Of a stretch of 64,000 nt of DNA, positions 1 through 64,000 are shown piece after piece. The notes under the pieces are model-generated. The model saw only the letters and a list, made by a program, of their open reading frames with translations. It searched no databases and was not told where the DNA came from. How positions within the stretch are numbered: position 1 is the first letter of the stretch; every line of letters begins with the position of its first letter. Source of the stretch: Pseudomonas sp. BGr12 (GTDB lineage Bacteria; Pseudomonadota; Gammaproteobacteria; Pseudomonadales; Pseudomonadaceae); NCBI RefSeq assembly GCF_030272895.1, contig NZ_JALRNF010000005.1, positions 1 to 64,000 on the forward strand. Reading direction: 5' to 3'. A program made the translations under genes and the position numbers.

Positions 1-117
1 GTGTTTCTTTTGTTTTTTGTTGTTTTTTTTTCACAACCCCCCCCCTCTTTTTTATAGAGTATCCTCTGGGGGGCCCCCCCCCCCACCCCGTGGGGGGGGG
101 GGGGGGGCCCCCCCCCG
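1..117. other. Low-complexity contig end, probable assembly artefact
   Basis: The stretch consists of long runs of T, then C and G, ending in a short piece (ccccgcgatgaggcc) that matches the end of the REP hairpins found elsewhere in the window, for example near 41681. Such runs are unlike anything else here. I infer a badly resolved REP hairpin or low-quality contig end. No gene is seen. Confidence 0.75.
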
Positions 118-135
118 CGATGAGGCCCTCAGGAC

Positions 136-1317
136 TTAGAACTCAACCTTGACCGCCTGGGAAGCACGGGTCGCCTTGGCCCGGGCCGCTTCGATCGACT
201 CGTCACGGGCCAGGCACACGCCCATGCGCCGCTGACCGTTGACCTCAGGCTTGCCGAACAGGCGAATGGCCGTGTCCGGCTCGCTCAGGGCCGCGCCCAG
301 GTTGGCGAAGGCGGTCTGCTGTGACTGACCTTCCACCAGGATCACCGCCGATGCCGAAGGACCGAACTGACGAATCAGTGGAATCGGCAGGCCCAGGATC
401 GCACGGGCATGCAGGGCGAACTGCGACAGGTCCTGGGAGATCAGGGTCACCAGGCCGGTGTCGTGCGGACGCGGCGAAACCTCGCTGAACCACACCTGAT
501 CGCCTTTGACGAACAGCTCGACGCCGAACAGGCCACGGCCACCCAGGGCCTCGGTAACCGCCTTGGCCACGCGCTCGGATTCAGCCAGGGCCACCGGGCT
601 CATGGCCTGGGGTTGCCAGGATTCCTGATAGTCGCCCTTCTCCTGGCGATGGCCGACCGGCGCGCAGAAGGTGGTGCCACCGACATGACGCACGGTCAAC
701 AGGGTGATTTCGTAGTCGAAATCGATGAAGCCCTCGATGATCACCCGACCCTTGCCGGCGCGCCCGCCCTCCTGGGCATAGTCCCAGGCCTTCTGCAGGT
801 CTTCGGTGCTCTTGAGCAGGCTCTGGCCCTTGCCCGAGGAGCTCATCACCGGCTTGACCACGCAAGGGAAGCCCAAGTCTTCAACCGCTGCACGGTAGTC
901 TTCGAAGGTATCGGCGAAGTGGTACGGCGAGGTGGGCAGGTCCAGCTCTTCGGCGGCCAGGCGACGGATGCCTTCGCGGTTCATGGTCAACTGCGCGGCG
1001 CGCGCAGTCGGCACCACGGTGAAGCCTTCGTTTTCCAGCTCGACCAGGGTGGCGGTGGCGATAGCTTCGATCTCCGGCACGATGTAGTGCGGCTTCTCGG
1101 CCTCGATCACCGCACGCAAGGCAGCGCCGTCGAGCATGTTGATCACGTGGCTGCGATGGGCCACCTGCATGGCCGGGGCATTGGCGTAACGGTCCACGGC
1201 GATCACTTCAACGCCCAGGCGTTGCAGCTCGATCACCACTTCCTTGCCCAGCTCGCCGCAGCCACACAGCAGTACGCGGGTCGCGGTCGGCGACAATGGG
1301 GTTCCGATACGGGTCAT
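136..1317 (-). CDS. purT: Formate-dependent phosphoribosylglycinamide formyltransferase (GAR transformylase 2)
   Basis: PurT makes formyl-GAR from GAR, formate and ATP in the cytoplasm, the folate-independent third step of purine synthesis. The 393-aa length matches the family (E. coli 392). A Rossmann-like nucleotide-binding start ([13 protein letters not shown], about residues 16-28) is followed by an ATP-grasp domain (about 115-305) with the ATP-binding [15 protein letters not shown] and the metal-site region [11 protein letters not shown]. The ATG at 1317 is the only sensible start. The next gene, a VUT-family transporter, is on the same strand 96 bases upstream; purL lies a few genes away. 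Intact. Confidence 0.97.
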
Positions 1318-1413
1318 TTCAGGTCCTCAGAGGGAAGGAATCCAGGGCCGTACCGTCGTCGGTGCAACCCGGTGAAAAGGAGCGCCATTTTACATGAACC
1401 GGGCCGCCCGGCC

Positions 1414-1881
1414 TCAGCCGGCAACGGCCTGCTTGCGCAAGCGCCAGGCCATGATCAGCCATACCGCCGTCACTCCGGCGAACTTGGAGGCCAGCGCAGT
1501 GCCGACCACAACCGGGGTCAGCGCACCGATCATGCCGAAGAAAATGAAGGTATCGATGGGAATGCTCAGCGCCGAGCTCAACCACAGGCGGTCGTGCAGC
1601 GGACGCCGGGTGATGCTGAAGACCAGCCAGTCGATCAGCTCCGACACTGCAAAGGCGGTGGCACTGGCCAGGGCGATAGCCGGCTCGGAGGTCACGTAGG
1701 ACAGCACCAGGGCCACCAGCATGGCGACCAGCGCACCATGGCCGTAGCGGGTCTGCACCATGTCACGGAGGATGAACACCAGCCCGCCCCAGGCGGACCA
1801 GATGACATCGAGGTGCGGGGCACTGGAAAAGGCGTAGTTGATCAGCACGACGCTGCTGATGTAGGCAATCAGAAAAGGCAT
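1414..1881 (-). CDS. VUT/YhhQ-family inner-membrane transporter (queuosine precursor-type)
   Basis: A 155-aa, strongly hydrophobic protein with about four to five membrane segments. The family (Vut_1, YhhQ) imports 7-deazaguanine precursors of queuosine in E. coli; this member is shorter than E. coli YhhQ, so the substrate is an inference. The start is placed at the ATG beginning MPFLIAYISSV (1881), because a longer reading frame to 2001 adds a charged, Arg/Pro-rich segment that does not fit a membrane protein and overlaps the DUF1289 gene. It lies on the same strand as its neighbours. Confidence 0.7.
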   Translation of the reverse strand: MPFLIAYISSVVLINYAFSSAPHLDVIWSAWGGLVFILRDMVQTRYGHGALVAMLVALVLSYVTSEPAIALASATAFAVSELIDWLVFSITRRPLHDRLWLSSALSIPIDTFIFFGMIGALTPVVVGTALASKFAGVTAVWLIMAWRLRKQAVAG

Positions 1882-1945
1882 GGAATCGACCGCTGGGCAA
1901 GCCGTACAGGGTACTGCAGCGGCCGCCCGCGGCCAAGGGGCGCGA

Positions 1946-2158
1946 TCAGCCGGCGACGCTGCCCGTGGCAAAAACCAGCCCGGCCGCCACCGCGCGCTCA
2001 TGGCACAGCTTCAACACCTGGCGCCGCTCGGCATTGTCCATCCGGCCCCAGCGGGTGATTTCCTGGGCACTGCGCTGGCAGCCGGTGCAGATGTCGGCCT
2101 CGTCCAGGGCGCAGATATGCACGCAAGGCGAGGCGACCGGACGCTCACTGACGCTCAT
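1946..2158 (-). CDS. DUF1289 family small cysteine-rich protein
   Basis: A 70-aa cytoplasmic protein with the DUF1289 pattern: SPCVHICALDE near residue 10, then CTGC and an EITRWG segment. The cysteines suggest metal binding, but the function of the family is not established. Its start codon overlaps the stop of the carbonic anhydrase-like gene (TGATG at 2156-2160), so the two are probably translationally coupled and cotranscribed. Confidence 0.85.
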   Translation of the reverse strand: MSVSERPVASPCVHICALDEADICTGCQRSAQEITRWGRMDNAERRQVLKLCHERAVAAGLVFATGSVAG

Positions 2159-2682
2159 CAGTCCTCCTGCGGCGCGAGATCGCGGGCATAGCGCTCGGCG
2201 TTATGCACGTAATGGGCGGCGCTGGCTTCGAGCATCTTCTTCTGCGCTTCGGTCAATTCGCGCACGACCTTGCCAGGCGAGCCCACCACCAGCGAGCCGT
2301 CGGGAATCTCCTTGCCCTCGGGAATCAGGGCGTTGGCGCCGATGATGCAATGCTTGCCGATGCGCGCGCCGTTTAGGACTACCGCGTTGATCCCGACCAG
2401 GCTGTAGTCGCCCACGGTGCAACCATGGAGCATGGCGTTGTGGCCGACGGTCACGCCCTTGCCCAAGGTCAGCGGCGAGCCCATGTCGGTGTGCATCACG
2501 GTACCGTCCTGGACGTTGCTGTTCTCGCCGATGTCGATCAACTCGTTGTCGCCGCGCAGCACCGCGCCGAACCAGACATTGGCCCCGGCCTGCAGGCGTA
2601 CCTTGCCAATCAGCGTGGCAGTGGGTGCCACCCAGCTGCGCGGATGGGTTTCGACCCGCAGGTCGCCCAGACGGTATTTCAT
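2158..2682 (-). CDS. Gamma-carbonic anhydrase family protein (YrdA-like)
   Basis: A 174-aa left-handed beta-helix protein of the gamma-carbonic anhydrase/PaaY/YrdA family. Hexapeptide-repeat character runs through most of the length. The metal-site histidines are seen in the segments VMHTDMGSP and GHNAMLHGC (typical HxxxxH spacing of trimeric gamma-CAs). Family members are cytoplasmic trimers; carbonic anhydrase activity has been shown for only some, so the activity here is inferred. The stop codon overlaps the downstream DUF1289 start. Confidence 0.9.
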
Positions 2683-2724
2683 GCGTGGATCCTCACGGTG
2701 CGGCGGTGATGGCGGGCGTCCCGC

Positions 2725-3324
2725 TCAAATGGGAGTAAAGCGCTCAGGCGGCTGGTGCAGGCTGATGTTGGCATCGTAAAGCAAGTTGACCAGCTCGACG
2801 ATCATGATCGCCGACAGCCCCCAGATCTTGTACTCGCCAAAACGGTAGCTGGGCACGTACCAGCTGCGCCCCTGGTAGTCGATACGATGGGTGTGATCGC
2901 GCGGGTCCTGGCGGAAGAACTCCAGCGGAACGGTGAACACGGCAGCGATCTCGGCGTCGTTGGCCTGGTACTCGACATAGTCGGGAATCAGCCCGACGAA
3001 AGGCGTGACCTTCAAACCGTGCAACGAAATCAGCGGGCTCAGCGGACCAATGACCTCCACCAGCCCGGGCGGCAGGCCGATTTCCTCTTCGGCTTCACGC
3101 AGGGCGGTGAACACCAGGTCCGGGTCTTCCGGGTCGCGGCGCCCGCCCGGGAACGCCACCTCGCCGCCATGGGTCGACAGGCCCTTGGCGCGCAGGGTCA
3201 ACACCAGCTCGGGCGACTCGCTGCGGGTAATGGGCAATAACACCGCAGCCTCGGGAAAACGACGATCGGTCTCCAGGGTGCTCGGCGTATGACTGCTCAC
3301 GCGGCGAAGTAGCTCGTCCAGCAT
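2725..3324 (-). CDS. CoA pyrophosphatase, NUDIX family (NudL/YeaB-like)
   Basis: A 199-aa NUDIX hydrolase. The UPF0035-type CoA motif (LTLRAKGLSTHGGEVAFPGG, about residues 42-61) merges into the NUDIX box with REAEEEIGL. This combination is characteristic of enzymes that cleave CoA or acyl-CoA to phosphopantetheine and 3',5'-ADP. The start is placed at the ATG beginning MLDELLRRVSSH (3324); the reading frame stays open to 3555 but the extra residues are not conserved-looking and run into the promoter region of the divergent NUDIX gene. Substrate assigned by family. Confidence 0.88.
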   Translation of the reverse strand: MLDELLRRVSSHTPSTLETDRRFPEAAVLLPITRSESPELVLTLRAKGLSTHGGEVAFPGGRRDPEDPDLVFTALREAEEEIGLPPGLVEVIGPLSPLISLHGLKVTPFVGLIPDYVEYQANDAEIAAVFTVPLEFFRQDPRDHTHRIDYQGRSWYVPSYRFGEYKIWGLSAIMIVELVNLLYDANISLHQPPERFTPI

Positions 3325-3456
3325 TGCTCTCTCTCGATTCCAAAGCCTGTCGTGCATGATGCACCAAAGCCGCCGGCCGCCCAACCCCTGCGGCAACCTG
3401 CTTGCAGCGGTGGCGACACTGGCGCCAAGATAGGCACAACCTACAGGAATAAAAGC

Positions 3457-4011
3457 ATGAAATTCTGCAGTGCGTGCGGCAAACCGGTGGTTCAACGCAT
3501 TCCCGAGGGCGATACCCGCCTGCGTTATGCCTGCGACCACTGCCATACCATCCATTACCAGAACCCCAATATCGTTGCCGGCGTGCTACCGACCTGGGGC
3601 AGCCAGGTATTGCTGTGCCGCCGCGCCATCGAGCCGCGCCGGGGGTACTGGACCCTGCCGGCCGGGTTCATGGAGAACGGCGAGACCCTGGAACAGGCCG
3701 CTCGTCGCGAAACCGTCGAGGAAGCCTGCGCCCGGGTCGGGCAGATGAGCCTGTACCAGTTGTTCGACCTGCCGCACATCAACCAGGTGCATGTGTTCTT
3801 TCGCGCCGAACTGGCCGACCTGGACTTCGCCGTCGGCGTCGAGAGCCTGGAAGTGCGACTTTTCGATGAAAGTGAAATCCCGTGGGACGAGCTGGCTTTC
3901 AGGACCATCAGTCGTACCCTAGAATGCTATTATCGTGACCGCATCGAGCAGCAGTACCCGATTGGCAACGAATGCCTGCCACCCTTGCTCGTCTCGTCAC
4001 CCAACACCTAA
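3457..4011 (+). CDS. NUDIX hydrolase with N-terminal zinc ribbon
   Basis: A 184-aa protein starting with a zinc ribbon (CSACG at residues 4-8, CDHC about 28-31) followed by a complete NUDIX box: GFMENGE, seven residues, RETVEEACA. The arrangement resembles NudC-like and ADP-ribose-type enzymes that hydrolyse nucleoside diphosphate-linked substrates; the exact substrate cannot be read from sequence. The ATG at 3457 (MKFCSACG) is chosen because the ribbon begins immediately. It is divergent from the CoA pyrophosphatase and followed 20 bases later by the L,D-transpeptidase. Confidence 0.88.
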   Translation: MKFCSACGKPVVQRIPEGDTRLRYACDHCHTIHYQNPNIVAGVLPTWGSQVLLCRRAIEPRRGYWTLPAGFMENGETLEQAARRETVEEACARVGQMSLYQLFDLPHINQVHVFFRAELADLDFAVGVESLEVRLFDESEIPWDELAFRTISRTLECYYRDRIEQQYPIGNECLPPLLVSSPNT

Positions 4012-4031
4012 GCTTTCAGGGATATCGTTTC

Positions 4032-4589
4032 ATGCGCTGGTTGTTTGCCCTTTTCTGCCTCAGTGTGGCTTCGGTGTCCCAGGCAGCCTTTACCGAAACC
4101 ATAATCACCAAGCCGATCGAAAAGGCGGCGCCCTCGCCTCTGCAGCTCAAACCCGAGCCCATCATTCCGATCGACAAGATCCTGGTGGTCAAGTCCCAGC
4201 GACGCCTGCAGCTGATCAGCGGCGGCGCCCCGCTCAAGACCTACCGCATCTCCCTGGGCAAGCAACCCAGGGGTGCCAAGCAGCGCGAAGGCGACAAACG
4301 CACCCCCGAAGGCTTCTACTGGATCGACTGGCGCAAGGTCAGCGACCGCTACAACCTGGCCATGCACGTGTCCTACCCGAACATCAGCGACTCGGCACGG
4401 GCACGGCGCGAAGGCGTGGAACCCGGCGGCATGATCATGATCCACGGCACCCCGCTGGATGAAGAGTACCCCGAAGAGTTCTTCCACACCCTGGACTGGA
4501 CCGAAGGCTGCATCGCCATGACCAACCGCGACATGCGCGAAGTCTGGAACATGGTGCCGGACGGCACGATGATCGAAATCCGTCCCTGA
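4032..4589 (+). CDS. L,D-transpeptidase family protein (YkuD domain), exported
   Basis: A 185-aa protein with a signal peptide (MRWLFALFCLSVASVSQA, cleavage near AFTET) and a YkuD domain covering about residues 50-180. The catalytic signature is present: an SHG-like HGTPLDEEY segment followed by DWTEGCIAMTNRDM containing the nucleophilic cysteine. The family forms 3-3 peptidoglycan cross-links or attaches proteins to peptidoglycan in the periplasm; which of these cannot be told. The start at 4032 gives a clean signal peptide, so the longer frame from 3972, which overlaps the NUDIX gene, is not used. A strong terminator follows. Confidence 0.9.
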   Translation: MRWLFALFCLSVASVSQAAFTETIITKPIEKAAPSPLQLKPEPIIPIDKILVVKSQRRLQLISGGAPLKTYRISLGKQPRGAKQREGDKRTPEGFYWIDWRKVSDRYNLAMHVSYPNISDSARARREGVEPGGMIMIHGTPLDEEYPEEFFHTLDWTEGCIAMTNRDMREVWNMVPDGTMIEIRP

Positions 4590-4605
4590 GGTTCCAGACG
4601 GCCAC

Positions 4606-4645
4606 AAAAAAGCCGCGACCGATGCAGATCGGTCGCGGCTTTTTT
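4606..4645. terminator. Bidirectional rho-independent terminator
   Basis: A 13-bp perfect stem (4611-4623 pairing with 4628-4640, loop gcag) carries an A tract on the left and a T tract on the right. It ends the L,D-transpeptidase transcript on the plus strand and the purL/NIF3-like transcript on the minus strand. Confidence 0.93.
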
Positions 4646-4652
4646 GTACACG

Positions 4653-4964
4653 TCAGAAGTCGGCGAGTTGCCAGACCTCATACGCCGGGGTTTGGTAAGG
4701 ATGACTGTGCTTGAGCGCAGCGACCACCGCCTGGATCAGCGCGTCGGCCACCACCAGCTCGACCCGCCACTCTTCGACCTGCTCGACCACGCCGGCCTGC
4801 CCGATGAACGGCTGGCTGCCGTCCAGCGGGCGGAACTGGCCCTGGCCCAGCACCTGCCAGGCGCAGCAGTCATAGTCGCCGATGCGTCCGCCGCCTGCGG
4901 CGAACACAGCGGCCTTGACCACTTCGACATGGCTGGGCGGCACGAAGAAGGCGAGCTTGTACAC
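4653..4964 (-). CDS. NIF3-like (YqfO C-terminal-type) small protein
   Basis: A 103-aa cytoplasmic protein matching the small standalone NIF3/YqfO insert family (YKLAFFVPPSHVE at the start, HSHPYQTPAYEVWQL at the end). Family members are dimetal-type or PII-like domains of unknown function. I use a GTG start at 4964, because the family normally begins right at YKLAFFVP; an ATG at 5009 would add 15 residues inside purL. It starts 2 bases after the purL stop codon, so translation is probably coupled to purL. Confidence 0.78.
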   Translation of the reverse strand: MYKLAFFVPPSHVEVVKAAVFAAGGGRIGDYDCCAWQVLGQGQFRPLDGSQPFIGQAGVVEQVEEWRVELVVADALIQAVVAALKHSHPYQTPAYEVWQLADF

Positions 4965-4966
4965 CC

Positions 4967-7900
4967 TTAGTTCACCCAGACCCGCGCGTTGCGGAACATG
5001 CGCATCCACGCACCGTCTTCGTTCCAGTCATCCGGACGCCAGGAGTTCTGCACGGCACGGAAGACCCGCTCAGGGTGCGGCATCATGATGGTGACGCGAC
5101 CGTCGCGGCTGGTGAGGCCGGTGATCCCGCGCGGCGAACCGTTCGGGTTGGCCGGGTAGGTCTCGGTGACCTTGCCATGATTGTCGACGAAGCGCAGGGC
5201 CACGCAACCGGACAGGTCGGCTTCGAGCAGTGCTTCTTCGCTGGCGAATTCGGCATGGCCTTCACCGTGGGCGATGGCGATCGGCATGTGCGAACCGGCC
5301 ATGCCCTGCAGGAAGATCGAGTTCGACTTCTGTACTTCGACCATGGCCACACGGGCTTCGAACTGCTCGGAACGGTTGCGCACGAAGTGCGGCCAGAACT
5401 CGGTGCCCGGGATAAGCTCGTGCAGGTTGGACATCATCTGGCAACCGTTGCACACACCCAGGGTGAAGCTGTCGGTACGCTCGAAGAAGCCCTGGAAGGC
5501 ATCGCGGGCACGGCTGTTGAACAGCGCCGACTTGGCCCAGCCTTCACCGGCGCCCAGTACGTCACCGTAGGAGAAGCCACCGCAGGCCACCAGGCCTTTG
5601 AAGGTTTCCAGGTCGACGCGGCCGGCGAGGATATCGCTCATGTGCACGTCGATGGCGTTGAAGCCGGCACGGTCGAAGGCCGCGGCCATCTCCACCTGGC
5701 CGTTGACGCCCTGCTCGCGCAGGATCGCCACTTGCGGACGCACACCCTTCTTGATGTACGGCGCGGCGATGTCCTGGTTGACGTCGAAGCCCAGCTTGAC
5801 GCTCAGGCCCGGGTTGTCTTCTTCCAGCAGGTTGTCGAATTCCTGGTCGGCGCAGTCGGCGTTGTCGCGCAGGCGCTGGATCTGGTAGCTGGTCTCGGCC
5901 CACTGGCGCTGCAGCAGGCGACGCTCGCCCTTGAACAGCTCTTCGCCTTCGAACTTGACCAGCACTTCGCCGTTGTTGATCGGCTGGCCGATCACCGCGA
6001 CACAGTCTTCGCCCAGGCCAGCGGCGCTGAACTGTGCCAGTACTTCACCGGTAGCGTCCTGGCGCACCTGGATCACCGCGCCCAGCTCTTCGTTGAAGAG
6101 GATGGCGGCGATCTTCTCGCGCTTGCTGGTCAGGGTGTCCAGTTCCAGCTCCAGGCCGCAGTGGCCGGCAAAGGCCATTTCCAGCACGGTGGTCATCAGG
6201 CCGCCGTCGGAACGGTCGTGGTAGGCCAAAAGGTGGCCATCGGCGTTCAGGCCCTGGATCACTGCGAAGAAGGCCTTGAGGTCTTCGGCGTCGTCGACGT
6301 CCGGTGCCTGGGCGGCCAGCTTGCCGTGGGTCTGGGCGAGGATCGAGGCGCCCATGCGGTTCTGGCCGCGGCCCAGGTCGATCAGGATCAGGTCGGTCTC
6401 GCCCTTGTCCATGCGCAGTTGCGGGGTCAGGGTCTTGCGTACGTCGACCACTGGAGCGAAGCCGCTGACGATCAGCGACATCGGCGCGGTGACGCTCTTC
6501 TCGGCACCCTCCTCGCTCCACTTGGTCTTCATCGACATGGAGTCCTTGCCCACCGGAATGGTCAGGCCCAGTGCCGGGCACAGGTCCATGCCGACGGCCT
6601 TGACGGTGTCGTACAGGCGGGCGTCTTCACCCGGGTGACCGGCGGCGGACATCCAGTTGGCCGACAGCTTGATGTCGGACAGCTTCTCGATGCGGGCGGC
6701 AGCCAGGTTGGTCAGGGTCTCGCCGATCGCCATGCGGCCGGAGGCCGGGGCGTCGAGCAGGGCCAGCGGAGTACGCTCGCCCATGGCCATGGCTTCACCG
6801 GTGTATACGTCGAAGCTGGTGGCGGTGACGGCGCAGTCGGCCACCGGTACCTGCCACGGGCCGACCATCTGGTCGCGGGCGACCAGGCCGGTGATGGTGC
6901 GGTCGCCAATGGTGATCAGGAAGCTCTTGCTGGCCACGGCCGGGTGACGCAGTACGCGCTCGACCGAGTCGCCCAGCTCCAGGCTGGCCGGGTCGAAGTC
7001 ATCGCCCAGTTCCGCTTCACGGGTAACCGAACGGTGCATGCGCGGCGGCTTGCCCAGCAGCACGTCCAGCGGCATGTCCACCGGGGTGTTGTTGAAGTGG
7101 CTGTCGGTCACGGTCAGGTGAGCTTCTTCGGTGGCCTCGCCGACCACGGCGAACGGGCAGCGCTCGCGTTCGCAGATGGCCTTGAAGCGCTCGAAGTCGA
7201 CGGCGCTGACCGCCAGCACATAGCGCTCCTGGGATTCGTTGGACCAGATCTCGTGCGGCGCCATGCCCGGCTCATCGTTGGGCACGTTGCGCAGCTCGAA
7301 GCGGCCACCGCGGCCACCGTCGTTGACCAGTTCCGGGAAGGCGTTGGAAATGCCGCCGGCGCCGACGTCGTGGATGAAGGCGATCGGGTTGTTGTCACCC
7401 AGCTGCCAGCAGCGGTCGATGACCTCCTGGCAACGGCGCTCCATTTCCGGATTTTCGCGCTGTACCGAGGCGAAGTCGAGGTCGGCGGAGCTGGCGCCGG
7501 TGGCGACCGACGACGCCGCGCCGCCACCCAGGCCGATCAGCATGGCCGGGCCGCCGAGCACGATCAGCTTGGCGCCGACGGTGATCTCGCCCTTCTGCAC
7601 GTGGTCTTCACGGATGTTGCCCAGGCCGCCGGCGAGCATGATCGGCTTGTGGTAGCCGCGCACTTCTTCGCCGTGCGGGGTGTTGATCGACTGCTCGAAG
7701 GTACGGAAGTAGCCGGTCAGGGCCGGACGGCCGAATTCGTTGTTGAACGCCGCGCCGCCCAGTGGGCCGTCGACCATGATGTCGAGGGCGTTGACGATGC
7801 GCTCCGGCTTGCCGTAGGCCTTCTCCCAAGGCTGTTCGAAGCCCGGGATGCGCAGGTTGGATACGGTGAAGCCGGTGAGGCCGGCCTTGGGCTTGGCACC

Positions 7901-8866
7901 GCGACCGGTGGCGCCTTCGTCACGGATTTCGCCACCGGAACCGGTGGAGGCGCCGGAGAACGGCGAGATGGCGGTCGGATGGTTGTGGGTCTCGACCTTC
8001 ATCAGGATGTGCACCGGCTCCTGCACCGCGCCGTACTGGCGGGTCTCAGGGTTCGGGAAGAAGCGGCCGGCAACGTTGCCGACGATCACCGAGGCGTTGT
8101 CCTTGTAGGCCGACAGCACGCCTTCGCTGTGCATCTGGTAGGTGTTCTTGATCATGCCGAACAGGCTCTTCTCCTGAGCCTGGCCGTCGATGTCCCAACT
8201 GGCGTTGAAGATCTTGTGGCGGCAGTGCTCGGAGTTGGCCTGGGCGAACATCATCAACTCGATGTCGTTCGGGTTGCGCGCAAGGTTCTGGAAGGCGGCG
8301 ACCAGGTAGTCGATCTCGTCTTCGGCCAGGGCCAGGCCCAGGTCGACGTTGGCCTTCTCCAGCGCGGCGCGGCCACCGCCGAGGATGTCCACGGAGGTCA
8401 TCGGCTTGGGCTGGGCGTGGCTGAACAGACCGGCGGCGTCTTCCAGGCGGCCCAGGACGATCTGGGTCATGCGGTCGTGCAGGATCTGCGCGACCAGGCC
8501 GGCGTCGGCCTCGCTCAGCTCGCCTGCGACGTAGTAGGCGATGCCGCGCTCCAGGCGCTGGATGTTCTCCAGGCCGCAGTTGTGGGCGATGTCGCTGGCT
8601 TTGCTCGACCAGGGCGAGATGGTGCCGAAGCGTGGCAGGACCAGGAACAGCCGACCGCTGGGCTCCTGTACCGGAACGCTGGGGCCGTACTTGAGCAGGC
8701 GCGCAAGCACTTGCTGTTGGTCGGCGGTCAGTTCGCCGTCAACCTCGGCGAAATGAGCGAATTCAGCATACAAACCACTAACAGCGGGGACTTTCTGGCT
8801 CAATTGCTCGAGTAATTTACCGTGGCGAAAGGCAGAAAGGGCAGGAGCGCCGCGCAGGATCAACAT
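4967..8866 (-). CDS. purL: Phosphoribosylformylglycinamidine synthase (FGAM synthase), large single-chain type
   Basis: PurL converts FGAR, glutamine and ATP to FGAM in purine synthesis. The 1299-aa length matches the gammaproteobacterial single-chain enzyme (E. coli 1295). The N-terminal PurS-like domain is followed by two synthase halves (first with [20 protein letters not shown], second with [12 protein letters not shown] and HDRSDGG) and a C-terminal class I glutamine amidotransferase with nucleophile C1139 (GVCNGCQ) and the HGEGHAEF and MPHPERV segments. It is divergent from mltF across 245 bases in which I see no convincing operator. Intact throughout. Confidence 0.98.
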
Positions 8867-9051
8867 CGTCGGGACAGCCTCAGGAAGGGGGTGTGCTTAG
8901 AGGCCGTGCATTCTAGCCTAATTCCGCCGCTTCCGGCACCCGCAACACTGCATTCTGACGCATCCGCATGTCGGCGCAGCGAACCGGACCCGAGGGTCAA
9001 AAAAACCATCGATTCCACTCGACCAGCCGCCCCTGCCACAAAGCTCGCTAG

Positions 9052-10569
<1,518 letters not shown>

Positions 10570-10587
10570 AGGCCCCGCCCTGCCCCC

Positions 10588-11383
10588 GTGGGAGCTGGCG
10601 AAGCCTGCGATCGACTGCGCAGCAGTCGCAACCCAGCCACCGCGGTAGACCAGATACCTCCGACACATCAGGTTTTACGGCCGTTTCACGGCCGATCGCA
10701 GCCTGGCGGCAGCTCCCACCGAAGCTGATACCACCCGTCCCCGTGGAAGCTGGCGAAGCCTGCGATCGACTGCGCAGCAGTCGCAACCCAGCCACCGCGG
10801 TAGACCAGATACCTCCGACACACATCAGGTTTTACGGCCGTTTCACGGCCGATCGCAGCCTGGCGGCAGCTCCCACCGAAGCTGATACCACCCATCCCCG
10901 TGGGAGCTGGCGAAGCCTGCGATCGACTGCGCAGCAGTCGCAACCCAGCCACCGCGGTAGACCAGATACCTCCGACACACATCAGGTTTTACGGCCGTTT
11001 CACGGCCGATCGCAGCCTGGCGGCAGCTCCCACCGAAGCTGATACCACCCGCCCTTGTGGGAGCTGGCGAAGCCTGCGATCGACTGCACAGCAGTCGCAA
11101 CCCAATCACCGCGGTAGACCAGATACCTCCGACACATCAGGTTTCACGGCCGATCGCAGCCTGGCGGCAGCTCCCACCGAAGCTGATACCGCCCGTCCCC
11201 GAGGGAGCTGGCGAAGCCTGCGATCGACTGCGCAGCAGTCGCAACCCAGCCACCTCGGTAGACCAGATACCTCCGACACATCAGGTTTTGCGGCCGATCG
11301 CAGCCTGGCGGCAGCTCCCACCGAAGCTGATACCACCCGCCCCGTGGGAGCTGGCGAAGCCTGCGATCGACTGCACGGGGTAT
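10588..11383. repeat. Tandem array of five full and one truncated ~155-bp palindromic (REP/BIME-like) units
   Basis: Units start at 10588, 10743, 10900, 11057, 11201 and 11344, giving periods of 155, 157, 157, 144 and 143 bases; the last unit is truncated after about 40 bases. Each full unit begins with gtgggagctggcg and ends in its near inverse (in unit 1, 10588-10613 pairs with 10693-10719), and carries an inner hairpin GACTGC-GCA-GCAGTC. The shorter units lack 13 bases in the ACGGCCGTTTCACGGCC part. The array fills the whole 822-base gap between mltF and tadA. Reading frames through it are by-products of the repeat. Confidence 0.93.
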
Positions 11384-11391
11384 CAGCTACG

Positions 11392-11871
11392 TCAGGCCTT
11401 CGCCCGCCGCGCCTTGAAGAACTCGGACAGAATCGTCCCGCACTCCTCGGCCAGCACGCCGCCTTCGAATATCACCCGATGGTTGAGAAAACCCTGGGTA
11501 AAGAACTGCCCCTGGCTCTGCACGATGCCCGCCTTGGGCTCCAGGGCGCCGTACACCACCCGGGCGATGCGCGAATGGACGATCAGCCCTGCGCACATGC
11601 TGCACGGCTCCAGGGTCACGTAGAGGGTGCTGCCCGGCAGGCGGTAATTGCTCGCGGCCTGGGCGGCGGCGCGAATCGCGACCATTTCGGCATGGGCGCT
11701 GGGATCACTGCCACTGATCGGGCAATTGAAGCCCCGGCCAATGACCTGGCCATGCTGCACCAGCACCGCGCCCACCGGCACCTCGCCCATGGCCGCGCCC
11801 TGGGCGGCCAGTTCCAGGGCCTGGCGCATGAATTCCTGGTCGCGGCTGCGATCGATGATCTGCGCGCGCAT
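11392..11871 (-). CDS. tadA: tRNA adenosine(34) deaminase
   Basis: TadA converts A34 to inosine in tRNA-Arg(ACG) as a cytoplasmic homodimer and is essential in E. coli. The 159-aa protein has the cytidine/deoxycytidylate deaminase zinc site: H60-A-E62 (proton-shuttling Glu) and PCSMC with C90 and C93. The start codon overlaps the stop of the multicopper oxidase gene (TGATG at 11869-11873), so it is probably read from the same transcript. Its 3' end abuts the tandem repeat array. Confidence 0.96.
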   Translation of the reverse strand: MRAQIIDRSRDQEFMRQALELAAQGAAMGEVPVGAVLVQHGQVIGRGFNCPISGSDPSAHAEMVAIRAAAQAASNYRLPGSTLYVTLEPCSMCAGLIVHSRIARVVYGALEPKAGIVQSQGQFFTQGFLNHRVIFEGGVLAEECGTILSEFFKARRAKA

Positions 11872-13250
11872 CAGGCCACCTCGATCGCGGCCATCAGGCC
11901 GGTTTCCATATGATCGATCACGTGGCAGTGGAACATCCAGGTCCCCGGGTTATCCGCCACCAGCGCCACCTGGGCACGCTCGTTCTTGCCCAGCAGGTAG
12001 GTGTCGGTGAACCAGGGTTCGACGATCTTGCGCCGATTGGAGGCGATCACCTTGAAACTCATGCCGTGCAGGTGAATCGGGTGCTGGTACTGGGTCATGT
12101 TCTTCAGCTCGAGGATGTAGCTCTTGCCCTTCTTGAGCGTGGCGATAGGCCGCTCGGCACAGGTCTTGTCGGTGATGTCCCAAGCCTGACCGTTGATCTG
12201 CCACAGGCTCGGCGGCTTGCCGTTCTCGGTGTTCACCGAGACCTTGCCGACCCATTCGAAATTGAAGTTGAGCTTCTCGGCGCTGGCCAGGTCCGGCTCG
12301 GCGATCGGGTTGGGCGGCAGCGCCTCGGGCCAGTCGCCGGGCGACTCGTTGCTGGCCACCGAACGCAGGGTACCCAGACGCACGAAACCATCGCGCAGCG
12401 AGAGCTCTTCGCCCGCCTCGGGAATACGGATCGCCAGGCAGATACGCATGCCCGGGCCGAGCCAGTAGTCATCATCCAGCGGGCGCGGAGTGACCGGGTT
12501 GCCGTCGAGGGCATAGATCATTGCTTCGCAGTTGCCCTTGAGGTTCAACCGGTAGGTCCAGGTGTTGTCCAGGTTCAACAGGCGCACCCGCACCACCTGC
12601 CCTGCCGGCAACTCGGTGACCGAGTCGGCCTGGCCGTTGATGGTGATCAGGCGTCCGGCGGTACCGTTGCGGGCCGCCTCGCGGGGGATGCTGAACGGCA
12701 TCCAGGCGCCCTGCTCGTCGACATGCCAGTTTTTCAGGCTCAGGGTGCGCTCATGCCTGAAGCCGGTGGGCTCGCGCTCCTCGACGATCAGCGGGCCGAC
12801 CAGGCCGCGCCCCAGCTCCTCGGAGCTGGCAACATGGGGGTGGTACCAATAGCTGCCGGCATCCGGCACGCGGAATTTGTAGTCGAAGAATTCGCCCGGC
12901 TTGACCGGCAGTTGCGACACGTAGGGCACGCCGTCCATTTCCAGCGGCAGGCGGATGCCGTGCCAGTGGATGGTGGTCTCGACCGGCAGCTGGTTGATGA
13001 AGCGCACCCGCAACCATTCCCCCTGGCGCACCCGCAGTTCGGTACCCGGTGCAGACGGGCCGAAGGCCCAGGCTTCGGTCTTGTGCCCGGCTACCAGCTC
13101 GACATCCAGCGGTGCGGCAATCAGCACATAGTCTTGCCCGGCGTTCGGGTCGGGGCGCCCCAGCCAGTAGCGGGCAGCGCCTCCGGCGCCCAGGCCGATT
13201 GCCACCAGGCCGGTCAGGCCTCCGAGTATTTGTCGCCGGGTAAAGGACAT
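11871..13250 (-). CDS. Multicopper oxidase, Tat-exported, laccase-like
   Basis: A 459-aa three-cupredoxin multicopper oxidase. All four copper-binding motifs are present: HWHGIR (about residue 97), HPHVASS, HPIHLHG and HCHVIDHMETGL. The residue ten after the T1 cysteine is Leu, as in laccase-like enzymes rather than the Met of CueO. The N-terminus has a twin-arginine signal (SFTRRQILGG) followed by a hydrophobic stretch, so the enzyme is periplasmic. No Met-rich copper-sensing insert is seen. Start at 13250 places the RR motif at residues 5-6. Substrate unknown; laccase or cuprous oxidase activity are both possible. Overlaps tadA. Confidence 0.88.
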   Translation of the reverse strand: MSFTRRQILGGLTGLVAIGLGAGGAARYWLGRPDPNAGQDYVLIAAPLDVELVAGHKTEAWAFGPSAPGTELRVRQGEWLRVRFINQLPVETTIHWHGIRLPLEMDGVPYVSQLPVKPGEFFDYKFRVPDAGSYWYHPHVASSEELGRGLVGPLIVEEREPTGFRHERTLSLKNWHVDEQGAWMPFSIPREAARNGTAGRLITINGQADSVTELPAGQVVRVRLLNLDNTWTYRLNLKGNCEAMIYALDGNPVTPRPLDDDYWLGPGMRICLAIRIPEAGEELSLRDGFVRLGTLRSVASNESPGDWPEALPPNPIAEPDLASAEKLNFNFEWVGKVSVNTENGKPPSLWQINGQAWDITDKTCAERPIATLKKGKSYILELKNMTQYQHPIHLHGMSFKVIASNRRKIVEPWFTDTYLLGKNERAQVALVADNPGTWMFHCHVIDHMETGLMAAIEVA

Positions 13251-13295
13251 GCAGCGGGTACCTCGTATTGCCAGGAACAACATGCCGGCACCTGG

Positions 13296-13368
13296 CCAGG
13301 TGCCGGCGATGAAGGGCGAATACGATACACCTGCACTTGAGAAAGATTAAGTGAAGAGTTGCCGCAGG
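13296..13368. repeat. Dispersed ~70-bp repeat, copy 1
   Basis: From ccaggtgccggc through aagggcgaatacgat to agttgccgcagg this sequence recurs at 18846-18903, differing by a few substitutions and a gap of about 13 bases near the middle. Both copies lie just outside the 3' end of a gene or next to a terminator. Function unknown. Confidence 0.8.
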
Positions 13369-13392
13369 ACCCGGCCTGGCCGAATGCAGACG

Positions 13393-13424
13393 AAAAAGAG
13401 CAGGCATCACTGCCTGCTCTTTTT
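13393..13424. terminator. Rho-independent terminator
   Basis: A 14-base stem (aaaaagagcaggca against its inverse, three-base loop) with A and T tracts on either side. It ends the leftward permease/aldehyde dehydrogenase transcript just before the multicopper oxidase promoter region. Confidence 0.9.
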
Positions 13425-13444
13425 CACCGGGAAGGCATCACGCA

Positions 13445-14923
13445 CTAGATCTTGTGCAGCTTCCAGGCATCGGCAAACGGCGCCGTGCCTTTGTCATAGG
13501 GCTTGAACATGGCCATGTAGACCAGGCCGATGCCAATGACCACTGCGGCGGTGAGCAAGATCCCGTAGTTGCTGTACCAAGGGGCATCCGGCGTACGCGG
13601 CCATGACATGTTGGCGACCGCCAGCAAGCCGTAGACCAGCGCCAGAACGTTCACGATCCAGCCCCAGCCGCCCAGGGTGAACTGACCTGCCGGCTTCCAG
13701 CCGCGAAGCCGGGCGAACAGCGCGCCACCCACGATCATCTGGAACGACAGGTAAATGCCGATGGCCGCAAAGCTGACGATGATTGCGATCGCATTTTCCA
13801 GGTAGAACCCCGCACAGACGATGGCCGCCGGGATCACGCCGCAGGTGATCAACGCTGCAGAGGGAACTCGGGTAGTGGGCGAAAGACGCTTGAGCAGGCC
13901 GCTGCCCATGACCATTTCATCCCGGGCAAAGGAGTACAGCAGGCGGCTGGCCGCAGCCTGCAGGCTGAGGACGCAGGACACGAAGGAGACCGTGATGACC
14001 GCCGTGACGATTTTCCATCCGGTTGGCCCGAAGGCATTACCCATGATGGTCGACATAGGGTCCTTGTCTTCACCCGACAGCACCTTGGCAATGTCCGGAA
14101 CCGCCAGGATCAGAGCCAACGCAGCAAAGATCGCGGCACCACCACCGATGTAGATGGTCATGCGCATGGCCTTGGGAATGCGCTTGCTCGGGTTTGGCGT
14201 CTCTTCAGCCACGTCACCGCAGGCCTCGAAGCCATAGTAGAGGAACATGCCGGCCAGCGACGCGGTCAGGAACGCCGGCCAGTAACTGCCATCGATTCGG
14301 ATGTCGAAGGTATTGAATAGCACCGAGAACGGCTGATGACGCTCGAAGATCAGCAGGTAACCACCGATCACGATCGCGCCCAGCAACTCGCAGATGAATC
14401 CGAACATCGCGACCTTAGCCAGCAGCTTGGTCCCGCTCAGGTTCAGTGCAGTCGCCATCACGGTCAACGCCAGTGCGACGAAGGTGTTGGTCACCGGGCT
14501 CGGTTCGAAACCCAGCATGGCCGCGATGTAGGGGCCGGCCCCCAGTGCGACGGCAGCAATGGTCACGCACAGCGAAACGGAGTAGATCCAGCCCACCATC
14601 CAGGCCCAGCGCTTGCCCACCAGGCGACGTGCCCAGGGGTAGACGCCTCCGGAGATCGGAAATTGCGAAACCACCTCGCAGAAAATCAGGCAGACCAGCA
14701 TCTGCCCGAAGCCGACCAGCAAGTATGACCAGAACATCGGCGGCCCGCCCGCCGCCAGGCACAGACCGAAAAGCGTATAAACGCCCACGACCGGCGAAAG
14801 GTAGGTGAAGCCCAACGCAAAGTTTTCCCACAGGCTCATGCTTCTTTCGAAGTTCGACGTATAGCCAAGCGCCTTGAGCTGGGCGGCATCGCTGTCCACC
14901 GCGGTGAATTCGGAGCTGTTCAT
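13445..14923 (-). CDS. APC-superfamily amino acid/amine permease
   Basis: A 492-aa inner-membrane protein with about twelve hydrophobic segments and an APC-type N-terminus (ALGYTSNFERSMSLWENFALGFTYLSP). The SGGVYPWARRL and GFEACGDVAEETPNPSKRIPKA segments are typical of amino-acid and GABA/choline-type permeases. The neighbouring aldehyde dehydrogenase (55 bases upstream, same strand) suggests uptake of an amine or amino acid whose catabolism yields an aldehyde; the substrate is inferred only. An AACAATAA motif upstream near 14960 could be a Crc/Hfq target. Confidence 0.85.
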   Translation of the reverse strand: MNSSEFTAVDSDAAQLKALGYTSNFERSMSLWENFALGFTYLSPVVGVYTLFGLCLAAGGPPMFWSYLLVGFGQMLVCLIFCEVVSQFPISGGVYPWARRLVGKRWAWMVGWIYSVSLCVTIAAVALGAGPYIAAMLGFEPSPVTNTFVALALTVMATALNLSGTKLLAKVAMFGFICELLGAIVIGGYLLIFERHQPFSVLFNTFDIRIDGSYWPAFLTASLAGMFLYYGFEACGDVAEETPNPSKRIPKAMRMTIYIGGGAAIFAALALILAVPDIAKVLSGEDKDPMSTIMGNAFGPTGWKIVTAVITVSFVSCVLSLQAAASRLLYSFARDEMVMGSGLLKRLSPTTRVPSAALITCGVIPAAIVCAGFYLENAIAIIVSFAAIGIYLSFQMIVGGALFARLRGWKPAGQFTLGGWGWIVNVLALVYGLLAVANMSWPRTPDAPWYSNYGILLTAAVVIGIGLVYMAMFKPYDKGTAPFADAWKLHKI

Positions 14924-14978
14924 GTTGTTATCCTGAGGACAATGTCCTGTCGGCAGTTATTGTTTTTGCTTTGCTGAC

Positions 14979-16472
14979 TTACAACTTGATCCAGGTGGCT
15001 TTCAGTTCGGTGTACTTGTCGAACGCATGCAGCGACTTGTCGCGACCGTTGCCCGATTGCTTGAAGCCGCCAAAGGGTGCGGTCATGTCACCGCCGTCGT
15101 ACTGGTTGATCCATACGCTACCGGCACGCAGCGCCCTGGCGGTCAGGTGCGCCTTGGAGATATCGGCGGTCCACACGGCAGCGGCCAGGCCATAGGGTGT
15201 GTCGTTGGCGATGCTGATGGCTTCCTCGGCGGTGTCGAAGGTGATTACCGACAGCACCGGGCCGAAAATCTCTTCCTGGGCAATCTTCATGGCGTTGCTG
15301 ACGCCGTCGAAGATAGTCGGCTCGACATAGGTGCCGCCGGTTTCTTCCAGGACCCGCTTGCCGCCCACCAGCAGCGTGGCGCCGTCATTGCGGCCGGACT
15401 CGATGTAAGACAGCACGGTGTTCATCTGCTGGGTGTCGACCAGCGCACCGACATTGGTGTCCGGGTCCAGCGGGTTGCCGGGCTTCCAACCCTTGAGGGC
15501 CTCGACCACCAGCGGCAGGAACCTGTCCTTGATCGAGCGCTCGACCAGCAGGCGCGAACCGGCGGTGCAGACTTCGCCCTGGTTGAAGGCAATGGCGCCG
15601 GCGGCGGCTTCGGCGGCGGCGTTCAGGTCCGGCGCATCGGCGAAGACGATGTTCGGGCTCTTGCCGCCGGCTTCCAGCCAGACGCGTTTCATGTTCGATT
15701 CGCCAGCGTAGACCAGCAGTTGCTTGGCGATCCTGGTCGAGCCGGTGAACACCAGGGTATCGACGTCCATGTGCAGGGCCAGGGCCTTGCCGACGGTATG
15801 GCCATAGCCTGGCAGCACGTTGAGCACACCGGCCGGGATACCGGCTTCGATCGCCAGCTGGGCGATACGGATTGCGGTCAGCGGCGATTTTTCCGACGGC
15901 TTGAGGATCACCGAGTTACCGGTAGCCAGGGCCGGGCCGAGCTTCCAGCACGCCATCATCAACGGGAAGTTCCACGGCACGATAGCGGCGACGACGCCGA
16001 CCGGCTCGCGGGTCACCAGCCCCAGCTGATCGTGGGCAGTAGCCGCCACCTCATCGTAGATCTTGTCGATGGCTTCACCGCTCCAGCTCAGCGCCTGGGC
16101 CGCGCCGGGAACGTCAACGGCCAGCGAGTCGCTGATCGGCTTGCCCATGTCCAGGGTTTCCAGCAGCGCCAGCTCGTCGGCATTGGCTTGCAGCAAGTCG
16201 CCGAAACGCACCATGACCTGCTTTCTGTCCGCCGGCGCCATGCGCGACCAGACACCGGAATCGAATGTGGCACGCGCCACCGCAACGGCGCGATTGGCGT
16301 CTGCAGCCGAGCAGCTGGCGACCTTGGCCAGCAGTCGGCCATCGACCGGACTCATACAATCGAAGGTTTCTCCCTCGATGGCGTGGGTATAGTCCCCACC
16401 GATAAACGCACGCCCTTCTATCTTCAGTGCCTGTGCGCGAGCTTCCCAGGTGCCAAGCGTTGGATTCGTCAT
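14979..16472 (-). CDS. NAD(P)-dependent aldehyde dehydrogenase (PuuC/KauB-like)
   Basis: A 497-aa ALDH-superfamily enzyme that oxidises an aldehyde to its acid. It has the Rossmann segment VPWNFPLMMACWKLGPAL, the general-base Glu in LEAGGKSPNIV, and the catalytic Cys in FNQGEVCTAGSRL. Overall features fit the gamma-glutamyl-aminobutyraldehyde / 4-guanidinobutyraldehyde dehydrogenase group used in polyamine and arginine breakdown, but the substrate cannot be read directly. Probably cotranscribed with the permease, and divergent from the GntR regulator, its likely controller. Confidence 0.9.
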   Translation of the reverse strand: MTNPTLGTWEARAQALKIEGRAFIGGDYTHAIEGETFDCMSPVDGRLLAKVASCSAADANRAVAVARATFDSGVWSRMAPADRKQVMVRFGDLLQANADELALLETLDMGKPISDSLAVDVPGAAQALSWSGEAIDKIYDEVAATAHDQLGLVTREPVGVVAAIVPWNFPLMMACWKLGPALATGNSVILKPSEKSPLTAIRIAQLAIEAGIPAGVLNVLPGYGHTVGKALALHMDVDTLVFTGSTRIAKQLLVYAGESNMKRVWLEAGGKSPNIVFADAPDLNAAAEAAAGAIAFNQGEVCTAGSRLLVERSIKDRFLPLVVEALKGWKPGNPLDPDTNVGALVDTQQMNTVLSYIESGRNDGATLLVGGKRVLEETGGTYVEPTIFDGVSNAMKIAQEEIFGPVLSVITFDTAEEAISIANDTPYGLAAAVWTADISKAHLTARALRAGSVWINQYDGGDMTAPFGGFKQSGNGRDKSLHAFDKYTELKATWIKL

Positions 16473-16592
16473 GACGGTGCCATTCCTCTGTGTCGATGCC
16501 AGTGCCTGTCAGCGCTCCCGGTGCCCCCGAAGCCAGGCTTTTATTAAACATATGAAACCGTATCTTATGCTCGACAAACTGCCAAACCCGGG

Positions 16593-16614
16593 GTCGTTTT
16601 TATCTAAAAACGAC
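16593..16614. promoter_or_regulatory. Perfect inverted repeat, candidate operator
   Basis: GTCGTTTTT-atct-AAAAACGAC is a perfect 9-bp inverted repeat in the 243-base divergent region between the aldehyde dehydrogenase and the GntR regulator. It could be an operator or a hairpin; the former is more likely in this position. Confidence 0.5.
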
Positions 16615-16668
16615 ATTTTTTCGACTGCATCTTGGCTGTGATCGGCATTTTTGTTGCACACCAGGCGG

Positions 16669-16699
16669 GATATGACTAAAAGAACCTTGGTTCCATATC
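16669..16699. promoter_or_regulatory. Nested palindrome next to the GntR gene, candidate autoregulatory site
   Basis: GATATG (16669-16674) and CATATC (16694-16699) frame an inner GAACC-TT-GGTTC (16682-16693). The half-motif ATATGRAACC also occurs near 16550 as catatgaaacc. The site lies 17 bases before the regulator start. Confidence 0.45.
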
Positions 16700-16715
16700 T
16701 TTTGCGACGGACAGG

Positions 16716-17471
16716 ATGACTCAACCGAATAAAGTGAACCGCCTTTCCCTGCTACAGGTCAGCCAGGAGGGCAAGCCCGAGGAAGTGGCACGCCGGCTGC
16801 TGGAGGTCATCGGTCTCGGCCTGATCAGTGAGGGCGAACAATTGCCCAGTGAAAGCGAGCTGGCGAGCCGTTTCGGCGTGGCCACCGTAACCCTGCGCGA
16901 TGCCCTGGCGATTCTGCGCCAGCGCGGCGTTGTCGCCACCAAGCGCGGAAGAAATGGCGGCAGTTTCGTCTGCGCCCCCGTGGAAGTATCCGATGATTTT
17001 CTCAAGCTCAGGCTAAGCAACATGAGTTCGCTGGAGCTGCGCGAGCTGTGCGACGAGCATGTCGCGATTTCAGCTACCGCCGCAGGCCTGGCGGCCAGTC
17101 GCTCGTCCAGCGTCCATCACCAACGCCTGGAGCACTTCGTCACGGCACTCCAGGAGGCCACGACACGCAGCGAACTGCGACGGGCCGATGCGCGATTCCA
17201 CATCGAGATCGCCGTCGCCGCCCAGTCGGTGCGTTTGACCCACGCCGAAGTGCGGCTGCAGTCTGAAATAGGCGAGCTGCATTGGATCTCCACCAACGAC
17301 GCGCAGAAAAACACGGCCATTGCCGAGCACCGGGCCATACTCCAGGCAGTGATGGCTGGCGAATCCAACCTGGCCAGCGCACTGACAGAAGCCCATGTCA
17401 AAGAAGGCATCAAGCGCCTGATGGATTTGCGCTTCCAGTTGCTTGGGCTGCAAGAGAGCAGATTGTCATGA
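16716..17471 (+). CDS. FadR-subfamily GntR transcriptional regulator
   Basis: A 251-aa DNA-binding regulator. The N-terminal winged helix (about residues 20-90) contains EGEQLPSESELASRFGVATVTLRDAL and a wing KRGRNGGSFV. The C-terminal all-helical FCD-type domain (about 105-240) has the Asp/His positions expected for metal-assisted ligand binding (ADARFHIEIA, AEHRAILQAV). FadR-type regulators usually repress a divergent catabolic operon until an acid or amino acid ligand binds. It is divergent from the aldehyde dehydrogenase/permease pair and overlaps the Cache gene by four bases (ATGA at 17468-17471). Confidence 0.9.
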   Translation: MTQPNKVNRLSLLQVSQEGKPEEVARRLLEVIGLGLISEGEQLPSESELASRFGVATVTLRDALAILRQRGVVATKRGRNGGSFVCAPVEVSDDFLKLRLSNMSSLELRELCDEHVAISATAAGLAASRSSSVHHQRLEHFVTALQEATTRSELRRADARFHIEIAVAAQSVRLTHAEVRLQSEIGELHWISTNDAQKNTAIAEHRAILQAVMAGESNLASALTEAHVKEGIKRLMDLRFQLLGLQESRLS

Positions 17472-18193
17472 TCACCACAGAACTGAACGAAGAGCGCCGT
17501 CAGTGTACCCAGCGGCTCGAAGAGGTATTCAGCACGGTGTTCGAGCAACTCGACACCTTGGCCGAACACGTGGTGACGGTCTGGGACGCGCTTGCCGTCG
17601 AACGCAGGAAGCCGACCTCCAGGGACCTGGCGTTCCTGCAGGCAACTATCGAAGAGCGGCTGTCAACCAACGACACTTACATCAACGGCACCGGCGTGGT
17701 GCTGGAACCGGGCGAGCTCGCCGATCAAGAGCTGTTCCTTCAATGGTTCTACCGCCCGGCCAGCGGAAAGATCGCGCCGATGACGCTGAACTTCAACCGC
17801 CAGAGCGAAAGCTTCTACAACTACCAGGGCATGCCCTGGTTCACCCGTCCCAAGCTGACGCTCCAGCCATCGGTCGAAGGGCCGTTCGTCGACCTCTACG
17901 GCACCGAGCTCTACATACTGGCCTTCTCCGTGCCGATCCTCGTCGGCGGGCATTTTGTCGGCGTCGCGGCGGCGGATATTGCCCTGCATGAGTTCGATCC
18001 AGTGCTCACCCGCTGCCTGCTACGCATGAAGAACGAAGCGTTCATCATCAACGGCGAAGGCCGCATCGTCGCTGCCAATTCCGCCAACTGGTTCGTCGGC
18101 AACATGGCCAGCCGCCCGGCCGCTGCCAAGGTACACAAGCTCGAACCGCTGTCGATCGACTGGTCGCTGGTTGAACTGCCGACGCCGAGATAG
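17468..18193 (+). CDS. Free-standing Cache-domain sensor-like protein
   Basis: A 241-aa protein with a PDC/Cache domain (about residues 60-215): an N-terminal long helix, then PWFTRPKLTLQPSVEGPFVD and the characteristic VPILVGGHFVGVAAADIALHEFD. Cache domains normally sit outside the membrane in chemoreceptors, kinases and cyclases. Here there is no signal peptide, membrane segment or output domain, so the protein appears cytoplasmic. Its start overlaps the GntR stop (ATGA), implying coupled translation. I infer that it senses or buffers the same small amine/acid as the cluster. The longer frame from 17282 lies inside the GntR gene and is rejected. Confidence 0.82.
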   Translation: MITTELNEERRQCTQRLEEVFSTVFEQLDTLAEHVVTVWDALAVERRKPTSRDLAFLQATIEERLSTNDTYINGTGVVLEPGELADQELFLQWFYRPASGKIAPMTLNFNRQSESFYNYQGMPWFTRPKLTLQPSVEGPFVDLYGTELYILAFSVPILVGGHFVGVAAADIALHEFDPVLTRCLLRMKNEAFIINGEGRIVAANSANWFVGNMASRPAAAKVHKLEPLSIDWSLVELPTPR

Positions 18194-18260
18194 GCCAGTG
18201 CACCTGGGCAAAACCGCTTTGAGTCTCTCCAACAACAGCAACAATCGAAGAGGAAATACC

Positions 18261-18746
18261 ATGCACCGTATATCGCTTCGCCTTGTCAGCATCCTGGCCT
18301 TTCTGTTGTTTGCCCAGTTCTCGGTGGCAGCGGACAAAGACAAGACCCTTGAGGTCATCAACGCCTACATGAGCGCCTGGAACAAACACGACCCCGATGC
18401 TGCGGCACAGCATTTTGCCGAGAACGGGGAGTTTCTGGACGCCTCCGTAGGCGTGCCCAAAGTCGGCAGGGAGGCAGCCAGGGTCGAGGTCATCAAGCTC
18501 TTTATCGATGCCGTGCCTGACCTGAAATGGCAAATGGTTGGCCAACCGATCATCGACGGCGACAACATCGCCTTCGAGTGGCAGTTCGACGGGCACAACA
18601 CCGGCGCCTGGGCACCGGAGACACCCGCGACCAACAAGCCGCTGTCATTCAAGGGGGTCAGCTTCATCAAGCTGAAGGACGGCAAGATCGCCTCGCAGCA
18701 TGATTACTACGATGCGTTGTCGTTCAACAAGCAGCTGGGCTGGTAA
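18261..18746 (+). CDS. SnoaL-like (NTF2-fold) protein, exported
   Basis: A 161-aa protein with a signal peptide (MHRISLRLVSILAFLLFAQF, cleavage near VAA) followed by a SnoaL/ester cyclase-type NTF2 fold: EVINAYMSAWNKHDPDAAAQHF at the start and FKGVSFIKLKDGKIASQHDYYD at the end. The family includes cyclases, isomerases and many proteins of unknown role. A good ribosome site (gaggaaa) precedes ATG 18261. It lies 67 bases after the Cache gene and could be part of the same operon; its function is not known. Confidence 0.82.
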   Translation: MHRISLRLVSILAFLLFAQFSVAADKDKTLEVINAYMSAWNKHDPDAAAQHFAENGEFLDASVGVPKVGREAARVEVIKLFIDAVPDLKWQMVGQPIIDGDNIAFEWQFDGHNTGAWAPETPATNKPLSFKGVSFIKLKDGKIASQHDYYDALSFNKQLGW

Positions 18747-18750
18747 TGGG

Positions 18751-18818
18751 TAGGAGCGGGCTGGCCCCGCGATTGTGAGCTATCAGCTGCTCGCATCGCG
18801 GGGCCAGCCCGCTCCTAC
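18751..18818. repeat. REP hairpin
   Basis: Paired inverted REP: gtaggagcgggctggccccg and its inverse around a 20-base centre. This copy carries the 'ggctggcc' variant where most others in the window have 'gcttgcc'. Sits after the SnoaL-like gene. Confidence 0.92.
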
Positions 18819-18845
18819 CGCAGAGGCTGTCCAGGACAAGCCTGA

Positions 18846-18903
18846 CCAGGTGCCGGCAATTAAGGGCGAATACGATCACCTGCAGGTGAAAAGTTGCCGC
18901 AGG
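18846..18903. repeat. Dispersed ~70-bp repeat, copy 2
   Basis: Second copy of the sequence at 13296-13368, shorter by about 13 bases in the middle. It sits between the REP hairpin and the end of the toxin-like gene. Confidence 0.8.
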
Positions 18904-18910
18904 GCCTGCC

Positions 18911-21517
18911 CTAGCCCCTGGGGCGAACCACACCAGGCGGCGCGGTGGCCGGGTCGAGGAACTCCGCTGCCGTTTGCCGGGTCTGCAACGCCAGACGCAA
19001 ATCGGCCCGCACCACGCCATCGGGCTTGCCCGCCGAGGGCAGGAAATACTCCCCCGGATCGACGGTGATATTGGTCGCTTGTCCCGGCCCTGCATCGACC
19101 ACGCGCAGCCCGGGCACGCCTTGCAACTCGGCGATGCCCGGCACGCCCTTGAACAGATTGCTATGGGAGTTGCCCACCAGGGCTACCCATTTGTCCGCAG
19201 GCTGAGCCGACTGTCTGGCCGCAATGATCCGATTGGCGTAGAAACTCATCACCTTCTGGCGCAGCAGATGACCCGGCTGCTCCAGTCCGTCCAGCCGGTA
19301 GCTGGCCACACAGTCGATGCCCTGTACGGTAATGCGGCTGGCCCGGGCCTTTCTGACCAGCTCCAGAAAACTGTAGCGACCGGTAATGTCGGTCCCGTGC
19401 CCGGCGTCGAGTGCTTCCAGATAACGCTGCAGCGGGCGGCTCATCCGCCCGGTGCGCGAGAACAGATCCAGGTCGGCCTGATGCAGGTCGGTCATCAGGT
19501 GTTCGAGGTAGAGGGTCCGCACCCCCTTGTCATACAGTGGCTTGAAGTTGTTCATCAGCCACTGCTTGCTGGCGATGGACGAATGCGACTCACCGATCAC
19601 CACCCCGGGATGCTCATCGAACAGCTGTATGAACGCTCGCTGCGAAGAAACACCGGCTGTCGGAACCTCCACGGTGCGCAATGGCAACGTTGGCGGAGCG
19701 GCGAAAAACGCGCGCGCATCGTAGCGCAAGCGTAAACGGATAAGGTCAAGGCTGTCCTTCACCTGCTCCAGTGGCGTTCCGGGCATGTAGTAATCACCGC
19801 TGAGCAGGCGCTTGTTACTGGCCTTGAGCAACTCGCGTATGGCGGGACGGCTGGCGGGCGGGACTTCATAGCTGCCCATCGGCACCTCGAACGCCGAGTA
19901 ATCCAGCACCTCGGCCGGCCCGGCAGGCGAAACGCCGCCCAGACACTGACCGCCGCCCCTGAGGCAGAGCGACTCCAGCACGACCCACTGCCCATCGTCA
20001 TCAAGCGCGATGGGCACCACGCCGGAAAATGCGAAAGGGTTGTCCTGGGGCACGATCAACCAGGTCTGCAGCGCACTGTCGTAACGCACTCGATACGGCA
20101 GCCTGCCGATTTCGACATACTGCCCGCCATCGGCCAGTGTACTGATGCCACGTAGCGCACCGTCCTGAGCCGGTAGCACATTGACAATTGCATTACCTTC
20201 AAGCGCATCCAGGCTTTGCGCCGCACTGCGCCCCAGCGGCAACAGAAACGGCAAATTGAGCACCAGCTCGACACCGGAAAGGATGGCACCGAGCACCCCG
20301 GCGTGGCGCTCCTGGGCATTGTCGCCATCAATTGCCTGCTCGATGCTCAACGCAAGGCCGGCGCTCCCCGTCACCACGGGCAGCACCGCCAGCGGCCAGC
20401 ACAACGGGGCCAGCGCACCGAGCAGACGGGTTGCCACCCCCAGGTAGCCGATCCACATCTGCGTGCGCAACTCGGCATTGGTACGCAATGCCGCATCGGA
20501 CTCGATCCCCATTCGCTGCCGGGCGCTGTCGCACAGCCAGGTGAACACCTCTTCCTCGATCAGTAGGCTCTGCACCTGTCGCGCAAAGGCGTCGACACTG
20601 CCCTGCGCCCAGTTGCGCAGCTCGCTGCGCATTTTCGCCAGGAACTCCGGCTCTGCGGTGAAATGCGCCAGCAACTGCTCACTGCTCGATGGCACCTGCA
20701 ACCAGCCGAACAGCCACTCGATCACCGCCCGCTCACTGTCAAAGCCCTGGAATGACGGTACACAACCGGGCAGATAGAGCAGCTGCAGACCGCCCCGCCC
20801 CTTCAACCAGAGCACGTCAGACGAGCGCTGCCCGCCCAGGCTCAGCGCGCAGATGCGGATACCGGCTTGCGGCGGGGACACCTGCTTGAAATGCTCCAGC
20901 AATGGCTGCACCGAGCTGTCGAAGTCAACCGCATCGAGTGCCAGGCGCAACTGCTGCTCATCCAGCTGCCCGCTCAAACCCGCCTGCAGCGCCTCGGACA
21001 CATAACTGAGCTTGGCCAGGATGCGCACTTCAACCCCGTGCTCCTGCCAGAACGATGACTGACGTCGATGAAAGCCCGCTGCAAAATCCAGTGCCCACAG
21101 CCTGTCCAGGACCCGTCGAGGCTCCAGGCGCACTTCATTGTGCTCATCGTACCGGCGCGCTTCGGGCCCATCGGTGTAGAAGCCGCCATACAGGCCCAGC
21201 AGGTCGGCATTGTCCTGATCGCTGGCGCGAAAGCGGCGCATCACAAGCTCAGTCAGGGTCATGGACTGATCCGGAACGCCGAAATGTTCCCAGCCGCTGT
21301 AGCTGCGGCTGTTACTGGCGGCGCCAGAGAAGCGGTGCCAGTAGATCCGGTCAGGGTCGCCCGACGAAACGCCTTCCTCCTCCAACAGGTGCACGGCGGT
21401 AGCACGGGCTTCGACGTGCAGGTCGGGGAATGCCTGCACCACGCGGGAGGCGATGGCGGACAAGGTGTCGCGCAGGACGGTATACGGGGGGTTGTCATTC
21501 ATGACGGTTGCTTCCAT
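18911..21517 (-). CDS. Large toxin-like protein with DUF6543-type N-terminus and ChaN/EreA/TIKI-like effector domain
   Basis: An 868-aa protein without a classical signal peptide. Residues ~20-180 resemble the N-terminal domain of Pseudomonas dermonecrotic/insecticidal toxin-like proteins (LTELVMRRFR, LYGGFYTDGPE, YDEHNEVRLEPRRVLDRLWALDFA). A hydrophobic segment near 365-440 could insert in a membrane. The C-terminal ~230 residues carry G642-E-S-H645, E672-H673 and G782-N-S-H785, the pattern of the EreA/ChaN/TIKI fold also found in the C2 part of Pasteurella multocida toxin. No immunity or secretion gene adjoins it. Start at 21517 is tentative (alternative ATG 21502); no good ribosome site at either. 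Function inferred. Confidence 0.75.
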   Translation of the reverse strand: MEATVMNDNPPYTVLRDTLSAIASRVVQAFPDLHVEARATAVHLLEEEGVSSGDPDRIYWHRFSGAASNSRSYSGWEHFGVPDQSMTLTELVMRRFRASDQDNADLLGLYGGFYTDGPEARRYDEHNEVRLEPRRVLDRLWALDFAAGFHRRQSSFWQEHGVEVRILAKLSYVSEALQAGLSGQLDEQQLRLALDAVDFDSSVQPLLEHFKQVSPPQAGIRICALSLGGQRSSDVLWLKGRGGLQLLYLPGCVPSFQGFDSERAVIEWLFGWLQVPSSSEQLLAHFTAEPEFLAKMRSELRNWAQGSVDAFARQVQSLLIEEEVFTWLCDSARQRMGIESDAALRTNAELRTQMWIGYLGVATRLLGALAPLCWPLAVLPVVTGSAGLALSIEQAIDGDNAQERHAGVLGAILSGVELVLNLPFLLPLGRSAAQSLDALEGNAIVNVLPAQDGALRGISTLADGGQYVEIGRLPYRVRYDSALQTWLIVPQDNPFAFSGVVPIALDDDGQWVVLESLCLRGGGQCLGGVSPAGPAEVLDYSAFEVPMGSYEVPPASRPAIRELLKASNKRLLSGDYYMPGTPLEQVKDSLDLIRLRLRYDARAFFAAPPTLPLRTVEVPTAGVSSQRAFIQLFDEHPGVVIGESHSSIASKQWLMNNFKPLYDKGVRTLYLEHLMTDLHQADLDLFSRTGRMSRPLQRYLEALDAGHGTDITGRYSFLELVRKARASRITVQGIDCVASYRLDGLEQPGHLLRQKVMSFYANRIIAARQSAQPADKWVALVGNSHSNLFKGVPGIAELQGVPGLRVVDAGPGQATNITVDPGEYFLPSAGKPDGVVRADLRLALQTRQTAAEFLDPATAPPGVVRPRG

Positions 21518-21580
21518 TGCAGTGAGGAAGCGCCACTGTGCAATCCTGTACGACGACCGGGTGTTAGATAGTTACTGCCA

Positions 21581-21613
21581 AAAAAAACGCCATACCCTTT
21601 CGGGTATGGCGTT
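21581..21613 (-). terminator. Rho-independent terminator of guaBA
   Basis: A perfect stem (aacgccatacc against ggtatggcgtt with a tttcggg-type loop) lies next to a run of A on the plus strand, which is a T tract in the leftward guaA transcript. Confidence 0.92.
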
Positions 21614-21630
21614 GTGGACCTAGCTGGGGA

Positions 21631-23208
21631 TCATTCCCACTCGATGGTCGCTGGCGGCTTGCTCGACACGTCGTAGGTGACGCGGGAGATGCCTTCGATC
21701 TCGTTGATGATCCGGCCGCTGACGGTCTCCAGCAGCTCGTACGGCAGGTGTGCCCAGCGAGCGGTCATGAAGTCCACGGTCTCGACCGCGCGCAGGGCAA
21801 CAACCCAGGCGTAGCGACGGCCATCGCCAACGACACCGACCGACTTGACCGGCTGGAACACCACGAACGCCTGGCTGGTCTTGTGGTACCAGTCGGCCTT
21901 GCGCAGTTCTTCGATGAAGATGTGGTCGGCGCGACGCAGCAGGTCGGCGTATTCCTTCTTCACTTCACCGAGGATGCGCACGCCCAGGCCCGGGCCCGGG
22001 AACGGGTGACGGTAGACCATGTCGTACGGCAGGCCCAGCTCCAGGCCGATCTTGCGCACTTCGTCCTTGAACAGCTCACGCAGTGGCTCGACCAGCTTGA
22101 GGTTCATTTCCTCCGGCAGGCCGCCGACGTTGTGGTGCGACTTGATCACGTGGGCCTTGCCGCTCTTGGCGCCGGCCGACTCGATCACGTCCGGGTAGAT
22201 GGTGCCCTGGGCGAGGAACTGGATGTTGTCCAGCTTGCCGGCCTCGGCATCGAATACGTCGATGAAGGTGCGACCGATGATCTTGCGCTTCTTCTCAGGG
22301 TCGGACTCACCGGCCAGGTTGTCGAGGAACAGCTTCTCGGCGTCGGCGCGGATCACCTTGACGCCCATGTTCTCCTTGAACATGGCCATCACCTGGTCGC
22401 CTTCGTGCAGGCGCAGCAGGCCGTTGTCGACGAACACGCAGGTCAGCTGGTCGCCGATGGCGCGGTGCAGCAGCGCGGCAACCACCGAGGAGTCGACGCC
22501 GCCGGACAGGCCCAGCAGAACGTTGGCCGAACCGACTTGCTCACGCACCTGGGCGATGGCGTCTTCGACGATGTTCGACGGGGTCCACAGGGCTTCGCAG
22601 CCGCAGATGTCCTGGACGAAGCGCGAGAGGATGCGACCGCCCTGCTTGGTGTGGGTCACTTCCGGATGGAACTGCACGCCGTAGTAACCCAGGGCGTCGT
22701 CGTACATGCCGGCGATCGGGCAGCTCGGGGTGCTGGCCAGGACGTTGAAGCTGTCCGGCATCTGGGTGACCTTGTCGCCGTGGCTCATCCACACGTCCAG
22801 GCCCAGTACGCCGTCATCGTCGACATGATCTTCGATGCCGTCGAGCAGGCGGCTCTTGCCGACCACGTCGACACGGGCGTAGCCGAACTCGCGCAGGTCG
22901 GAACCTTCGACCTTGCCGCCCATCTGCTCGGCCATGGTCTGCATGCCGTAGCAGATGCCCAGCACCGGGACCTTCAGGTCGAACACGGCCTGCGGGGCGC
23001 GCGGGCTGTTGGCTTCGTGGACCGACTCGGGGCCGCCGGCGAGGATGATGCCGCGCGGGTTGAAGGCGCGGATCGCTTCATCGTCCATGTCGAACGGGTG
23101 CAGCTCGCAGTACACGCCGATTTCGCGCACGCGGCGGGCGATCAGCTGGGTGTACTGGGAGCCGAAGTCGAGAATCAGGATTCGGTGAGCGTGAATGTCG
23201 AGGGCCAT
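21631..23208 (-). CDS. guaA: GMP synthase (glutamine-hydrolysing)
   Basis: GuaA aminates XMP to GMP with glutamine and ATP. The 525-aa length equals the E. coli enzyme. The N-terminal class I amidotransferase has nucleophile C86 (VLGICYGMQ) and FHPEVTH; the ATP-pyrophosphatase P-loop GLSGGVDSS is near residue 235; the C-terminal dimerisation domain ends in PPATIEWE. It lies 79 bases downstream of guaB on the same strand, forming the usual guaBA operon, and ends at a strong terminator. Confidence 0.98.
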
Positions 23209-23287
23209 GACTCAATCTCGTCAGTGGTAATCGGAAACGACGCGGGGCTGTCGATAACAGCCCCGCTAGCAAGTGTTGCCTGAAGCA

Positions 23288-25400
<2,113 letters not shown>

Positions 25401-25418
25401 GACGGCAGCCAAACATGC

Positions 25419-26201
25419 TCAAAACTGCCAGTTTACCTCACTCAGGTAACGTGCGATGAGGGCGATGCCGCTGGCCAGCACCAGCCAGGTCACCAAGCGC
25501 ACGAAGGTGTCCCGCGACATGTTCAGGGTCAGGCGCCGGCCCAACCACACGCCTGTCGCCATCATTGGCAACAAGCACACCGCCAGCAACAACAGTGGCG
25601 GATCGGCATACACGCCGGCCATCAGGAACAGGCTCAGGCGTACCACGGTGCTGCAACTGATCAACGCGCTCTGGGTGGCCCGGGCCTGTTCACTGGAAAG
25701 CAGACGGGCATTGAGGTAAATGGCGTAGAGGAAACCGCCACTGCCGAACATGGCACCGAACAAACCACCCACCGTGCCCATCGGCACCGACCAGGCCGCG
25801 GCCAATTGCGTCGGCCGGACCTTCACCGCCAGGCTGTAGAGGGCGTAGGCACTGATGAATACGCCCATCAACAGCAGCAACAGGTCGGCCTTGAGGTTGA
25901 GCAAAAACACCACCCCCAGGCTACACCCCACTGCCATGCACGGCAGCAGGCGCAACAGCTCCGGCCGCGCCACCGCCTTGCGGGCTGGCAGCCAGTTGCC
26001 GAAGGCGGCGACGAAATCCAGCAGCACCAGCAAAGGGATGATCTGCGACAACGGCAAGAAGTTGATCAGCACAGGCCCGGCCACCAGCGCCGTACCAAAG
26101 CCGGCGATGCCGAAGACGATATAGGCGGCACCGACCCCAAACAGAATCGGCAACCAGTCAAGAGGGGTAAACGGTAGCTGGGCAAACAGTTCCGGGAACA
26201 T
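25419..26201 (-). CDS. TauE/SafE-family sulfite/organo-anion exporter-like membrane protein
   Basis: A 260-aa inner-membrane protein with about eight hydrophobic segments and the paired glycine-rich motifs of the TauE/SafE (DUF81) family: FGIAGFGTALVAGPVLINFLP in the first half and GTVGGLFGAMFGSGGFLYAIYL in the second. Members export sulfite, sulfoacetate or related anions; the substrate here is unknown. Divergent from a LysR regulator across 103 bases, which suggests the regulator controls it. Confidence 0.88.
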   Translation of the reverse strand: MFPELFAQLPFTPLDWLPILFGVGAAYIVFGIAGFGTALVAGPVLINFLPLSQIIPLLVLLDFVAAFGNWLPARKAVARPELLRLLPCMAVGCSLGVVFLLNLKADLLLLLMGVFISAYALYSLAVKVRPTQLAAAWSVPMGTVGGLFGAMFGSGGFLYAIYLNARLLSSEQARATQSALISCSTVVRLSLFLMAGVYADPPLLLLAVCLLPMMATGVWLGRRLTLNMSRDTFVRLVTWLVLASGIALIARYLSEVNWQF

Positions 26202-26304
26202 GGCGGTTTTCAGCAGTGGGTGAGCGCAAACTTTAGCCAGCAGCGAGCCATGCCGACTAATATGTAATTAAGCCACCAGCTATCTTGAAACGGCATATCA
26301 GCTC

Positions 26305-27192
26305 ATGATCTCCACCCGCCAGTTACGTTACTTTGTCGAAATCGCCGAAAGCGGCAGCTTCAGCGCCGCCGCCGAGCGCCTGTACATCGCCCAGTCAGCG
26401 CTGAGCCGACAGATCAAGGAGCTGGAGACGCAACTCGAAACCCTGCTGTTTGAACGCACCGCCCGCCAACCACGCCTGACCGCAGCCGGCCAGGCTTTCC
26501 TGCCAAGGGCGCGCACCTTGATGGCCGACCTGGAAAAAGCCGAGCGCCTGGCCCGGGAGGTCGGCCAGGGTGTGCGCGGCAGCCTGCGCCTCAATCACTC
26601 CAGCACCGTGCCATTGAGCGGCCAGTTGCTGGCACGGCTAAGTGGCTACCTGAAGGACAACCCCGGCGTCACCATGGACATCGCCCAGCAATCATCCGAG
26701 GCACAGCTTGAAGCGCTCGCCGAGGGCCGCCTGGAGATCGGCCTGTTGCGCCTGCCGGTGCTGCGCCAGCATGAAGGGATTTGTGTGCAGCCATTGCTCC
26801 AAGAGCCTTTGTTGCTGGCAGTGGCCGAGGATCATCCACTGGCCAGGGAAACCAGCGTGCGCCTGGCACAACTGCGTAACGAGCCCTTTATTTCCATACC
26901 ACATCGCCAGCGTGGCGGCTTGAGCTACCTGTCTGCCGAGTTGTGCATGGGGGCCGGTTTCTTTCCCCGGGCCGCACGGGTCGTGTCGCGCAAGACCACG
27001 CAACTGCAATTGATCCAGGCCGGCTTTGGCGTGGCCTTGTTGCCGCGCTGCATGCAGGAAATCGCACCTGCCTCGCTTCGCTTCGTGCCCCTGGCGGATG
27101 AAGGGTGCACCAGTACGGTGGCCCTGGCCTATCGTCGCGACGCCGGGCCTTTGGTGGAGCAGTTTGTGGATCATCTGCGCCCCCGCGACTGA
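26305..27192 (+). CDS. LysR-family transcriptional regulator
   Basis: A 295-aa regulator with the N-terminal LysR winged helix-turn-helix (about residues 1-60: LRYFVEIAESGSFSAAAERLYIAQSALSRQIKELE) and a periplasmic-binding-fold effector domain (about 90-292). Starting at ATG 26305 puts the helix-turn-helix in the standard place. It is divergent from the TauE/SafE exporter gene, its probable target, and is followed 52 bases later by xseA. The effector is unknown. Confidence 0.92.
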   Translation: MISTRQLRYFVEIAESGSFSAAAERLYIAQSALSRQIKELETQLETLLFERTARQPRLTAAGQAFLPRARTLMADLEKAERLAREVGQGVRGSLRLNHSSTVPLSGQLLARLSGYLKDNPGVTMDIAQQSSEAQLEALAEGRLEIGLLRLPVLRQHEGICVQPLLQEPLLLAVAEDHPLARETSVRLAQLRNEPFISIPHRQRGGLSYLSAELCMGAGFFPRAARVVSRKTTQLQLIQAGFGVALLPRCMQEIAPASLRFVPLADEGCTSTVALAYRRDAGPLVEQFVDHLRPRD

Positions 27193-27244
27193 AAACGCCG
27201 CCGTCACTGCCACCCCGAGCCAACAATCCTTTATGATGCCGGCC

Positions 27245-28624
27245 ATGATCAATGACCCCTTCGAAAGACTCGGCCTGGACCGCGAGGTCCTCACCGTCAG
27301 CCAGCTCAACGGCCGCGCCCGGGTGCTGCTCGAAGACGTGTTCCGCAATGTCTGGGTCGAAGGCGAGATCTCCAACCTCGCCCGCCCGGCGTCCGGCCAT
27401 GTCTACTTCACCCTCAAGGACAGCGGCGCCCAGGTGCGCTGTGCATTGTTCCGGCAGAACGCCGCCCGGGTCCGCCAGGCCCTGCGCGACGGCCTGGCGG
27501 TCAAGGTGCGCGGCAAGGTCTCGCTGTTCGAGGGCCGCGGCGACTATCAACTGATTGTCGACACCGTCGAGCCGGCTGGTGATGGCGCCTTGCGCCTGGC
27601 CTTCGAGGCCCTGAAGGAAAAGCTCGGCGCCGAAGGCCTGTTCAGCGCCGAGCGCAAGCGCGCCCTGCCCGCCCACCCGCAGCGCATTGGCATCGTCAGC
27701 TCGCCCACCGGCGCGGTGATCCGCGACATTATCAGCGTGTTCCGCCGCCGTGCCCCGCAGGTCGAGCTGACCCTGATCCCCACCGCCGTGCAGGGCCGTG
27801 AAGCCATCAACCAGATCGTTCGCGCCCTGCAACTGGCCGACAGCCGCGGCTTCGACGCCCTGATCCTGGCCCGTGGCGGCGGCTCGCTGGAGGACCTCTG
27901 GTGCTTCAACGAAGAAGCCGTGGCCCGGGCCATCGCCGCCTGCGCCACGCCCATCGTCAGCGCCGTGGGCCATGAAACCGACGTCTCGATCAGTGACTTC
28001 GTCGCCGACGTGCGCGCCCCCACGCCGTCGGCTGCTGCCGAACTGCTGGCGCCTGACAGCAGCGACCTGCAGCGACGCATCGACAGCCTCAAGCGCCGCT
28101 TGCTGCTGCGCATCCAGAGCCGCCTGAGCCACGATCGCCTGCGCCTGGACAGCCTGACCCGCCGCCTGCGCCACCCCGGCGAGCGCCTGCGCCAGCAGGC
28201 CCAGCGCCTGGACGACCTGGACATGCGCCTGCGCCGTGCGTTCGAGCAACGCTTGAACCAGCGCCGCGAGCGCCTGGCACGCCTGGATACACGCCTGGCC
28301 GCGCAGCATCCGGGGCGCACCCTGGCCCTGCTCAAGCAGCGCCTGGACAGCCTGTCCGAACGCCTGCCGCGGGCCATGCGCGAAACCTTGAAAGACCGTC
28401 GCCAGCGCCTCCAGGCGCAAATGCAGACCCTACACGTCGTCAGCCCGCTGGCAACCCTCGGCCGCGGCTACAGCATCCTGCTCGACGATCGCGGCCAGGC
28501 CATCCGCCGTGCCGAACAGACCCACAATGGCCAGCGCCTGACGGCACGCCTGGGTGAAGGTGAACTGCAGGTACGCGTCGAAGACAATCACCGGACTCCG
28601 GTCACGCTTTCATTACTGGATTGA
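27245..28624 (+). CDS. xseA: Exodeoxyribonuclease VII large subunit
   Basis: XseA with XseB degrades single-stranded DNA in both directions. The 459-aa protein (E. coli 456) has an N-terminal OB-fold (about residues 15-110, VSQLNGRARVLLEDVF and RPASGHVYFTLKD), the catalytic central domain (IGIVSSPTGAVIRDI, RGGGSLEDLWCFNEE, SAVGHETDVSISDFVADVRAPTPSAAAEL) and a long Arg/Leu-rich coiled coil (about 265-410). Start 27245 (MINDPFERLG) is used; the frame upstream overlaps the LysR gene. The M23 peptidase follows three bases after the stop. Confidence 0.97.
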   Translation: MINDPFERLGLDREVLTVSQLNGRARVLLEDVFRNVWVEGEISNLARPASGHVYFTLKDSGAQVRCALFRQNAARVRQALRDGLAVKVRGKVSLFEGRGDYQLIVDTVEPAGDGALRLAFEALKEKLGAEGLFSAERKRALPAHPQRIGIVSSPTGAVIRDIISVFRRRAPQVELTLIPTAVQGREAINQIVRALQLADSRGFDALILARGGGSLEDLWCFNEEAVARAIAACATPIVSAVGHETDVSISDFVADVRAPTPSAAAELLAPDSSDLQRRIDSLKRRLLLRIQSRLSHDRLRLDSLTRRLRHPGERLRQQAQRLDDLDMRLRRAFEQRLNQRRERLARLDTRLAAQHPGRTLALLKQRLDSLSERLPRAMRETLKDRRQRLQAQMQTLHVVSPLATLGRGYSILLDDRGQAIRRAEQTHNGQRLTARLGEGELQVRVEDNHRTPVTLSLLD

Positions 28625-28627
28625 ACC

Positions 28628-29452
28628 ATGCCCCGTCTGTTTGCCCCGCTGCTGCTGCTGTGCCTGATGTTCGCCAGCAGCGCCCAGGCCAGCTACATCA
28701 CCCGCCAGCTGAACAAACCGGTACCGGGAGGCGTTGCAGTCATCGACCTGGGCCCGGCGGCCCAGGCGCCGAGCGCGCGCTTCGACGGCAAGCCGGTGCT
28801 GGTGGTCAGGGAACAGGACACCTGGCTGGCCATCGTCGGCCTGCCGCTGACGCAAAAGCCAGGCGTGGCAAGGCTCACCCAGGGCACGCGTACCCTGAGC
28901 TTCAACGTCGGCAGCAAGAAATACCCGGAGCAGCGCATCACCCTGAAGAACAAGCGCCAGGTCAACCCCGACCCCGCCGACCTCAAGCGCATCGAGGCCG
29001 AGCTTGCCGAGCAGCTCAAGGCCTACCGCAGCTTCAGCCCTACCCTGCCGAGCAACCTGATCCTCGACAAACCGGTCAACGGCCCGCTGTCGAGCAAGTT
29101 CGGCGTGCGCCGCTTCTTCAACGGCGAGGAACGCAACCCCCACGCCGGCCTGGACTTCGCCGTACCCGCCGGCACACCGATCAAGACCCCGGCCAACGGC
29201 AAGGTTATCCTGGTGGGCAACTACTTCTTCAACGGCAACACCGTGTTCGTCGACCACGGCCAGGGCTTTATCAGCATGTTCTGCCACATGTCCAAGGTCG
29301 ATGTGAAACCCGGGCAGATGCTCAGCCGCGGCGCCGTGGTCGGCCGGGTCGGCTCGACCGGACGCGCCACTGGCCCGCACATGCACTGGAACGTCAGCCT
29401 CAATGATGCACGGGTGGATCCGGCGATTTTCATCGGCGCCTTCCAGCCCTGA
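28628..29452 (+). CDS. M23-family (LytM-type) peptidoglycan peptidase, exported
   Basis: A 274-aa periplasmic protein: signal peptide MPRLFAPLLLLCLMFASSAQA, a beta-rich N-terminal domain (about 25-125) and a LytM zinc endopeptidase domain (about 150-270). Zinc ligands are intact: NPHAGLDFA (HxxxD) and GPHMHWNV (HxH), so it should be an active DD- or LD-endopeptidase rather than an EnvC/NlpD-type regulator. It starts three bases after xseA, an arrangement implying cotranscription, and is followed by a strong terminator. Confidence 0.93.
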   Translation: MPRLFAPLLLLCLMFASSAQASYITRQLNKPVPGGVAVIDLGPAAQAPSARFDGKPVLVVREQDTWLAIVGLPLTQKPGVARLTQGTRTLSFNVGSKKYPEQRITLKNKRQVNPDPADLKRIEAELAEQLKAYRSFSPTLPSNLILDKPVNGPLSSKFGVRRFFNGEERNPHAGLDFAVPAGTPIKTPANGKVILVGNYFFNGNTVFVDHGQGFISMFCHMSKVDVKPGQMLSRGAVVGRVGSTGRATGPHMHWNVSLNDARVDPAIFIGAFQP

Positions 29453-29471
29453 CGCCTGGCTTGCGCCATTC

Positions 29472-29502
29472 AAAAAGACCGCGCAATTGGCGCGGTCTTT
29501 TT
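29472..29502 (+). terminator. Rho-independent terminator of xseA-M23
   Basis: aaaaagaccgcgc pairs perfectly with gcgcggtcttttt across a five-base loop; the T run continues into tttgc. Confidence 0.93.
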
Positions 29503-29608
29503 GCTTTAGACTCGCTATAAAATCTCAATTACCTTGATATTTTGAGCATTCCTCTCAATTTTTCTCCAAGGCTTGCCATCTTTAACCCCACTGGTTAGGG
29601 TTGAAGCC

Positions 29609-29686
29609 ATGAAAACCTTTCAGACCCTCATCCTGCTTCGTCAACATCGCAGCCTCTGCCTGGTCAGTGCACGACTACCAAGCTGA
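29609..29686 (+). CDS. Candidate leuA leader peptide
   Basis: A 25-codon frame begins MKTFQTLILL and ends ARLPS, with a ggttgaagcc stretch in front. Six of its 25 codons are leucine, including ctg-ctt as neighbours. It ends 78 bases before the leuA start. Leucine-rich leaders controlling leu operons by attenuation are well known in enterobacteria. I do not see a clear terminator hairpin between it and leuA, so a classical attenuator is not demonstrated; translational coupling or chance are alternatives. Confidence 0.42.
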   Translation: MKTFQTLILLRQHRSLCLVSARLPS

Positions 29687-29764
29687 ATCGCGTCGCCTCG
29701 CCTTTTCATCTCGTTATCGCTCGGCAGGCCACCTTTCCAGGCCGCACATTCAAGGATTGCTTTC

Positions 29765-31438
29765 ATGACCATGCTCAAAGACCCTTCGAAAAAATACAGT
29801 GCCTTCCCTACCGTCAACTTGCCTGACCGTACCTGGCCGTCGAAGACCATCACCCAGACCCCGATCTGGTGCAGCTCCGACCTGCGCGATGGTAACCAGT
29901 CGCTGATCGAGCCCATGGATGCCGCGAAGAAGCTGCGTTTCTGGAAGACCCTGGTCAGCGTTGGCGTGAAGGAAATCGAAGCCTCGTTCCCGTCGGCCTC
30001 GCAAACCGACTTCGACTTCGTCCGTACCCTGATCGAAGACGGCCACATTCCTGACGACACCACCATCCAGGTGCTGACCCAGGCCCGTGAAGACCTGATC
30101 GCCCGCACCTTCGAATCCCTGCGCGGGGCGAAGAAGGCCATCGTCCACCTGTACAACGCCACCAGCCCGTCGTTCCGCCGCATCGTCTTCAACCAGGACA
30201 AGCAAGGCGTGAAGGACATCGCGGTGAACGCGGCCAAGCTGTTCGTCAAATATGCCGCCCAGCAGCCGGAAACCCAGTGGACCTTCCAGTACTCGCCGGA
30301 GACCTTCAGCGCTACCGAGCTCGAGTTCGCCAAGGAAGTCTGCGACGCGGTGATCGAGGTGTGGAACCCGACCCCGGACAACAAGATCATCCTCAACCTG
30401 CCGGCCACCGTCGAAGTCTCGACGCCGAACATCTACGCCGACCAGATCGAGTGGTTCGGTCGGAACGTCAGCCGCCGCGACAGCGTGATCATCAGCCTGC
30501 ACACCCACAACGACCGTGGCACCGGCGTGGCCGCCACCGAACTGGGCCTGATGGCCGGTGCCGACCGTGTCGAAGGCTGCCTGTTCGGCAACGGCGAGCG
30601 CACCGGCAACGTCGATCTGGTGACCCTGGCCTTGAACCTCTACACCCAGGGCCTGGACCCACAACTGGACTTCTCCGACATCGACGGCGTGCGCAAGGTG
30701 GTCGAAGAGTGCAACCAGATTCCGGTGCACCCACGTCATCCGTATGTCGGCGACCTGGTTCACACCGCGTTCTCCGGCTCGCACCAGGACGCCATCCGCA
30801 AGGGCTTTGCCCAGCAGAAGGACGACGCCAAGTGGGAAGTGCCATACCTGCCGATCGACCCGGCCGACATCGGCCGCAGCTACGAGGCGGTGATCCGCGT
30901 CAACAGCCAGTCGGGCAAAGGCGGCATCACCTACCTGCTCGAGCAGGAATACGGCATCAGCCTGCCACGTCGCATGCAGATCGAGTTCAGCCAGGTGGTG
31001 CAGGGTGAAACCGACCGCCTGGGCCTGGAAATGACCGCCCAGCAGATCTACAGCTTGCTGCACCGCGAGTACTTGCAGGCCAACGCACCTTACGCCCTGG
31101 TCAGCCATCGCCTGCAGGAAGAGAACGGCCACAGTGCGGTGGAAGTCGAAGTGTCCAGCGAAGGCGAAACCACCCTGCACTGGCGCGGCAAGGGCAATGG
31201 CGCCCTGGAAGCCCTGGTGGCCGGCTTGCCGATCGCCGTGGAAATCATGGACTACAACGAGCACGCCATCGGTGCCGGCACCAACGCCAAGGCGGCGGCC
31301 TACATCGAGCTGCGCGTGGCCGGTGGTCGTCCGGTGCATGGTGTAGGTATCGATGAGAACATCACCACCGCCAGCTTCAAGGCATTGTTCAGTGCCCTGA
31401 ACCGTTCGCTGAGCCAGCAGGCGGCCAAGGCTGCGTAA
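29765..31438 (+). CDS. leuA: 2-isopropylmalate synthase
   Basis: LeuA condenses acetyl-CoA with 2-oxoisovalerate, the committed step to leucine. The 557-aa protein is of the longer (LeuA type 2) form found in pseudomonads and actinobacteria. The HMGL-like TIM barrel (about 30-300) has the metal/substrate motif [11 protein letters not shown] near residue 37 and [11 protein letters not shown] near 242; a C-terminal LeuA dimer/regulatory domain (about 420-550) mediates leucine feedback. A strong terminator follows. It stands alone, not beside leuCDB. Confidence 0.97.
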
Positions 31439-31452
31439 GCTGCCTGGCAGAG

Positions 31453-31484
31453 AAAAAGCCCGCCCCGAACAGGCGGGCTTTTTT
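31453..31484 (+). terminator. Rho-independent terminator of leuA
   Basis: aaaaagcccgcc pairs with ggcgggctttttt across a short loop, 15 bases after the leuA stop. Confidence 0.93.
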
Positions 31485-31539
31485 GTGGGTATTGATTTTG
31501 CGCTGATCTTCGCGGGACAAGCCTGCACAGGCAAAAAAA

Positions 31540-31861
31540 GGCTCTTCACGGAATCCCGGAGGGCTAGGCTCCTTGGGCTTGGGTGTCGAGGTGGCGAGCT
31601 TATCCATTCCATGCAGCGACGCTGCCGGCCCCTTCCGCCTTTACGGCGGGTCCCTTTTGTCTTGGCAAAAGGAACCAAAACCGCTCGCTCCTACCATCCG
31701 GCCCTACGCTGCGCTCCGGGTTCCCTCGCTACGGTGTCTTCCAGGGGCTGCGCGGCCTACGACTTGCTGCGCCAAGCCTACGGCTCGCGTTCTTCGGCTA
31801 CGCCGAAGGGTGCTGCGCACCCGCCCCCTCCAGACACCTACGCTCGGCCTTCTGAAGTCGC
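31540..31861 (+). repeat. Hairpin-rich ~322-nt element, copy A
   Basis: First of two inverted copies in the 940-base gap between leuA and eda. It contains consecutive hairpins: GCAGC-gac-GCTGC (about 31613), CCGCC-tttac-GGCGG (31635-31649), an 11-position stem at 31649-31676 with loop TCTTGG, and TTCGGC-tac-GCCGAA (about 31792). Several frames are open through it, but none has a ribosome site and the stem region does not conserve amino acids between copies, so I favour a structured DNA/RNA element over a gene. Confidence 0.85.
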
Positions 31862-31927
31862 GAAGTTACGGGTGGTGCCTGTGCTGGCGCATCTTCGAAG
31901 GCAGATGTTGGCGCAGCCTGGCTGACG

Positions 31928-31955
31928 CCATCGCGGGGCAAGCCCGCTCCTACGG
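31928..31955. repeat. Single REP half-unit
   Basis: catcgcggggcaagcccgct followed by cctac is one arm of the REP hairpin, here without its inverse. It lies in the 137-base spacer between the two element copies. Confidence 0.75.
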
Positions 31956-31998
31956 TTGCTCTTGATCTTCATGCGCGTCAGTTCAGGCGCTGCAGAAT

Positions 31999-32320
31999 GC
32001 GACTTCAGGAGGCCGAGTGGAGGTGCCTGTAGGGGCCGTGCGCAGCACCTTCGGCGTAGCCGAAGAACGCGAGTCGTAGACTTGCGTAGCAAGTCGTAGG
32101 CCGCGTGGCCCCGGAGGGCGCCGGAGCGAGGGGACCCGTAGCGCAGCGGAGGGCCGTATGTAGGAGCAAGCGGTTTTGCCTACTTTTCCCAAGAGAAAAG
32201 TAGGCCGCCGTAAAGGCGGAAGGGGCCGGCAGCGTCGCTGCATGGAATGGATAAGCCCGCAGACTCGACACCCAAGCCCAAGCCCAAGGAACCTAGCTCT
32301 CCGGAATTCCGTGAAGAACC
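31999..32320 (-). repeat. Hairpin-rich ~322-nt element, copy B (inverted)
   Basis: Inverse-orientation copy of 31540-31861, clearly similar over its full length. The third hairpin (32178-32205) has an 11-bp perfect stem and the same loop TCTTGG read on the minus strand, but the stem sequence differs from copy A by paired changes. It also has an extra perfect hairpin GACTTGC-gta-GCAAGTC (32079-32095). It directly abuts the eda terminator. Confidence 0.85.
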
Positions 32321-32349
32321 AAAAAAAAGGGGCGCCGACCAAGCGCCCC
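32321..32349 (-). terminator. Rho-independent terminator of eda operon
   Basis: GGGGCGC (32329-32335) pairs with GCGCCCC (32343-32349); eight A on the plus strand at 32321-32328 form the T tract of the leftward transcript. Confidence 0.94.
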
Positions 32350-32378
32350 ATAAGCCGTGTAGCACACAACGAAAAATG

Positions 32379-33053
32379 TCAGTCCAGCAGTGCCAGCGCC
32401 TCTGCACTGCAGGCTTCGATCCGCGCCCAGTCGCGGTTCTTGATCCAGCCGCTGTCGAGCATCCAGGTACCGCCCACGCACATCACATTGGGCAGGGCCA
32501 TGTAGCTCTTCACATTGCCGGGGTTGACCCCGCCGGTCGGGCAGAAACGGATATCGCCGAAGGGGCCGCCATAGGCCTTGATCGCCGCGACGCCGCCGCT
32601 GATTTCCGCCGGGAACAGCTTGAAGCGGCGGTAGCCCAGGGCATAGCCGCTCATGATCTCCGAGGGCGTGCTGATGCCCGGCAACAGGGGGATGGCGCTT
32701 TCCACACCGGCCTCGAGCAGGTCCTGGGTAATCCCCGGGGTCACCACGAACTGCGCACCCGCAGCCTCGACCGCAGCGAACATCGTGCGATCGAGCACGG
32801 TGCCGGCGCCGACACACAGTTCCGGGCGCTGCTCGCGCAGCACCTGGATGGCCTTGAGGCCATGCGCCGAGCGCAAGGTGACTTCCAGGGTCTTGATGCC
32901 CCCGGCAGCCAGGGCATCGGCCAGTGGCAGGATGTCTTCCTCACGGGCGATGGTGATCACCGGCAGGATGCGCGCCTGGGTACAGATCTGGTCGATCCGG
33001 GCAATTTTGTCGGCCATGGAAGCTCCCGGCTGTTTCAGTTCAAGCGTGGTCAT
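32379..33053 (-). CDS. eda: 2-keto-3-deoxy-6-phosphogluconate (KDPG) aldolase
   Basis: Eda splits KDPG into pyruvate and glyceraldehyde 3-phosphate, the last Entner-Doudoroff step. A 224-aa class I aldolase TIM barrel with the Schiff-base lysine in YRRFKLFPAE, the Glu in LEVTLRS, and CPTGGVNPGNV. The ATG at 33053 (MTTLELKQP) is chosen because AAGGA lies nine bases upstream; an ATG at 33074 overlapping the pgl stop (ATGA) is an alternative. Last gene of the zwf-pgl-eda operon, expected to be under HexR. Confidence 0.97.
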   Translation of the reverse strand: MTTLELKQPGASMADKIARIDQICTQARILPVITIAREEDILPLADALAAGGIKTLEVTLRSAHGLKAIQVLREQRPELCVGAGTVLDRTMFAAVEAAGAQFVVTPGITQDLLEAGVESAIPLLPGISTPSEIMSGYALGYRRFKLFPAEISGGVAAIKAYGGPFGDIRFCPTGGVNPGNVKSYMALPNVMCVGGTWMLDSGWIKNRDWARIEACSAEALALLD

Positions 33054-33070
33054 GACGGCAGTTCCTTGAC

Positions 33071-33784
33071 TCATGGGCACCAGTAAATATCCAGAGGGTC
33101 TTGCACAAAGGCGTAAATCGGCATGTGTTGCGCATCGCCGGTTTCCAGCGCGGCGCGCAGGGTAGCGAGTTTGCCCGCCCCTTGCAGCGATAATGCGGTA
33201 AATCGGGCACGGGCCAGCAGAGCGCGGGTCATGCTCAGGCGCTGGTGCGGCACGCTCGGTGCCAGCATCGGCAGGCAGCGACGGGTGCTGTGCGGGTCCA
33301 GGCCTTCGGCCAGGTTCGGACTGTTGGGGAACAGCGAAGCGGTATGGCCGTCGTCGCCCATGCCCAGCACCAGCACATCGATGCCCGGCAGTTCGGCCAG
33401 GGCCCGGTCGGTTTCCAGGGCGGCAGCTTCCAGGCTGGCGGCAGGACGGTAGAGGCTCAGGAAGCGTGCCTTGGCCACCTCGCCCACCAGCAGATGACGC
33501 TTGAGCAGGCCGGCATTGCTGTCGGCGTGCTCGACCGGCACCCAGCGCTCATCGGCCAGGGTGACCAGCACCTTCGACCAGTCCAGCGCCTGCTTGGCCA
33601 GTACCTCGAAGAATGCCACCGGACTGCGCCCGCCGGACACCACCAGGGTGGCCGTGCCGTTGGCGGCGATGGCCGCGCGCAGGCGTTCGGCGACATCCCG
33701 CGCCAGGCCTTCGGCCTGCTTCGCGGGCTCGGTGAATTGGTGCGCCGTTACCGTTGCCGGCAGTTCAAGTTCAGATATCGCCAT
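33071..33784 (-). CDS. pgl: 6-phosphogluconolactonase
   Basis: Pgl hydrolyses 6-phosphogluconolactone to 6-phosphogluconate in the cytoplasm. The 237-aa protein belongs to the NagB/devB-type family: [17 protein letters not shown] near residue 50, [19 protein letters not shown], and [16 protein letters not shown]. The start at 33784 has GGGAGG seven bases upstream and overlaps the end of zwf by 14 bases. Middle gene of zwf-pgl-eda. Confidence 0.96.
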
Positions 33785-35240
33785 ACCACGACCTCCCATC
33801 ACGGGTAATCAATGCAATCGAGCTCATCGGCCCCCAGGAGCCGGCAGCATAGGGCTTGGGCGCGTCGCCAGCGGTCTTCCAGCCGGCGATCAGCTGATCG
33901 CACCATTTCCACGCGTATTCGATTTCATCCTTGCGCACAAACAGGTTCTGGTTGCCACGCATCACTTCCAGCAGCAGACGCTCGTAGGCATCGGGAATCC
34001 GTGCACTGCGCCAGGTGTCGGAAAAATTCAGCTGCAACGGCCCGCTACGCAACTGCATGCCTTTGTCCAGGCCTTGTTCCTTGGTCATCACCCGCAAGGA
34101 AATACCTTCGTCCGGCTGCAGGCGGATGATCAGCTTGTTACCGATTTGCAAACGCTGTTCCGGGGCGAAGATGTAGTGCGGGGTTTCCTTGAAATGAATG
34201 ACGATCTGCGACAGCTTCTGCGGCATGCGCTTGCCGGTCCGCAGGTAGAACGGCACGCCCGACCAGCGCCAGTTGCGGATATCGGCACGCAGGGCGACGA
34301 AGGTTTCGGTATCGCTCTGGGCGTTGGCGTTGTCTTCTTCCAGGTAACCGGGCACCGAGCGGCCTTCGCTGTAGCCGGCGATGTACTGGCCGCGCACCAC
34401 GCGGGTGCTCAGGCCTTCGCCGGTGATCGGTGCCAGGGCCTTGAGCACCTTGACCTTCTCGTCGCGGATGCTGTCGGCCGAGAGGTCGCTGGGCGGGTCC
34501 ATGGCGATCAGGCACAGCAGCTGCAACAGGTGGTTCTGGATCATGTCGCGCAGCTGCCCGGCCTTGTCGAAGTAGCCCCAGCGGCCTTCGATGCCGACCT
34601 TCTCGGCCACGGTGATCTCCACGTGGGAGATGGAGTTCTGGTTCCATTGGGTTTCGAACAGGCTGTTGGCGAAGCGCAGGGCGATCAGGTTCTGTACCGT
34701 TTCCTTGCCCAGGTAGTGGTCGATGCGGTAGACACGATTTTCCGGGAAGTACTGGGCCACGGCGTCATTGACCCGGCGCGACGACTCCAGGTCATGGCCG
34801 ATGGGCTTCTCCAGCACCACCCGGGTGCGCGCGCTGAGGCCGACCTTGTCGAGGTTCTCGCAGATGCCGCCATAGACCGCCGCCGGCGTGGCGAAGTAGG
34901 CGATCAGCTGGCTGTCGGCGCCGACCTGGGCGGCCAGGGCATGATAGTCATCGAGCTGGAGAAAATCCACATGCAGGTAGGTGAGGCGCGCCAGAAAGCG
35001 CTGCAGGGCAATGGCCTCGACCTCCCCGGCCGGAACGAACTCCTGCAGATGGGCCTCGATCGACCCCAGGTGCTCCTGGGCACTACCCGGCTCGCGGGCC
35101 AGCGCCAGCACCCGGGTTTCGGCATGCAGCAGGCCAGCCCGGTCAAGCTGGTAGAGCGCCGGAAACAGCTTGCGCAGGGCCAGGTCGCCGAGCGCGCCAA
35201 ACAGGGCGAAGGTGCAAGGTTCAACGCTGATCGAAGCCAT
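33771..35240 (-). CDS. zwf: Glucose-6-phosphate 1-dehydrogenase
   Basis: Zwf oxidises glucose 6-phosphate to 6-phosphogluconolactone. The 489-aa length and motifs are standard: nucleotide-binding [20 protein letters not shown] near residue 9 and the substrate/catalytic [13 protein letters not shown] near 180. The start at 35240 ([11 protein letters not shown]) is preferred over the frame from 35285, which runs across the HexR-like operator and the AAGAACAA motif. First gene of the operon, divergent from hexR. Confidence 0.97.
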
Positions 35241-35245
35241 GATGT

Positions 35246-35253
35246 TTGTTCTT
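35246..35253 (-). promoter_or_regulatory. Crc/Hfq CA motif before zwf
   Basis: Reads AAGAACAA on the zwf strand, fitting the AAnAAnAA target of Hfq/Crc catabolite repression, five bases upstream of the zwf start codon. Confidence 0.5.
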
Positions 35254-35305
35254 TTATCAAGTTGATCTAGAAATACCGTTTTCATTCCCGGTTTTCAAGG
35301 AATAA

Positions 35306-35324
35306 TGTAGTAAAAACCACAACA
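35306..35324. promoter_or_regulatory. HexR operator candidate, zwf/hexR
   Basis: TGTAGTAAAAACCACAACA is a pseudo-palindrome close to the HexR pattern TTGT-N7/8-ACAA (minus strand TTGTGG...CTACA). It lies between the divergent zwf and hexR starts, where HexR is known to bind in P. putida. Confidence 0.7.
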
Positions 35325-35443
35325 TTCTACCCAGTGGACAGATTCAAGTGGTGTGCCAACCATGCCATCAGTACGATAGGCCACCCCGTCAAAAGCCTGC
35401 TGCCGTGGTCAGCCGGCTGCCTTCTCGAACCAAGGAACCCACC

Positions 35444-36313
35444 ATGGACCGCGTGCGAAACCTCCTGGAACAGATCCAGGGCCGCCTCGAAGAGCTGAAC
35501 AAGGCTGAGCGTAAAGTCGCCGAAGTCATCCTGCTCAACCCCCAGCAAGCCACCCGTTTCAGCATCGCCGCACTGGCCCAGGCGGCCAAGGTCAGCGAAC
35601 CGACCGTCAACCGCTTCTGCCGCTCGTTCGGCGTCAGCGGCTACCCCGAGCTCAAACTGCAACTGGCCCAGAGCCTGGCCAGCGGTGCTGCCTATGTCAG
35701 CCGGGCGGTAGAAGCCGACGATGATCCGGCCTCCTACACCCAGAAGATCTTCGGCAGCGCCATCGCCTCGCTCGACAGCGCCTGCCAGCAACTCGATCCG
35801 CAGCTGATCAGCCGCGCCGTGGACATGCTGATCCAGGCCCGCCAGATCCATTTCTTCGGCCTCGGCGCCTCGGCCCCGGTGGCCCTGGACGCCCAGCACA
35901 AGTTCTTCCGCTTCAACCTCGCCGTCTCGGCCCATGCCGACGTGCTGATGCAGCGCATGCTCGCCTCGGTTGCCCACACCGGCGAGCTGTTCGTGATCAT
36001 CTCCTACACCGGACGCACCCGCGAGCTGGTGGAAGTGGCGCGCCTGGCCCGGGAAAACGGCGCCTCGGTACTGGGCCTGACCGCTGCCGACTCGCCCCTG
36101 GCCAAGGCCAGCAGCCTGAGCCTGAACATCCCGCTGCCCGAAGACACCGACATCTACATGCCGATGACTTCGCGCATCATCCAGCTGACCGTGCTCGACG
36201 TACTGGCCACCGGCATGACCCTGCGCCGCGGCGTGGACTTCCAGCCGCACCTGCGCAAGATCAAGGAAAGCCTCAACGCCAGCCGCTACCCGATCGACGA
36301 CGAACTCAACTGA
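35444..36313 (+). CDS. hexR: HexR, RpiR-family repressor of glucose catabolism
   Basis: HexR represses zwf-pgl-eda, edd-glk and gap-1 and is released by KDPG. The 289-aa protein has an N-terminal RpiR helix-turn-helix (about residues 1-77: [25 protein letters not shown]) and a C-terminal SIS sugar-phosphate domain (about 125-260: [27 protein letters not shown]). ATG 35444 has aaggaacc upstream. It is divergent from zwf and overlaps the convergent mutarotase gene by eight bases. Confidence 0.97.
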
Positions 36314-37160
36314 GCAGGTGCGCCTGCAAACGCAGGTGTGCCTGTTCACCCGGCGCCAGGCTCAGGCTGTCACTGCTGCCACTGGCCGCCTCGACGCAGA
36401 TGAAGCCCAGGGTCTCGCTGCCACTGACGCCCATCAGGGGCCGACTGCCCGGATGCCAGACCACGGTGTCCTCGCTGTCACCGGTATCGATGCACAGCTG
36501 ACGCTGCCAGGCCGGATCGTGCAACTGCACGGTCGGCACATTGGGGAACACCCGCTGACAGCCGCCATGGACCTTCAGCGCGCCTTTCTGGCGACAGGCC
36601 TGACGGTTCAAACGGTCGTAACCCTCAATGTTCTCTAGCCCAGATAGCGCTATCTCAGAAACGTCACTAATACGCCAGTAGGCCAGCAGAGCATGACTCA
36701 ACTGGCACGGCAAGCTGTCCTGATGCTCGGTGCTCAACTGCAGTTCCATGCTCTGGCCCAGGCGCGCCGAGAGGTCCACCTGCCAGTCGCACAGCTGCAG
36801 GCGCCATTTCAGGCTCACACCCTGCTCATCTTCGCTGCTGTCGATCAGTTTCCAGTCGAGCAAGCGCGCCCAGCCGTGGGCCGGCCACATGTCTTCGCTG
36901 GGGTGACGGCCATACCAGGGCCAGCACACCGGCACGCCCCCGCGAATGGCACCGACTTGCGGCCACTGCGCAGCGCACCACAGCCACGGGCGCTCGCCCC
37001 TGGGCTGGAAGTGCAACAATTGCGCGCCCTGGCGACTGAACACCGCCTGGCACTGGGGATGATCGATGATCAGCACATCGCGCTGCTGGTAACGCTCCCA
37101 CTCGAAGGTCGGCCGCGGCCGTTGCGAGGTGAAAAAGCGCTGTAGCGGGTGCTCGGGCAT
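36306..37160 (-). CDS. D-hexose-6-phosphate mutarotase (YeaD-like aldose 1-epimerase)
   Basis: A 284-aa galactose-mutarotase-fold enzyme expected to interconvert alpha and beta glucose 6-phosphate. Family features include [33 protein letters not shown] and the AHGWAR segment with an active-site His; FICVEAAS carries the likely catalytic Glu. Its place next to oprB and hexR fits a role in feeding Zwf. Its stop overlaps the hexR 3' end by eight bases. AACAACAA lies 13 bases upstream of its start. Confidence 0.9.
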
Positions 37161-37172
37161 AGCTGGAAACTC

Positions 37173-37180
37173 TTGTTGTT
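37173..37180 (-). promoter_or_regulatory. Crc/Hfq CA motif before the mutarotase gene
   Basis: AACAACAA on the gene strand, 13 bases upstream of the start codon. Confidence 0.5.
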
Positions 37181-37188
37181 AGTCAGGG

Positions 37189-37247
37189 GCTCATCGCGGG
37201 GCAAGCCCGCTCCCACCCTGTAGGAGCGGGCTTGCCCCGCGATGAGC
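37189..37247. repeat. REP hairpin
   Basis: Two REP arms (gctcatcgcggggcaagccc and its inverse) around a short ccctg-type centre, between oprB and the mutarotase gene. Confidence 0.93.
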
Positions 37248-37270
37248 TCGTAAATTTACAACAAAATGCC

Positions 37271-38617
37271 TCAGAACGACGACTGAATCTTCAACCCGGC
37301 GACCAGTGCGTTGTCCACCTCGTCCACCCCACCCGGACTTTTGATGTACTGAAGGTTAGGTCGCACGGTCAGCCAGTTGGTGACATGGACGCCGTAGTAC
37401 AACTCGGCGTTGTACTCGGTTTCCTGGATCGGCACGAAGTTGGGGTTGTCATAGTCGCTGATGCCGCTCTGCTGGTTGAGCAGTTCGGCGCGGTCCTTTA
37501 CATCATCGTTGACGTGAATCCGCGCCACGCCAAAGCCGATGTCATCCTTGGGCCGCGAGTCGAAGGCGCCTTTGTAGACCATGCCCACCTGCTGGTAGTT
37601 GTCGACCACGTTAGTGGCCTTGTCATGCACGGTGAAGTTGGCGAACAGGCTCAAGCCTCGGCTGGCGTCGCCGTTGTGCGCGGTGACCTGCTGCTGGGCC
37701 ACCACCCACCAGCCATGCTTGCTCGAATGCGACTTGAAGTCGTTGCCGGTCATGGCCTGGGGCTGGCCGTTGACATCGTCAAAGACGTCATCGGCCTTGG
37801 CGGTGCTGTAGTAGTACCCCAGGCGATATTCGCCCGGCAGTTCATTGACCCTGGGCGACCAGACCAGCTCCGCCGGCAGGATCATGCCCTTGGTGCCGCT
37901 GCCGCTGAGCTTGAAGCCATTGCCGGTCTCAAGATACGAAGGGTTCTGCTCGAACACCCCGACCTGGGCGAAGAACTCCGGGGTGATGTTGTACTTGACC
38001 CGCAACGCCCACTGGCTGACCGGCCAGTTGTACCAGATGTCGCCCACCCAGTTGCCCACCTGGGAGCCGCAGAACGCCAGGTTCTGGAAGTCGCAGGGAA
38101 AGCTGTTGAAGTCCTCGCCTTCGCCGAAGCGGCCGAATTTCACGTCCAGGGCGCCATCGAAGTACTTCTGCTTGATCCACATCTGGGTCAGGCGCCAGGT
38201 CTGGCCACGGCCCCAGACTTCCTGCACCGAGCTGAACTGACCGGCGCGCGGATCGCTGATGCGGTCGTTGGACAGGTTGTTGCCGCTACGCTCGGTGATC
38301 GCCAGTTTGAACTCGGCATCGTTCCAGCCGAGGATCTTTTCCAGGTCCAGGTGCGCGCCCAGGGCGAACTGATCGCTGTAGCGGGCGGTCTTGTCGTCGT
38401 TGTAACCGCCATCGAGGTTGCCGGCCACTTCGCCGACATAATCCAGGGTGAAGTCGTAGCCCTTCTCCAGCAGTTCGGTGCGCGTACCGCCCCAATCGCC
38501 ACTCATCCATTTCGACTCGGGGTCGAAGGCGCCCGCCGCGTGCGCCCCGCAACTGACCCCGAAGGCCGCCAGCAGGCTCAGCGACGCCAGCGGCTTGATG
38601 TGCTTGAAGTGATCCAT
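37271..38617 (-). CDS. oprB: Carbohydrate-selective porin OprB
   Basis: OprB is the outer-membrane glucose channel. The 448-aa protein has a signal peptide ending in GAHA, then the OprB family start (DPESKWMSGDWGGTRTELLEKGYDF), alternating beta-strand segments and a C-terminal Phe (KIQSSF), the barrel assembly signal. Start at 38617 (MDHFKHIKPL) gives a proper signal peptide; the open frame to 38725 does not. It follows gtsD by 55 bases. AACAATAA upstream suggests Crc/Hfq control. Confidence 0.96.
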   Translation of the reverse strand: MDHFKHIKPLASLSLLAAFGVSCGAHAAGAFDPESKWMSGDWGGTRTELLEKGYDFTLDYVGEVAGNLDGGYNDDKTARYSDQFALGAHLDLEKILGWNDAEFKLAITERSGNNLSNDRISDPRAGQFSSVQEVWGRGQTWRLTQMWIKQKYFDGALDVKFGRFGEGEDFNSFPCDFQNLAFCGSQVGNWVGDIWYNWPVSQWALRVKYNITPEFFAQVGVFEQNPSYLETGNGFKLSGSGTKGMILPAELVWSPRVNELPGEYRLGYYYSTAKADDVFDDVNGQPQAMTGNDFKSHSSKHGWWVVAQQQVTAHNGDASRGLSLFANFTVHDKATNVVDNYQQVGMVYKGAFDSRPKDDIGFGVARIHVNDDVKDRAELLNQQSGISDYDNPNFVPIQETEYNAELYYGVHVTNWLTVRPNLQYIKSPGGVDEVDNALVAGLKIQSSF

Positions 38618-38634
38618 CCCTTTGTTTCCTCGTT

Positions 38635-38642
38635 TTATTGTT
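38635..38642 (-). promoter_or_regulatory. Crc/Hfq CA motif before oprB
   Basis: AACAATAA on the gene strand, about 18 bases upstream of the oprB start. Confidence 0.5.
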
Positions 38643-38672
38643 ATCGATGGGTGTACACGCCGTGCAACACTG

Positions 38673-39830
38673 TCAGCGACCCTTGAATTGCGCCACGTTG
38701 TCCTGGCCGCTCTGCTGCGGCGCAACCTTCAGCCCCAGACGCTCGCCACTGGCGGCATCGAACAGCAGCACCCGCTCGGGATCGAGTTGCAGGTTCAGGG
38801 TGTCGCCGACCCGCACCGCCACGTCCGGTGCCAGGCGGCAACAGACCTTGGTCTGGTTGAGGGTGACGAATGCCAGCAAGTCGGGGCCGGTGGGCTCGGT
38901 GATCTGCACATCGGCGCGCAGGCTCGGCAAACCATTGGCCTGGGCCGGCGCCAGGGTGATCTGTTCGGGGCGAATGCCGAGCATCACCTCACGCTCCTCC
39001 AGCCCCGCCTCATTGATGCCCAACGGCAGCTCGCAACGGGCCTGGCCGCTGTCGAGCAACGCCAGCAAACGCCCCTCCTTGCGTTGCAGGCGCAAGGGAA
39101 TGAAGTTCATCGGTGGCGAACCGATGAAGCTGGCGACGAACAGGTTGGCCGGATCGTTGTAGATCTGCTGCGGGGTGCCGAACTGCTGGATCAGGCCATC
39201 CTTCATCACTGCCACCTTGTCGCCCAGGGTCATGGCCTCGATCTGGTCGTGGGTGACGTACACCGTGGTGGTCTTCAGGCGCTGGTGCATCAGCTTGATT
39301 TCGGTGCGCATCTCCACCCGCAGCTTGGCGTCGAGGTTCGACAGTGGTTCGTCGAACAGGTAGATCTTTGGCCGCCGCGCCAATGCCCGCCCCATGGCCA
39401 CCCGCTGCTGCTGGCCACCGGACAGCTGGCCGGGCTTGCGCCCGAGCAGGTGTTCGATCTGCAGCAACTTGGCCACCCGCGCCACTTCCTCGTCGATGGC
39501 CGCCGCCGGCATCTTGCGCATCTTCAGGCCGAAGGCGATGTTGTCGCGCACGTTCATGGTCGGGTACAGCGCATAGGACTGGAAGACCATGGCGATGTCC
39601 CGGTCCTTGGGGCTCATGCCGCTGATGTCGGCATCGTCCACCAGTATCGCGCCGCCACTGATCTGTTCCAGGCCTGCGATGCAGTTCATCAGGGTCGACT
39701 TGCCGCAGCCCGAGGGCCCGACCAGGATCAGGAACTCCCCGGATTCGATCGACAGGTCGATGTGTTTCAAGGTATCCGGCAGACCGCTGCCGTAGGTCTT
39801 GTTGACGTTGCGCAGTTCAAGCGTTGCCAT
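38673..39830 (-). CDS. gtsD: Glucose/mannose ABC transporter ATP-binding protein
   Basis: A 385-aa MalK/UgpC-type ATPase. Walker [10 protein letters not shown] (about residues 37-45), signature [15 protein letters not shown], Walker [14 protein letters not shown] and the H-loop VYVTHDQ are complete. A C-terminal TOBE/OB regulatory region (about 235-380) follows. It energises uptake through GtsB/GtsC. Six bases separate it from gtsC. Confidence 0.95.
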
Positions 39831-39836
39831 GTTGTT

Positions 39837-40682
39837 TCACCCCTTGACCGCGCCAGCGGTAAGCCCGCGCAGGAAATACTTGCCAGCCAGCACATAGACC
39901 AACAGGGTCGGTAACCCGGCGATCATCGCCGCCGCCATGTCGACGTTGTATTCCTTGACCCCGGTGCTGGTGTTGACCAGGTTGTTCAGGGCCACGGTGA
40001 TCGGTTGAGCATCGCCACTGGCGAATACCACGCCGAAGAGAAAGTCGTTCCAGATCTGGGTGAACTGCCAGATCAGGCAGACCATGATGATCGGCACCGA
40101 CATCGGCAGCAGGATCCTGCCGAAGATGGTGAAGAACCCCGCGCCGTCCAGCCGCGCCGCCCGCACCAGGGCATCCGGCACGCTGCAGTAGTAGTTGCGA
40201 AAGAACAGCGTGGTGAACGCCAGGCCGTAGACGATGTGCACCAGCACCAGCCCCGTGGTGGTACTGGCCAGGCCCATTTTGCCGAGGGTGAACGAGGCCG
40301 GCAGCAGCACGGTCTGGAATGGCAGGAAGCAGCCGAACAGCAACAGGCCGAAGAACAGCTGCGAGCCGCGAAAGCGCCACATCGACAGCACGTAGCCGTT
40401 CAAGGCGCCGAGCAGCGTGGAGATCACCACCGCCGGGACGGTGATCTTCACCGAGTTCCAGAAGTAGCCGCCGACGGTGTCCCAGGCCTTGATCCAGCCG
40501 ATGGTGGTGACCACCTCCGGCCAGCTCAGCAGGTTGCCGGTACGGATGTCGTCGGGCGACTTGAAGCTGGTCAGCAGCATCACGATCAGCGGCACCAGGT
40601 ACAGCGCACAGGCCAGCAACAGGGTCGAGTAGATGGCCAGGCGGCTGAAGGTGAAGCGTCGGGGAGCCAGGGATCTAGTCAT
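39837..40682 (-). CDS. gtsC: Glucose/mannose ABC transporter permease
   Basis: A 281-aa inner-membrane permease of the MalG type with six predicted membrane segments and the EAA-type coupling loop (VRAARLDGAGFFTIFGRILLP). Its start overlaps the end of gtsB by eight bases, and gtsD follows six bases after its stop. Confidence 0.95.
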   Translation of the reverse strand: MTRSLAPRRFTFSRLAIYSTLLLACALYLVPLIVMLLTSFKSPDDIRTGNLLSWPEVVTTIGWIKAWDTVGGYFWNSVKITVPAVVISTLLGALNGYVLSMWRFRGSQLFFGLLLFGCFLPFQTVLLPASFTLGKMGLASTTTGLVLVHIVYGLAFTTLFFRNYYCSVPDALVRAARLDGAGFFTIFGRILLPMSVPIIMVCLIWQFTQIWNDFLFGVVFASGDAQPITVALNNLVNTSTGVKEYNVDMAAAMIAGLPTLLVYVLAGKYFLRGLTAGAVKG

Positions 40683-41583
40683 GGCGCTTGTTCCTCAGTT
40701 CCGAATACAGGTAAGGCACCAGGATCGACAGGATCGCGCCGAGCATCAGGATCGCGCTGGCCGAGCCCATGCCCATTTGCCCACGGCTGAAGGTGAAGGA
40801 ATACATGAACATCGCCGGCAGGTCCGAGGCGTAGCCCGGCCCTCCCGCGGTCATCGCCGCCACCAGGTCGAAGCTCTTGATGGCGATATGCGCAAGGATC
40901 ATCAGGGCGCTGAAAAACACCGGACGCAGGCTCGGCAACACGATGCGCAGGTAGATGCTCGGCAGGCTGGCGCCATCGACTTGCGCTGCGCGGATGATCG
41001 ACGGGTCGACACTGCGCAGGCCGGCCAGGAACAGCGCCATGACGAAGCCCGAGGCCTGCCACACAGCGGCGATCACCAGGCAGTAGACGACCCGGTCGGG
41101 GTCCACCAGCCAGTCCAGGCGAAAGCCTTCCCAGCCCCAGTCGCGGAGCATCTTGTCCAGGCCCAGGCCCGGGTTGAGCAGCCATTTCCAGGCGGTGCCG
41201 GTGACGATCATCGACAGCGCCATGGGGTACAGGTAGACCGTGCGAATGAAGCCTTCGCGGCGAATGCGCTGGTCGAGCAGCACTGCCAGCAGCACACCCA
41301 CCGCCAGGCTGATGGCGATGAACAGGCCGCCGAACACCAGCAGGTTCTTGCTCGCCACCCACCAGCGATCGTTCTCCATCAGCCGCGCGTACTGGGCCAG
41401 GCCGACCCATTTGTAGCTGGGCATGAAGCTCGAATTGGTGAAGGACAGGACGAAGGTCCAGAGGATGTAGCCGTAGAAGCCGACCAGGACGATCAGCATG
41501 CTCGGCGCCAGCACCAGCTTGGGTAGCCATTTCTGGAGCGCGTCGAAGGGTGAAGCCTTATGGAGTGCGGCAACAGTGTTCAT
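40675..41583 (-). CDS. gtsB: Glucose/mannose ABC transporter permease
   Basis: A 302-aa MalF-type permease with about six membrane segments and an EAA loop (IRAAQVDGASLPSIYLRIVLPSL). It pairs with GtsC to form the transmembrane channel. A REP hairpin lies in the 111-base gap after gtsA, which may trim the transcript so that the binding protein is made in excess. Confidence 0.95.
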   Translation of the reverse strand: MNTVAALHKASPFDALQKWLPKLVLAPSMLIVLVGFYGYILWTFVLSFTNSSFMPSYKWVGLAQYARLMENDRWWVASKNLLVFGGLFIAISLAVGVLLAVLLDQRIRREGFIRTVYLYPMALSMIVTGTAWKWLLNPGLGLDKMLRDWGWEGFRLDWLVDPDRVVYCLVIAAVWQASGFVMALFLAGLRSVDPSIIRAAQVDGASLPSIYLRIVLPSLRPVFFSALMILAHIAIKSFDLVAAMTAGGPGYASDLPAMFMYSFTFSRGQMGMGSASAILMLGAILSILVPYLYSELRNKRHD

Positions 41584-41620
41584 GGTTGCTTCTCGGTTGG
41601 AGGGCGGTGCTGCGCACCGA

Positions 41621-41688
41621 ATCGCGGGACAAGCCCGCTCCCACAGGCGAACGCGCTCCCTTCTGTGGGAGCGGGCTCGACCCGCGAT
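41621..41688. repeat. REP hairpin
   Basis: Arms atcgcgggacaagcccgctc and its near-inverse (one arm with 'gctcgaccc'), between gtsA and gtsB. Confidence 0.9.
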
Positions 41689-41694
41689 GAGGCC

Positions 41695-42957
41695 CTACTT
41701 GGCCGACTTGATCGCCGAGCCCAGTTGCTTGACCGCCGCCGCCGGGTCGGCGCCCGGGTCGTTGAGGAAGTTGGTCACCACATCGAAGATCGCCCCCTGC
41801 ACCGCCAGGGTGGTGGCCATGTTGTGGGCCATGCTCGGCTGCAGACCGTCGCCTTGCTCGGCTTGTTTGAAGTCCTCTGCCGACTTCTGGGTGCAGGCAT
41901 CGAACTGGCTCATGTCCATGTCCTGACGCACCGGCAGCGAGCCCTTGTTCTGGTTGAACACGGTCTGGAACTGCGGCTCCAGGGCGACCTTGGCCAGGTC
42001 GTTCTGGGCCTTGATGTCGTTCTCCTTCTTGAGCTTGAACATCGCCAGCGAGTCGATGTTGTAGGCGAAGCTGCCCTGGGTACCGGGGAAGGCCACGCAC
42101 TGGTAGTCCTTGCCGGCGACCTTGCCGGCGGCGGTCCATTCGCTCTTGGCCCAGTCGCCCATGATCTGCATGCCGGCCTTGCCGTTGATGACCTCTGCAG
42201 CGGCGATGTTCCAGTCACGCCCGGCGCGGTTGGGGTCCATGTAGGTGCCCAGGCGCTGCAGGGTCTTGAACACCTCGACCATCTGCGCACCGGTGAGGGT
42301 CTTGTCATCCAGCTCGACAAAGGCGGCGTGGTAGCCCTTGGGCCCGAGGATGCTCAGGGCCAGGTCCTCGAACACGGTACCGTCCTGCCAGGGTTGGCCG
42401 CCGTGGGCCAGGGGGATGAAGCCGGCCGCCTTGAGCTTGTCGGCGGCGGCGAAGAGTTCATCGAGGGTGGTCGGCACCTTGGCCCCGGCCTTGTCGAACA
42501 CCTGCGGGTTGATCCACAGCCAGTTGACCCGGTGAATGTTCACCGGCACGGCCACGTAGTGACCGTCGTACTTCATGATCTCGGCCACCTTGGCCGGCAG
42601 CAGGTTGTCCCATTGGTTGGCTTGAGCTACCTCATCGAGCTCGGTCAGCAGCCCCAGGGCGCCCCATTCCTGGATATCCGGGCCCTTGATCTGCGCGGCA
42701 GCCGGCGGGTTGCCGGAGATGGCGCGGGTCTTGAGCACGGTCATGGCAGCGGCGCCACCACCACCGGCGACGGCGTTGTCTTTCCAGATGAATCCGTCTT
42801 TTTTCACCTGCGCCTTGAGGGTTTCCACCGCCTTGGCTTCACCACCGGAGGTCCACCAGTGCAGGACTTCGACAGTACCGGGATCGGCGGCAAAGGCGTT
42901 CAGGGGCAACAAGGAGGCGAGGGAAATGACAGTAGCAAGGCGCGTGATCGCGTTCAT
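41695..42957 (-). CDS. gtsA: Glucose/mannose ABC transporter periplasmic binding protein
   Basis: A 420-aa type 1 extracellular solute-binding protein: signal peptide [23 protein letters not shown], then [16 protein letters not shown], the standard start of sugar-binding proteins. It captures glucose in the periplasm for GtsBCD. The start at 42957 is chosen over 43029 because of the signal peptide. AACAACAA lies 17 bases upstream. First gene of the gts-oprB operon. Confidence 0.96.
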
Positions 42958-42973
42958 GGAAGGTAACCTTTTC

Positions 42974-42981
42974 TTGTTGTT
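42974..42981 (-). promoter_or_regulatory. Crc/Hfq CA motif before gtsA
   Basis: AACAACAA on the gene strand, within the ribosome-binding region (followed by gaaaagg). Confidence 0.55.
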
Positions 42982-43092
42982 ATACAGGGGCAAGTCGAGG
43001 TGCTTGCGCTTGTCCCTGAGTCTAACCACAGGCCCGGGCGGCGCAGGTAACGAAGGGATGTGCGAATGTCACCAAGTGGTGACAAACGCCGG

Positions 43093-44547
43093 TCAGTCAC
43101 TGCTGCGTGGCAGGCTCAAGGTCACCCGCAAGCCGCCTTCGCGCAGGTTGCGCAAGCTCACTTCACCGCCATGGCTGTGGGCGATATTGCGCGCGATGCC
43201 CAGGCCCAGGCCGTAGCCCTGCTGCTGGCCGGCCAGGCGAAAGTGCGGCTCGAACACCTGTTCCTGGCGTTGCTCGGGCACGCCCGGGCCTTCATCGTCG
43301 ACCTGCAGGACAAACCCCGAGGCGCTGTCGAGCACGCGCAGGTGGGCGCGCTCGCCGTACTTCAGGGCATTGTCGATCAGGTTGCCCATGCAGCGCTTGA
43401 GCGCCAGCGGCTTGCCTGGATAGGGCGCCTGCGCGCGCCCCTCCAGGGTGATGCGATTACTGCTCAGGTAGGGTTCGACCAGGCAATCGAGCAGCTGGTT
43501 GAGGTCGATGGCTTCGATGTTCTCGTGGATATCGGTGTCCTTCACGCATTGCAGCGCGCCCTTGACCAGCATCTCCAGCTCATCCAGGTCACGGCCGAAC
43601 TTGGCCTGCATCACTTCGTCATCGAGCAGCTCGACCCGCAGGCGCAAGCGGGTGATCGGCGTGCGCAGGTCATGGGAAATGGCGCTGAACAACTGACTGC
43701 GCTCGGTCAGGTAGCGACTGATACGCTCGCGCATGGCGTTGAAAGCACGTCCCACCTCCTCCACCTCGCTGCCGCCACCTTCGGTCACCGGCTCCACATC
43801 GGCGCCCAGCGACAGTTCCCGCGCGGCCCGGGCCAGGCGCTTGAGCGGGCGACTCTGCCAATGCACCAGCAAGCCGATGAACAGCAACAGGAACGAACTG
43901 GTGAGGATGATGAACCAGACCTGCTGGGCCGGCAGGTCCTGCTCCTCCAGGCTGGTGTAGGGTTCGGGCAGCAGCGAGGCGATGTACAACCACTCCCCCT
44001 CCCCTAGATGGATCTGCATCACCAGCACCGGCGGGTTGATCGGTTCCAGGGTCAGGGCGTAGTGCGCCCAGGAGCGCGGCAGCTCGTCGAGCTTCAGGCC
44101 GCTGTTGAACAGGCGCAGCTCCTGGGGGCTGACGAAGGTCACCGAGATCTGCAGTTGCTGGCCCAGGCGCTGGTGCAGCACTTCATCGACGGCGGCGATC
44201 ACCGCCTGCTTGCGCGGCGTCGGCGGCAATTCCTGCATGTCCAGCGGCTTGTCGTTGAGCGAGACAAAAAAACGCGTGCCGCCCATGTTGCGCAACTGGT
44301 CCAGCACCATGGGCCGGTAGGCCACCGGCAGCGAGCGAAAGTAGCTGACGCTGGCACTCATCGAATGGGCCAGGCTGCGGGCGCTGGCCACCAGGCCTTC
44401 ACGCTGGCTGGCGCGCAGCTGCGACAGCCAGATCAGGCTCGACAGCCCCTGGGCCAGCAGCACCACCAGCAGCGTCAGCAGCAGCATGCGCCCCAGCAGC
44501 GAGCGCGGCAGCGGCAGGCGCCAGCGGCCCTCAGTGCGCGGGCGCAA
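43093..44547 (-). CDS. gtrS: GtrS sensor histidine kinase
   Basis: A 484-aa membrane sensor kinase with two transmembrane segments (about 17-40 and 211-232), a periplasmic sensing loop between them, a HAMP linker, the phosphoacceptor His in FSAISHDLRTPITRL, and ATP-binding motifs NLIDNALKYG, DEGPGVP and GLGLGIA. In P. aeruginosa GtrS senses 2-ketogluconate/6-phosphogluconate and phosphorylates GltR. Its start overlaps the gltR stop by 17 bases, so the two are cotranscribed. Confidence 0.93.
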   Translation of the reverse strand: MRPRTEGRWRLPLPRSLLGRMLLLTLLVVLLAQGLSSLIWLSQLRASQREGLVASARSLAHSMSASVSYFRSLPVAYRPMVLDQLRNMGGTRFFVSLNDKPLDMQELPPTPRKQAVIAAVDEVLHQRLGQQLQISVTFVSPQELRLFNSGLKLDELPRSWAHYALTLEPINPPVLVMQIHLGEGEWLYIASLLPEPYTSLEEQDLPAQQVWFIILTSSFLLLFIGLLVHWQSRPLKRLARAARELSLGADVEPVTEGGGSEVEEVGRAFNAMRERISRYLTERSQLFSAISHDLRTPITRLRLRVELLDDEVMQAKFGRDLDELEMLVKGALQCVKDTDIHENIEAIDLNQLLDCLVEPYLSSNRITLEGRAQAPYPGKPLALKRCMGNLIDNALKYGERAHLRVLDSASGFVLQVDDEGPGVPEQRQEQVFEPHFRLAGQQQGYGLGLGIARNIAHSHGGEVSLRNLREGGLRVTLSLPRSSD

Positions 44548-45247
44548 CGCTGGCCGCCAGCAGGTAACCGCTGCCGCGCACGGTACGGATCAGCCGTGGC
44601 GGTTTGTCCGTGTCGCGCAGGCGCTGGCGCAGGCGGCTGACCGCCATGTCGACAATGCGATCCAGCGGCATGGGCTCGCGGCCACGGGTGGCATTGCCGA
44701 TGGTGTCGCGGTCGAGAATCTGCTGTGGATGATCGAGAAACAGCTTGAGCAGGGCGAAATCGGCACCCGAGAGAATGACCTCTTCACCGTCGCGGTGAAA
44801 CAGCCGGTGGCTGACCGTGTCCAGCCGCCAGTCATCGAAGGCCAGCACGTCGTTGCCGTTACGCTCCTGGCCGAAACCGGCACGCCGCAGCAGGGCCTTG
44901 ATCCGCGCCTGCAATTCGCGGGGGCTGAAGGGTTTGCCCAGGTAGTCGTCGGCGCCCAGCTCCAGGCCGATCACCCGGTCGGCCTCGTCGGAACTGGCAG
45001 TCAGCATGATGATCGGCACCTGTGCCTGTCGCGGATGCTGGCGTACCCAGCGACAGAGGCTGAAGCCGTCTTCATCGGGCAGCATCACATCGAGGATGAC
45101 CAGGTCACATTCGTTGGCGTCCAGGGCCTGGCGAAAGCCCTGGCCGTCGGCCACCGCGCGCACCTCGAAGCCGCAGCGGCTGAGGTAGGCCTGCAACAGT
45201 TCGCGGATTTCCTGGTCATCGTCGACCAGCAGTATCGACTTGCTCAC
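44531..45247 (-). CDS. gltR: GltR response regulator of glucose transport
   Basis: A 238-aa OmpR-family regulator: receiver domain (about 1-120; acidic pocket LVDDDQE, phosphoacceptor Asp in LVILDVMLPDEDG) and C-terminal winged helix (about 135-232; RIVDMAVSRLRQRL, IRTVRGSGYLL). GltR controls oprB and the gts genes, which lie immediately downstream of gtrS on the same strand. Confidence 0.94.
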   Translation of the reverse strand: MSKSILLVDDDQEIRELLQAYLSRCGFEVRAVADGQGFRQALDANECDLVILDVMLPDEDGFSLCRWVRQHPRQAQVPIIMLTASSDEADRVIGLELGADDYLGKPFSPRELQARIKALLRRAGFGQERNGNDVLAFDDWRLDTVSHRLFHRDGEEVILSGADFALLKLFLDHPQQILDRDTIGNATRGREPMPLDRIVDMAVSRLRQRLRDTDKPPRLIRTVRGSGYLLAASVAPAH

Positions 45248-45291
45248 AGCGCCATTCCTTGTTGATGCGGGTCTGTGGGTCCAACTGTCTT

Positions 45292-45363
45292 TGTGGGAGC
45301 GGGCTTGCCCCGCGATTGCAGTGTGTCAGCAAGATCGTATCGCGGGGCAAGCCCGCTCCCACA
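45292..45363. repeat. REP hairpin
   Basis: Perfect REP arms (tgtgggagcgggcttgcccc and inverse) separated by about 24 bases, between gltR and glk. Confidence 0.93.
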
Positions 45364-45373
45364 GCTGCCGCGC

Positions 45374-46327
45374 CTACAGGGTCTGCTGCAGGGCTACGCC
45401 GGCGCCGAGCAGGCCGGAAAATTCGGCGGTCACCAGCCATACCGGAATCCCCTTGAAGTAACCGCTCATGCAACCCTTGTCGGCGAAACTCTCGGCAAAT
45501 CCGCTGCGCAAGAACAACTCGGCAAAGCGCGGAATGATGCCGCCGACAATGTACACGCCGCCGCGCCCACCCAGGGTCAACACGTTGTTGCCGGCCACTC
45601 GCCCGAGAAAACGACAGAACTGCTCGATCACTGCCATCGCCACCGGCTCGCCGGCCAGGGCAGCATCGGTGATCGCCGCCGGACTGAGCAAGGTCGCCGG
45701 TTGGCCATCCAATGCACAGATGGCCTGGTACAACCGTAGCAGGCCACCACCGCTGAGCAGGGTTTCGGCGCTGACATGGCCGATCTCGTTGCCGATCTGC
45801 TGGCGGATCTGCGCCTCGCGGGCGTTGCCGACCGGCAGGTCGACGTGGCCGCCCTCGCCCGGCAGGGCCATGAAGCGGCCGTCGTCCAGGCTGAGCAAGG
45901 TGCCCACGCCCAGGCCGGTACCGGGGCCGATGACCACCGCCGGACGCCCGGGCTCGGCCTGCCCCGGGCAGACCGTGAGGGACTCGCCGGGCTGCAACCG
46001 GGTCATCCCCAGGGCCATGGCGGTAAAGTCGTTGATCAACAGCAACCGCTCGATCTGCAAGGTGTTGCAGAAGGCCTGGCGACTGAGCCGCCAGTGGTTG
46101 TTGGTGAAGCGAAACTCATCGCCGCTGACCGGGCCGGCCACTGCCAGGCACACCGCGCCGAGGTCGCCCCGGGCCAACCCCTGCGCCGCGAGGTAGGCAC
46201 CGATGGCCTGCTCGGGGCTGGTGTAGTCGGCGGTGGCGAACACCTGCACCGAGTGCATCCGGTCATGTTCCCAGAGGGCGAAGCGGGCGTTGGTACCGCC
46301 GATATCACCGACCAGAGCGCGCTTCAT
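45374..46327 (-). CDS. glk: Glucokinase
   Basis: Glk phosphorylates glucose with ATP. The 317-aa ROK/hexokinase-fold protein has the phosphate-binding start [14 protein letters not shown] (about residues 8-21), the substrate segment [13 protein letters not shown] with the catalytic Asp, and [11 protein letters not shown]. Its start overlaps the edd stop (ATGA at 46324-46327), indicating coupled translation in edd-glk. Confidence 0.96.
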
Positions 46328-48150
46328 TTAAGCGACTCCAGGGCCGAGGTGAAGGCACTGGCGCCCTGCTCCGCCGGGCTCAGGGCCATGCGCAGGAAGC
46401 CGAACAGCTCACGACCGCAGCCCAGGTCATTACCGGTCGGCGACGCGGGCAGTTCACGGTCGGCCAACTCCTCGGCGCTGACCTTGACCGACAGCGTGCC
46501 GGCCACGCCATCGACGCGCACGATGTCACCATCGCGCACCCGCGCCAGCGGACCGCCGTCAAAGGCTTCCGGGCAGACATGAATGGCCGCCGGGATTTTC
46601 CCCGAGGCGCCGGACATGCGCCCGTCGGTGACCAGCGCCACCTTGAAGCCACGGTCCTGCAGTACGCCCAGGAACGGGGTCATCTTGTGCAGCTCCGGCA
46701 TACCGTTGCAGCGCGGTCCCTGGAAGCGCATCACGGCAACGAAATCACGCTCCAGCTCACCGGCCTGGAAGGCATCGGCCAGCGCCTGCTGGTCATGGAA
46801 CACCCGCGCCGGCGCTTCGACCACCTGATGCTCCGGGGCGACCGCAGAGACTTTCATCACCCCGCGCCCCAGGTTGCCTTCCATGACCCGCAGGCCACCT
46901 TCGGGCGAGAACGGCCGCGCCACCGGACGCAGGATCGCTTCGTCGAGGCTCGCCTGCGGGCCTTCGCGCCAGACCAGCTTGCCGTCCTGCAGGAACGGCT
47001 CCTGGGTATAACGGCGCAGGCCGAAACCGGCCACGGTGTTGACGTCTTCATGCAGCAGCCCGGCATCGAGCAGCTCGCGAATCAGGAACGCCATGCCGCC
47101 GGCAGCCTGGAAGTGGTTGATGTCGGCCTTGCCGTTGGGATAGACGTGGGACAGGGTCGGCACCACTTCGGAGAGCTCGGCCATGTCCTGCCAGGTCAGC
47201 TGGATCCCGGCCGCCTGGGCGATCGCCGGCATGTGCAGGGTATGGTTGGTCGAGCCACCGGTGGCGTGCAGGGCGACGATGGAATTGACCAGCGATTTCT
47301 CGTCGACGATCTCGCCCAGCGGCATGAAGTCGCCACTGGCCTTGGTCATGCGCGTGACCTGCTGCGCCGCCTCGATGGTGAGCGCATCGCGCAGCGGCGT
47401 GTAGGGGTTGACGAAGGACGCGCCCGGCAGGTGCAGGCCCATCACTTCCATCAGCAACTGGTTGGTGTTGGCGGTGCCGTAGAAGGTGCAGGTGCCGGGG
47501 CTGTGGTAGGACTTCATCTCCGATTCCAGCAGCTCTTCGCGGCTGGCCTTGCCCTCGGCGTAGCGCTGGCGGACGTCGGCCTTTTCCTTGTTGGAAATAC
47601 CCGAAGGCATCGGCCCGCCGGGCACGAAGAGCGTGGGCAGGTGGCCGAAACGCAGGGCCCCCATCAACAGGCCCGGGACGATCTTGTCGCAGATGCCCAG
47701 CATCAAGGCGGCATCGAACATGTTGTGCGACAGGGCGATGGCCGTGGACATGGCGATCACCTCGCGGCTGGCAATGCCCAGCTCCATGCCCGGCTCGCCC
47801 TGGGTGACACCGTCGCACATGGCCGGCACGCCACCGGCGAACTGGCCGACCGAGCCGATCTCGCGCAGGGCCTGCTTGATCTGCTCGGGGTAATGCTCGT
47901 AGGGCTGGTGGGCCGAGAGCATGTCGTTGTAGGCGGAGACGATGGCGACGTTGGCGGCATTCATCATCCGCAGGCTGTGCTTGTCCTGGCTGCTGCAGCC
48001 GGCCACGCCGTGGGCGAAGTTGGCGCATTGCAGCTTGGCCCGCATCGGTCCGTCGCTGGCGGCCCCGCGAATCAGCTGCAGGTAGCGTTCGCGGGTAGGA
48101 CGGCTGCGGGCGATCAGCCGTTGGGTGACCTCAAGAATGCGCGGATGCAT
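46324..48150 (-). CDS. edd: 6-phosphogluconate dehydratase
   Basis: Edd dehydrates 6-phosphogluconate to KDPG, the first Entner-Doudoroff-specific step. The 608-aa IlvD/Edd enzyme has cysteine motifs of the iron-sulfur cluster: [16 protein letters not shown] (near residue 150), [12 protein letters not shown], and the [11 protein letters not shown] segment, with [11 protein letters not shown] in the C-terminal half. Divergent from gap across 269 bases holding a HexR site; first gene of edd-glk. Confidence 0.97.
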
Positions 48151-48335
48151 GTACTGGACTCCAGGCTAGCGGTGGTTGCGACCTCTGCGGCGGTTTCCCT
48201 TATCCGCATTCGCCGCCTAGGCTCAAAGTGAGGGGGCGAGCGTCGCGGGCGGGACGGCTTGGCCGATCGCTCGTTGTAGATTGAATAAAATACTGCCAGT
48301 AAAAACGCTTGTTTTCTATTTTTTTACGAATAATC

Positions 48336-48350
48336 TTGTAATTCCAACAA
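48336..48350. promoter_or_regulatory. HexR operator, edd/gap
   Basis: TTGTAATTCCAACAA fits TTGT-N7-ACAA exactly. It lies 70 bases before gap and about 190 before edd, in the divergent region known to be HexR-controlled in P. putida. Confidence 0.78.
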
Positions 48351-48419
48351 CAAAAAATGATTCAGTGAAGTCATAACCCGTGTACCACGGGCTTCACCCG
48401 GTCTGCCAGAGGTAGCTTT

Positions 48420-49421
48420 ATGACCCTACGCATCGCAATCAATGGCTTTGGCCGCATTGGCCGCAACGTCCTTCGCGCACTCTATACCCAAGGCTACCGC
48501 CAGGATCTGCAGGTCGTCGCGATCAACGACCTGGGCGACAGCGCGATCAACGCCCATCTGCTCAAGTACGACAGTGTCCATGGCACCTTTGCCGCCAGCG
48601 TCGAAGCCGATCATGAAAGCCTGACCGTCAACGGCGACCGCATCGCCGTCAGCGCCATCCGCAACCCTGCGGAGCTGCCGTGGAAAGCCGAAGCCGTCGA
48701 CGTGGTGTTCGAATGCACCGGGCACTTCACCGACCGGGCAAAAGCCGCGGCCCATCTTACCGCCGGGGCGGGCAAAGTCATTATTTCGGCACCGGCCAAA
48801 GGCGCCGACGCCACCATCGTCTATGGGGTCAACCACGACATCCTGCGCCCGTCGCACCAGATCATCTCCAGCGCCTCCTGCACCACCAACTGCCTGGCGC
48901 CGCTGGCCCAGGTGCTGCACCGCGAACTGGGCATCGAGCAGGGCCTGATGACCACCATCCACGCCTACACCAATGACCAGAGCCTGATCGACATCCACCA
49001 CAGCGACCCGTTCCGCGCCCGTTCGGCCACCCAGTCGATGATCCCGAGCAAGACCGGTGCGGCCGAAGCCGTGGGCCTGGTGCTGCCGGAGCTGGCCGGC
49101 AAACTCACCGGCATGGCGGTACGGGTGCCGGTGATCAACGTGTCGCTGGTGGACCTGACCGTCAACCTTGCGCGCACCACCAGCGTCGAAGAGGTCAACG
49201 CCCTGTTCAAGGAAGCCAGCCGCCACTCCAAGGTGCTGGGCTACAACAGCCTGCCGCTGGTGTCCTGCGACTTCAACCACAACCCGCTGTCGTCGATCTT
49301 CGACGCCAACCACACCCGTGCCAACGGGCGGATGCTCAAGGTGCTGGCCTGGTACGACAACGAGTGGGGGTTCTCCAACCGCATGCTGGATAACTGCCTG
49401 GCACTGTGCAACGCCCGCTAA
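48420..49421 (+). CDS. gap: Glyceraldehyde-3-phosphate dehydrogenase, type I
   Basis: The 333-aa enzyme oxidises glyceraldehyde 3-phosphate, the product of Eda. It has the NAD-binding [15 protein letters not shown] start and catalytic C154 in SASCTTNC, with a good ribosome site (agaggt). This is the glucose-inducible gap-1 of pseudomonads, divergent from edd and expected to be repressed by HexR. Intact. Confidence 0.97.
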
Positions 49422-49432
49422 AGCTGCACCCC

Positions 49433-49504
49433 GGTGGGAGCGGGCTTGCCCCGCGATGCGGCCTGGCTGGCAGTAGCCGATCGCGGGGCAAGCCCGCTCC
49501 TACC
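49433..49504. repeat. REP hairpin
   Basis: REP arms (ggtgggagcgggcttgcccc and inverse) around a 24-base centre, just after gap. Confidence 0.93.
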
Positions 49505-49542
49505 GGCAGCTGTTGATTGAACAGAGCTTGACCACAGCGCTG

Positions 49543-49559
49543 ATGATAAGCATTATCAT
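49543..49559. promoter_or_regulatory. Fur box
   Basis: ATGATAA-GCA-TTATCAT is a perfect palindrome matching the Fur consensus core, 26 bases before the ECF sigma gene. It indicates iron repression of the signalling system. Confidence 0.82.
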
Positions 49560-49585
49560 TCGCTTTGCATTGCTCGGGTATCGCT

Positions 49586-50104
49586 GTGAGCCAGTCCCAG
49601 TTCAACACTGTATTCCTCGCCCAGCGGGTCAGCCTGCTGCGAACCCTGCAGCGCATGGTCGACAACCCCAGCACCGCCGAAGATTTGTTGCAGGAGACCT
49701 ACCTGCGGGTCACCCGCGCCCTGGGCGAGCGGCCCATCGAGCACCTTGAGCCCTTCGTATTCCAGACCGCGCGCAACCTGGCCCTCGATCACCTGCGCGC
49801 GCGCCGGGCGCAATCGCGCAACCTGGTGGACGATGTGCCCGAGCAGGTCCTGCACAACGTCGCCGCCCCTGCCAGCAGCGCCGAAGACGCCGCCCATGCC
49901 GAGCAACTGCTCAAGCGCCTGAGCGTCAGCCTCGGCCAGCTGACCCCGCGCCAGCAGCGTATTTTCATCCTCAGCCGCCTGCACGGCGCCAGCTATCTGG
50001 AAATCGCCGAGCAACTCGGGGTTTCGGCCAGTACCGTGCAGAAGGAACTGAAGCTGATCATGGCCATCTGTGTCGGCGTCGCCAATCGCGTGAACCGCGA
50101 CTGA
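49586..50104 (+). CDS. Iron-starvation ECF sigma factor (FecI-like)
   Basis: A 172-aa ECF sigma factor: region 2 (AEDLLQETYLRVTRALGERPIEHLEPFVFQTARNLALDHLR) and region 4 (LTPRQQRIFILSRLHGASYLEIAEQLGVSASTVQKEL). It should direct RNA polymerase to the downstream heme receptor promoter when released by the FecR protein. I place the start at GTG 49586 (MSQSQFNTV); a TTG further upstream (49565) is less likely. Preceded by a Fur box. The order sigma-FecR-receptor matches surface-signalling systems such as HxuIRA. Confidence 0.92.
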   Translation: MSQSQFNTVFLAQRVSLLRTLQRMVDNPSTAEDLLQETYLRVTRALGERPIEHLEPFVFQTARNLALDHLRARRAQSRNLVDDVPEQVLHNVAAPASSAEDAAHAEQLLKRLSVSLGQLTPRQQRIFILSRLHGASYLEIAEQLGVSASTVQKELKLIMAICVGVANRVNRD

Positions 50105-50171
50105 CGGTGGCTTGCCACATCGGCAGCAACACTTGATCATTGCACTCCAACAAGACCGCCCAGGATTGACC

Positions 50172-51131
50172 GTGACCGACCGCGCCCCTCGCCCTTCGCC
50201 GCCAGACCCGGCTGCCTGCGACAGTGCCATGGATGAGGCGCTGGACTGGCTGATCCGCCTGCAATGCGCCAGCGCCGAAGACACCCGCGCCTTCGAAGCC
50301 TGGCTCGAAGCCAACCCGGCCAATGCCCAGGCCTATGTCGACGCCGAAGCCCTCTGGCAAGGCGATACTCTGCGCCAGGCCGCCAGCCAGCTGGCCCAAA
50401 CCCGCCGCCCTTCGCGCCTGGCACGCCTGCGTCCGCACTGGAAGCCCCTGGCCGCCGCCGCGGTGCTGCTGGTCGGCGTGTTTACCGTCGGCAACCTGCC
50501 CATGCGCCTGCAGGCCGATCACCTGACCGTGATCGGCGAACGCCAGCGCCTGCAACTGGACGACGGCTCGCGGGTGCTGCTCAACACCAACTCGGCCTTC
50601 TCCAGCGACATCGATGCCCGCCAGCGTGTGGCCCGCCTGTACCAGGGCGAAGCTTTCTTCGAGGTTCCCGCCGGCCAGACCCAGCCGCTTGAGCTGCGCG
50701 CCGGCCCGGTGCGCGCCAGTGTCCGCGACAGCGACTTCGCCGTGCGCTACCTCGACGGTGAAGCCCAGGTCCGGGTGCAACGCGGCGACGTCGACCTGCA
50801 GGCCAGCAGCGACCAGCGCATCCGCCTGTCCAGCGGCGACAGCATCCGCGTCGGCCCCAATGGCTTCGGCCAGCGCGAACGGGTCGATACGCAAAAGGAC
50901 CTGGCCTGGGTCCAGGGCCGGCTGGTCTTCGAGAACTGCCCGCTCAACCAGGTATTGGCCGAACTGCGCCGCTACTACCCGGGCCTGATCATCTCGCGCA
51001 ACGAGCGCCTGGAGCAGGTGGCGGTGACCGGCAACTACCGCCTGGACCAGCCGGTGGAAACCCTGCGCGCCCTGGCCCACATCACCTCGGCCCAGCTGCA
51101 CGAGTTCCCTGCCGTGGTCATCATCAACTGA
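50172..51131 (+). CDS. FecR-family anti-sigma regulator
   Basis: A 319-aa inner-membrane regulator. A cytoplasmic sigma-binding DUF4880 domain (ALDWLIRLQ, AFEAWLEANPANAQAY; about residues 15-60) precedes one membrane segment (PLAAAAVLLVGVFTV, about 95), a periplasmic FecR domain (ERQRLQLDDGSRVLLNTNS onwards) and a C-terminal STN-like region. It passes the signal from the receptor to the ECF sigma. A GTG start at 50172 with AGGA upstream is used; the frame from 50112 has no such site. Confidence 0.92.
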   Translation: MTDRAPRPSPPDPAACDSAMDEALDWLIRLQCASAEDTRAFEAWLEANPANAQAYVDAEALWQGDTLRQAASQLAQTRRPSRLARLRPHWKPLAAAAVLLVGVFTVGNLPMRLQADHLTVIGERQRLQLDDGSRVLLNTNSAFSSDIDARQRVARLYQGEAFFEVPAGQTQPLELRAGPVRASVRDSDFAVRYLDGEAQVRVQRGDVDLQASSDQRIRLSSGDSIRVGPNGFGQRERVDTQKDLAWVQGRLVFENCPLNQVLAELRRYYPGLIISRNERLEQVAVTGNYRLDQPVETLRALAHITSAQLHEFPAVVIIN

Positions 51132-51247
51132 GCTGAAGTTTTTTTACGCGATTCCCTGAGGCGATTCGTCTCGTTATAGCCAATGCAACTGATTCTTATT
51201 TTTGAATCAGCCATACCTATAACTTCGCGCGACAGGGAGCGCTTTCG

Positions 51248-53842
51248 ATGTCCACTGGTTTTGCTCGTCGGTCTTCAGCCACTTCATCCAACCCGGCCCG
51301 CAGCCGTTGCACGCTGTCGCTGCTGACCCTGGCCCTGCTCGCCAGCGGTGCCTGCAGCCTGCCGGCCCTGGCGGCAGAGCCCGCCCAGGCCAGTGCGCCA
51401 CGCATGGGTGACTACCGCTTTGCGATCGCCCAGCAACCGCTGGTCTCGGCCCTCAACGCCTTTACCGCCGTGACCGGCTGGCAGGTCGGCCTCTCGGCCG
51501 AACTGGCCGAAGGCGTAGCCTCTCCCGGCGTGCAAGGCTCGCTCAAGCCCGAAGCTGCGCTGCAACGCCTGCTGCTCGGCACCGGCCTGAGCTATCGCAC
51601 CCTGGGCGTCGGCAACGTGGTGATCGAACGTAGTGCCTCCAGCGCCATCGCCTTGCAGCAGATCACCGTAACCGCCACCCGCAGCGCCCAGGAGGTCAGT
51701 CAGGTGCCCAGCACCGTCACGGTCCAGACCCGTGAACAGCTCGACCGCCAGAACGTCAACACCATCAAGGACCTGGTGCGCTACGAGCCCGGCGTATCGG
51801 TCAGCGGCACCGGCCAGCGCAGCGGCCTGAACGGCTACAACATCCGTGGCATCGACGGTGAGCGGGTGCTGACCCAGATCGACGGCGTGTCCATCCCCGA
51901 CAGCTTCTTCTTCGGCCCCTACGCCCAGACCCAGCGCAACTACGTCGACCCGGAAATCGTCAAGCGCGTGGAGATCCTCCGCGGTCCAGCCTCGGTGCTG
52001 TACGGCAGTAACGCCATCGGTGGTGCGGTCAGCTACTTCACCCTCGACCCCGACGACATCATCAAGCCCGGCCAGGACGTCGGCGCACGCCTGAAAACCG
52101 GCTACAGCTCGGCGGACGAGAGCTGGCTGAACTCGGCCACGGTGGCCGGGCGCCAGGGCGACGTCGACGGCCTGCTGCACCTGAGCCAGCGCAACGGCCA
52201 TGAAACCGAGTCCTACGGTAGCCACGGCGGCACCGGCCTTGCGCGTACCGAGGCCAACCCGGAAGACGTACGCACCACCAACATCCTGGCCAAGGCCGGC
52301 TGGAACTATGCCGACGATTCGCGCCTGGCCCTGACCTACGAGAAATACAAGGACGACCGCGACCTCGACCAGAAGAGCGCCGTGGGCGGGCCGTTCATCC
52401 CCGGTTTCGGCGCCATGAATTCCTACCGCGACCGCACCGGCAACGACACCGTGACCCGCGAGCGTTTCGGCATCAACCACGAGTTCGCCCTGGGCAGCCT
52501 GCTGGCCGACAACATGAAGTGGAGCCTGAACTACCAGATCGGCAAGACCGACCAGCGTACCGACGAGCTGTACTTCGCCTCGGGCCGCCAGGTGTTTCGC
52601 GATCGCCAGACCACCTACAAGGACCGCCAGTGGCTGTTCGATGCGCAATTGGACAAAGCCTTCGCCATCGGTGAAACCGATCACCTGCTGACCTACGGCA
52701 CCACCCTCAAGCACCAGAAGGTCACCGGTTCGCGCAGCGGCACCGGCACCTGCCTGAACGTGGGCGGCGCCTGCCGCGCCATCGGCCAGATCAGTGTCAA
52801 CGACAGCCAGGCCCTGGTCAGCGACTTCCCCGATCCGACCGTCAACACCTACAGCCTGTTCGCCCAGGATGAGATCCGCTGGAACCAGTGGACCTTCCTG
52901 CCCGGCCTGCGCTACGACTACACCCAGCTCAAGCCGCACATGACCGACGAATTCCTGCGCGGCGTCGGCGCCACGAGCGCCGACCCGGTCGACGACAGCG
53001 AGAAAACCTGGCACCGGGTATCGCCCAAGTTCGGCCTGACCTATGCCTTCGACGAACACTACACCTGGTTCGGCCAGTACGCCGAAGGCTTCCGTACGCC
53101 AACGGCCAAGGCCCTGTACGGCCGCTTCGAGAACCCCGGCCTGGGCTACAGCGTGCGCGGCAACTCCGACCTTGAGCCGGAAAAGAGCAAGAGCTACGAG
53201 ACCGGCCTGCGCGGCAACTTCGACGCCGGCAACTTCGATGTGGCGGTGTTCTATAACAAGTACCGCGACTTCATCAACGAAGACGCCGTGCAGGGCAGCA
53301 ACCTGGGCCAGACCTTCGAGGCCAACAACATCAAGCACGCCACCATCAAGGGCGCCGAGGTCAAGGGCCGCTTGAACCTGGATCACTTCGGCGCAGCGCA
53401 AGGCCTGTACACCCAGGGCTCGGTGGCCTATGCCCGGGGCCGCAACGACGACACCGGCCAGCCGCTCAACAGCGTCAACCCGCTGACTGCCGTGCTGGGC
53501 CTGGGCTATGAGCAGGCGCAATACGGTGCGCAGTTGAACTGGACTCTGGTCAAGCGCAAAGACCGGGTCGACGACACCACCTTCTTCGCCCCCGATGGCA
53601 CCAGCAAGCAGTTCCGCACACCGGGTTACGGCGTGCTGGACCTTGCCGGTTTCTACAAGGTCAACGACGACGTCACCATCAACGCCGGGCTGTACAACCT
53701 GACCGACAAGAAATACTGGCAGTGGGATGACGTGCGCGGCTACGACGGCCTTGGCGAAGCGGCGGTGACCGCACCGGCCAACCTCGACCGCCTGACCATG
53801 CCGGGACGTAACTTCGCCATCAACCTGGTCTGGGATATCTAA
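51248..53842 (+). CDS. TonB-dependent heme/hemoprotein receptor with signalling domain
   Basis: An 864-aa outer-membrane receptor: signal peptide (cleavage near LPALAAEP), an N-terminal secretin/TonB signalling (STN) domain (FAIAQQPLVSALNAF to NVVIE, about 57-135) that contacts the FecR protein, a plug (TREQLDRQNVNTIKDLVRYEPGV, RVEILRGPASVLYGSNAIGG) and a 22-strand barrel with a FRTPTAKALYG motif of hemoglobin/heme receptors. Adjacent heme oxygenase supports heme as substrate. The 116 bases before it must hold the ECF promoter; I see a CGTCTC near 51168 but no convincing -35. Confidence 0.92.
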   Translation: MSTGFARRSSATSSNPARSRCTLSLLTLALLASGACSLPALAAEPAQASAPRMGDYRFAIAQQPLVSALNAFTAVTGWQVGLSAELAEGVASPGVQGSLKPEAALQRLLLGTGLSYRTLGVGNVVIERSASSAIALQQITVTATRSAQEVSQVPSTVTVQTREQLDRQNVNTIKDLVRYEPGVSVSGTGQRSGLNGYNIRGIDGERVLTQIDGVSIPDSFFFGPYAQTQRNYVDPEIVKRVEILRGPASVLYGSNAIGGAVSYFTLDPDDIIKPGQDVGARLKTGYSSADESWLNSATVAGRQGDVDGLLHLSQRNGHETESYGSHGGTGLARTEANPEDVRTTNILAKAGWNYADDSRLALTYEKYKDDRDLDQKSAVGGPFIPGFGAMNSYRDRTGNDTVTRERFGINHEFALGSLLADNMKWSLNYQIGKTDQRTDELYFASGRQVFRDRQTTYKDRQWLFDAQLDKAFAIGETDHLLTYGTTLKHQKVTGSRSGTGTCLNVGGACRAIGQISVNDSQALVSDFPDPTVNTYSLFAQDEIRWNQWTFLPGLRYDYTQLKPHMTDEFLRGVGATSADPVDDSEKTWHRVSPKFGLTYAFDEHYTWFGQYAEGFRTPTAKALYGRFENPGLGYSVRGNSDLEPEKSKSYETGLRGNFDAGNFDVAVFYNKYRDFINEDAVQGSNLGQTFEANNIKHATIKGAEVKGRLNLDHFGAAQGLYTQGSVAYARGRNDDTGQPLNSVNPLTAVLGLGYEQAQYGAQLNWTLVKRKDRVDDTTFFAPDGTSKQFRTPGYGVLDLAGFYKVNDDVTINAGLYNLTDKKYWQWDDVRGYDGLGEAAVTAPANLDRLTMPGRNFAINLVWDI

Positions 53843-53865
53843 CGGCACACACATTGCGCCCCCCT

Positions 53866-53984
53866 GTAGCCGCTGCCGAGGTACGAGGCTGCGATCGACT
53901 GCAAAGCAGTCGCAATCCAGTCACCCCGGCGATCCAGCGCTGCGACCGCTTTGCGGTCGATCGCAGCCTGTCGGCAGCGGCTAC
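53866..53984. repeat. Palindromic repeat, same family as the mltF-tadA array units
   Basis: Outer arms gtagccgctgccga and its inverse tcggcagcggctac, second arms ggctgcgatcg / cgatcgcagcc, and inner hairpins GACTGC-aaa-GCAGTC and CGACCGC-ttt-GCGGTCG. Single copy between the receptor and heme oxygenase genes. Confidence 0.88.
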
Positions 53985-54081
53985 AACGAGGCGTTCAAGA
54001 CCGTTGCTCGCACTTTTTTTACTCTCGCACCCCTGCTTGTTCGTCTAGTTACCAGGCCCGCCCATTTCGCAAGGAATCACC

Positions 54082-54690
54082 ATGACCGCCACCACCGAAC
54101 GCGCCGCCCTGCGCTCACAGCGCCTGAACCAGCTGACCCACGCCCCGCATACCGAACTGGACGCCCTGGTCAAATCCCACGCGCCATTCGAAACCCGCGA
54201 AAGCTTCGCCCGTTTCGTGGTCGCCCAGTACCTGTTCCAGAACGAACTCAAGGCGCTGTACAACGACCCGGCGCTGATCGCCATCGTCCCTGACCTGGCC
54301 GAACGCTGCCGGGCCGAGCAGGCCGCCCTGGACCTCGCCGATCTCGACACCGCCCTGCCCGAACCCTTTGCCGGTACGTTGCAGAACCCGAGCCTGGGTC
54401 AAGCCATGGGCTGGATCTTCGTCTCCGAAGGCTCCAAGCTCGGTGCCGCCTTTTTGATCAAGCGCGCCGTGGCACTGGGTCTCTGCGACAGTTTCGGTGC
54501 CCGCCACCTGGGCGAGCCGGCCGGTGGCCGCGCCGAGGGCTGGAAGCAGTTCACCCGAATCCTCGACGGCCTGGAGCTGAGCGCCGAAGAAGAGGCCAAG
54601 GCCGAACAGGGTGCGGTCGCCGCCTTCGAGCGCTTCACCCAGTTGCTCAAACACGCCTACGCGACTGCGCCTAAAGCCGAACTGGCCTGA
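54082..54690 (+). CDS. Biliverdin-producing heme oxygenase (PigA/HemO-like)
   Basis: A 202-aa cytoplasmic enzyme that opens heme to biliverdin, CO and iron. It has the helical fold of bacterial heme oxygenases: TLHAPHTELD-type region LTHAPHTELD with probable proximal H23, and the distal-helix segment GWIFVSEGSKLGAAFL. It completes the heme system: receptor imports heme, this enzyme releases iron. It lies 239 bases after the receptor, separated by a palindromic repeat, and so may have its own promoter. Confidence 0.93.
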   Translation: MTATTERAALRSQRLNQLTHAPHTELDALVKSHAPFETRESFARFVVAQYLFQNELKALYNDPALIAIVPDLAERCRAEQAALDLADLDTALPEPFAGTLQNPSLGQAMGWIFVSEGSKLGAAFLIKRAVALGLCDSFGARHLGEPAGGRAEGWKQFTRILDGLELSAEEEAKAEQGAVAAFERFTQLLKHAYATAPKAELA

Positions 54691-54749
54691 TCCGCGCTAC
54701 CCGGTTACCCTCGTGGCAACCGGGTACCACCCGTGCCAACGACGAGCCC

Positions 54750-55181
54750 ATGACCCGCCCTCCTGCCTCGAAACTCTCCCGCCTGCTGTACGGCCTCCTG
54801 GCCTACGTCAGCCTGGCCATCGGCCTGGTCGCCATCGTCGTGCCCGGGCTGCCCACCACCGAATTCATTCTGCTCGCCGCCTGGGCCGCCACCCGCAGTT
54901 CGCCACGCCTGAGCGCCTGGCTGGAGCATCACCGGCTGTTCGGTCCGATCCTGCACAACTGGCGCAACGGCAAGGTCATTCAGCGTCGAGCCAAGGTCAG
55001 TGCTACGGTCAGCATGCTGCTGTGCGCCAGCCTGATGCTGGTGTTCCTGGAACATCGCTGGCCGGTGTTTCTCGCCATCGGCGGCATGACCCTGGGTAAC
55101 CTGTGGATCTGGTCACGACCGGAAGCCATGAGCCCGCAGATTGCCCGCGATAGCGTTCAAAGGGTCAACAGGCCACTGTAG
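54750..55181 (+). CDS. YbaN/DUF454 family inner-membrane protein
   Basis: A 143-aa membrane protein with the DUF454 motif VPGLPTTEFILLAAWAATRSSPRL and hydrophobic segments near 13-35 and 90-125. Family function is unknown; members often sit next to heme or iron genes, as here 59 bases after heme oxygenase. Its 3' end overlaps the convergent antiporter gene by 25 bases. Confidence 0.88.
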   Translation: MTRPPASKLSRLLYGLLAYVSLAIGLVAIVVPGLPTTEFILLAAWAATRSSPRLSAWLEHHRLFGPILHNWRNGKVIQRRAKVSATVSMLLCASLMLVFLEHRWPVFLAIGGMTLGNLWIWSRPEAMSPQIARDSVQRVNRPL

Positions 55182-56584
55182 AGGCTGTATGCCGCCACCC
55201 CCGCCCCTACCAGCACAGCTGCGAAGATCAGCTTCTCCCAGTGGGTGAACAGGGTCTGGCCCTGCTCGTGCTTGGCGCGGGCGAAAAGGATCACCCCGGG
55301 CGCATACAACAAAGCCGACAGCAGCAGGTACTTCAGGCCACCCGCATACAGCAGCCAGATCGCATAGACCAGCGCGACCCCGGCAATCAGCAGGTCCTTG
55401 CGCCGCGCTCCGCCCTGCCCGCCATAGGTCTCGCCCCGCACCGCCAGCAGCACGGCATAGGCCGCCGACCACAGGTAGGGCACCAGGATCATCGACGACG
55501 CCAGGTAGATCAGGCTGGTGTAGGTGCCGGCCGAGAACAGGGTGATCAGCAGGAACAGCTGGATCATGCAGTTGGTCAGCCACAGGGCATTGGCCGGCAC
55601 GTGGTTGGCATTTTCCCGTGCCAGGAAGCGCGGCATGGTCTGGTCGCGGGCGGTGGCGAACAGGATTTCGGCGCACAGCAAGGCCCAGGACAGCAAGGCA
55701 CCGAGCAGCGAGATCGCCAGGCCAATGCTGATCAGCAGCGCCCCCCAGGGCCCGACGATATGCTCCAGCACCGAGGCCAGCGACGGATTCTGCAAGGCGG
55801 CCAGCTCCGGCTGGGTCATCACCCCCAGCGACAGCACGTTGACCAGCACCAGCAAGGCCAGCACGCCGATAAAGCCGATCACCGTGGCCCTGCCCACGTC
55901 CGAGCGGTGCTGCGCGCGGCCGGAGTAGACACTGGCGCCCTCGATGCCGATGAACACGAACACCGTCACCAGCATCATGTTGCGCACCTGGTCGAGTACG
56001 CTGCCGAACTGCGGATTGCTCAGCCCCCAGATGTCGCGGGTGAAGATGTCGGCGCGAAAGGCCACCGCGGCGATGACGACGAACATCAGCAACGGCACGA
56101 TCTTGGCCACCGTGGTCACCTGGTTGATGAACGCCGCCTCCTTGATCCCGCGCAGCACCAGGAAATGCACGGCCCACAGCAGCAATGAGGCGCAGGCAAT
56201 GGCGATCGGCGTGTTGCCCTCGCCGAAGATCGGAAAGTAGAAACCCAGGGTGCTGAACAGCAACACGAAGTAGCCGACGTTGCCCAGCCAGGCGCTGATC
56301 CAGTAGCCCCAGGCCGACGAGAAGCCCATGTACTCGCCAAAGCCGGCCTTGGCGTAGGCATACACCCCCGAGTCGAGTTCGGGCTTGCGGTTGGCCAGGG
56401 TCTGGAACACGAAGGCCAGGGCCAGCATGCCCACCGCCGTGATCCCCCAGCCGATCAGCACCGCCCCCACGTCGGCCCGAGCGGCCATGTTCTGCGGCAA
56501 GGAGAAAATCCCACCACCGATCATCGAGCCGACCACCAGCGCGATCAACGCGCCCAGGCGCAGTTTCTGTCCAGGTTCGGACAT
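55157..56584 (-). CDS. Arginine/ornithine antiporter-like basic amino acid transporter (ArcD paralogue)
   Basis: A 475-aa APC transporter with about 12-13 membrane segments. It is the same length as ArcD at 57027 and highly similar along its full length (both have LRLGAL-ALVVGSMIGGGIFSLPQ and GFSSAWGYWISAWLGNVG). It may exchange arginine for ornithine or move a related cationic compound. It faces away from the arc operon and lacks the ANR-type promoter on its own side, so it may be expressed under other conditions. Its end overlaps the DUF454 gene. Confidence 0.88.
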   Translation of the reverse strand: MSEPGQKLRLGALIALVVGSMIGGGIFSLPQNMAARADVGAVLIGWGITAVGMLALAFVFQTLANRKPELDSGVYAYAKAGFGEYMGFSSAWGYWISAWLGNVGYFVLLFSTLGFYFPIFGEGNTPIAIACASLLLWAVHFLVLRGIKEAAFINQVTTVAKIVPLLMFVVIAAVAFRADIFTRDIWGLSNPQFGSVLDQVRNMMLVTVFVFIGIEGASVYSGRAQHRSDVGRATVIGFIGVLALLVLVNVLSLGVMTQPELAALQNPSLASVLEHIVGPWGALLISIGLAISLLGALLSWALLCAEILFATARDQTMPRFLARENANHVPANALWLTNCMIQLFLLITLFSAGTYTSLIYLASSMILVPYLWSAAYAVLLAVRGETYGGQGGARRKDLLIAGVALVYAIWLLYAGGLKYLLLSALLYAPGVILFARAKHEQGQTLFTHWEKLIFAAVLVGAGVAAYSLYSGLLTL

Positions 56585-57026
56585 GCGAATCCCCTTGTTG
56601 TCTCGTGTTTGTAACCTCAGCGGTACACCCTGAGTTAAATATATACCTGGCGTCGGTGTTTATAAATATTACGTCTTTAGGATCATAGTCCTCATAACTA
56701 TGGCGTCTATGACTGGACGAACTAAATGGTGAGTTTTGTGCACTCTTTCATCACCTTCAAGCAAATAAGAAAAATTCTCGTCAAAAATTTGCTAATCCTG
56801 TGAAACGGACTAGCTTCAATTCTCGCAGCCTGTCAGAGCGTTTGCTCTAAAACACCATGGAGGTGCCTGCTTTCAAGGCCTGCAGTATCGCCGTCGGCAT
56901 GCTCCGGGAGGCTCTTTCAGTCACTGATTTGCAATGGAATGCCCCATGAACTGATCTGAATCAGCATATGAATACGTTGCTGGAATTAATCTGGCCACAT
57001 CTCTTCTCCTGGTATGGAGTTATTCA
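56585..57026. other. 442-base divergent regulatory region between the two antiporters
   Basis: AT-richer than its surroundings. It holds the ANR-type arc promoter at its right end (listed separately) and a palindrome CATAGT-cctcata-ACTATG at 56684-56702. No small gene or RNA gene is recognised. Confidence 0.7.
56951..56992 (+). promoter_or_regulatory. ANR-dependent arc operon promoter
   Basis: CTGATCTGAATCAG (56951-56964) matches the FNR/ANR pattern TTGAT-N4-ATCAA at the central positions. A -10-like TAATCT lies at 56987-56992, which puts the start site near 56999 and the box centre at -41.5, the class II activation position. Arginine deiminase genes are ANR-activated in Pseudomonas. Confidence 0.8.
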
Positions 57027-58454
57027 ATGTCAGACGCTCCCGGAAAACTACGACTCGGTGCGCTGGTTGCACTTGTAGTCGGCTCGATGATCGGCGGCGG
57101 GATCTTTTCGCTGCCACAAAACATGGCTGCCAGCGCCGATGTCGGTGCTGTTCTGATCGGCTGGGGCATCACCGCCATCGGCATGCTGACCCTGGCCTTC
57201 GTGTTCCAGACCCTGGCCAACCGAAAGCCGGACCTTGATGGCGGGGTGTACGCCTACGCCAAGGCCGGATTCGGCGATTACATGGGCTTTTCATCGGCCT
57301 GGGGGTACTGGATCAGTGCCTGGCTCGGCAACGTCGGTTACTTCGTCCTGCTGTTCAGTACCCTGGGCTATTTCTTCCCGATCTTCGGCGAGGGCAACAC
57401 CCCGGCCGCCATCATCGGCGCCTCGGTGCTGCTGTGGGCCGTGCACTTTCTGGTACTGCGCGGCATCAAGGAAGCGGCCTTCATCAACCTGATCACCACG
57501 GTGGCCAAGGTCGTACCCCTGGCGCTGTTCATCCTGATCGCCCTGTTCGCCTTCAAACTGGACATTTTCACCGCCGACATCTGGGGGACCATGAACCCGG
57601 ACCTGGGCAGTGTGATGAACCAGGTGCGCAACATGATGCTGGTCACTGTCTGGGTGTTCATCGGTATCGAGGGTGCGAGCATCTTCTCGGCGCGGGCAGA
57701 AAAGCGCTCTGACGTGGGTAAGGCCACGGTCATCGGTTTCATCACCGTGCTGCTGTTCCTGGTCCTGGTCAACGTGCTGTCGCTGGGCATCATGACTCAG
57801 CCTGAGCTGGCCAAACTGCAGAACCCGTCGATGGCCGCCGTGCTCGAACACGTGGTCGGTCACTGGGGCGCAGTACTGATCAGCGTCGGTCTGATCATCT
57901 CGCTGCTCGGTGCCCTGCTCTCCTGGGTACTGCTGTGCGCCGAGATCATGTTCGCCGCAGCCAAGGACCACACCATGCCGGAGTTCCTGCGCCGCGAGAA
58001 CGCCAACCACGTGCCGGCCAACGCCCTGTGGCTGACCAACGCCATGGTGCAGATCTTCCTGATCATCACCCTGTTCTCGGCCAGTACCTACCTGTCGCTG
58101 ATCTACCTCGCCACCTCGATGATCCTGGTGCCTTACCTGTGGTCGGCGGCCTATGCCTTCCTGCTGGCATGGCGCAGCGAAACTTATGAACAGGCCCTGG
58201 CCGAACGCAAGAAAGACCTGATCATCGGCGGCATCGCTCTGGTCTACGCGATCTGGCTGCTGTATGCCGGTGGCGTCAAATACCTGCTGCTCTCGGCCCT
58301 GCTCTATGCCCCTGGCGTGATCCTGTTCGCCAAGGCCAAGCGCGAGGTCGGCCAACCGATTTTTACCAACGTGGAGAAGTTGCTCTTCGCCGCCGTAGTC
58401 ATCGGCGCCCTGGTGGCTGCCTATGGCTTGTACGACGGCTTCCTGACCCTGTAA
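57027..58454 (+). CDS. arcD: Arginine/ornithine antiporter
   Basis: ArcD exchanges external arginine for internal ornithine, at no energy cost, feeding the arginine deiminase pathway. A 475-aa APC inner-membrane protein with about 13 membrane segments; SMIGGGIFSLPQNMA holds the unwound substrate helix. First gene of arcDABC with tggagt upstream of ATG 57027; arcA follows 32 bases after its stop. Its paralogue lies divergently 442 bases away. Confidence 0.95.
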   Translation: MSDAPGKLRLGALVALVVGSMIGGGIFSLPQNMAASADVGAVLIGWGITAIGMLTLAFVFQTLANRKPDLDGGVYAYAKAGFGDYMGFSSAWGYWISAWLGNVGYFVLLFSTLGYFFPIFGEGNTPAAIIGASVLLWAVHFLVLRGIKEAAFINLITTVAKVVPLALFILIALFAFKLDIFTADIWGTMNPDLGSVMNQVRNMMLVTVWVFIGIEGASIFSARAEKRSDVGKATVIGFITVLLFLVLVNVLSLGIMTQPELAKLQNPSMAAVLEHVVGHWGAVLISVGLIISLLGALLSWVLLCAEIMFAAAKDHTMPEFLRRENANHVPANALWLTNAMVQIFLIITLFSASTYLSLIYLATSMILVPYLWSAAYAFLLAWRSETYEQALAERKKDLIIGGIALVYAIWLLYAGGVKYLLLSALLYAPGVILFAKAKREVGQPIFTNVEKLLFAAVVIGALVAAYGLYDGFLTL

Positions 58455-58486
58455 CCCCCGTATTCGAAACTTGGAGGAAATGAACC

Positions 58487-59743
58487 ATGTCCACGGAAAA
58501 AGTTAAGTACGGCGTACACTCCGAAGCCGGCAAACTGCGTAAAGTGATGGTCTGCTCCCCGGGCCTGGCGCACCAGCGCCTGACGCCGAGCAACTGCGAC
58601 GAGCTGTTGTTCGACGACGTCATCTGGGTCAACCAGGCCAAGCGTGACCACTTCGATTTCGTCACCAAAATGCGTGAACGCGGCATCGAAGTGCTGGAAA
58701 TGCACAACCTGCTGACCGATATCGTTGCGCAACCTGATGCGCTGAAATGGATCCTCGACCGCAAGATCACCTCCGACACCGTCGGTATCGGCCTGACCAA
58801 CGAAGTACGCAGCTGGATCGAAGGCCTGGAACCACGCAAGATCGCCGAGTTCCTGATCGGCGGCGTGGCCGGTGAAGACCTGCCTGAGAGCGAAGGCTCC
58901 GGCGTGATCAAGATGTACCGCGACTACCTGGGCCACTCCAGCTTCCTGCTCGACCCGCTGCCCAACACCCAGTTCACTCGCGACACCACCTGCTGGATCT
59001 ACGGCGGTGTGACCCTGAACCCGATGTACTGGCCAGCGCGACGTCAGGAAACCCTGCTGACCACCGCCATCTACAAGTTCCACCCCGACTTCACCGGTGC
59101 CGAGTTTGAAGTCTGGTACGGCGATCCGGACCAGGACCACGGCAAGGCCACCCTCGAAGGCGGTGACGTCATGCCGATCGGCAATGGCGTGGTCCTGATC
59201 GGCATGGGCGAGCGTACCTCGCGTCAAGCCATCGGCCAGCTCGCCCAGTCGCTGTTCGCCAAGGGCGCGGTGGAGAAAGTCGTGGTCGCCGGTTTGCCGA
59301 AGTCCCGTGCAGCGATGCACCTGGACACCGTGTTCAGCTTCTGCGACCGCGACCTGGTCACGGTCTTCCCGGAAGTGGTCAAGGAAATCGTGCCGTTCGT
59401 CATTCGTCCGGACAGCAGCAAGCCATACGGCATGGACGTGCGCCGCGAGAACAAATCGTTCATCGACGTGGTCGCCGAGTCGCTCAACCTGAAGAAACTG
59501 CGCGTCGTCGAAACCGGTGGCAACAGCTTCGCCGCCGAACGCGAACAGTGGGACGACGGTAACAACGTGGTGGCTGTGGAGCCAGGTGTGGTCATCGGTT
59601 ATGACCGCAACACCTACACCAACACCCTGCTGCGCAAGGCAGGCGTCGAGGTCATCACCATCAGCGCCGGCGAACTGGGCCGTGGCCGTGGCGGCGGCCA
59701 CTGCATGACCTGCCCGATCGTTCGCGACCCTATCGATTACTAA
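58487..59743 (+). CDS. arcA: Arginine deiminase
   Basis: ArcA hydrolyses arginine to citrulline and ammonia. The 418-aa pentein-fold enzyme has [12 protein letters not shown], the [23 protein letters not shown] segment and the catalytic C406 in GGGHCMTCP near the C-terminus, as in the P. aeruginosa enzyme. A strong ribosome site (ggaggaaatg) precedes the start. Confidence 0.98.
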
Positions 59744-59812
59744 ACGTCCATCAATCCGGCCGCGCCTACCCGGCGCCGGCCGGGCCGATTACCGCATTCA
59801 AGGAGAATCATC

Positions 59813-60823
59813 ATGGCGTTCAACATTCACAACCGTAACCTGCTCAGCCTGGAACACCACACCACCCGCGAGCTGCGTTACCTGCTGGACCTGTCCCGCG
59901 ACCTGAAACGTGCCAAGTACACCGGCACCGAGCAGCAGCACCTCAAAGGCAACAACATCGCGCTGATCTTCGAGAAAACCTCGACCCGCACCCGTTGCGC
60001 CTTCGAAGTGGCCGCCTACGACCAGGGCGCCAACGTCACCTACATCGACCCCAACTCCTCGCAGATCGGCCACAAGGAAAGCATGAAGGACACCGCACGG
60101 GTCCTGGGCCGCATGTATGACGCCATTGAATACCGTGGCTTCAAGCAGGAGATCGTCGAAGAACTGGCCAAGTTCGCTGGCGTACCGGTGTTCAACGGCC
60201 TGACCGACGAGTACCACCCGACCCAGATGATCGCCGACGTGCTGACCATGCGCGAGAACAGCGACAAGCCGCTGCACGACATCAGCTACGCCTACCTGGG
60301 CGATGCGCGCAACAACATGGGTAACTCCCTGCTGCTGATCGGCGCCAAGCTCGGCATGGACGTGCGCATCGCCGCACCGAAGGCCCTGTGGCCGCATGAC
60401 GACCTGGTCGAGCGCTGCAAGAAATACGCGGAAGAAAGCGGCGCACGCATCACCCTGACCGAAGACCCGAAAGCCGCGGTCAAGGGCGTCGACTTCATCC
60501 ACACCGACGTCTGGGTATCCATGGGCGAGCCGGTCGAAGCCTGGGGTGAACGCATCCAGCAACTGCTGCCTTACCAGGTCAACGCCGAACTGATGAAAGC
60601 CAGCGGCAACCCACGGACCAAGTTCATGCACTGCCTGCCTGCATTCCACAATTCCGACACCAAGGTCGGCAAGCAGATTGCCGAACAGTACCCGAACCTG
60701 AAGAACGGCATCGAAGTGACCGAGGACGTCTTCGAGTCGCCAGCCTGTATCGCCTTCGAGCAAGCGGAAAACCGCATGCACACCATCAAGGCGATCCTGG
60801 TCTCGACCCTGGCCGACCTGTAA
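59813..60823 (+). CDS. arcB: Ornithine carbamoyltransferase, catabolic
   Basis: ArcB phosphorolyses citrulline to ornithine and carbamoyl phosphate. The 336-aa enzyme has the carbamoyl-phosphate motif [15 protein letters not shown] and the ornithine-binding [13 protein letters not shown]. Operon position after arcA marks it as the catabolic form rather than the biosynthetic ArgF. A REP hairpin separates it from arcC. Confidence 0.97.
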
Positions 60824-60830
60824 TCCATCG

Positions 60831-60900
60831 GTAGGAGCGGGCTTGCCCCGCGATGCGATGTCACTGACAGATCGCATTCGCGGGGCAAGCCCGCTCCCAC
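60831..60900. repeat. REP hairpin inside the arc operon
   Basis: Arms ggtaggagcgggcttgcccc and inverse with a 22-base centre, in the 109-base gap between arcB and arcC. Confidence 0.93.
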
Positions 60901-60932
60901 AAGGTGTACCCTCCCCCATAAGGAATTTCATC

Positions 60933-61865
60933 ATGCGTATCGTTGTTGCATTGGGCGGCAACGCCCTGCTGCGCCGTGGCGAACCCATGACCGCGGACAA
61001 TCAGCGCGCCAATATCCGCATTGCCGCCGAACAGATCGCCAAGATCCACCCGGGCAACGAACTGGTCATCGCCCACGGCAACGGCCCGCAAGTCGGCCTG
61101 CTGTCGCTGCAAGCGCAATCCTACAAGCCGGACGAAGCCTACCCGCTGGACGTCCTCGGGGCTGAAACCGAAGGCATGATCGGCTACATCATCGAGCAAG
61201 AGCTGGGTAACCTGCTGGCCTTTGAGGTGCCGTTCGCCACCCTGCTGACCCAGGTTGAAGTGGACGGCAACGACCCGGCCTTCAAGGACCCGACCAAGTT
61301 CATCGGTCCGGTTTACAGCAAAGAGGAAGCCGAGCGCCTGGCCAAGGAAAAAGGCTGGGTGGTCAAGGCCGACGGCGACAAGTTCCGCCGCGTGGTCGCC
61401 AGCCCGAGACCCAAGCGCATCTTCGAGATCCGTCCGATCAAATGGTTGCTGGAAAACAAGACCGTCGTGATCTGTGCAGGCGGTGGCGGCATTCCGACCA
61501 AATACGATGCGACCGGAAAGGTGCTCAGTGGCGTCGAGGCGGTCATCGACAAAGACCTCTGCTCGTCGTTGCTGGCCCAGCAGCTGGAGTCCGATCTGCT
61601 GGTCATCGCCACCGATGTCAATGCGGCGTATATCGACTGGGGCAAACCCACCCAGAAAGCCGTTGCCCAGGCTCACCCCGACGAGCTTGAACGCCTTGGT
61701 TTCGCAGCAGGCTCCATGGGCCCGAAAGTCCAGGCCGCTTGCGAGTTTGCCCGTCATACCGGCAAAGTCGCAGTGATTGGCTCACTGGCCGATATCGAAG
61801 ATATTGTCAAAGGTACTGCCGGTACCCGTGTCAGCACGGCCAAGCCTGGAATCAGCTACCGTTGA
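60933..61865 (+). CDS. arcC: Carbamate kinase
   Basis: ArcC transfers the phosphate of carbamoyl phosphate to ADP, giving the ATP yield of the arginine deiminase pathway. The 310-aa protein starts [15 protein letters not shown] and contains [12 protein letters not shown] and ICAGGGGIP, typical of the family. Start 60933 is used; upstream frame residues come from the REP hairpin. Confidence 0.97.
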
Positions 61866-61872
61866 TGCAGTT

Positions 61873-61893
61873 GGGCGAATCTCGTGTTCGCCC
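61873..61893 (+). terminator. Intercistronic hairpin after arcC
   Basis: GGGCGAA and TTCGCCC form a perfect 7-bp stem with a 7-base loop followed only by gttt. It may act as a weak terminator or attenuator between arcC and the DUF5064 gene. Confidence 0.5.
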
Positions 61894-61918
61894 GTTTCAA
61901 CCTCCAGAGGACTACACC

Positions 61919-62281
61919 ATGGCAACCTTTACCCCTGGCCATCTGCACATCGAACGCCATGCGTTGAACACGGCCGATGTCAGTTACGACATCAACCTCG
62001 ACTACGAGGTCGCCTCAGACCCGAGCAAAGGCAAAGGCATTCAGTTCAAGATGCATGGGTCGATTCAGGGAAAAGCCATGAATGAGACCTTCTTCCTGCC
62101 CAAGGAAGAGGCCTACAACTTCGCCAGCAATGTGACAAAAATCGCTGAGCAGTACGGCATTCCCAAACACCTGAGCAACATCGGTTCGGTGCACAAGCAC
62201 TACGACCTGATGTTCGAAGATATTCGTGTGCAACTGAACATGAAATCGGGTGACCCGATCGACATTCAAGAATTCGAGTAG
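61919..62281 (+). CDS. DUF5064 family protein
   Basis: A 120-aa soluble protein beginning MATFTPGHLHIERHALN and ending GDPIDIQEFE, matching the Pseudomonas DUF5064 family of unknown function. No signal peptide or membrane segment. Ribosome site ccagagga precedes ATG 61919. It lies 53 bases after arcC and may be the last gene of the arc operon, though the hairpin between them could lower its expression. Confidence 0.8.
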   Translation: MATFTPGHLHIERHALNTADVSYDINLDYEVASDPSKGKGIQFKMHGSIQGKAMNETFFLPKEEAYNFASNVTKIAEQYGIPKHLSNIGSVHKHYDLMFEDIRVQLNMKSGDPIDIQEFE

Positions 62282-62294
62282 CCTTCCGGGCCTC

Positions 62295-62349
62295 ATCGCG
62301 GGGCAAGCCCGCTCCTACCGATGCAGTGGGAGCGGGCTTGCCCCGCGAT
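62295..62349. repeat. REP hairpin
   Basis: atcgcggggcaagcccgctc pairs with its inverse around a short centre, between the DUF5064 gene and the TyrR-like regulator. Confidence 0.93.
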
Positions 62350-62395
62350 TTAAGGCATACTTGCCCGTTTCGGCAGCCTTGAACCCATCCCTCCC

Positions 62396-63904
62396 ATGCG
62401 CATCCACGTCAGTTTCATCGACCGCGTCGGTATCACCCAGGAAGTGCTCGCCCTGCTCGGTGCCCGCAATCTCAACCTGGACGCCGTGGAAATGGTGCCG
62501 CCCAACGTCTACATCGACGCCCCGACCCTGAGCCCGGCCGTACTTGAAGAGCTGCACGACGCCCTGTTCGATGTGCACGGCGTGCAGTCGGTGGAAGTCG
62601 TCGACATCCTCCCCGGCCAGCGCCGCCACCTGCAACTCGATGCCCTGCTCGCCGCCATGAGCGACCCGGTGCTGGCCGTCGACAGCGCCGGCACCGTACT
62701 GCTGGCCAATCCGGCCCTGATCGACCTGTGCGGGCGCGAATCGGCGGGCCGTTCGGTGGGCGAGCTGTTCGGCGATCCTGGATTGCTCCAGACCCTGCAG
62801 GACAACGCCTTTCACCTGCCGATGCGCGAGATGCAGCTCAATGGCCAGAGCCTGCTGCTCGACGCCACGCCGATCACCAACGCCGGCGGTCTGCTGACCC
62901 TGTACCCGCCGAACCGCATGGGCGAACGGCTCTCGGCCCTGCACCATGACCACGCCGAAGGCTTCGACGCCCTGCTCGGCGACTCGCCGGCGATCCGCAC
63001 CCTCAAGGCCCGCGCCCTGCGGGTGGCCGCCCTGGATGCACCGCTGCTGATCAATGGCGAGACCGGTACCGGCAAGGAACTGGTGGCCCGTGCCTGCCAC
63101 GCCGTCAGCAGCCGCCATGCCGCACCCTTCCTGGCCCTGAACTGCGCCGCCCTGCCGGAAAACCTCGCCGAGAGCGAACTGTTCGGCTACGCCCCCGGCG
63201 CCTTCACCGGCGCCCAGCGCGGCGGCAAGCCAGGGCTGATGGAGCTGGCCAACCAGGGCACGGTGTTCCTCGACGAGATCGGCGAGATGTCGCCTTACCT
63301 GCAGGCCAAGCTGCTGCGTTTTCTCAACGATGGCAGTTTCCGCCGGGTCGGCGGCGACCGCGAGGTGAAGGTCAATGTGCGCATCCTCAGCGCCACCCAC
63401 CGCGACCTGGAGAAAATGGTCGCCGACGGCAACTTCCGCGAAGACCTGTTCTATCGCCTGAACGTCCTCAACCTGCAGGTGCCGCCCCTGCGCGAGCGCG
63501 GCCAGGACATCCTCCTGCTGGCGCACTATTTCATGCAGCAGGCCTGCACGCAGATCCAGCGCCCGCTGTGCCGCCTGACGCCGGCCACCCATCCGGCGCT
63601 GCTGGGCAACCCCTGGCCGGGCAACGTACGCCAGCTGCAGAACGTGATCTTCCGCGCCGCGGCCATTTGCGAAAGCAGCCTGGTGGATATCGGCGACCTG
63701 GACATCGCCGGCACCTCGGTGGCCCGTGAACACGACGGTGAAGTCGCCAGCCTCGAACAGGCGGTGGACGATTTCGAGCGCAACCTGCTGGAAAAGCTCT
63801 ACGCCAACTACCCGTCCACCCGCCAGCTGGCCAACCGCCTGCAAACCTCACACACCGCCATTGCCCACCGCCTGCGCAAGTACGGCATCCCGGGTAAGGT
63901 GTGA
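62396..63904 (+). CDS. TyrR/PhhR-like sigma-54-type transcriptional regulator
   Basis: A 502-aa regulator with an N-terminal ACT domain (about residues 1-75: [20 protein letters not shown]), a PAS-like domain (about 80-185), an AAA+ ATPase domain (about 200-440; Walker [22 protein letters not shown]) and a C-terminal TyrR-type helix-turn-helix ([24 protein letters not shown]). The GAFTGA loop ([12 protein letters not shown]) is complete, so it can contact sigma-54, unlike E. coli TyrR. The ACT domain suggests an amino acid effector; position beside arc genes suggests amino acid control, but targets are unknown. Confidence 0.9.
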
Positions 63905-63917
63905 AAGCGACGAACGC

Positions 63918-63956
63918 CTGTACTGATATCGATACAGCGTAACGATATCAGTACAG
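63918..63956. promoter_or_regulatory. 14-bp perfect inverted repeat at right edge, candidate operator
   Basis: CTGTACTGATATCG (63918-63931) and CGATATCAGTACAG (63943-63956) are exact inverses, 11 bases apart; an inner GATATCGATAC adds a further symmetric half. Spacing and composition suggest a dimeric repressor site controlling a gene beyond the window. Confidence 0.6.
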
Positions 63957-64000
63957 TGGCGATTGACCGCTCTAGACATGGTTCTGATCCTCCTAGGCTT

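Follow-up and report, generated by a model that had tools for sequence, protein, structure and literature searches.

A 781-bp non-coding element with structured arms in Pseudomonas sp. BGr12 is very probably a MITE-like branch of a genus-wide structured family

We conclude with considerable confidence that the 781-bp sequence between leuA and eda of Pseudomonas sp. BGr12 is a copy of a non-autonomous, non-coding, MITE-like element, whose structured arms are a branch of a genus-wide structured family and whose movement would depend on a transposase encoded elsewhere. It has the hallmarks of a MITE, namely terminal inverted repeats, a target duplication, an empty site in relatives and no coding capacity. 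Throughout, the window is the whole 64,000-nucleotide stretch of DNA that was analysed (contig NZ_JALRNF010000005.1, positions 1 to 64,000).

The element lies in the gap between leuA (+ strand, ending at 31438) and eda (- strand, with its stop at 32379), gene names that come from an earlier note on this DNA and agree with the window's translations. That note had described two 322-nt copies in opposite orientation filling this gap, and both are there (Table 1): six collinear matching pieces, 82-95% complementary, jointly span the two arms. Its 11-pair hairpin is likewise borne out exactly, with an identical TCTTGG loop and changes at stem positions 2, 3, 4, 5 and 11. Beyond the arms, the full unit comprises arm A, a 137-bp spacer and arm B, with inverted ends and flanking A/T repeats of 7-8 bp; the 15-nt terminal inverted repeats (GGYTCTTCACGGAAT) differ between left and right at one position. 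The window element is not bounded by two inverted REPs, its REP being in the spacer. REPs like this one also occur in the window at 18794, 37192-37244, 45293-45368, 49434-49517, 60831-60855 and 62294, several of them as inverted doublets.

Table 1. The element between leuA and eda and its parts (window positions)
Feature	Positions	Strand	Basis
Arm A (322 nt), outer to inner	31540..31861	+	pairwise match, genome copies
Spacer (137 bp), REP-like palindrome near 31929-31954	31862..31998	.	83-98.5% identity in alignable pairs
Arm B (322 nt), outer to inner	31999..32320	-	pairwise match, genome copies
Left terminal inverted repeat, GGCTCTTCACGGAAT	31540..31554	+	
Right terminal inverted repeat, GGTTCTTCACGGAAT	32306..32320	-	
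Left target duplication, seven A	31533..31539	.	
Right target duplication, eight A (T-run of the eda terminator on the - strand)	32321..32328	.	
eda intrinsic terminator hairpin (the target)	32329..32349	-	
Conserved core, arm A (model R1: adjacent hairpins)	31632..31727	+	
Conserved core, arm B (model R1)	32128..32222	-	
Arm A hairpin, CCGCC-TTTAC-GGCGG	31635..31649	+	
11-pair hairpin, arm A, GGTCCCTTTTG-TCTTGG-CAAAAGGAACC	31649..31676	+	
11-pair hairpin, arm B, GCCTACTTTTC-TCTTGG-GAAAAGTAGGC	32178..32205	-	
Inner multi-hairpin domain, arm A (where relatives have a TwoAYGGAY-like domain)	31720..31855	+	
Inner multi-hairpin domain, arm B	32005..32135	-	
CATGGAATGGATAA, two ANGGA, centre-outward strand of arm A	31600..31613	-	
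CATGGAATGGATAA, centre-outward strand of arm B	32241..32254	+	

Arm A has 31 matches in its own genome, so the pair is not a chance arrangement. The 280-contig assembly contains 11 assembled pairs and 23 fragments cut by contig ends, and the 781-bp element is probably one cause of the assembly breaks. Every one of the 11 assembled pairs has the order A-spacer-B, with L020 and L021 internally truncated. Because this order never varies, the unit is the whole 781 bp; the earlier note was right that the arms are real and drew the unit too small in equating it with the pair of arms. In one copy (L014) a run of CTCTTG repeats lies within the spacer. A plasmid search returned no match to the arm pair. 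Among 46 arms, 14 carry a type A stem and two a variant of it, 21 a type B stem and five a variant of that, and four are cut off; a B-type stem is present en bloc in the A arm of both L016 and L018. The five stem changes between arms A and B are not demonstrably five events, and the arms instead draw on a few whole stem types.

Target duplications were scored in the five pairs with both ends clear, the other six of the 11 having a degraded end. Two are perfect over 8 bp and include a non-run base (ATAAAAAA/ATAAAAAA in L011 and ATTTTTTT/ATTTTTTT in L016), those of the window copy and of L014 agree at seven of eight positions, and L021, in which both ends are present, has no direct repeat. In this last copy arm B is incomplete, and a terminator T-run stands at either end. 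The preferred target is an A/T run: 26 of 35 placed ends adjoin an 8-mer with at least six A or at least six T. The two backgrounds are both below 1%, at 640 of 148201 8-mers across 12 sequences and 12 of 1540 when the flanks themselves are read at a distance of 9-60 nt. At many insertion points the T-run is recognisable as that of an intrinsic terminator, and a strict test, a perfect hairpin adjoining the T-run, was positive at 7 of the 35 ends. The target hit by the window copy is the eda terminator, which in relatives runs straight into downstream sequence.

The corresponding site is empty in the P. putida group, where 80 loci were fetched and all 71 with both ends found have no arm between eda and leuA; the gap is shorter than 320 bp in 41 of these, and in the remaining 30 the genes are separated by something else. 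At this site L254, for example, has ..GGCGCCCCTTTTTTTTGCCTGTGC, and the window ..GGCGCCCCTTTTTTTT, the element and then TTTTTTTGCCTGTGC. A related copy with one end kept (CCGTGAAGAACC) is found in P. reidholzensis (L253), and Pseudomonas sp. UFMG81 (L238), which has no leuA on the contig, has its own related pair just past the same terminator. The right arm of the UFMG81 element runs into an unrelated, insertion-sequence-like stretch (L238:11480-11848), for which an IS3-like label is a guess. Window-type ends are near-absent outside their own lineage: beyond the BGr12 genome, a search of 25 genomes gave five weak matches, each with two mismatches, spread over 4 of the 24 others.

From these ends and duplications, we suggest that the element would be moved in trans by a cut-and-paste (DDE) transposase with an 8-bp target, most like that of the ISL3 family. 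The likeness consists in the 8-bp duplication and ends beginning GGYTCT, a resemblance to the one ISL3 element compared, that of genome G004 (L189), which has ends GGCTCTATTCCG.. and an 8-bp duplication. Among 40 end matches in the 280-contig assembly, many of them running past a contig end, there was no autonomous partner with the same ends. A search of the element's own genome for the ISL3 domain gave one partial match of 38.7 bits, which has no ends of this kind around it, and all 25 genomes contain a comparable partial match. The earlier note's suggestion of a hairpin bound by a transposase-like enzyme gains from the transposon ends and target duplications and loses in that these lie outside the hairpins and that the enzyme was not found. 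Terminator T-runs may be a safe haven for insertion, since after the duplication the terminator still has a T-run on its side of the element.

The evidence that the arms are structured comes from the wider family and not from the two copies in the window. A covariance model of the arm core (R1) was scored on at most 150 candidates per genome, so that its counts are lower bounds. Among the 25 genomes of the genus, 22 have matches, the element's own included, and each of these gives at least 5 to 70. Across 274 genomes of the class it matches in six others, strongly in G196 (another genus of the same family) and at 40-51 bits in five that may or may not be kin. The weak R1-like hairpins of these five, which come from other families of the class (L107-L111 and L113, two of them in G048), have covarying stems of their own and possibly represent a much older hairpin family. 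Within the genus the cores, too, mostly stand in inverted pairs. In two complete genomes, inward pairs make up 15 of 15 close neighbours in G003 and 17 of 18 in G015, where about one would be expected.

Covariation over many copies, which the earlier note had made the touchstone of its structural reading, is present. In the R1 alignment, which was fitted to the structure, 99.0% of cells are paired, compared with 83.5% after shuffling and 42-55% after sliding, and for both R1 and the inner domain described below none of 500 shuffles reaches the paired percentage or the covariation score, though related sequences and a fitted structure inflate this result. Across 93 distinct sequences of the 11-pair hairpin, position 1 is G-C in 68 and C-G in 25, position 2 is T-A in 68 and C-G in 25, and position 4 is C-G in 53, A-T in 39 and T-A in one, with no half-changed pair at any of the three; position 3 is a C.A mismatch in 55, which is U.G on the opposite strand. 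These whole-pair swaps of the same hairpin across related genomes bear out the earlier description of a hairpin-rich structured nucleic acid. The companion claim, that paired changes between copies A and B reveal selection, does not follow from those two copies, as stem types move en bloc.

Taken alone, the window arms fold modestly better than shuffles on both strands (z from -1.6 to -3.5), and the arms of relatives, L068 excepted, reach z from -4.8 to -9.9. Folding energy was rejected as a guide to the strand: in 78 of 79 arms the fold is more stable on the centre-outward strand, but the difference is just as large when 16 arms are dinucleotide-shuffled, which makes it an effect of composition. 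Wobble cells (G.U, A.C) favour one strand or the other according to the helix set chosen.

Better strand evidence than these wobble pairs is provided by the Rfam family TwoAYGGAY (RF01731), which matches the inner arm of relatives on the centre-outward strand. A match above its cut-off occurs in 16 of the 25 genus members, and 14 control genomes yield none; among the matches listed in 14 loci, 11 of 18 reach the cut-off, and among those listed for G003 and G015, seven of seven adjoin an R1 match on the opposite strand. Counts of R1 and RF01731 over the 25 genomes correlate with a Spearman coefficient of 0.82, or of 0.99 only when G000 and G009 are removed by hand. In relatives the inner arm forms a three-way junction. 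In the 55 gapless sequences among 85 extracted inner domains, 95.0% of cells are paired compared with 88.0% after shuffling, 16 pairs are changed on both sides compared with 7.8 in shuffles, and one pair, that of columns 18 and 100, is non-standard in 35 of these sequences on the strand used and G.U on the other. ANGGA stands in two loops 28 nt apart in 55 and 54 of these 55 domains and in neither on the other strand, and among the other 30 domains L082, L009 and L002 keep just one ANGGA. The loop octamer of the relatives' inner domain is CAUGGAUG, and a diverged arm of G007 (L096, near 1438) has a hairpin with GTACAGGGATGT, an exact instance of the CsrA SELEX consensus RUACARGGAUGU. Near an element pair of G003, L125:420-503 matches sRNA-Xcc1 (RF02221) at 67.9 bits.

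These features raise the possibility, to which we give slightly less than an even chance, that the family is a mobile RsmA/CsrA sponge, in which the ancestral arm would give rise to an RNA running from the centre outward, whose two ANGGA loops are predicted to bind an RsmA dimer, the inverted arms would yield one sense copy when transcribed from either side, and the window copies would be descendants with the binding domain replaced. TwoAYGGAY was proposed as CsrA-sequestering by Gardner and Eldai (accessible text of PMC4333381), and the GGA of the octamer CAUGGAUG mediates Rsm repression of cfcR in P. putida in vivo (accessible text of PMC6849547); the confinement of RF01731 to the genus genomes rather than the controls, the near-invariance of the ANGGA loops while their stems covary and the exact SELEX consensus in L096 all point the same way. 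The window-type copies pull in the other direction, since no A or B arm of this type has the RF01731 domain or ANGGA loops: RF01731 has no match in the window at E <= 1, Rfam over 30000-34000 gives sub-threshold matches only, and the copies L011, L012 and L016 give no RF01731 match. The single ANGGA site of L082, L009 and L002, a promoter search of the window element that found none, and a folding-energy strand bias equalled by shuffles also weigh against the sponge. Elsewhere in the BGr12 genome there are seven RF01731 matches at E <= 0.01, and another arm (L068) has the old form at 42.0 bits (cut-off 43); A.GGATA outside the core is kept in 44 of the 46 window-type arms. On balance, we suggest that the arms still fold because they work, or formerly worked, as a structured RNA read centre outward, and that they probably descend from such an RNA, a putative RsmA/CsrA binder whose domain was lost from the window copies.

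The ends that flank the arms appear to differ between lineages. In relatives a GTAG-headed REP stands beside the arm in 63 of 99 distinct outer contexts, compared with 4 of 120 background windows. The main REP type has its heads outward in 55 and reversed in three, and a second, nearly symmetric type has them outward in 24 and reversed in 15; in many relatives, two inverted REPs, the arrangement of a REPIN, are present in full or by half. One REP-bounded element of G003 is missing from the same place in G017, where its flanks stand 15 bp apart. Judging from this anatomy, the arms appear to be carried by REP-type ends in relatives and by ISL3-like ends in the window lineage. Only tentatively, and with real doubt, we put forward the broader picture in which Pseudomonas genomes hold dozens of mobile palindromic copies whose arms are putative RsmA/CsrA sponges, with at least two kinds of ends, and in which copy number tunes the Gac/Rsm system.

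The paired stem changes could also have arisen by mutation without selection, through conversion of one arm by the other or template switching within quasi-palindromes, which swap or perfect whole stems. The B-type stems found en bloc in the A arms of L016 and L018, the small number of whole stem types among the 46 arms and the lack of one-sided changes at three stem positions across 93 sequences are what this would produce. We nevertheless consider it rather unlikely, as the modules of the stem combine freely (the outer pairs GT/AC and CC/GG occur with different fourth pairs), several unlinked helices covary while their loops are kept, and the C.A at position 3, U.G on the other strand, persists in 55 of 93 sequences where correction should have erased it. 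Selection on structure is more likely than conversion alone, because the genus-wide pattern of several covarying helices and invariant loops is hard to obtain from conversion alone.

It is quite improbable that the element serves as a two-way transcription insulator whose hairpins block read-through between convergent genes from both sides. The element does sit at terminators, a tail-to-tail bias is known for P. fluorescens repeats (accessible text of PMC2718517), and the nearest gene, picked by codon score and in some cases distant, points at the element on 30 of 47 sides (18 of 25 left, 12 of 22 right). This orientation bias is modest and explained by the target preference, however, and the terminator of the host site persists while the core hairpins, save for weak scan matches, have no T-run after them. 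That the element encodes a small protein we reject with near certainty, in agreement with the earlier note: frames of 90-146 aa do overlap arm A, but 11 A arms contain 14 one-base gaps, no frame is open in all copies, variable sites by phase (12/24/16 in the A arms, 15/13/15 in 10 B arms) show no third-position excess, three frames have no Pfam match, and one 90-aa frame returned a single homologue at E <= 1e-5, a result that also fails to bear out, for that frame, the recurrence of the family as short hypothetical frames.

The MITE-like reading that we favour places the element beside several known systems, compared here through the accessible portions of the papers cited. With the MITEs ERIC, NEMIS and MITEPsy1/2 it shares a non-coding, multi-copy nature, terminal inverted repeats, a short target duplication and folding into hairpins; it differs in its length of about 780 bp, compared with 70-300 bp (PMC3733652), in its long, symmetric arms of chained hairpins and in its aim at terminator T-runs, and the ends printed for MITEPsy1/2 in PMC3189936 are not its own. 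With ISL3-family insertion sequences, as represented by the element of L189, it shares GGYTCT-starting ends and the 8-bp duplication, whereas it has no internal transposase, its ends diverge past the first bases and its partner was not found. The pair in relatives lies between inverted REPs with heads outward, as in REPs, REPINs and BIMEs (PMC2817692, PMC3733652), whereas in the window the REP is in the spacer, the ends are of DDE type and the length far exceeds that of a REP doublet. The relatives' arms share two hairpins and AYGGAY-like loops with TwoAYGGAY RNA (RF01731, PMC2864571), whereas the window arms do not match it, and the accessible text of PMC2864571 gives no mobile, inverted-pair repeat context.

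Several Pseudomonas repeat families in the accessible literature may be the present family (PMC2267715, PMC2718517, PMC3733652). Ppu-1 of P. putida (617 bp, 39 members) is intergenic and structured (PMC2267715), and P. fluorescens has R178 (101 bp, with an 11-bp internal repeat), R200 (320 bp) and R26 (352 bp) (PMC2718517). Compared by description, their sizes, intergenic place and 11-bp internal repeat fit the arm or core, and the accessible text of the two papers gives no function or end structure for them. A literature search that left subscription papers mostly outside its reach found neither the element nor TwoAYGGAY described as mobile. MITE-like elements, REPs and TwoAYGGAY are known already, and what appears to be undescribed, in the literature so covered, is that TwoAYGGAY in this genus forms the inner half of a mobile repeat that comes in pairs. 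An orphan of Rfam whose function is unknown, together with several Pseudomonas repeats that lack a name, thereby becomes a single testable entity, structured and mobile. Were the arms to bind RsmA, a global regulator would be fed by selfish repeats, and if they act as sponges, the inverted layout would let any read-through yield a sense sponge. Independently of the sponge, transposition aimed at terminator T-runs uses a target that spares host genes.
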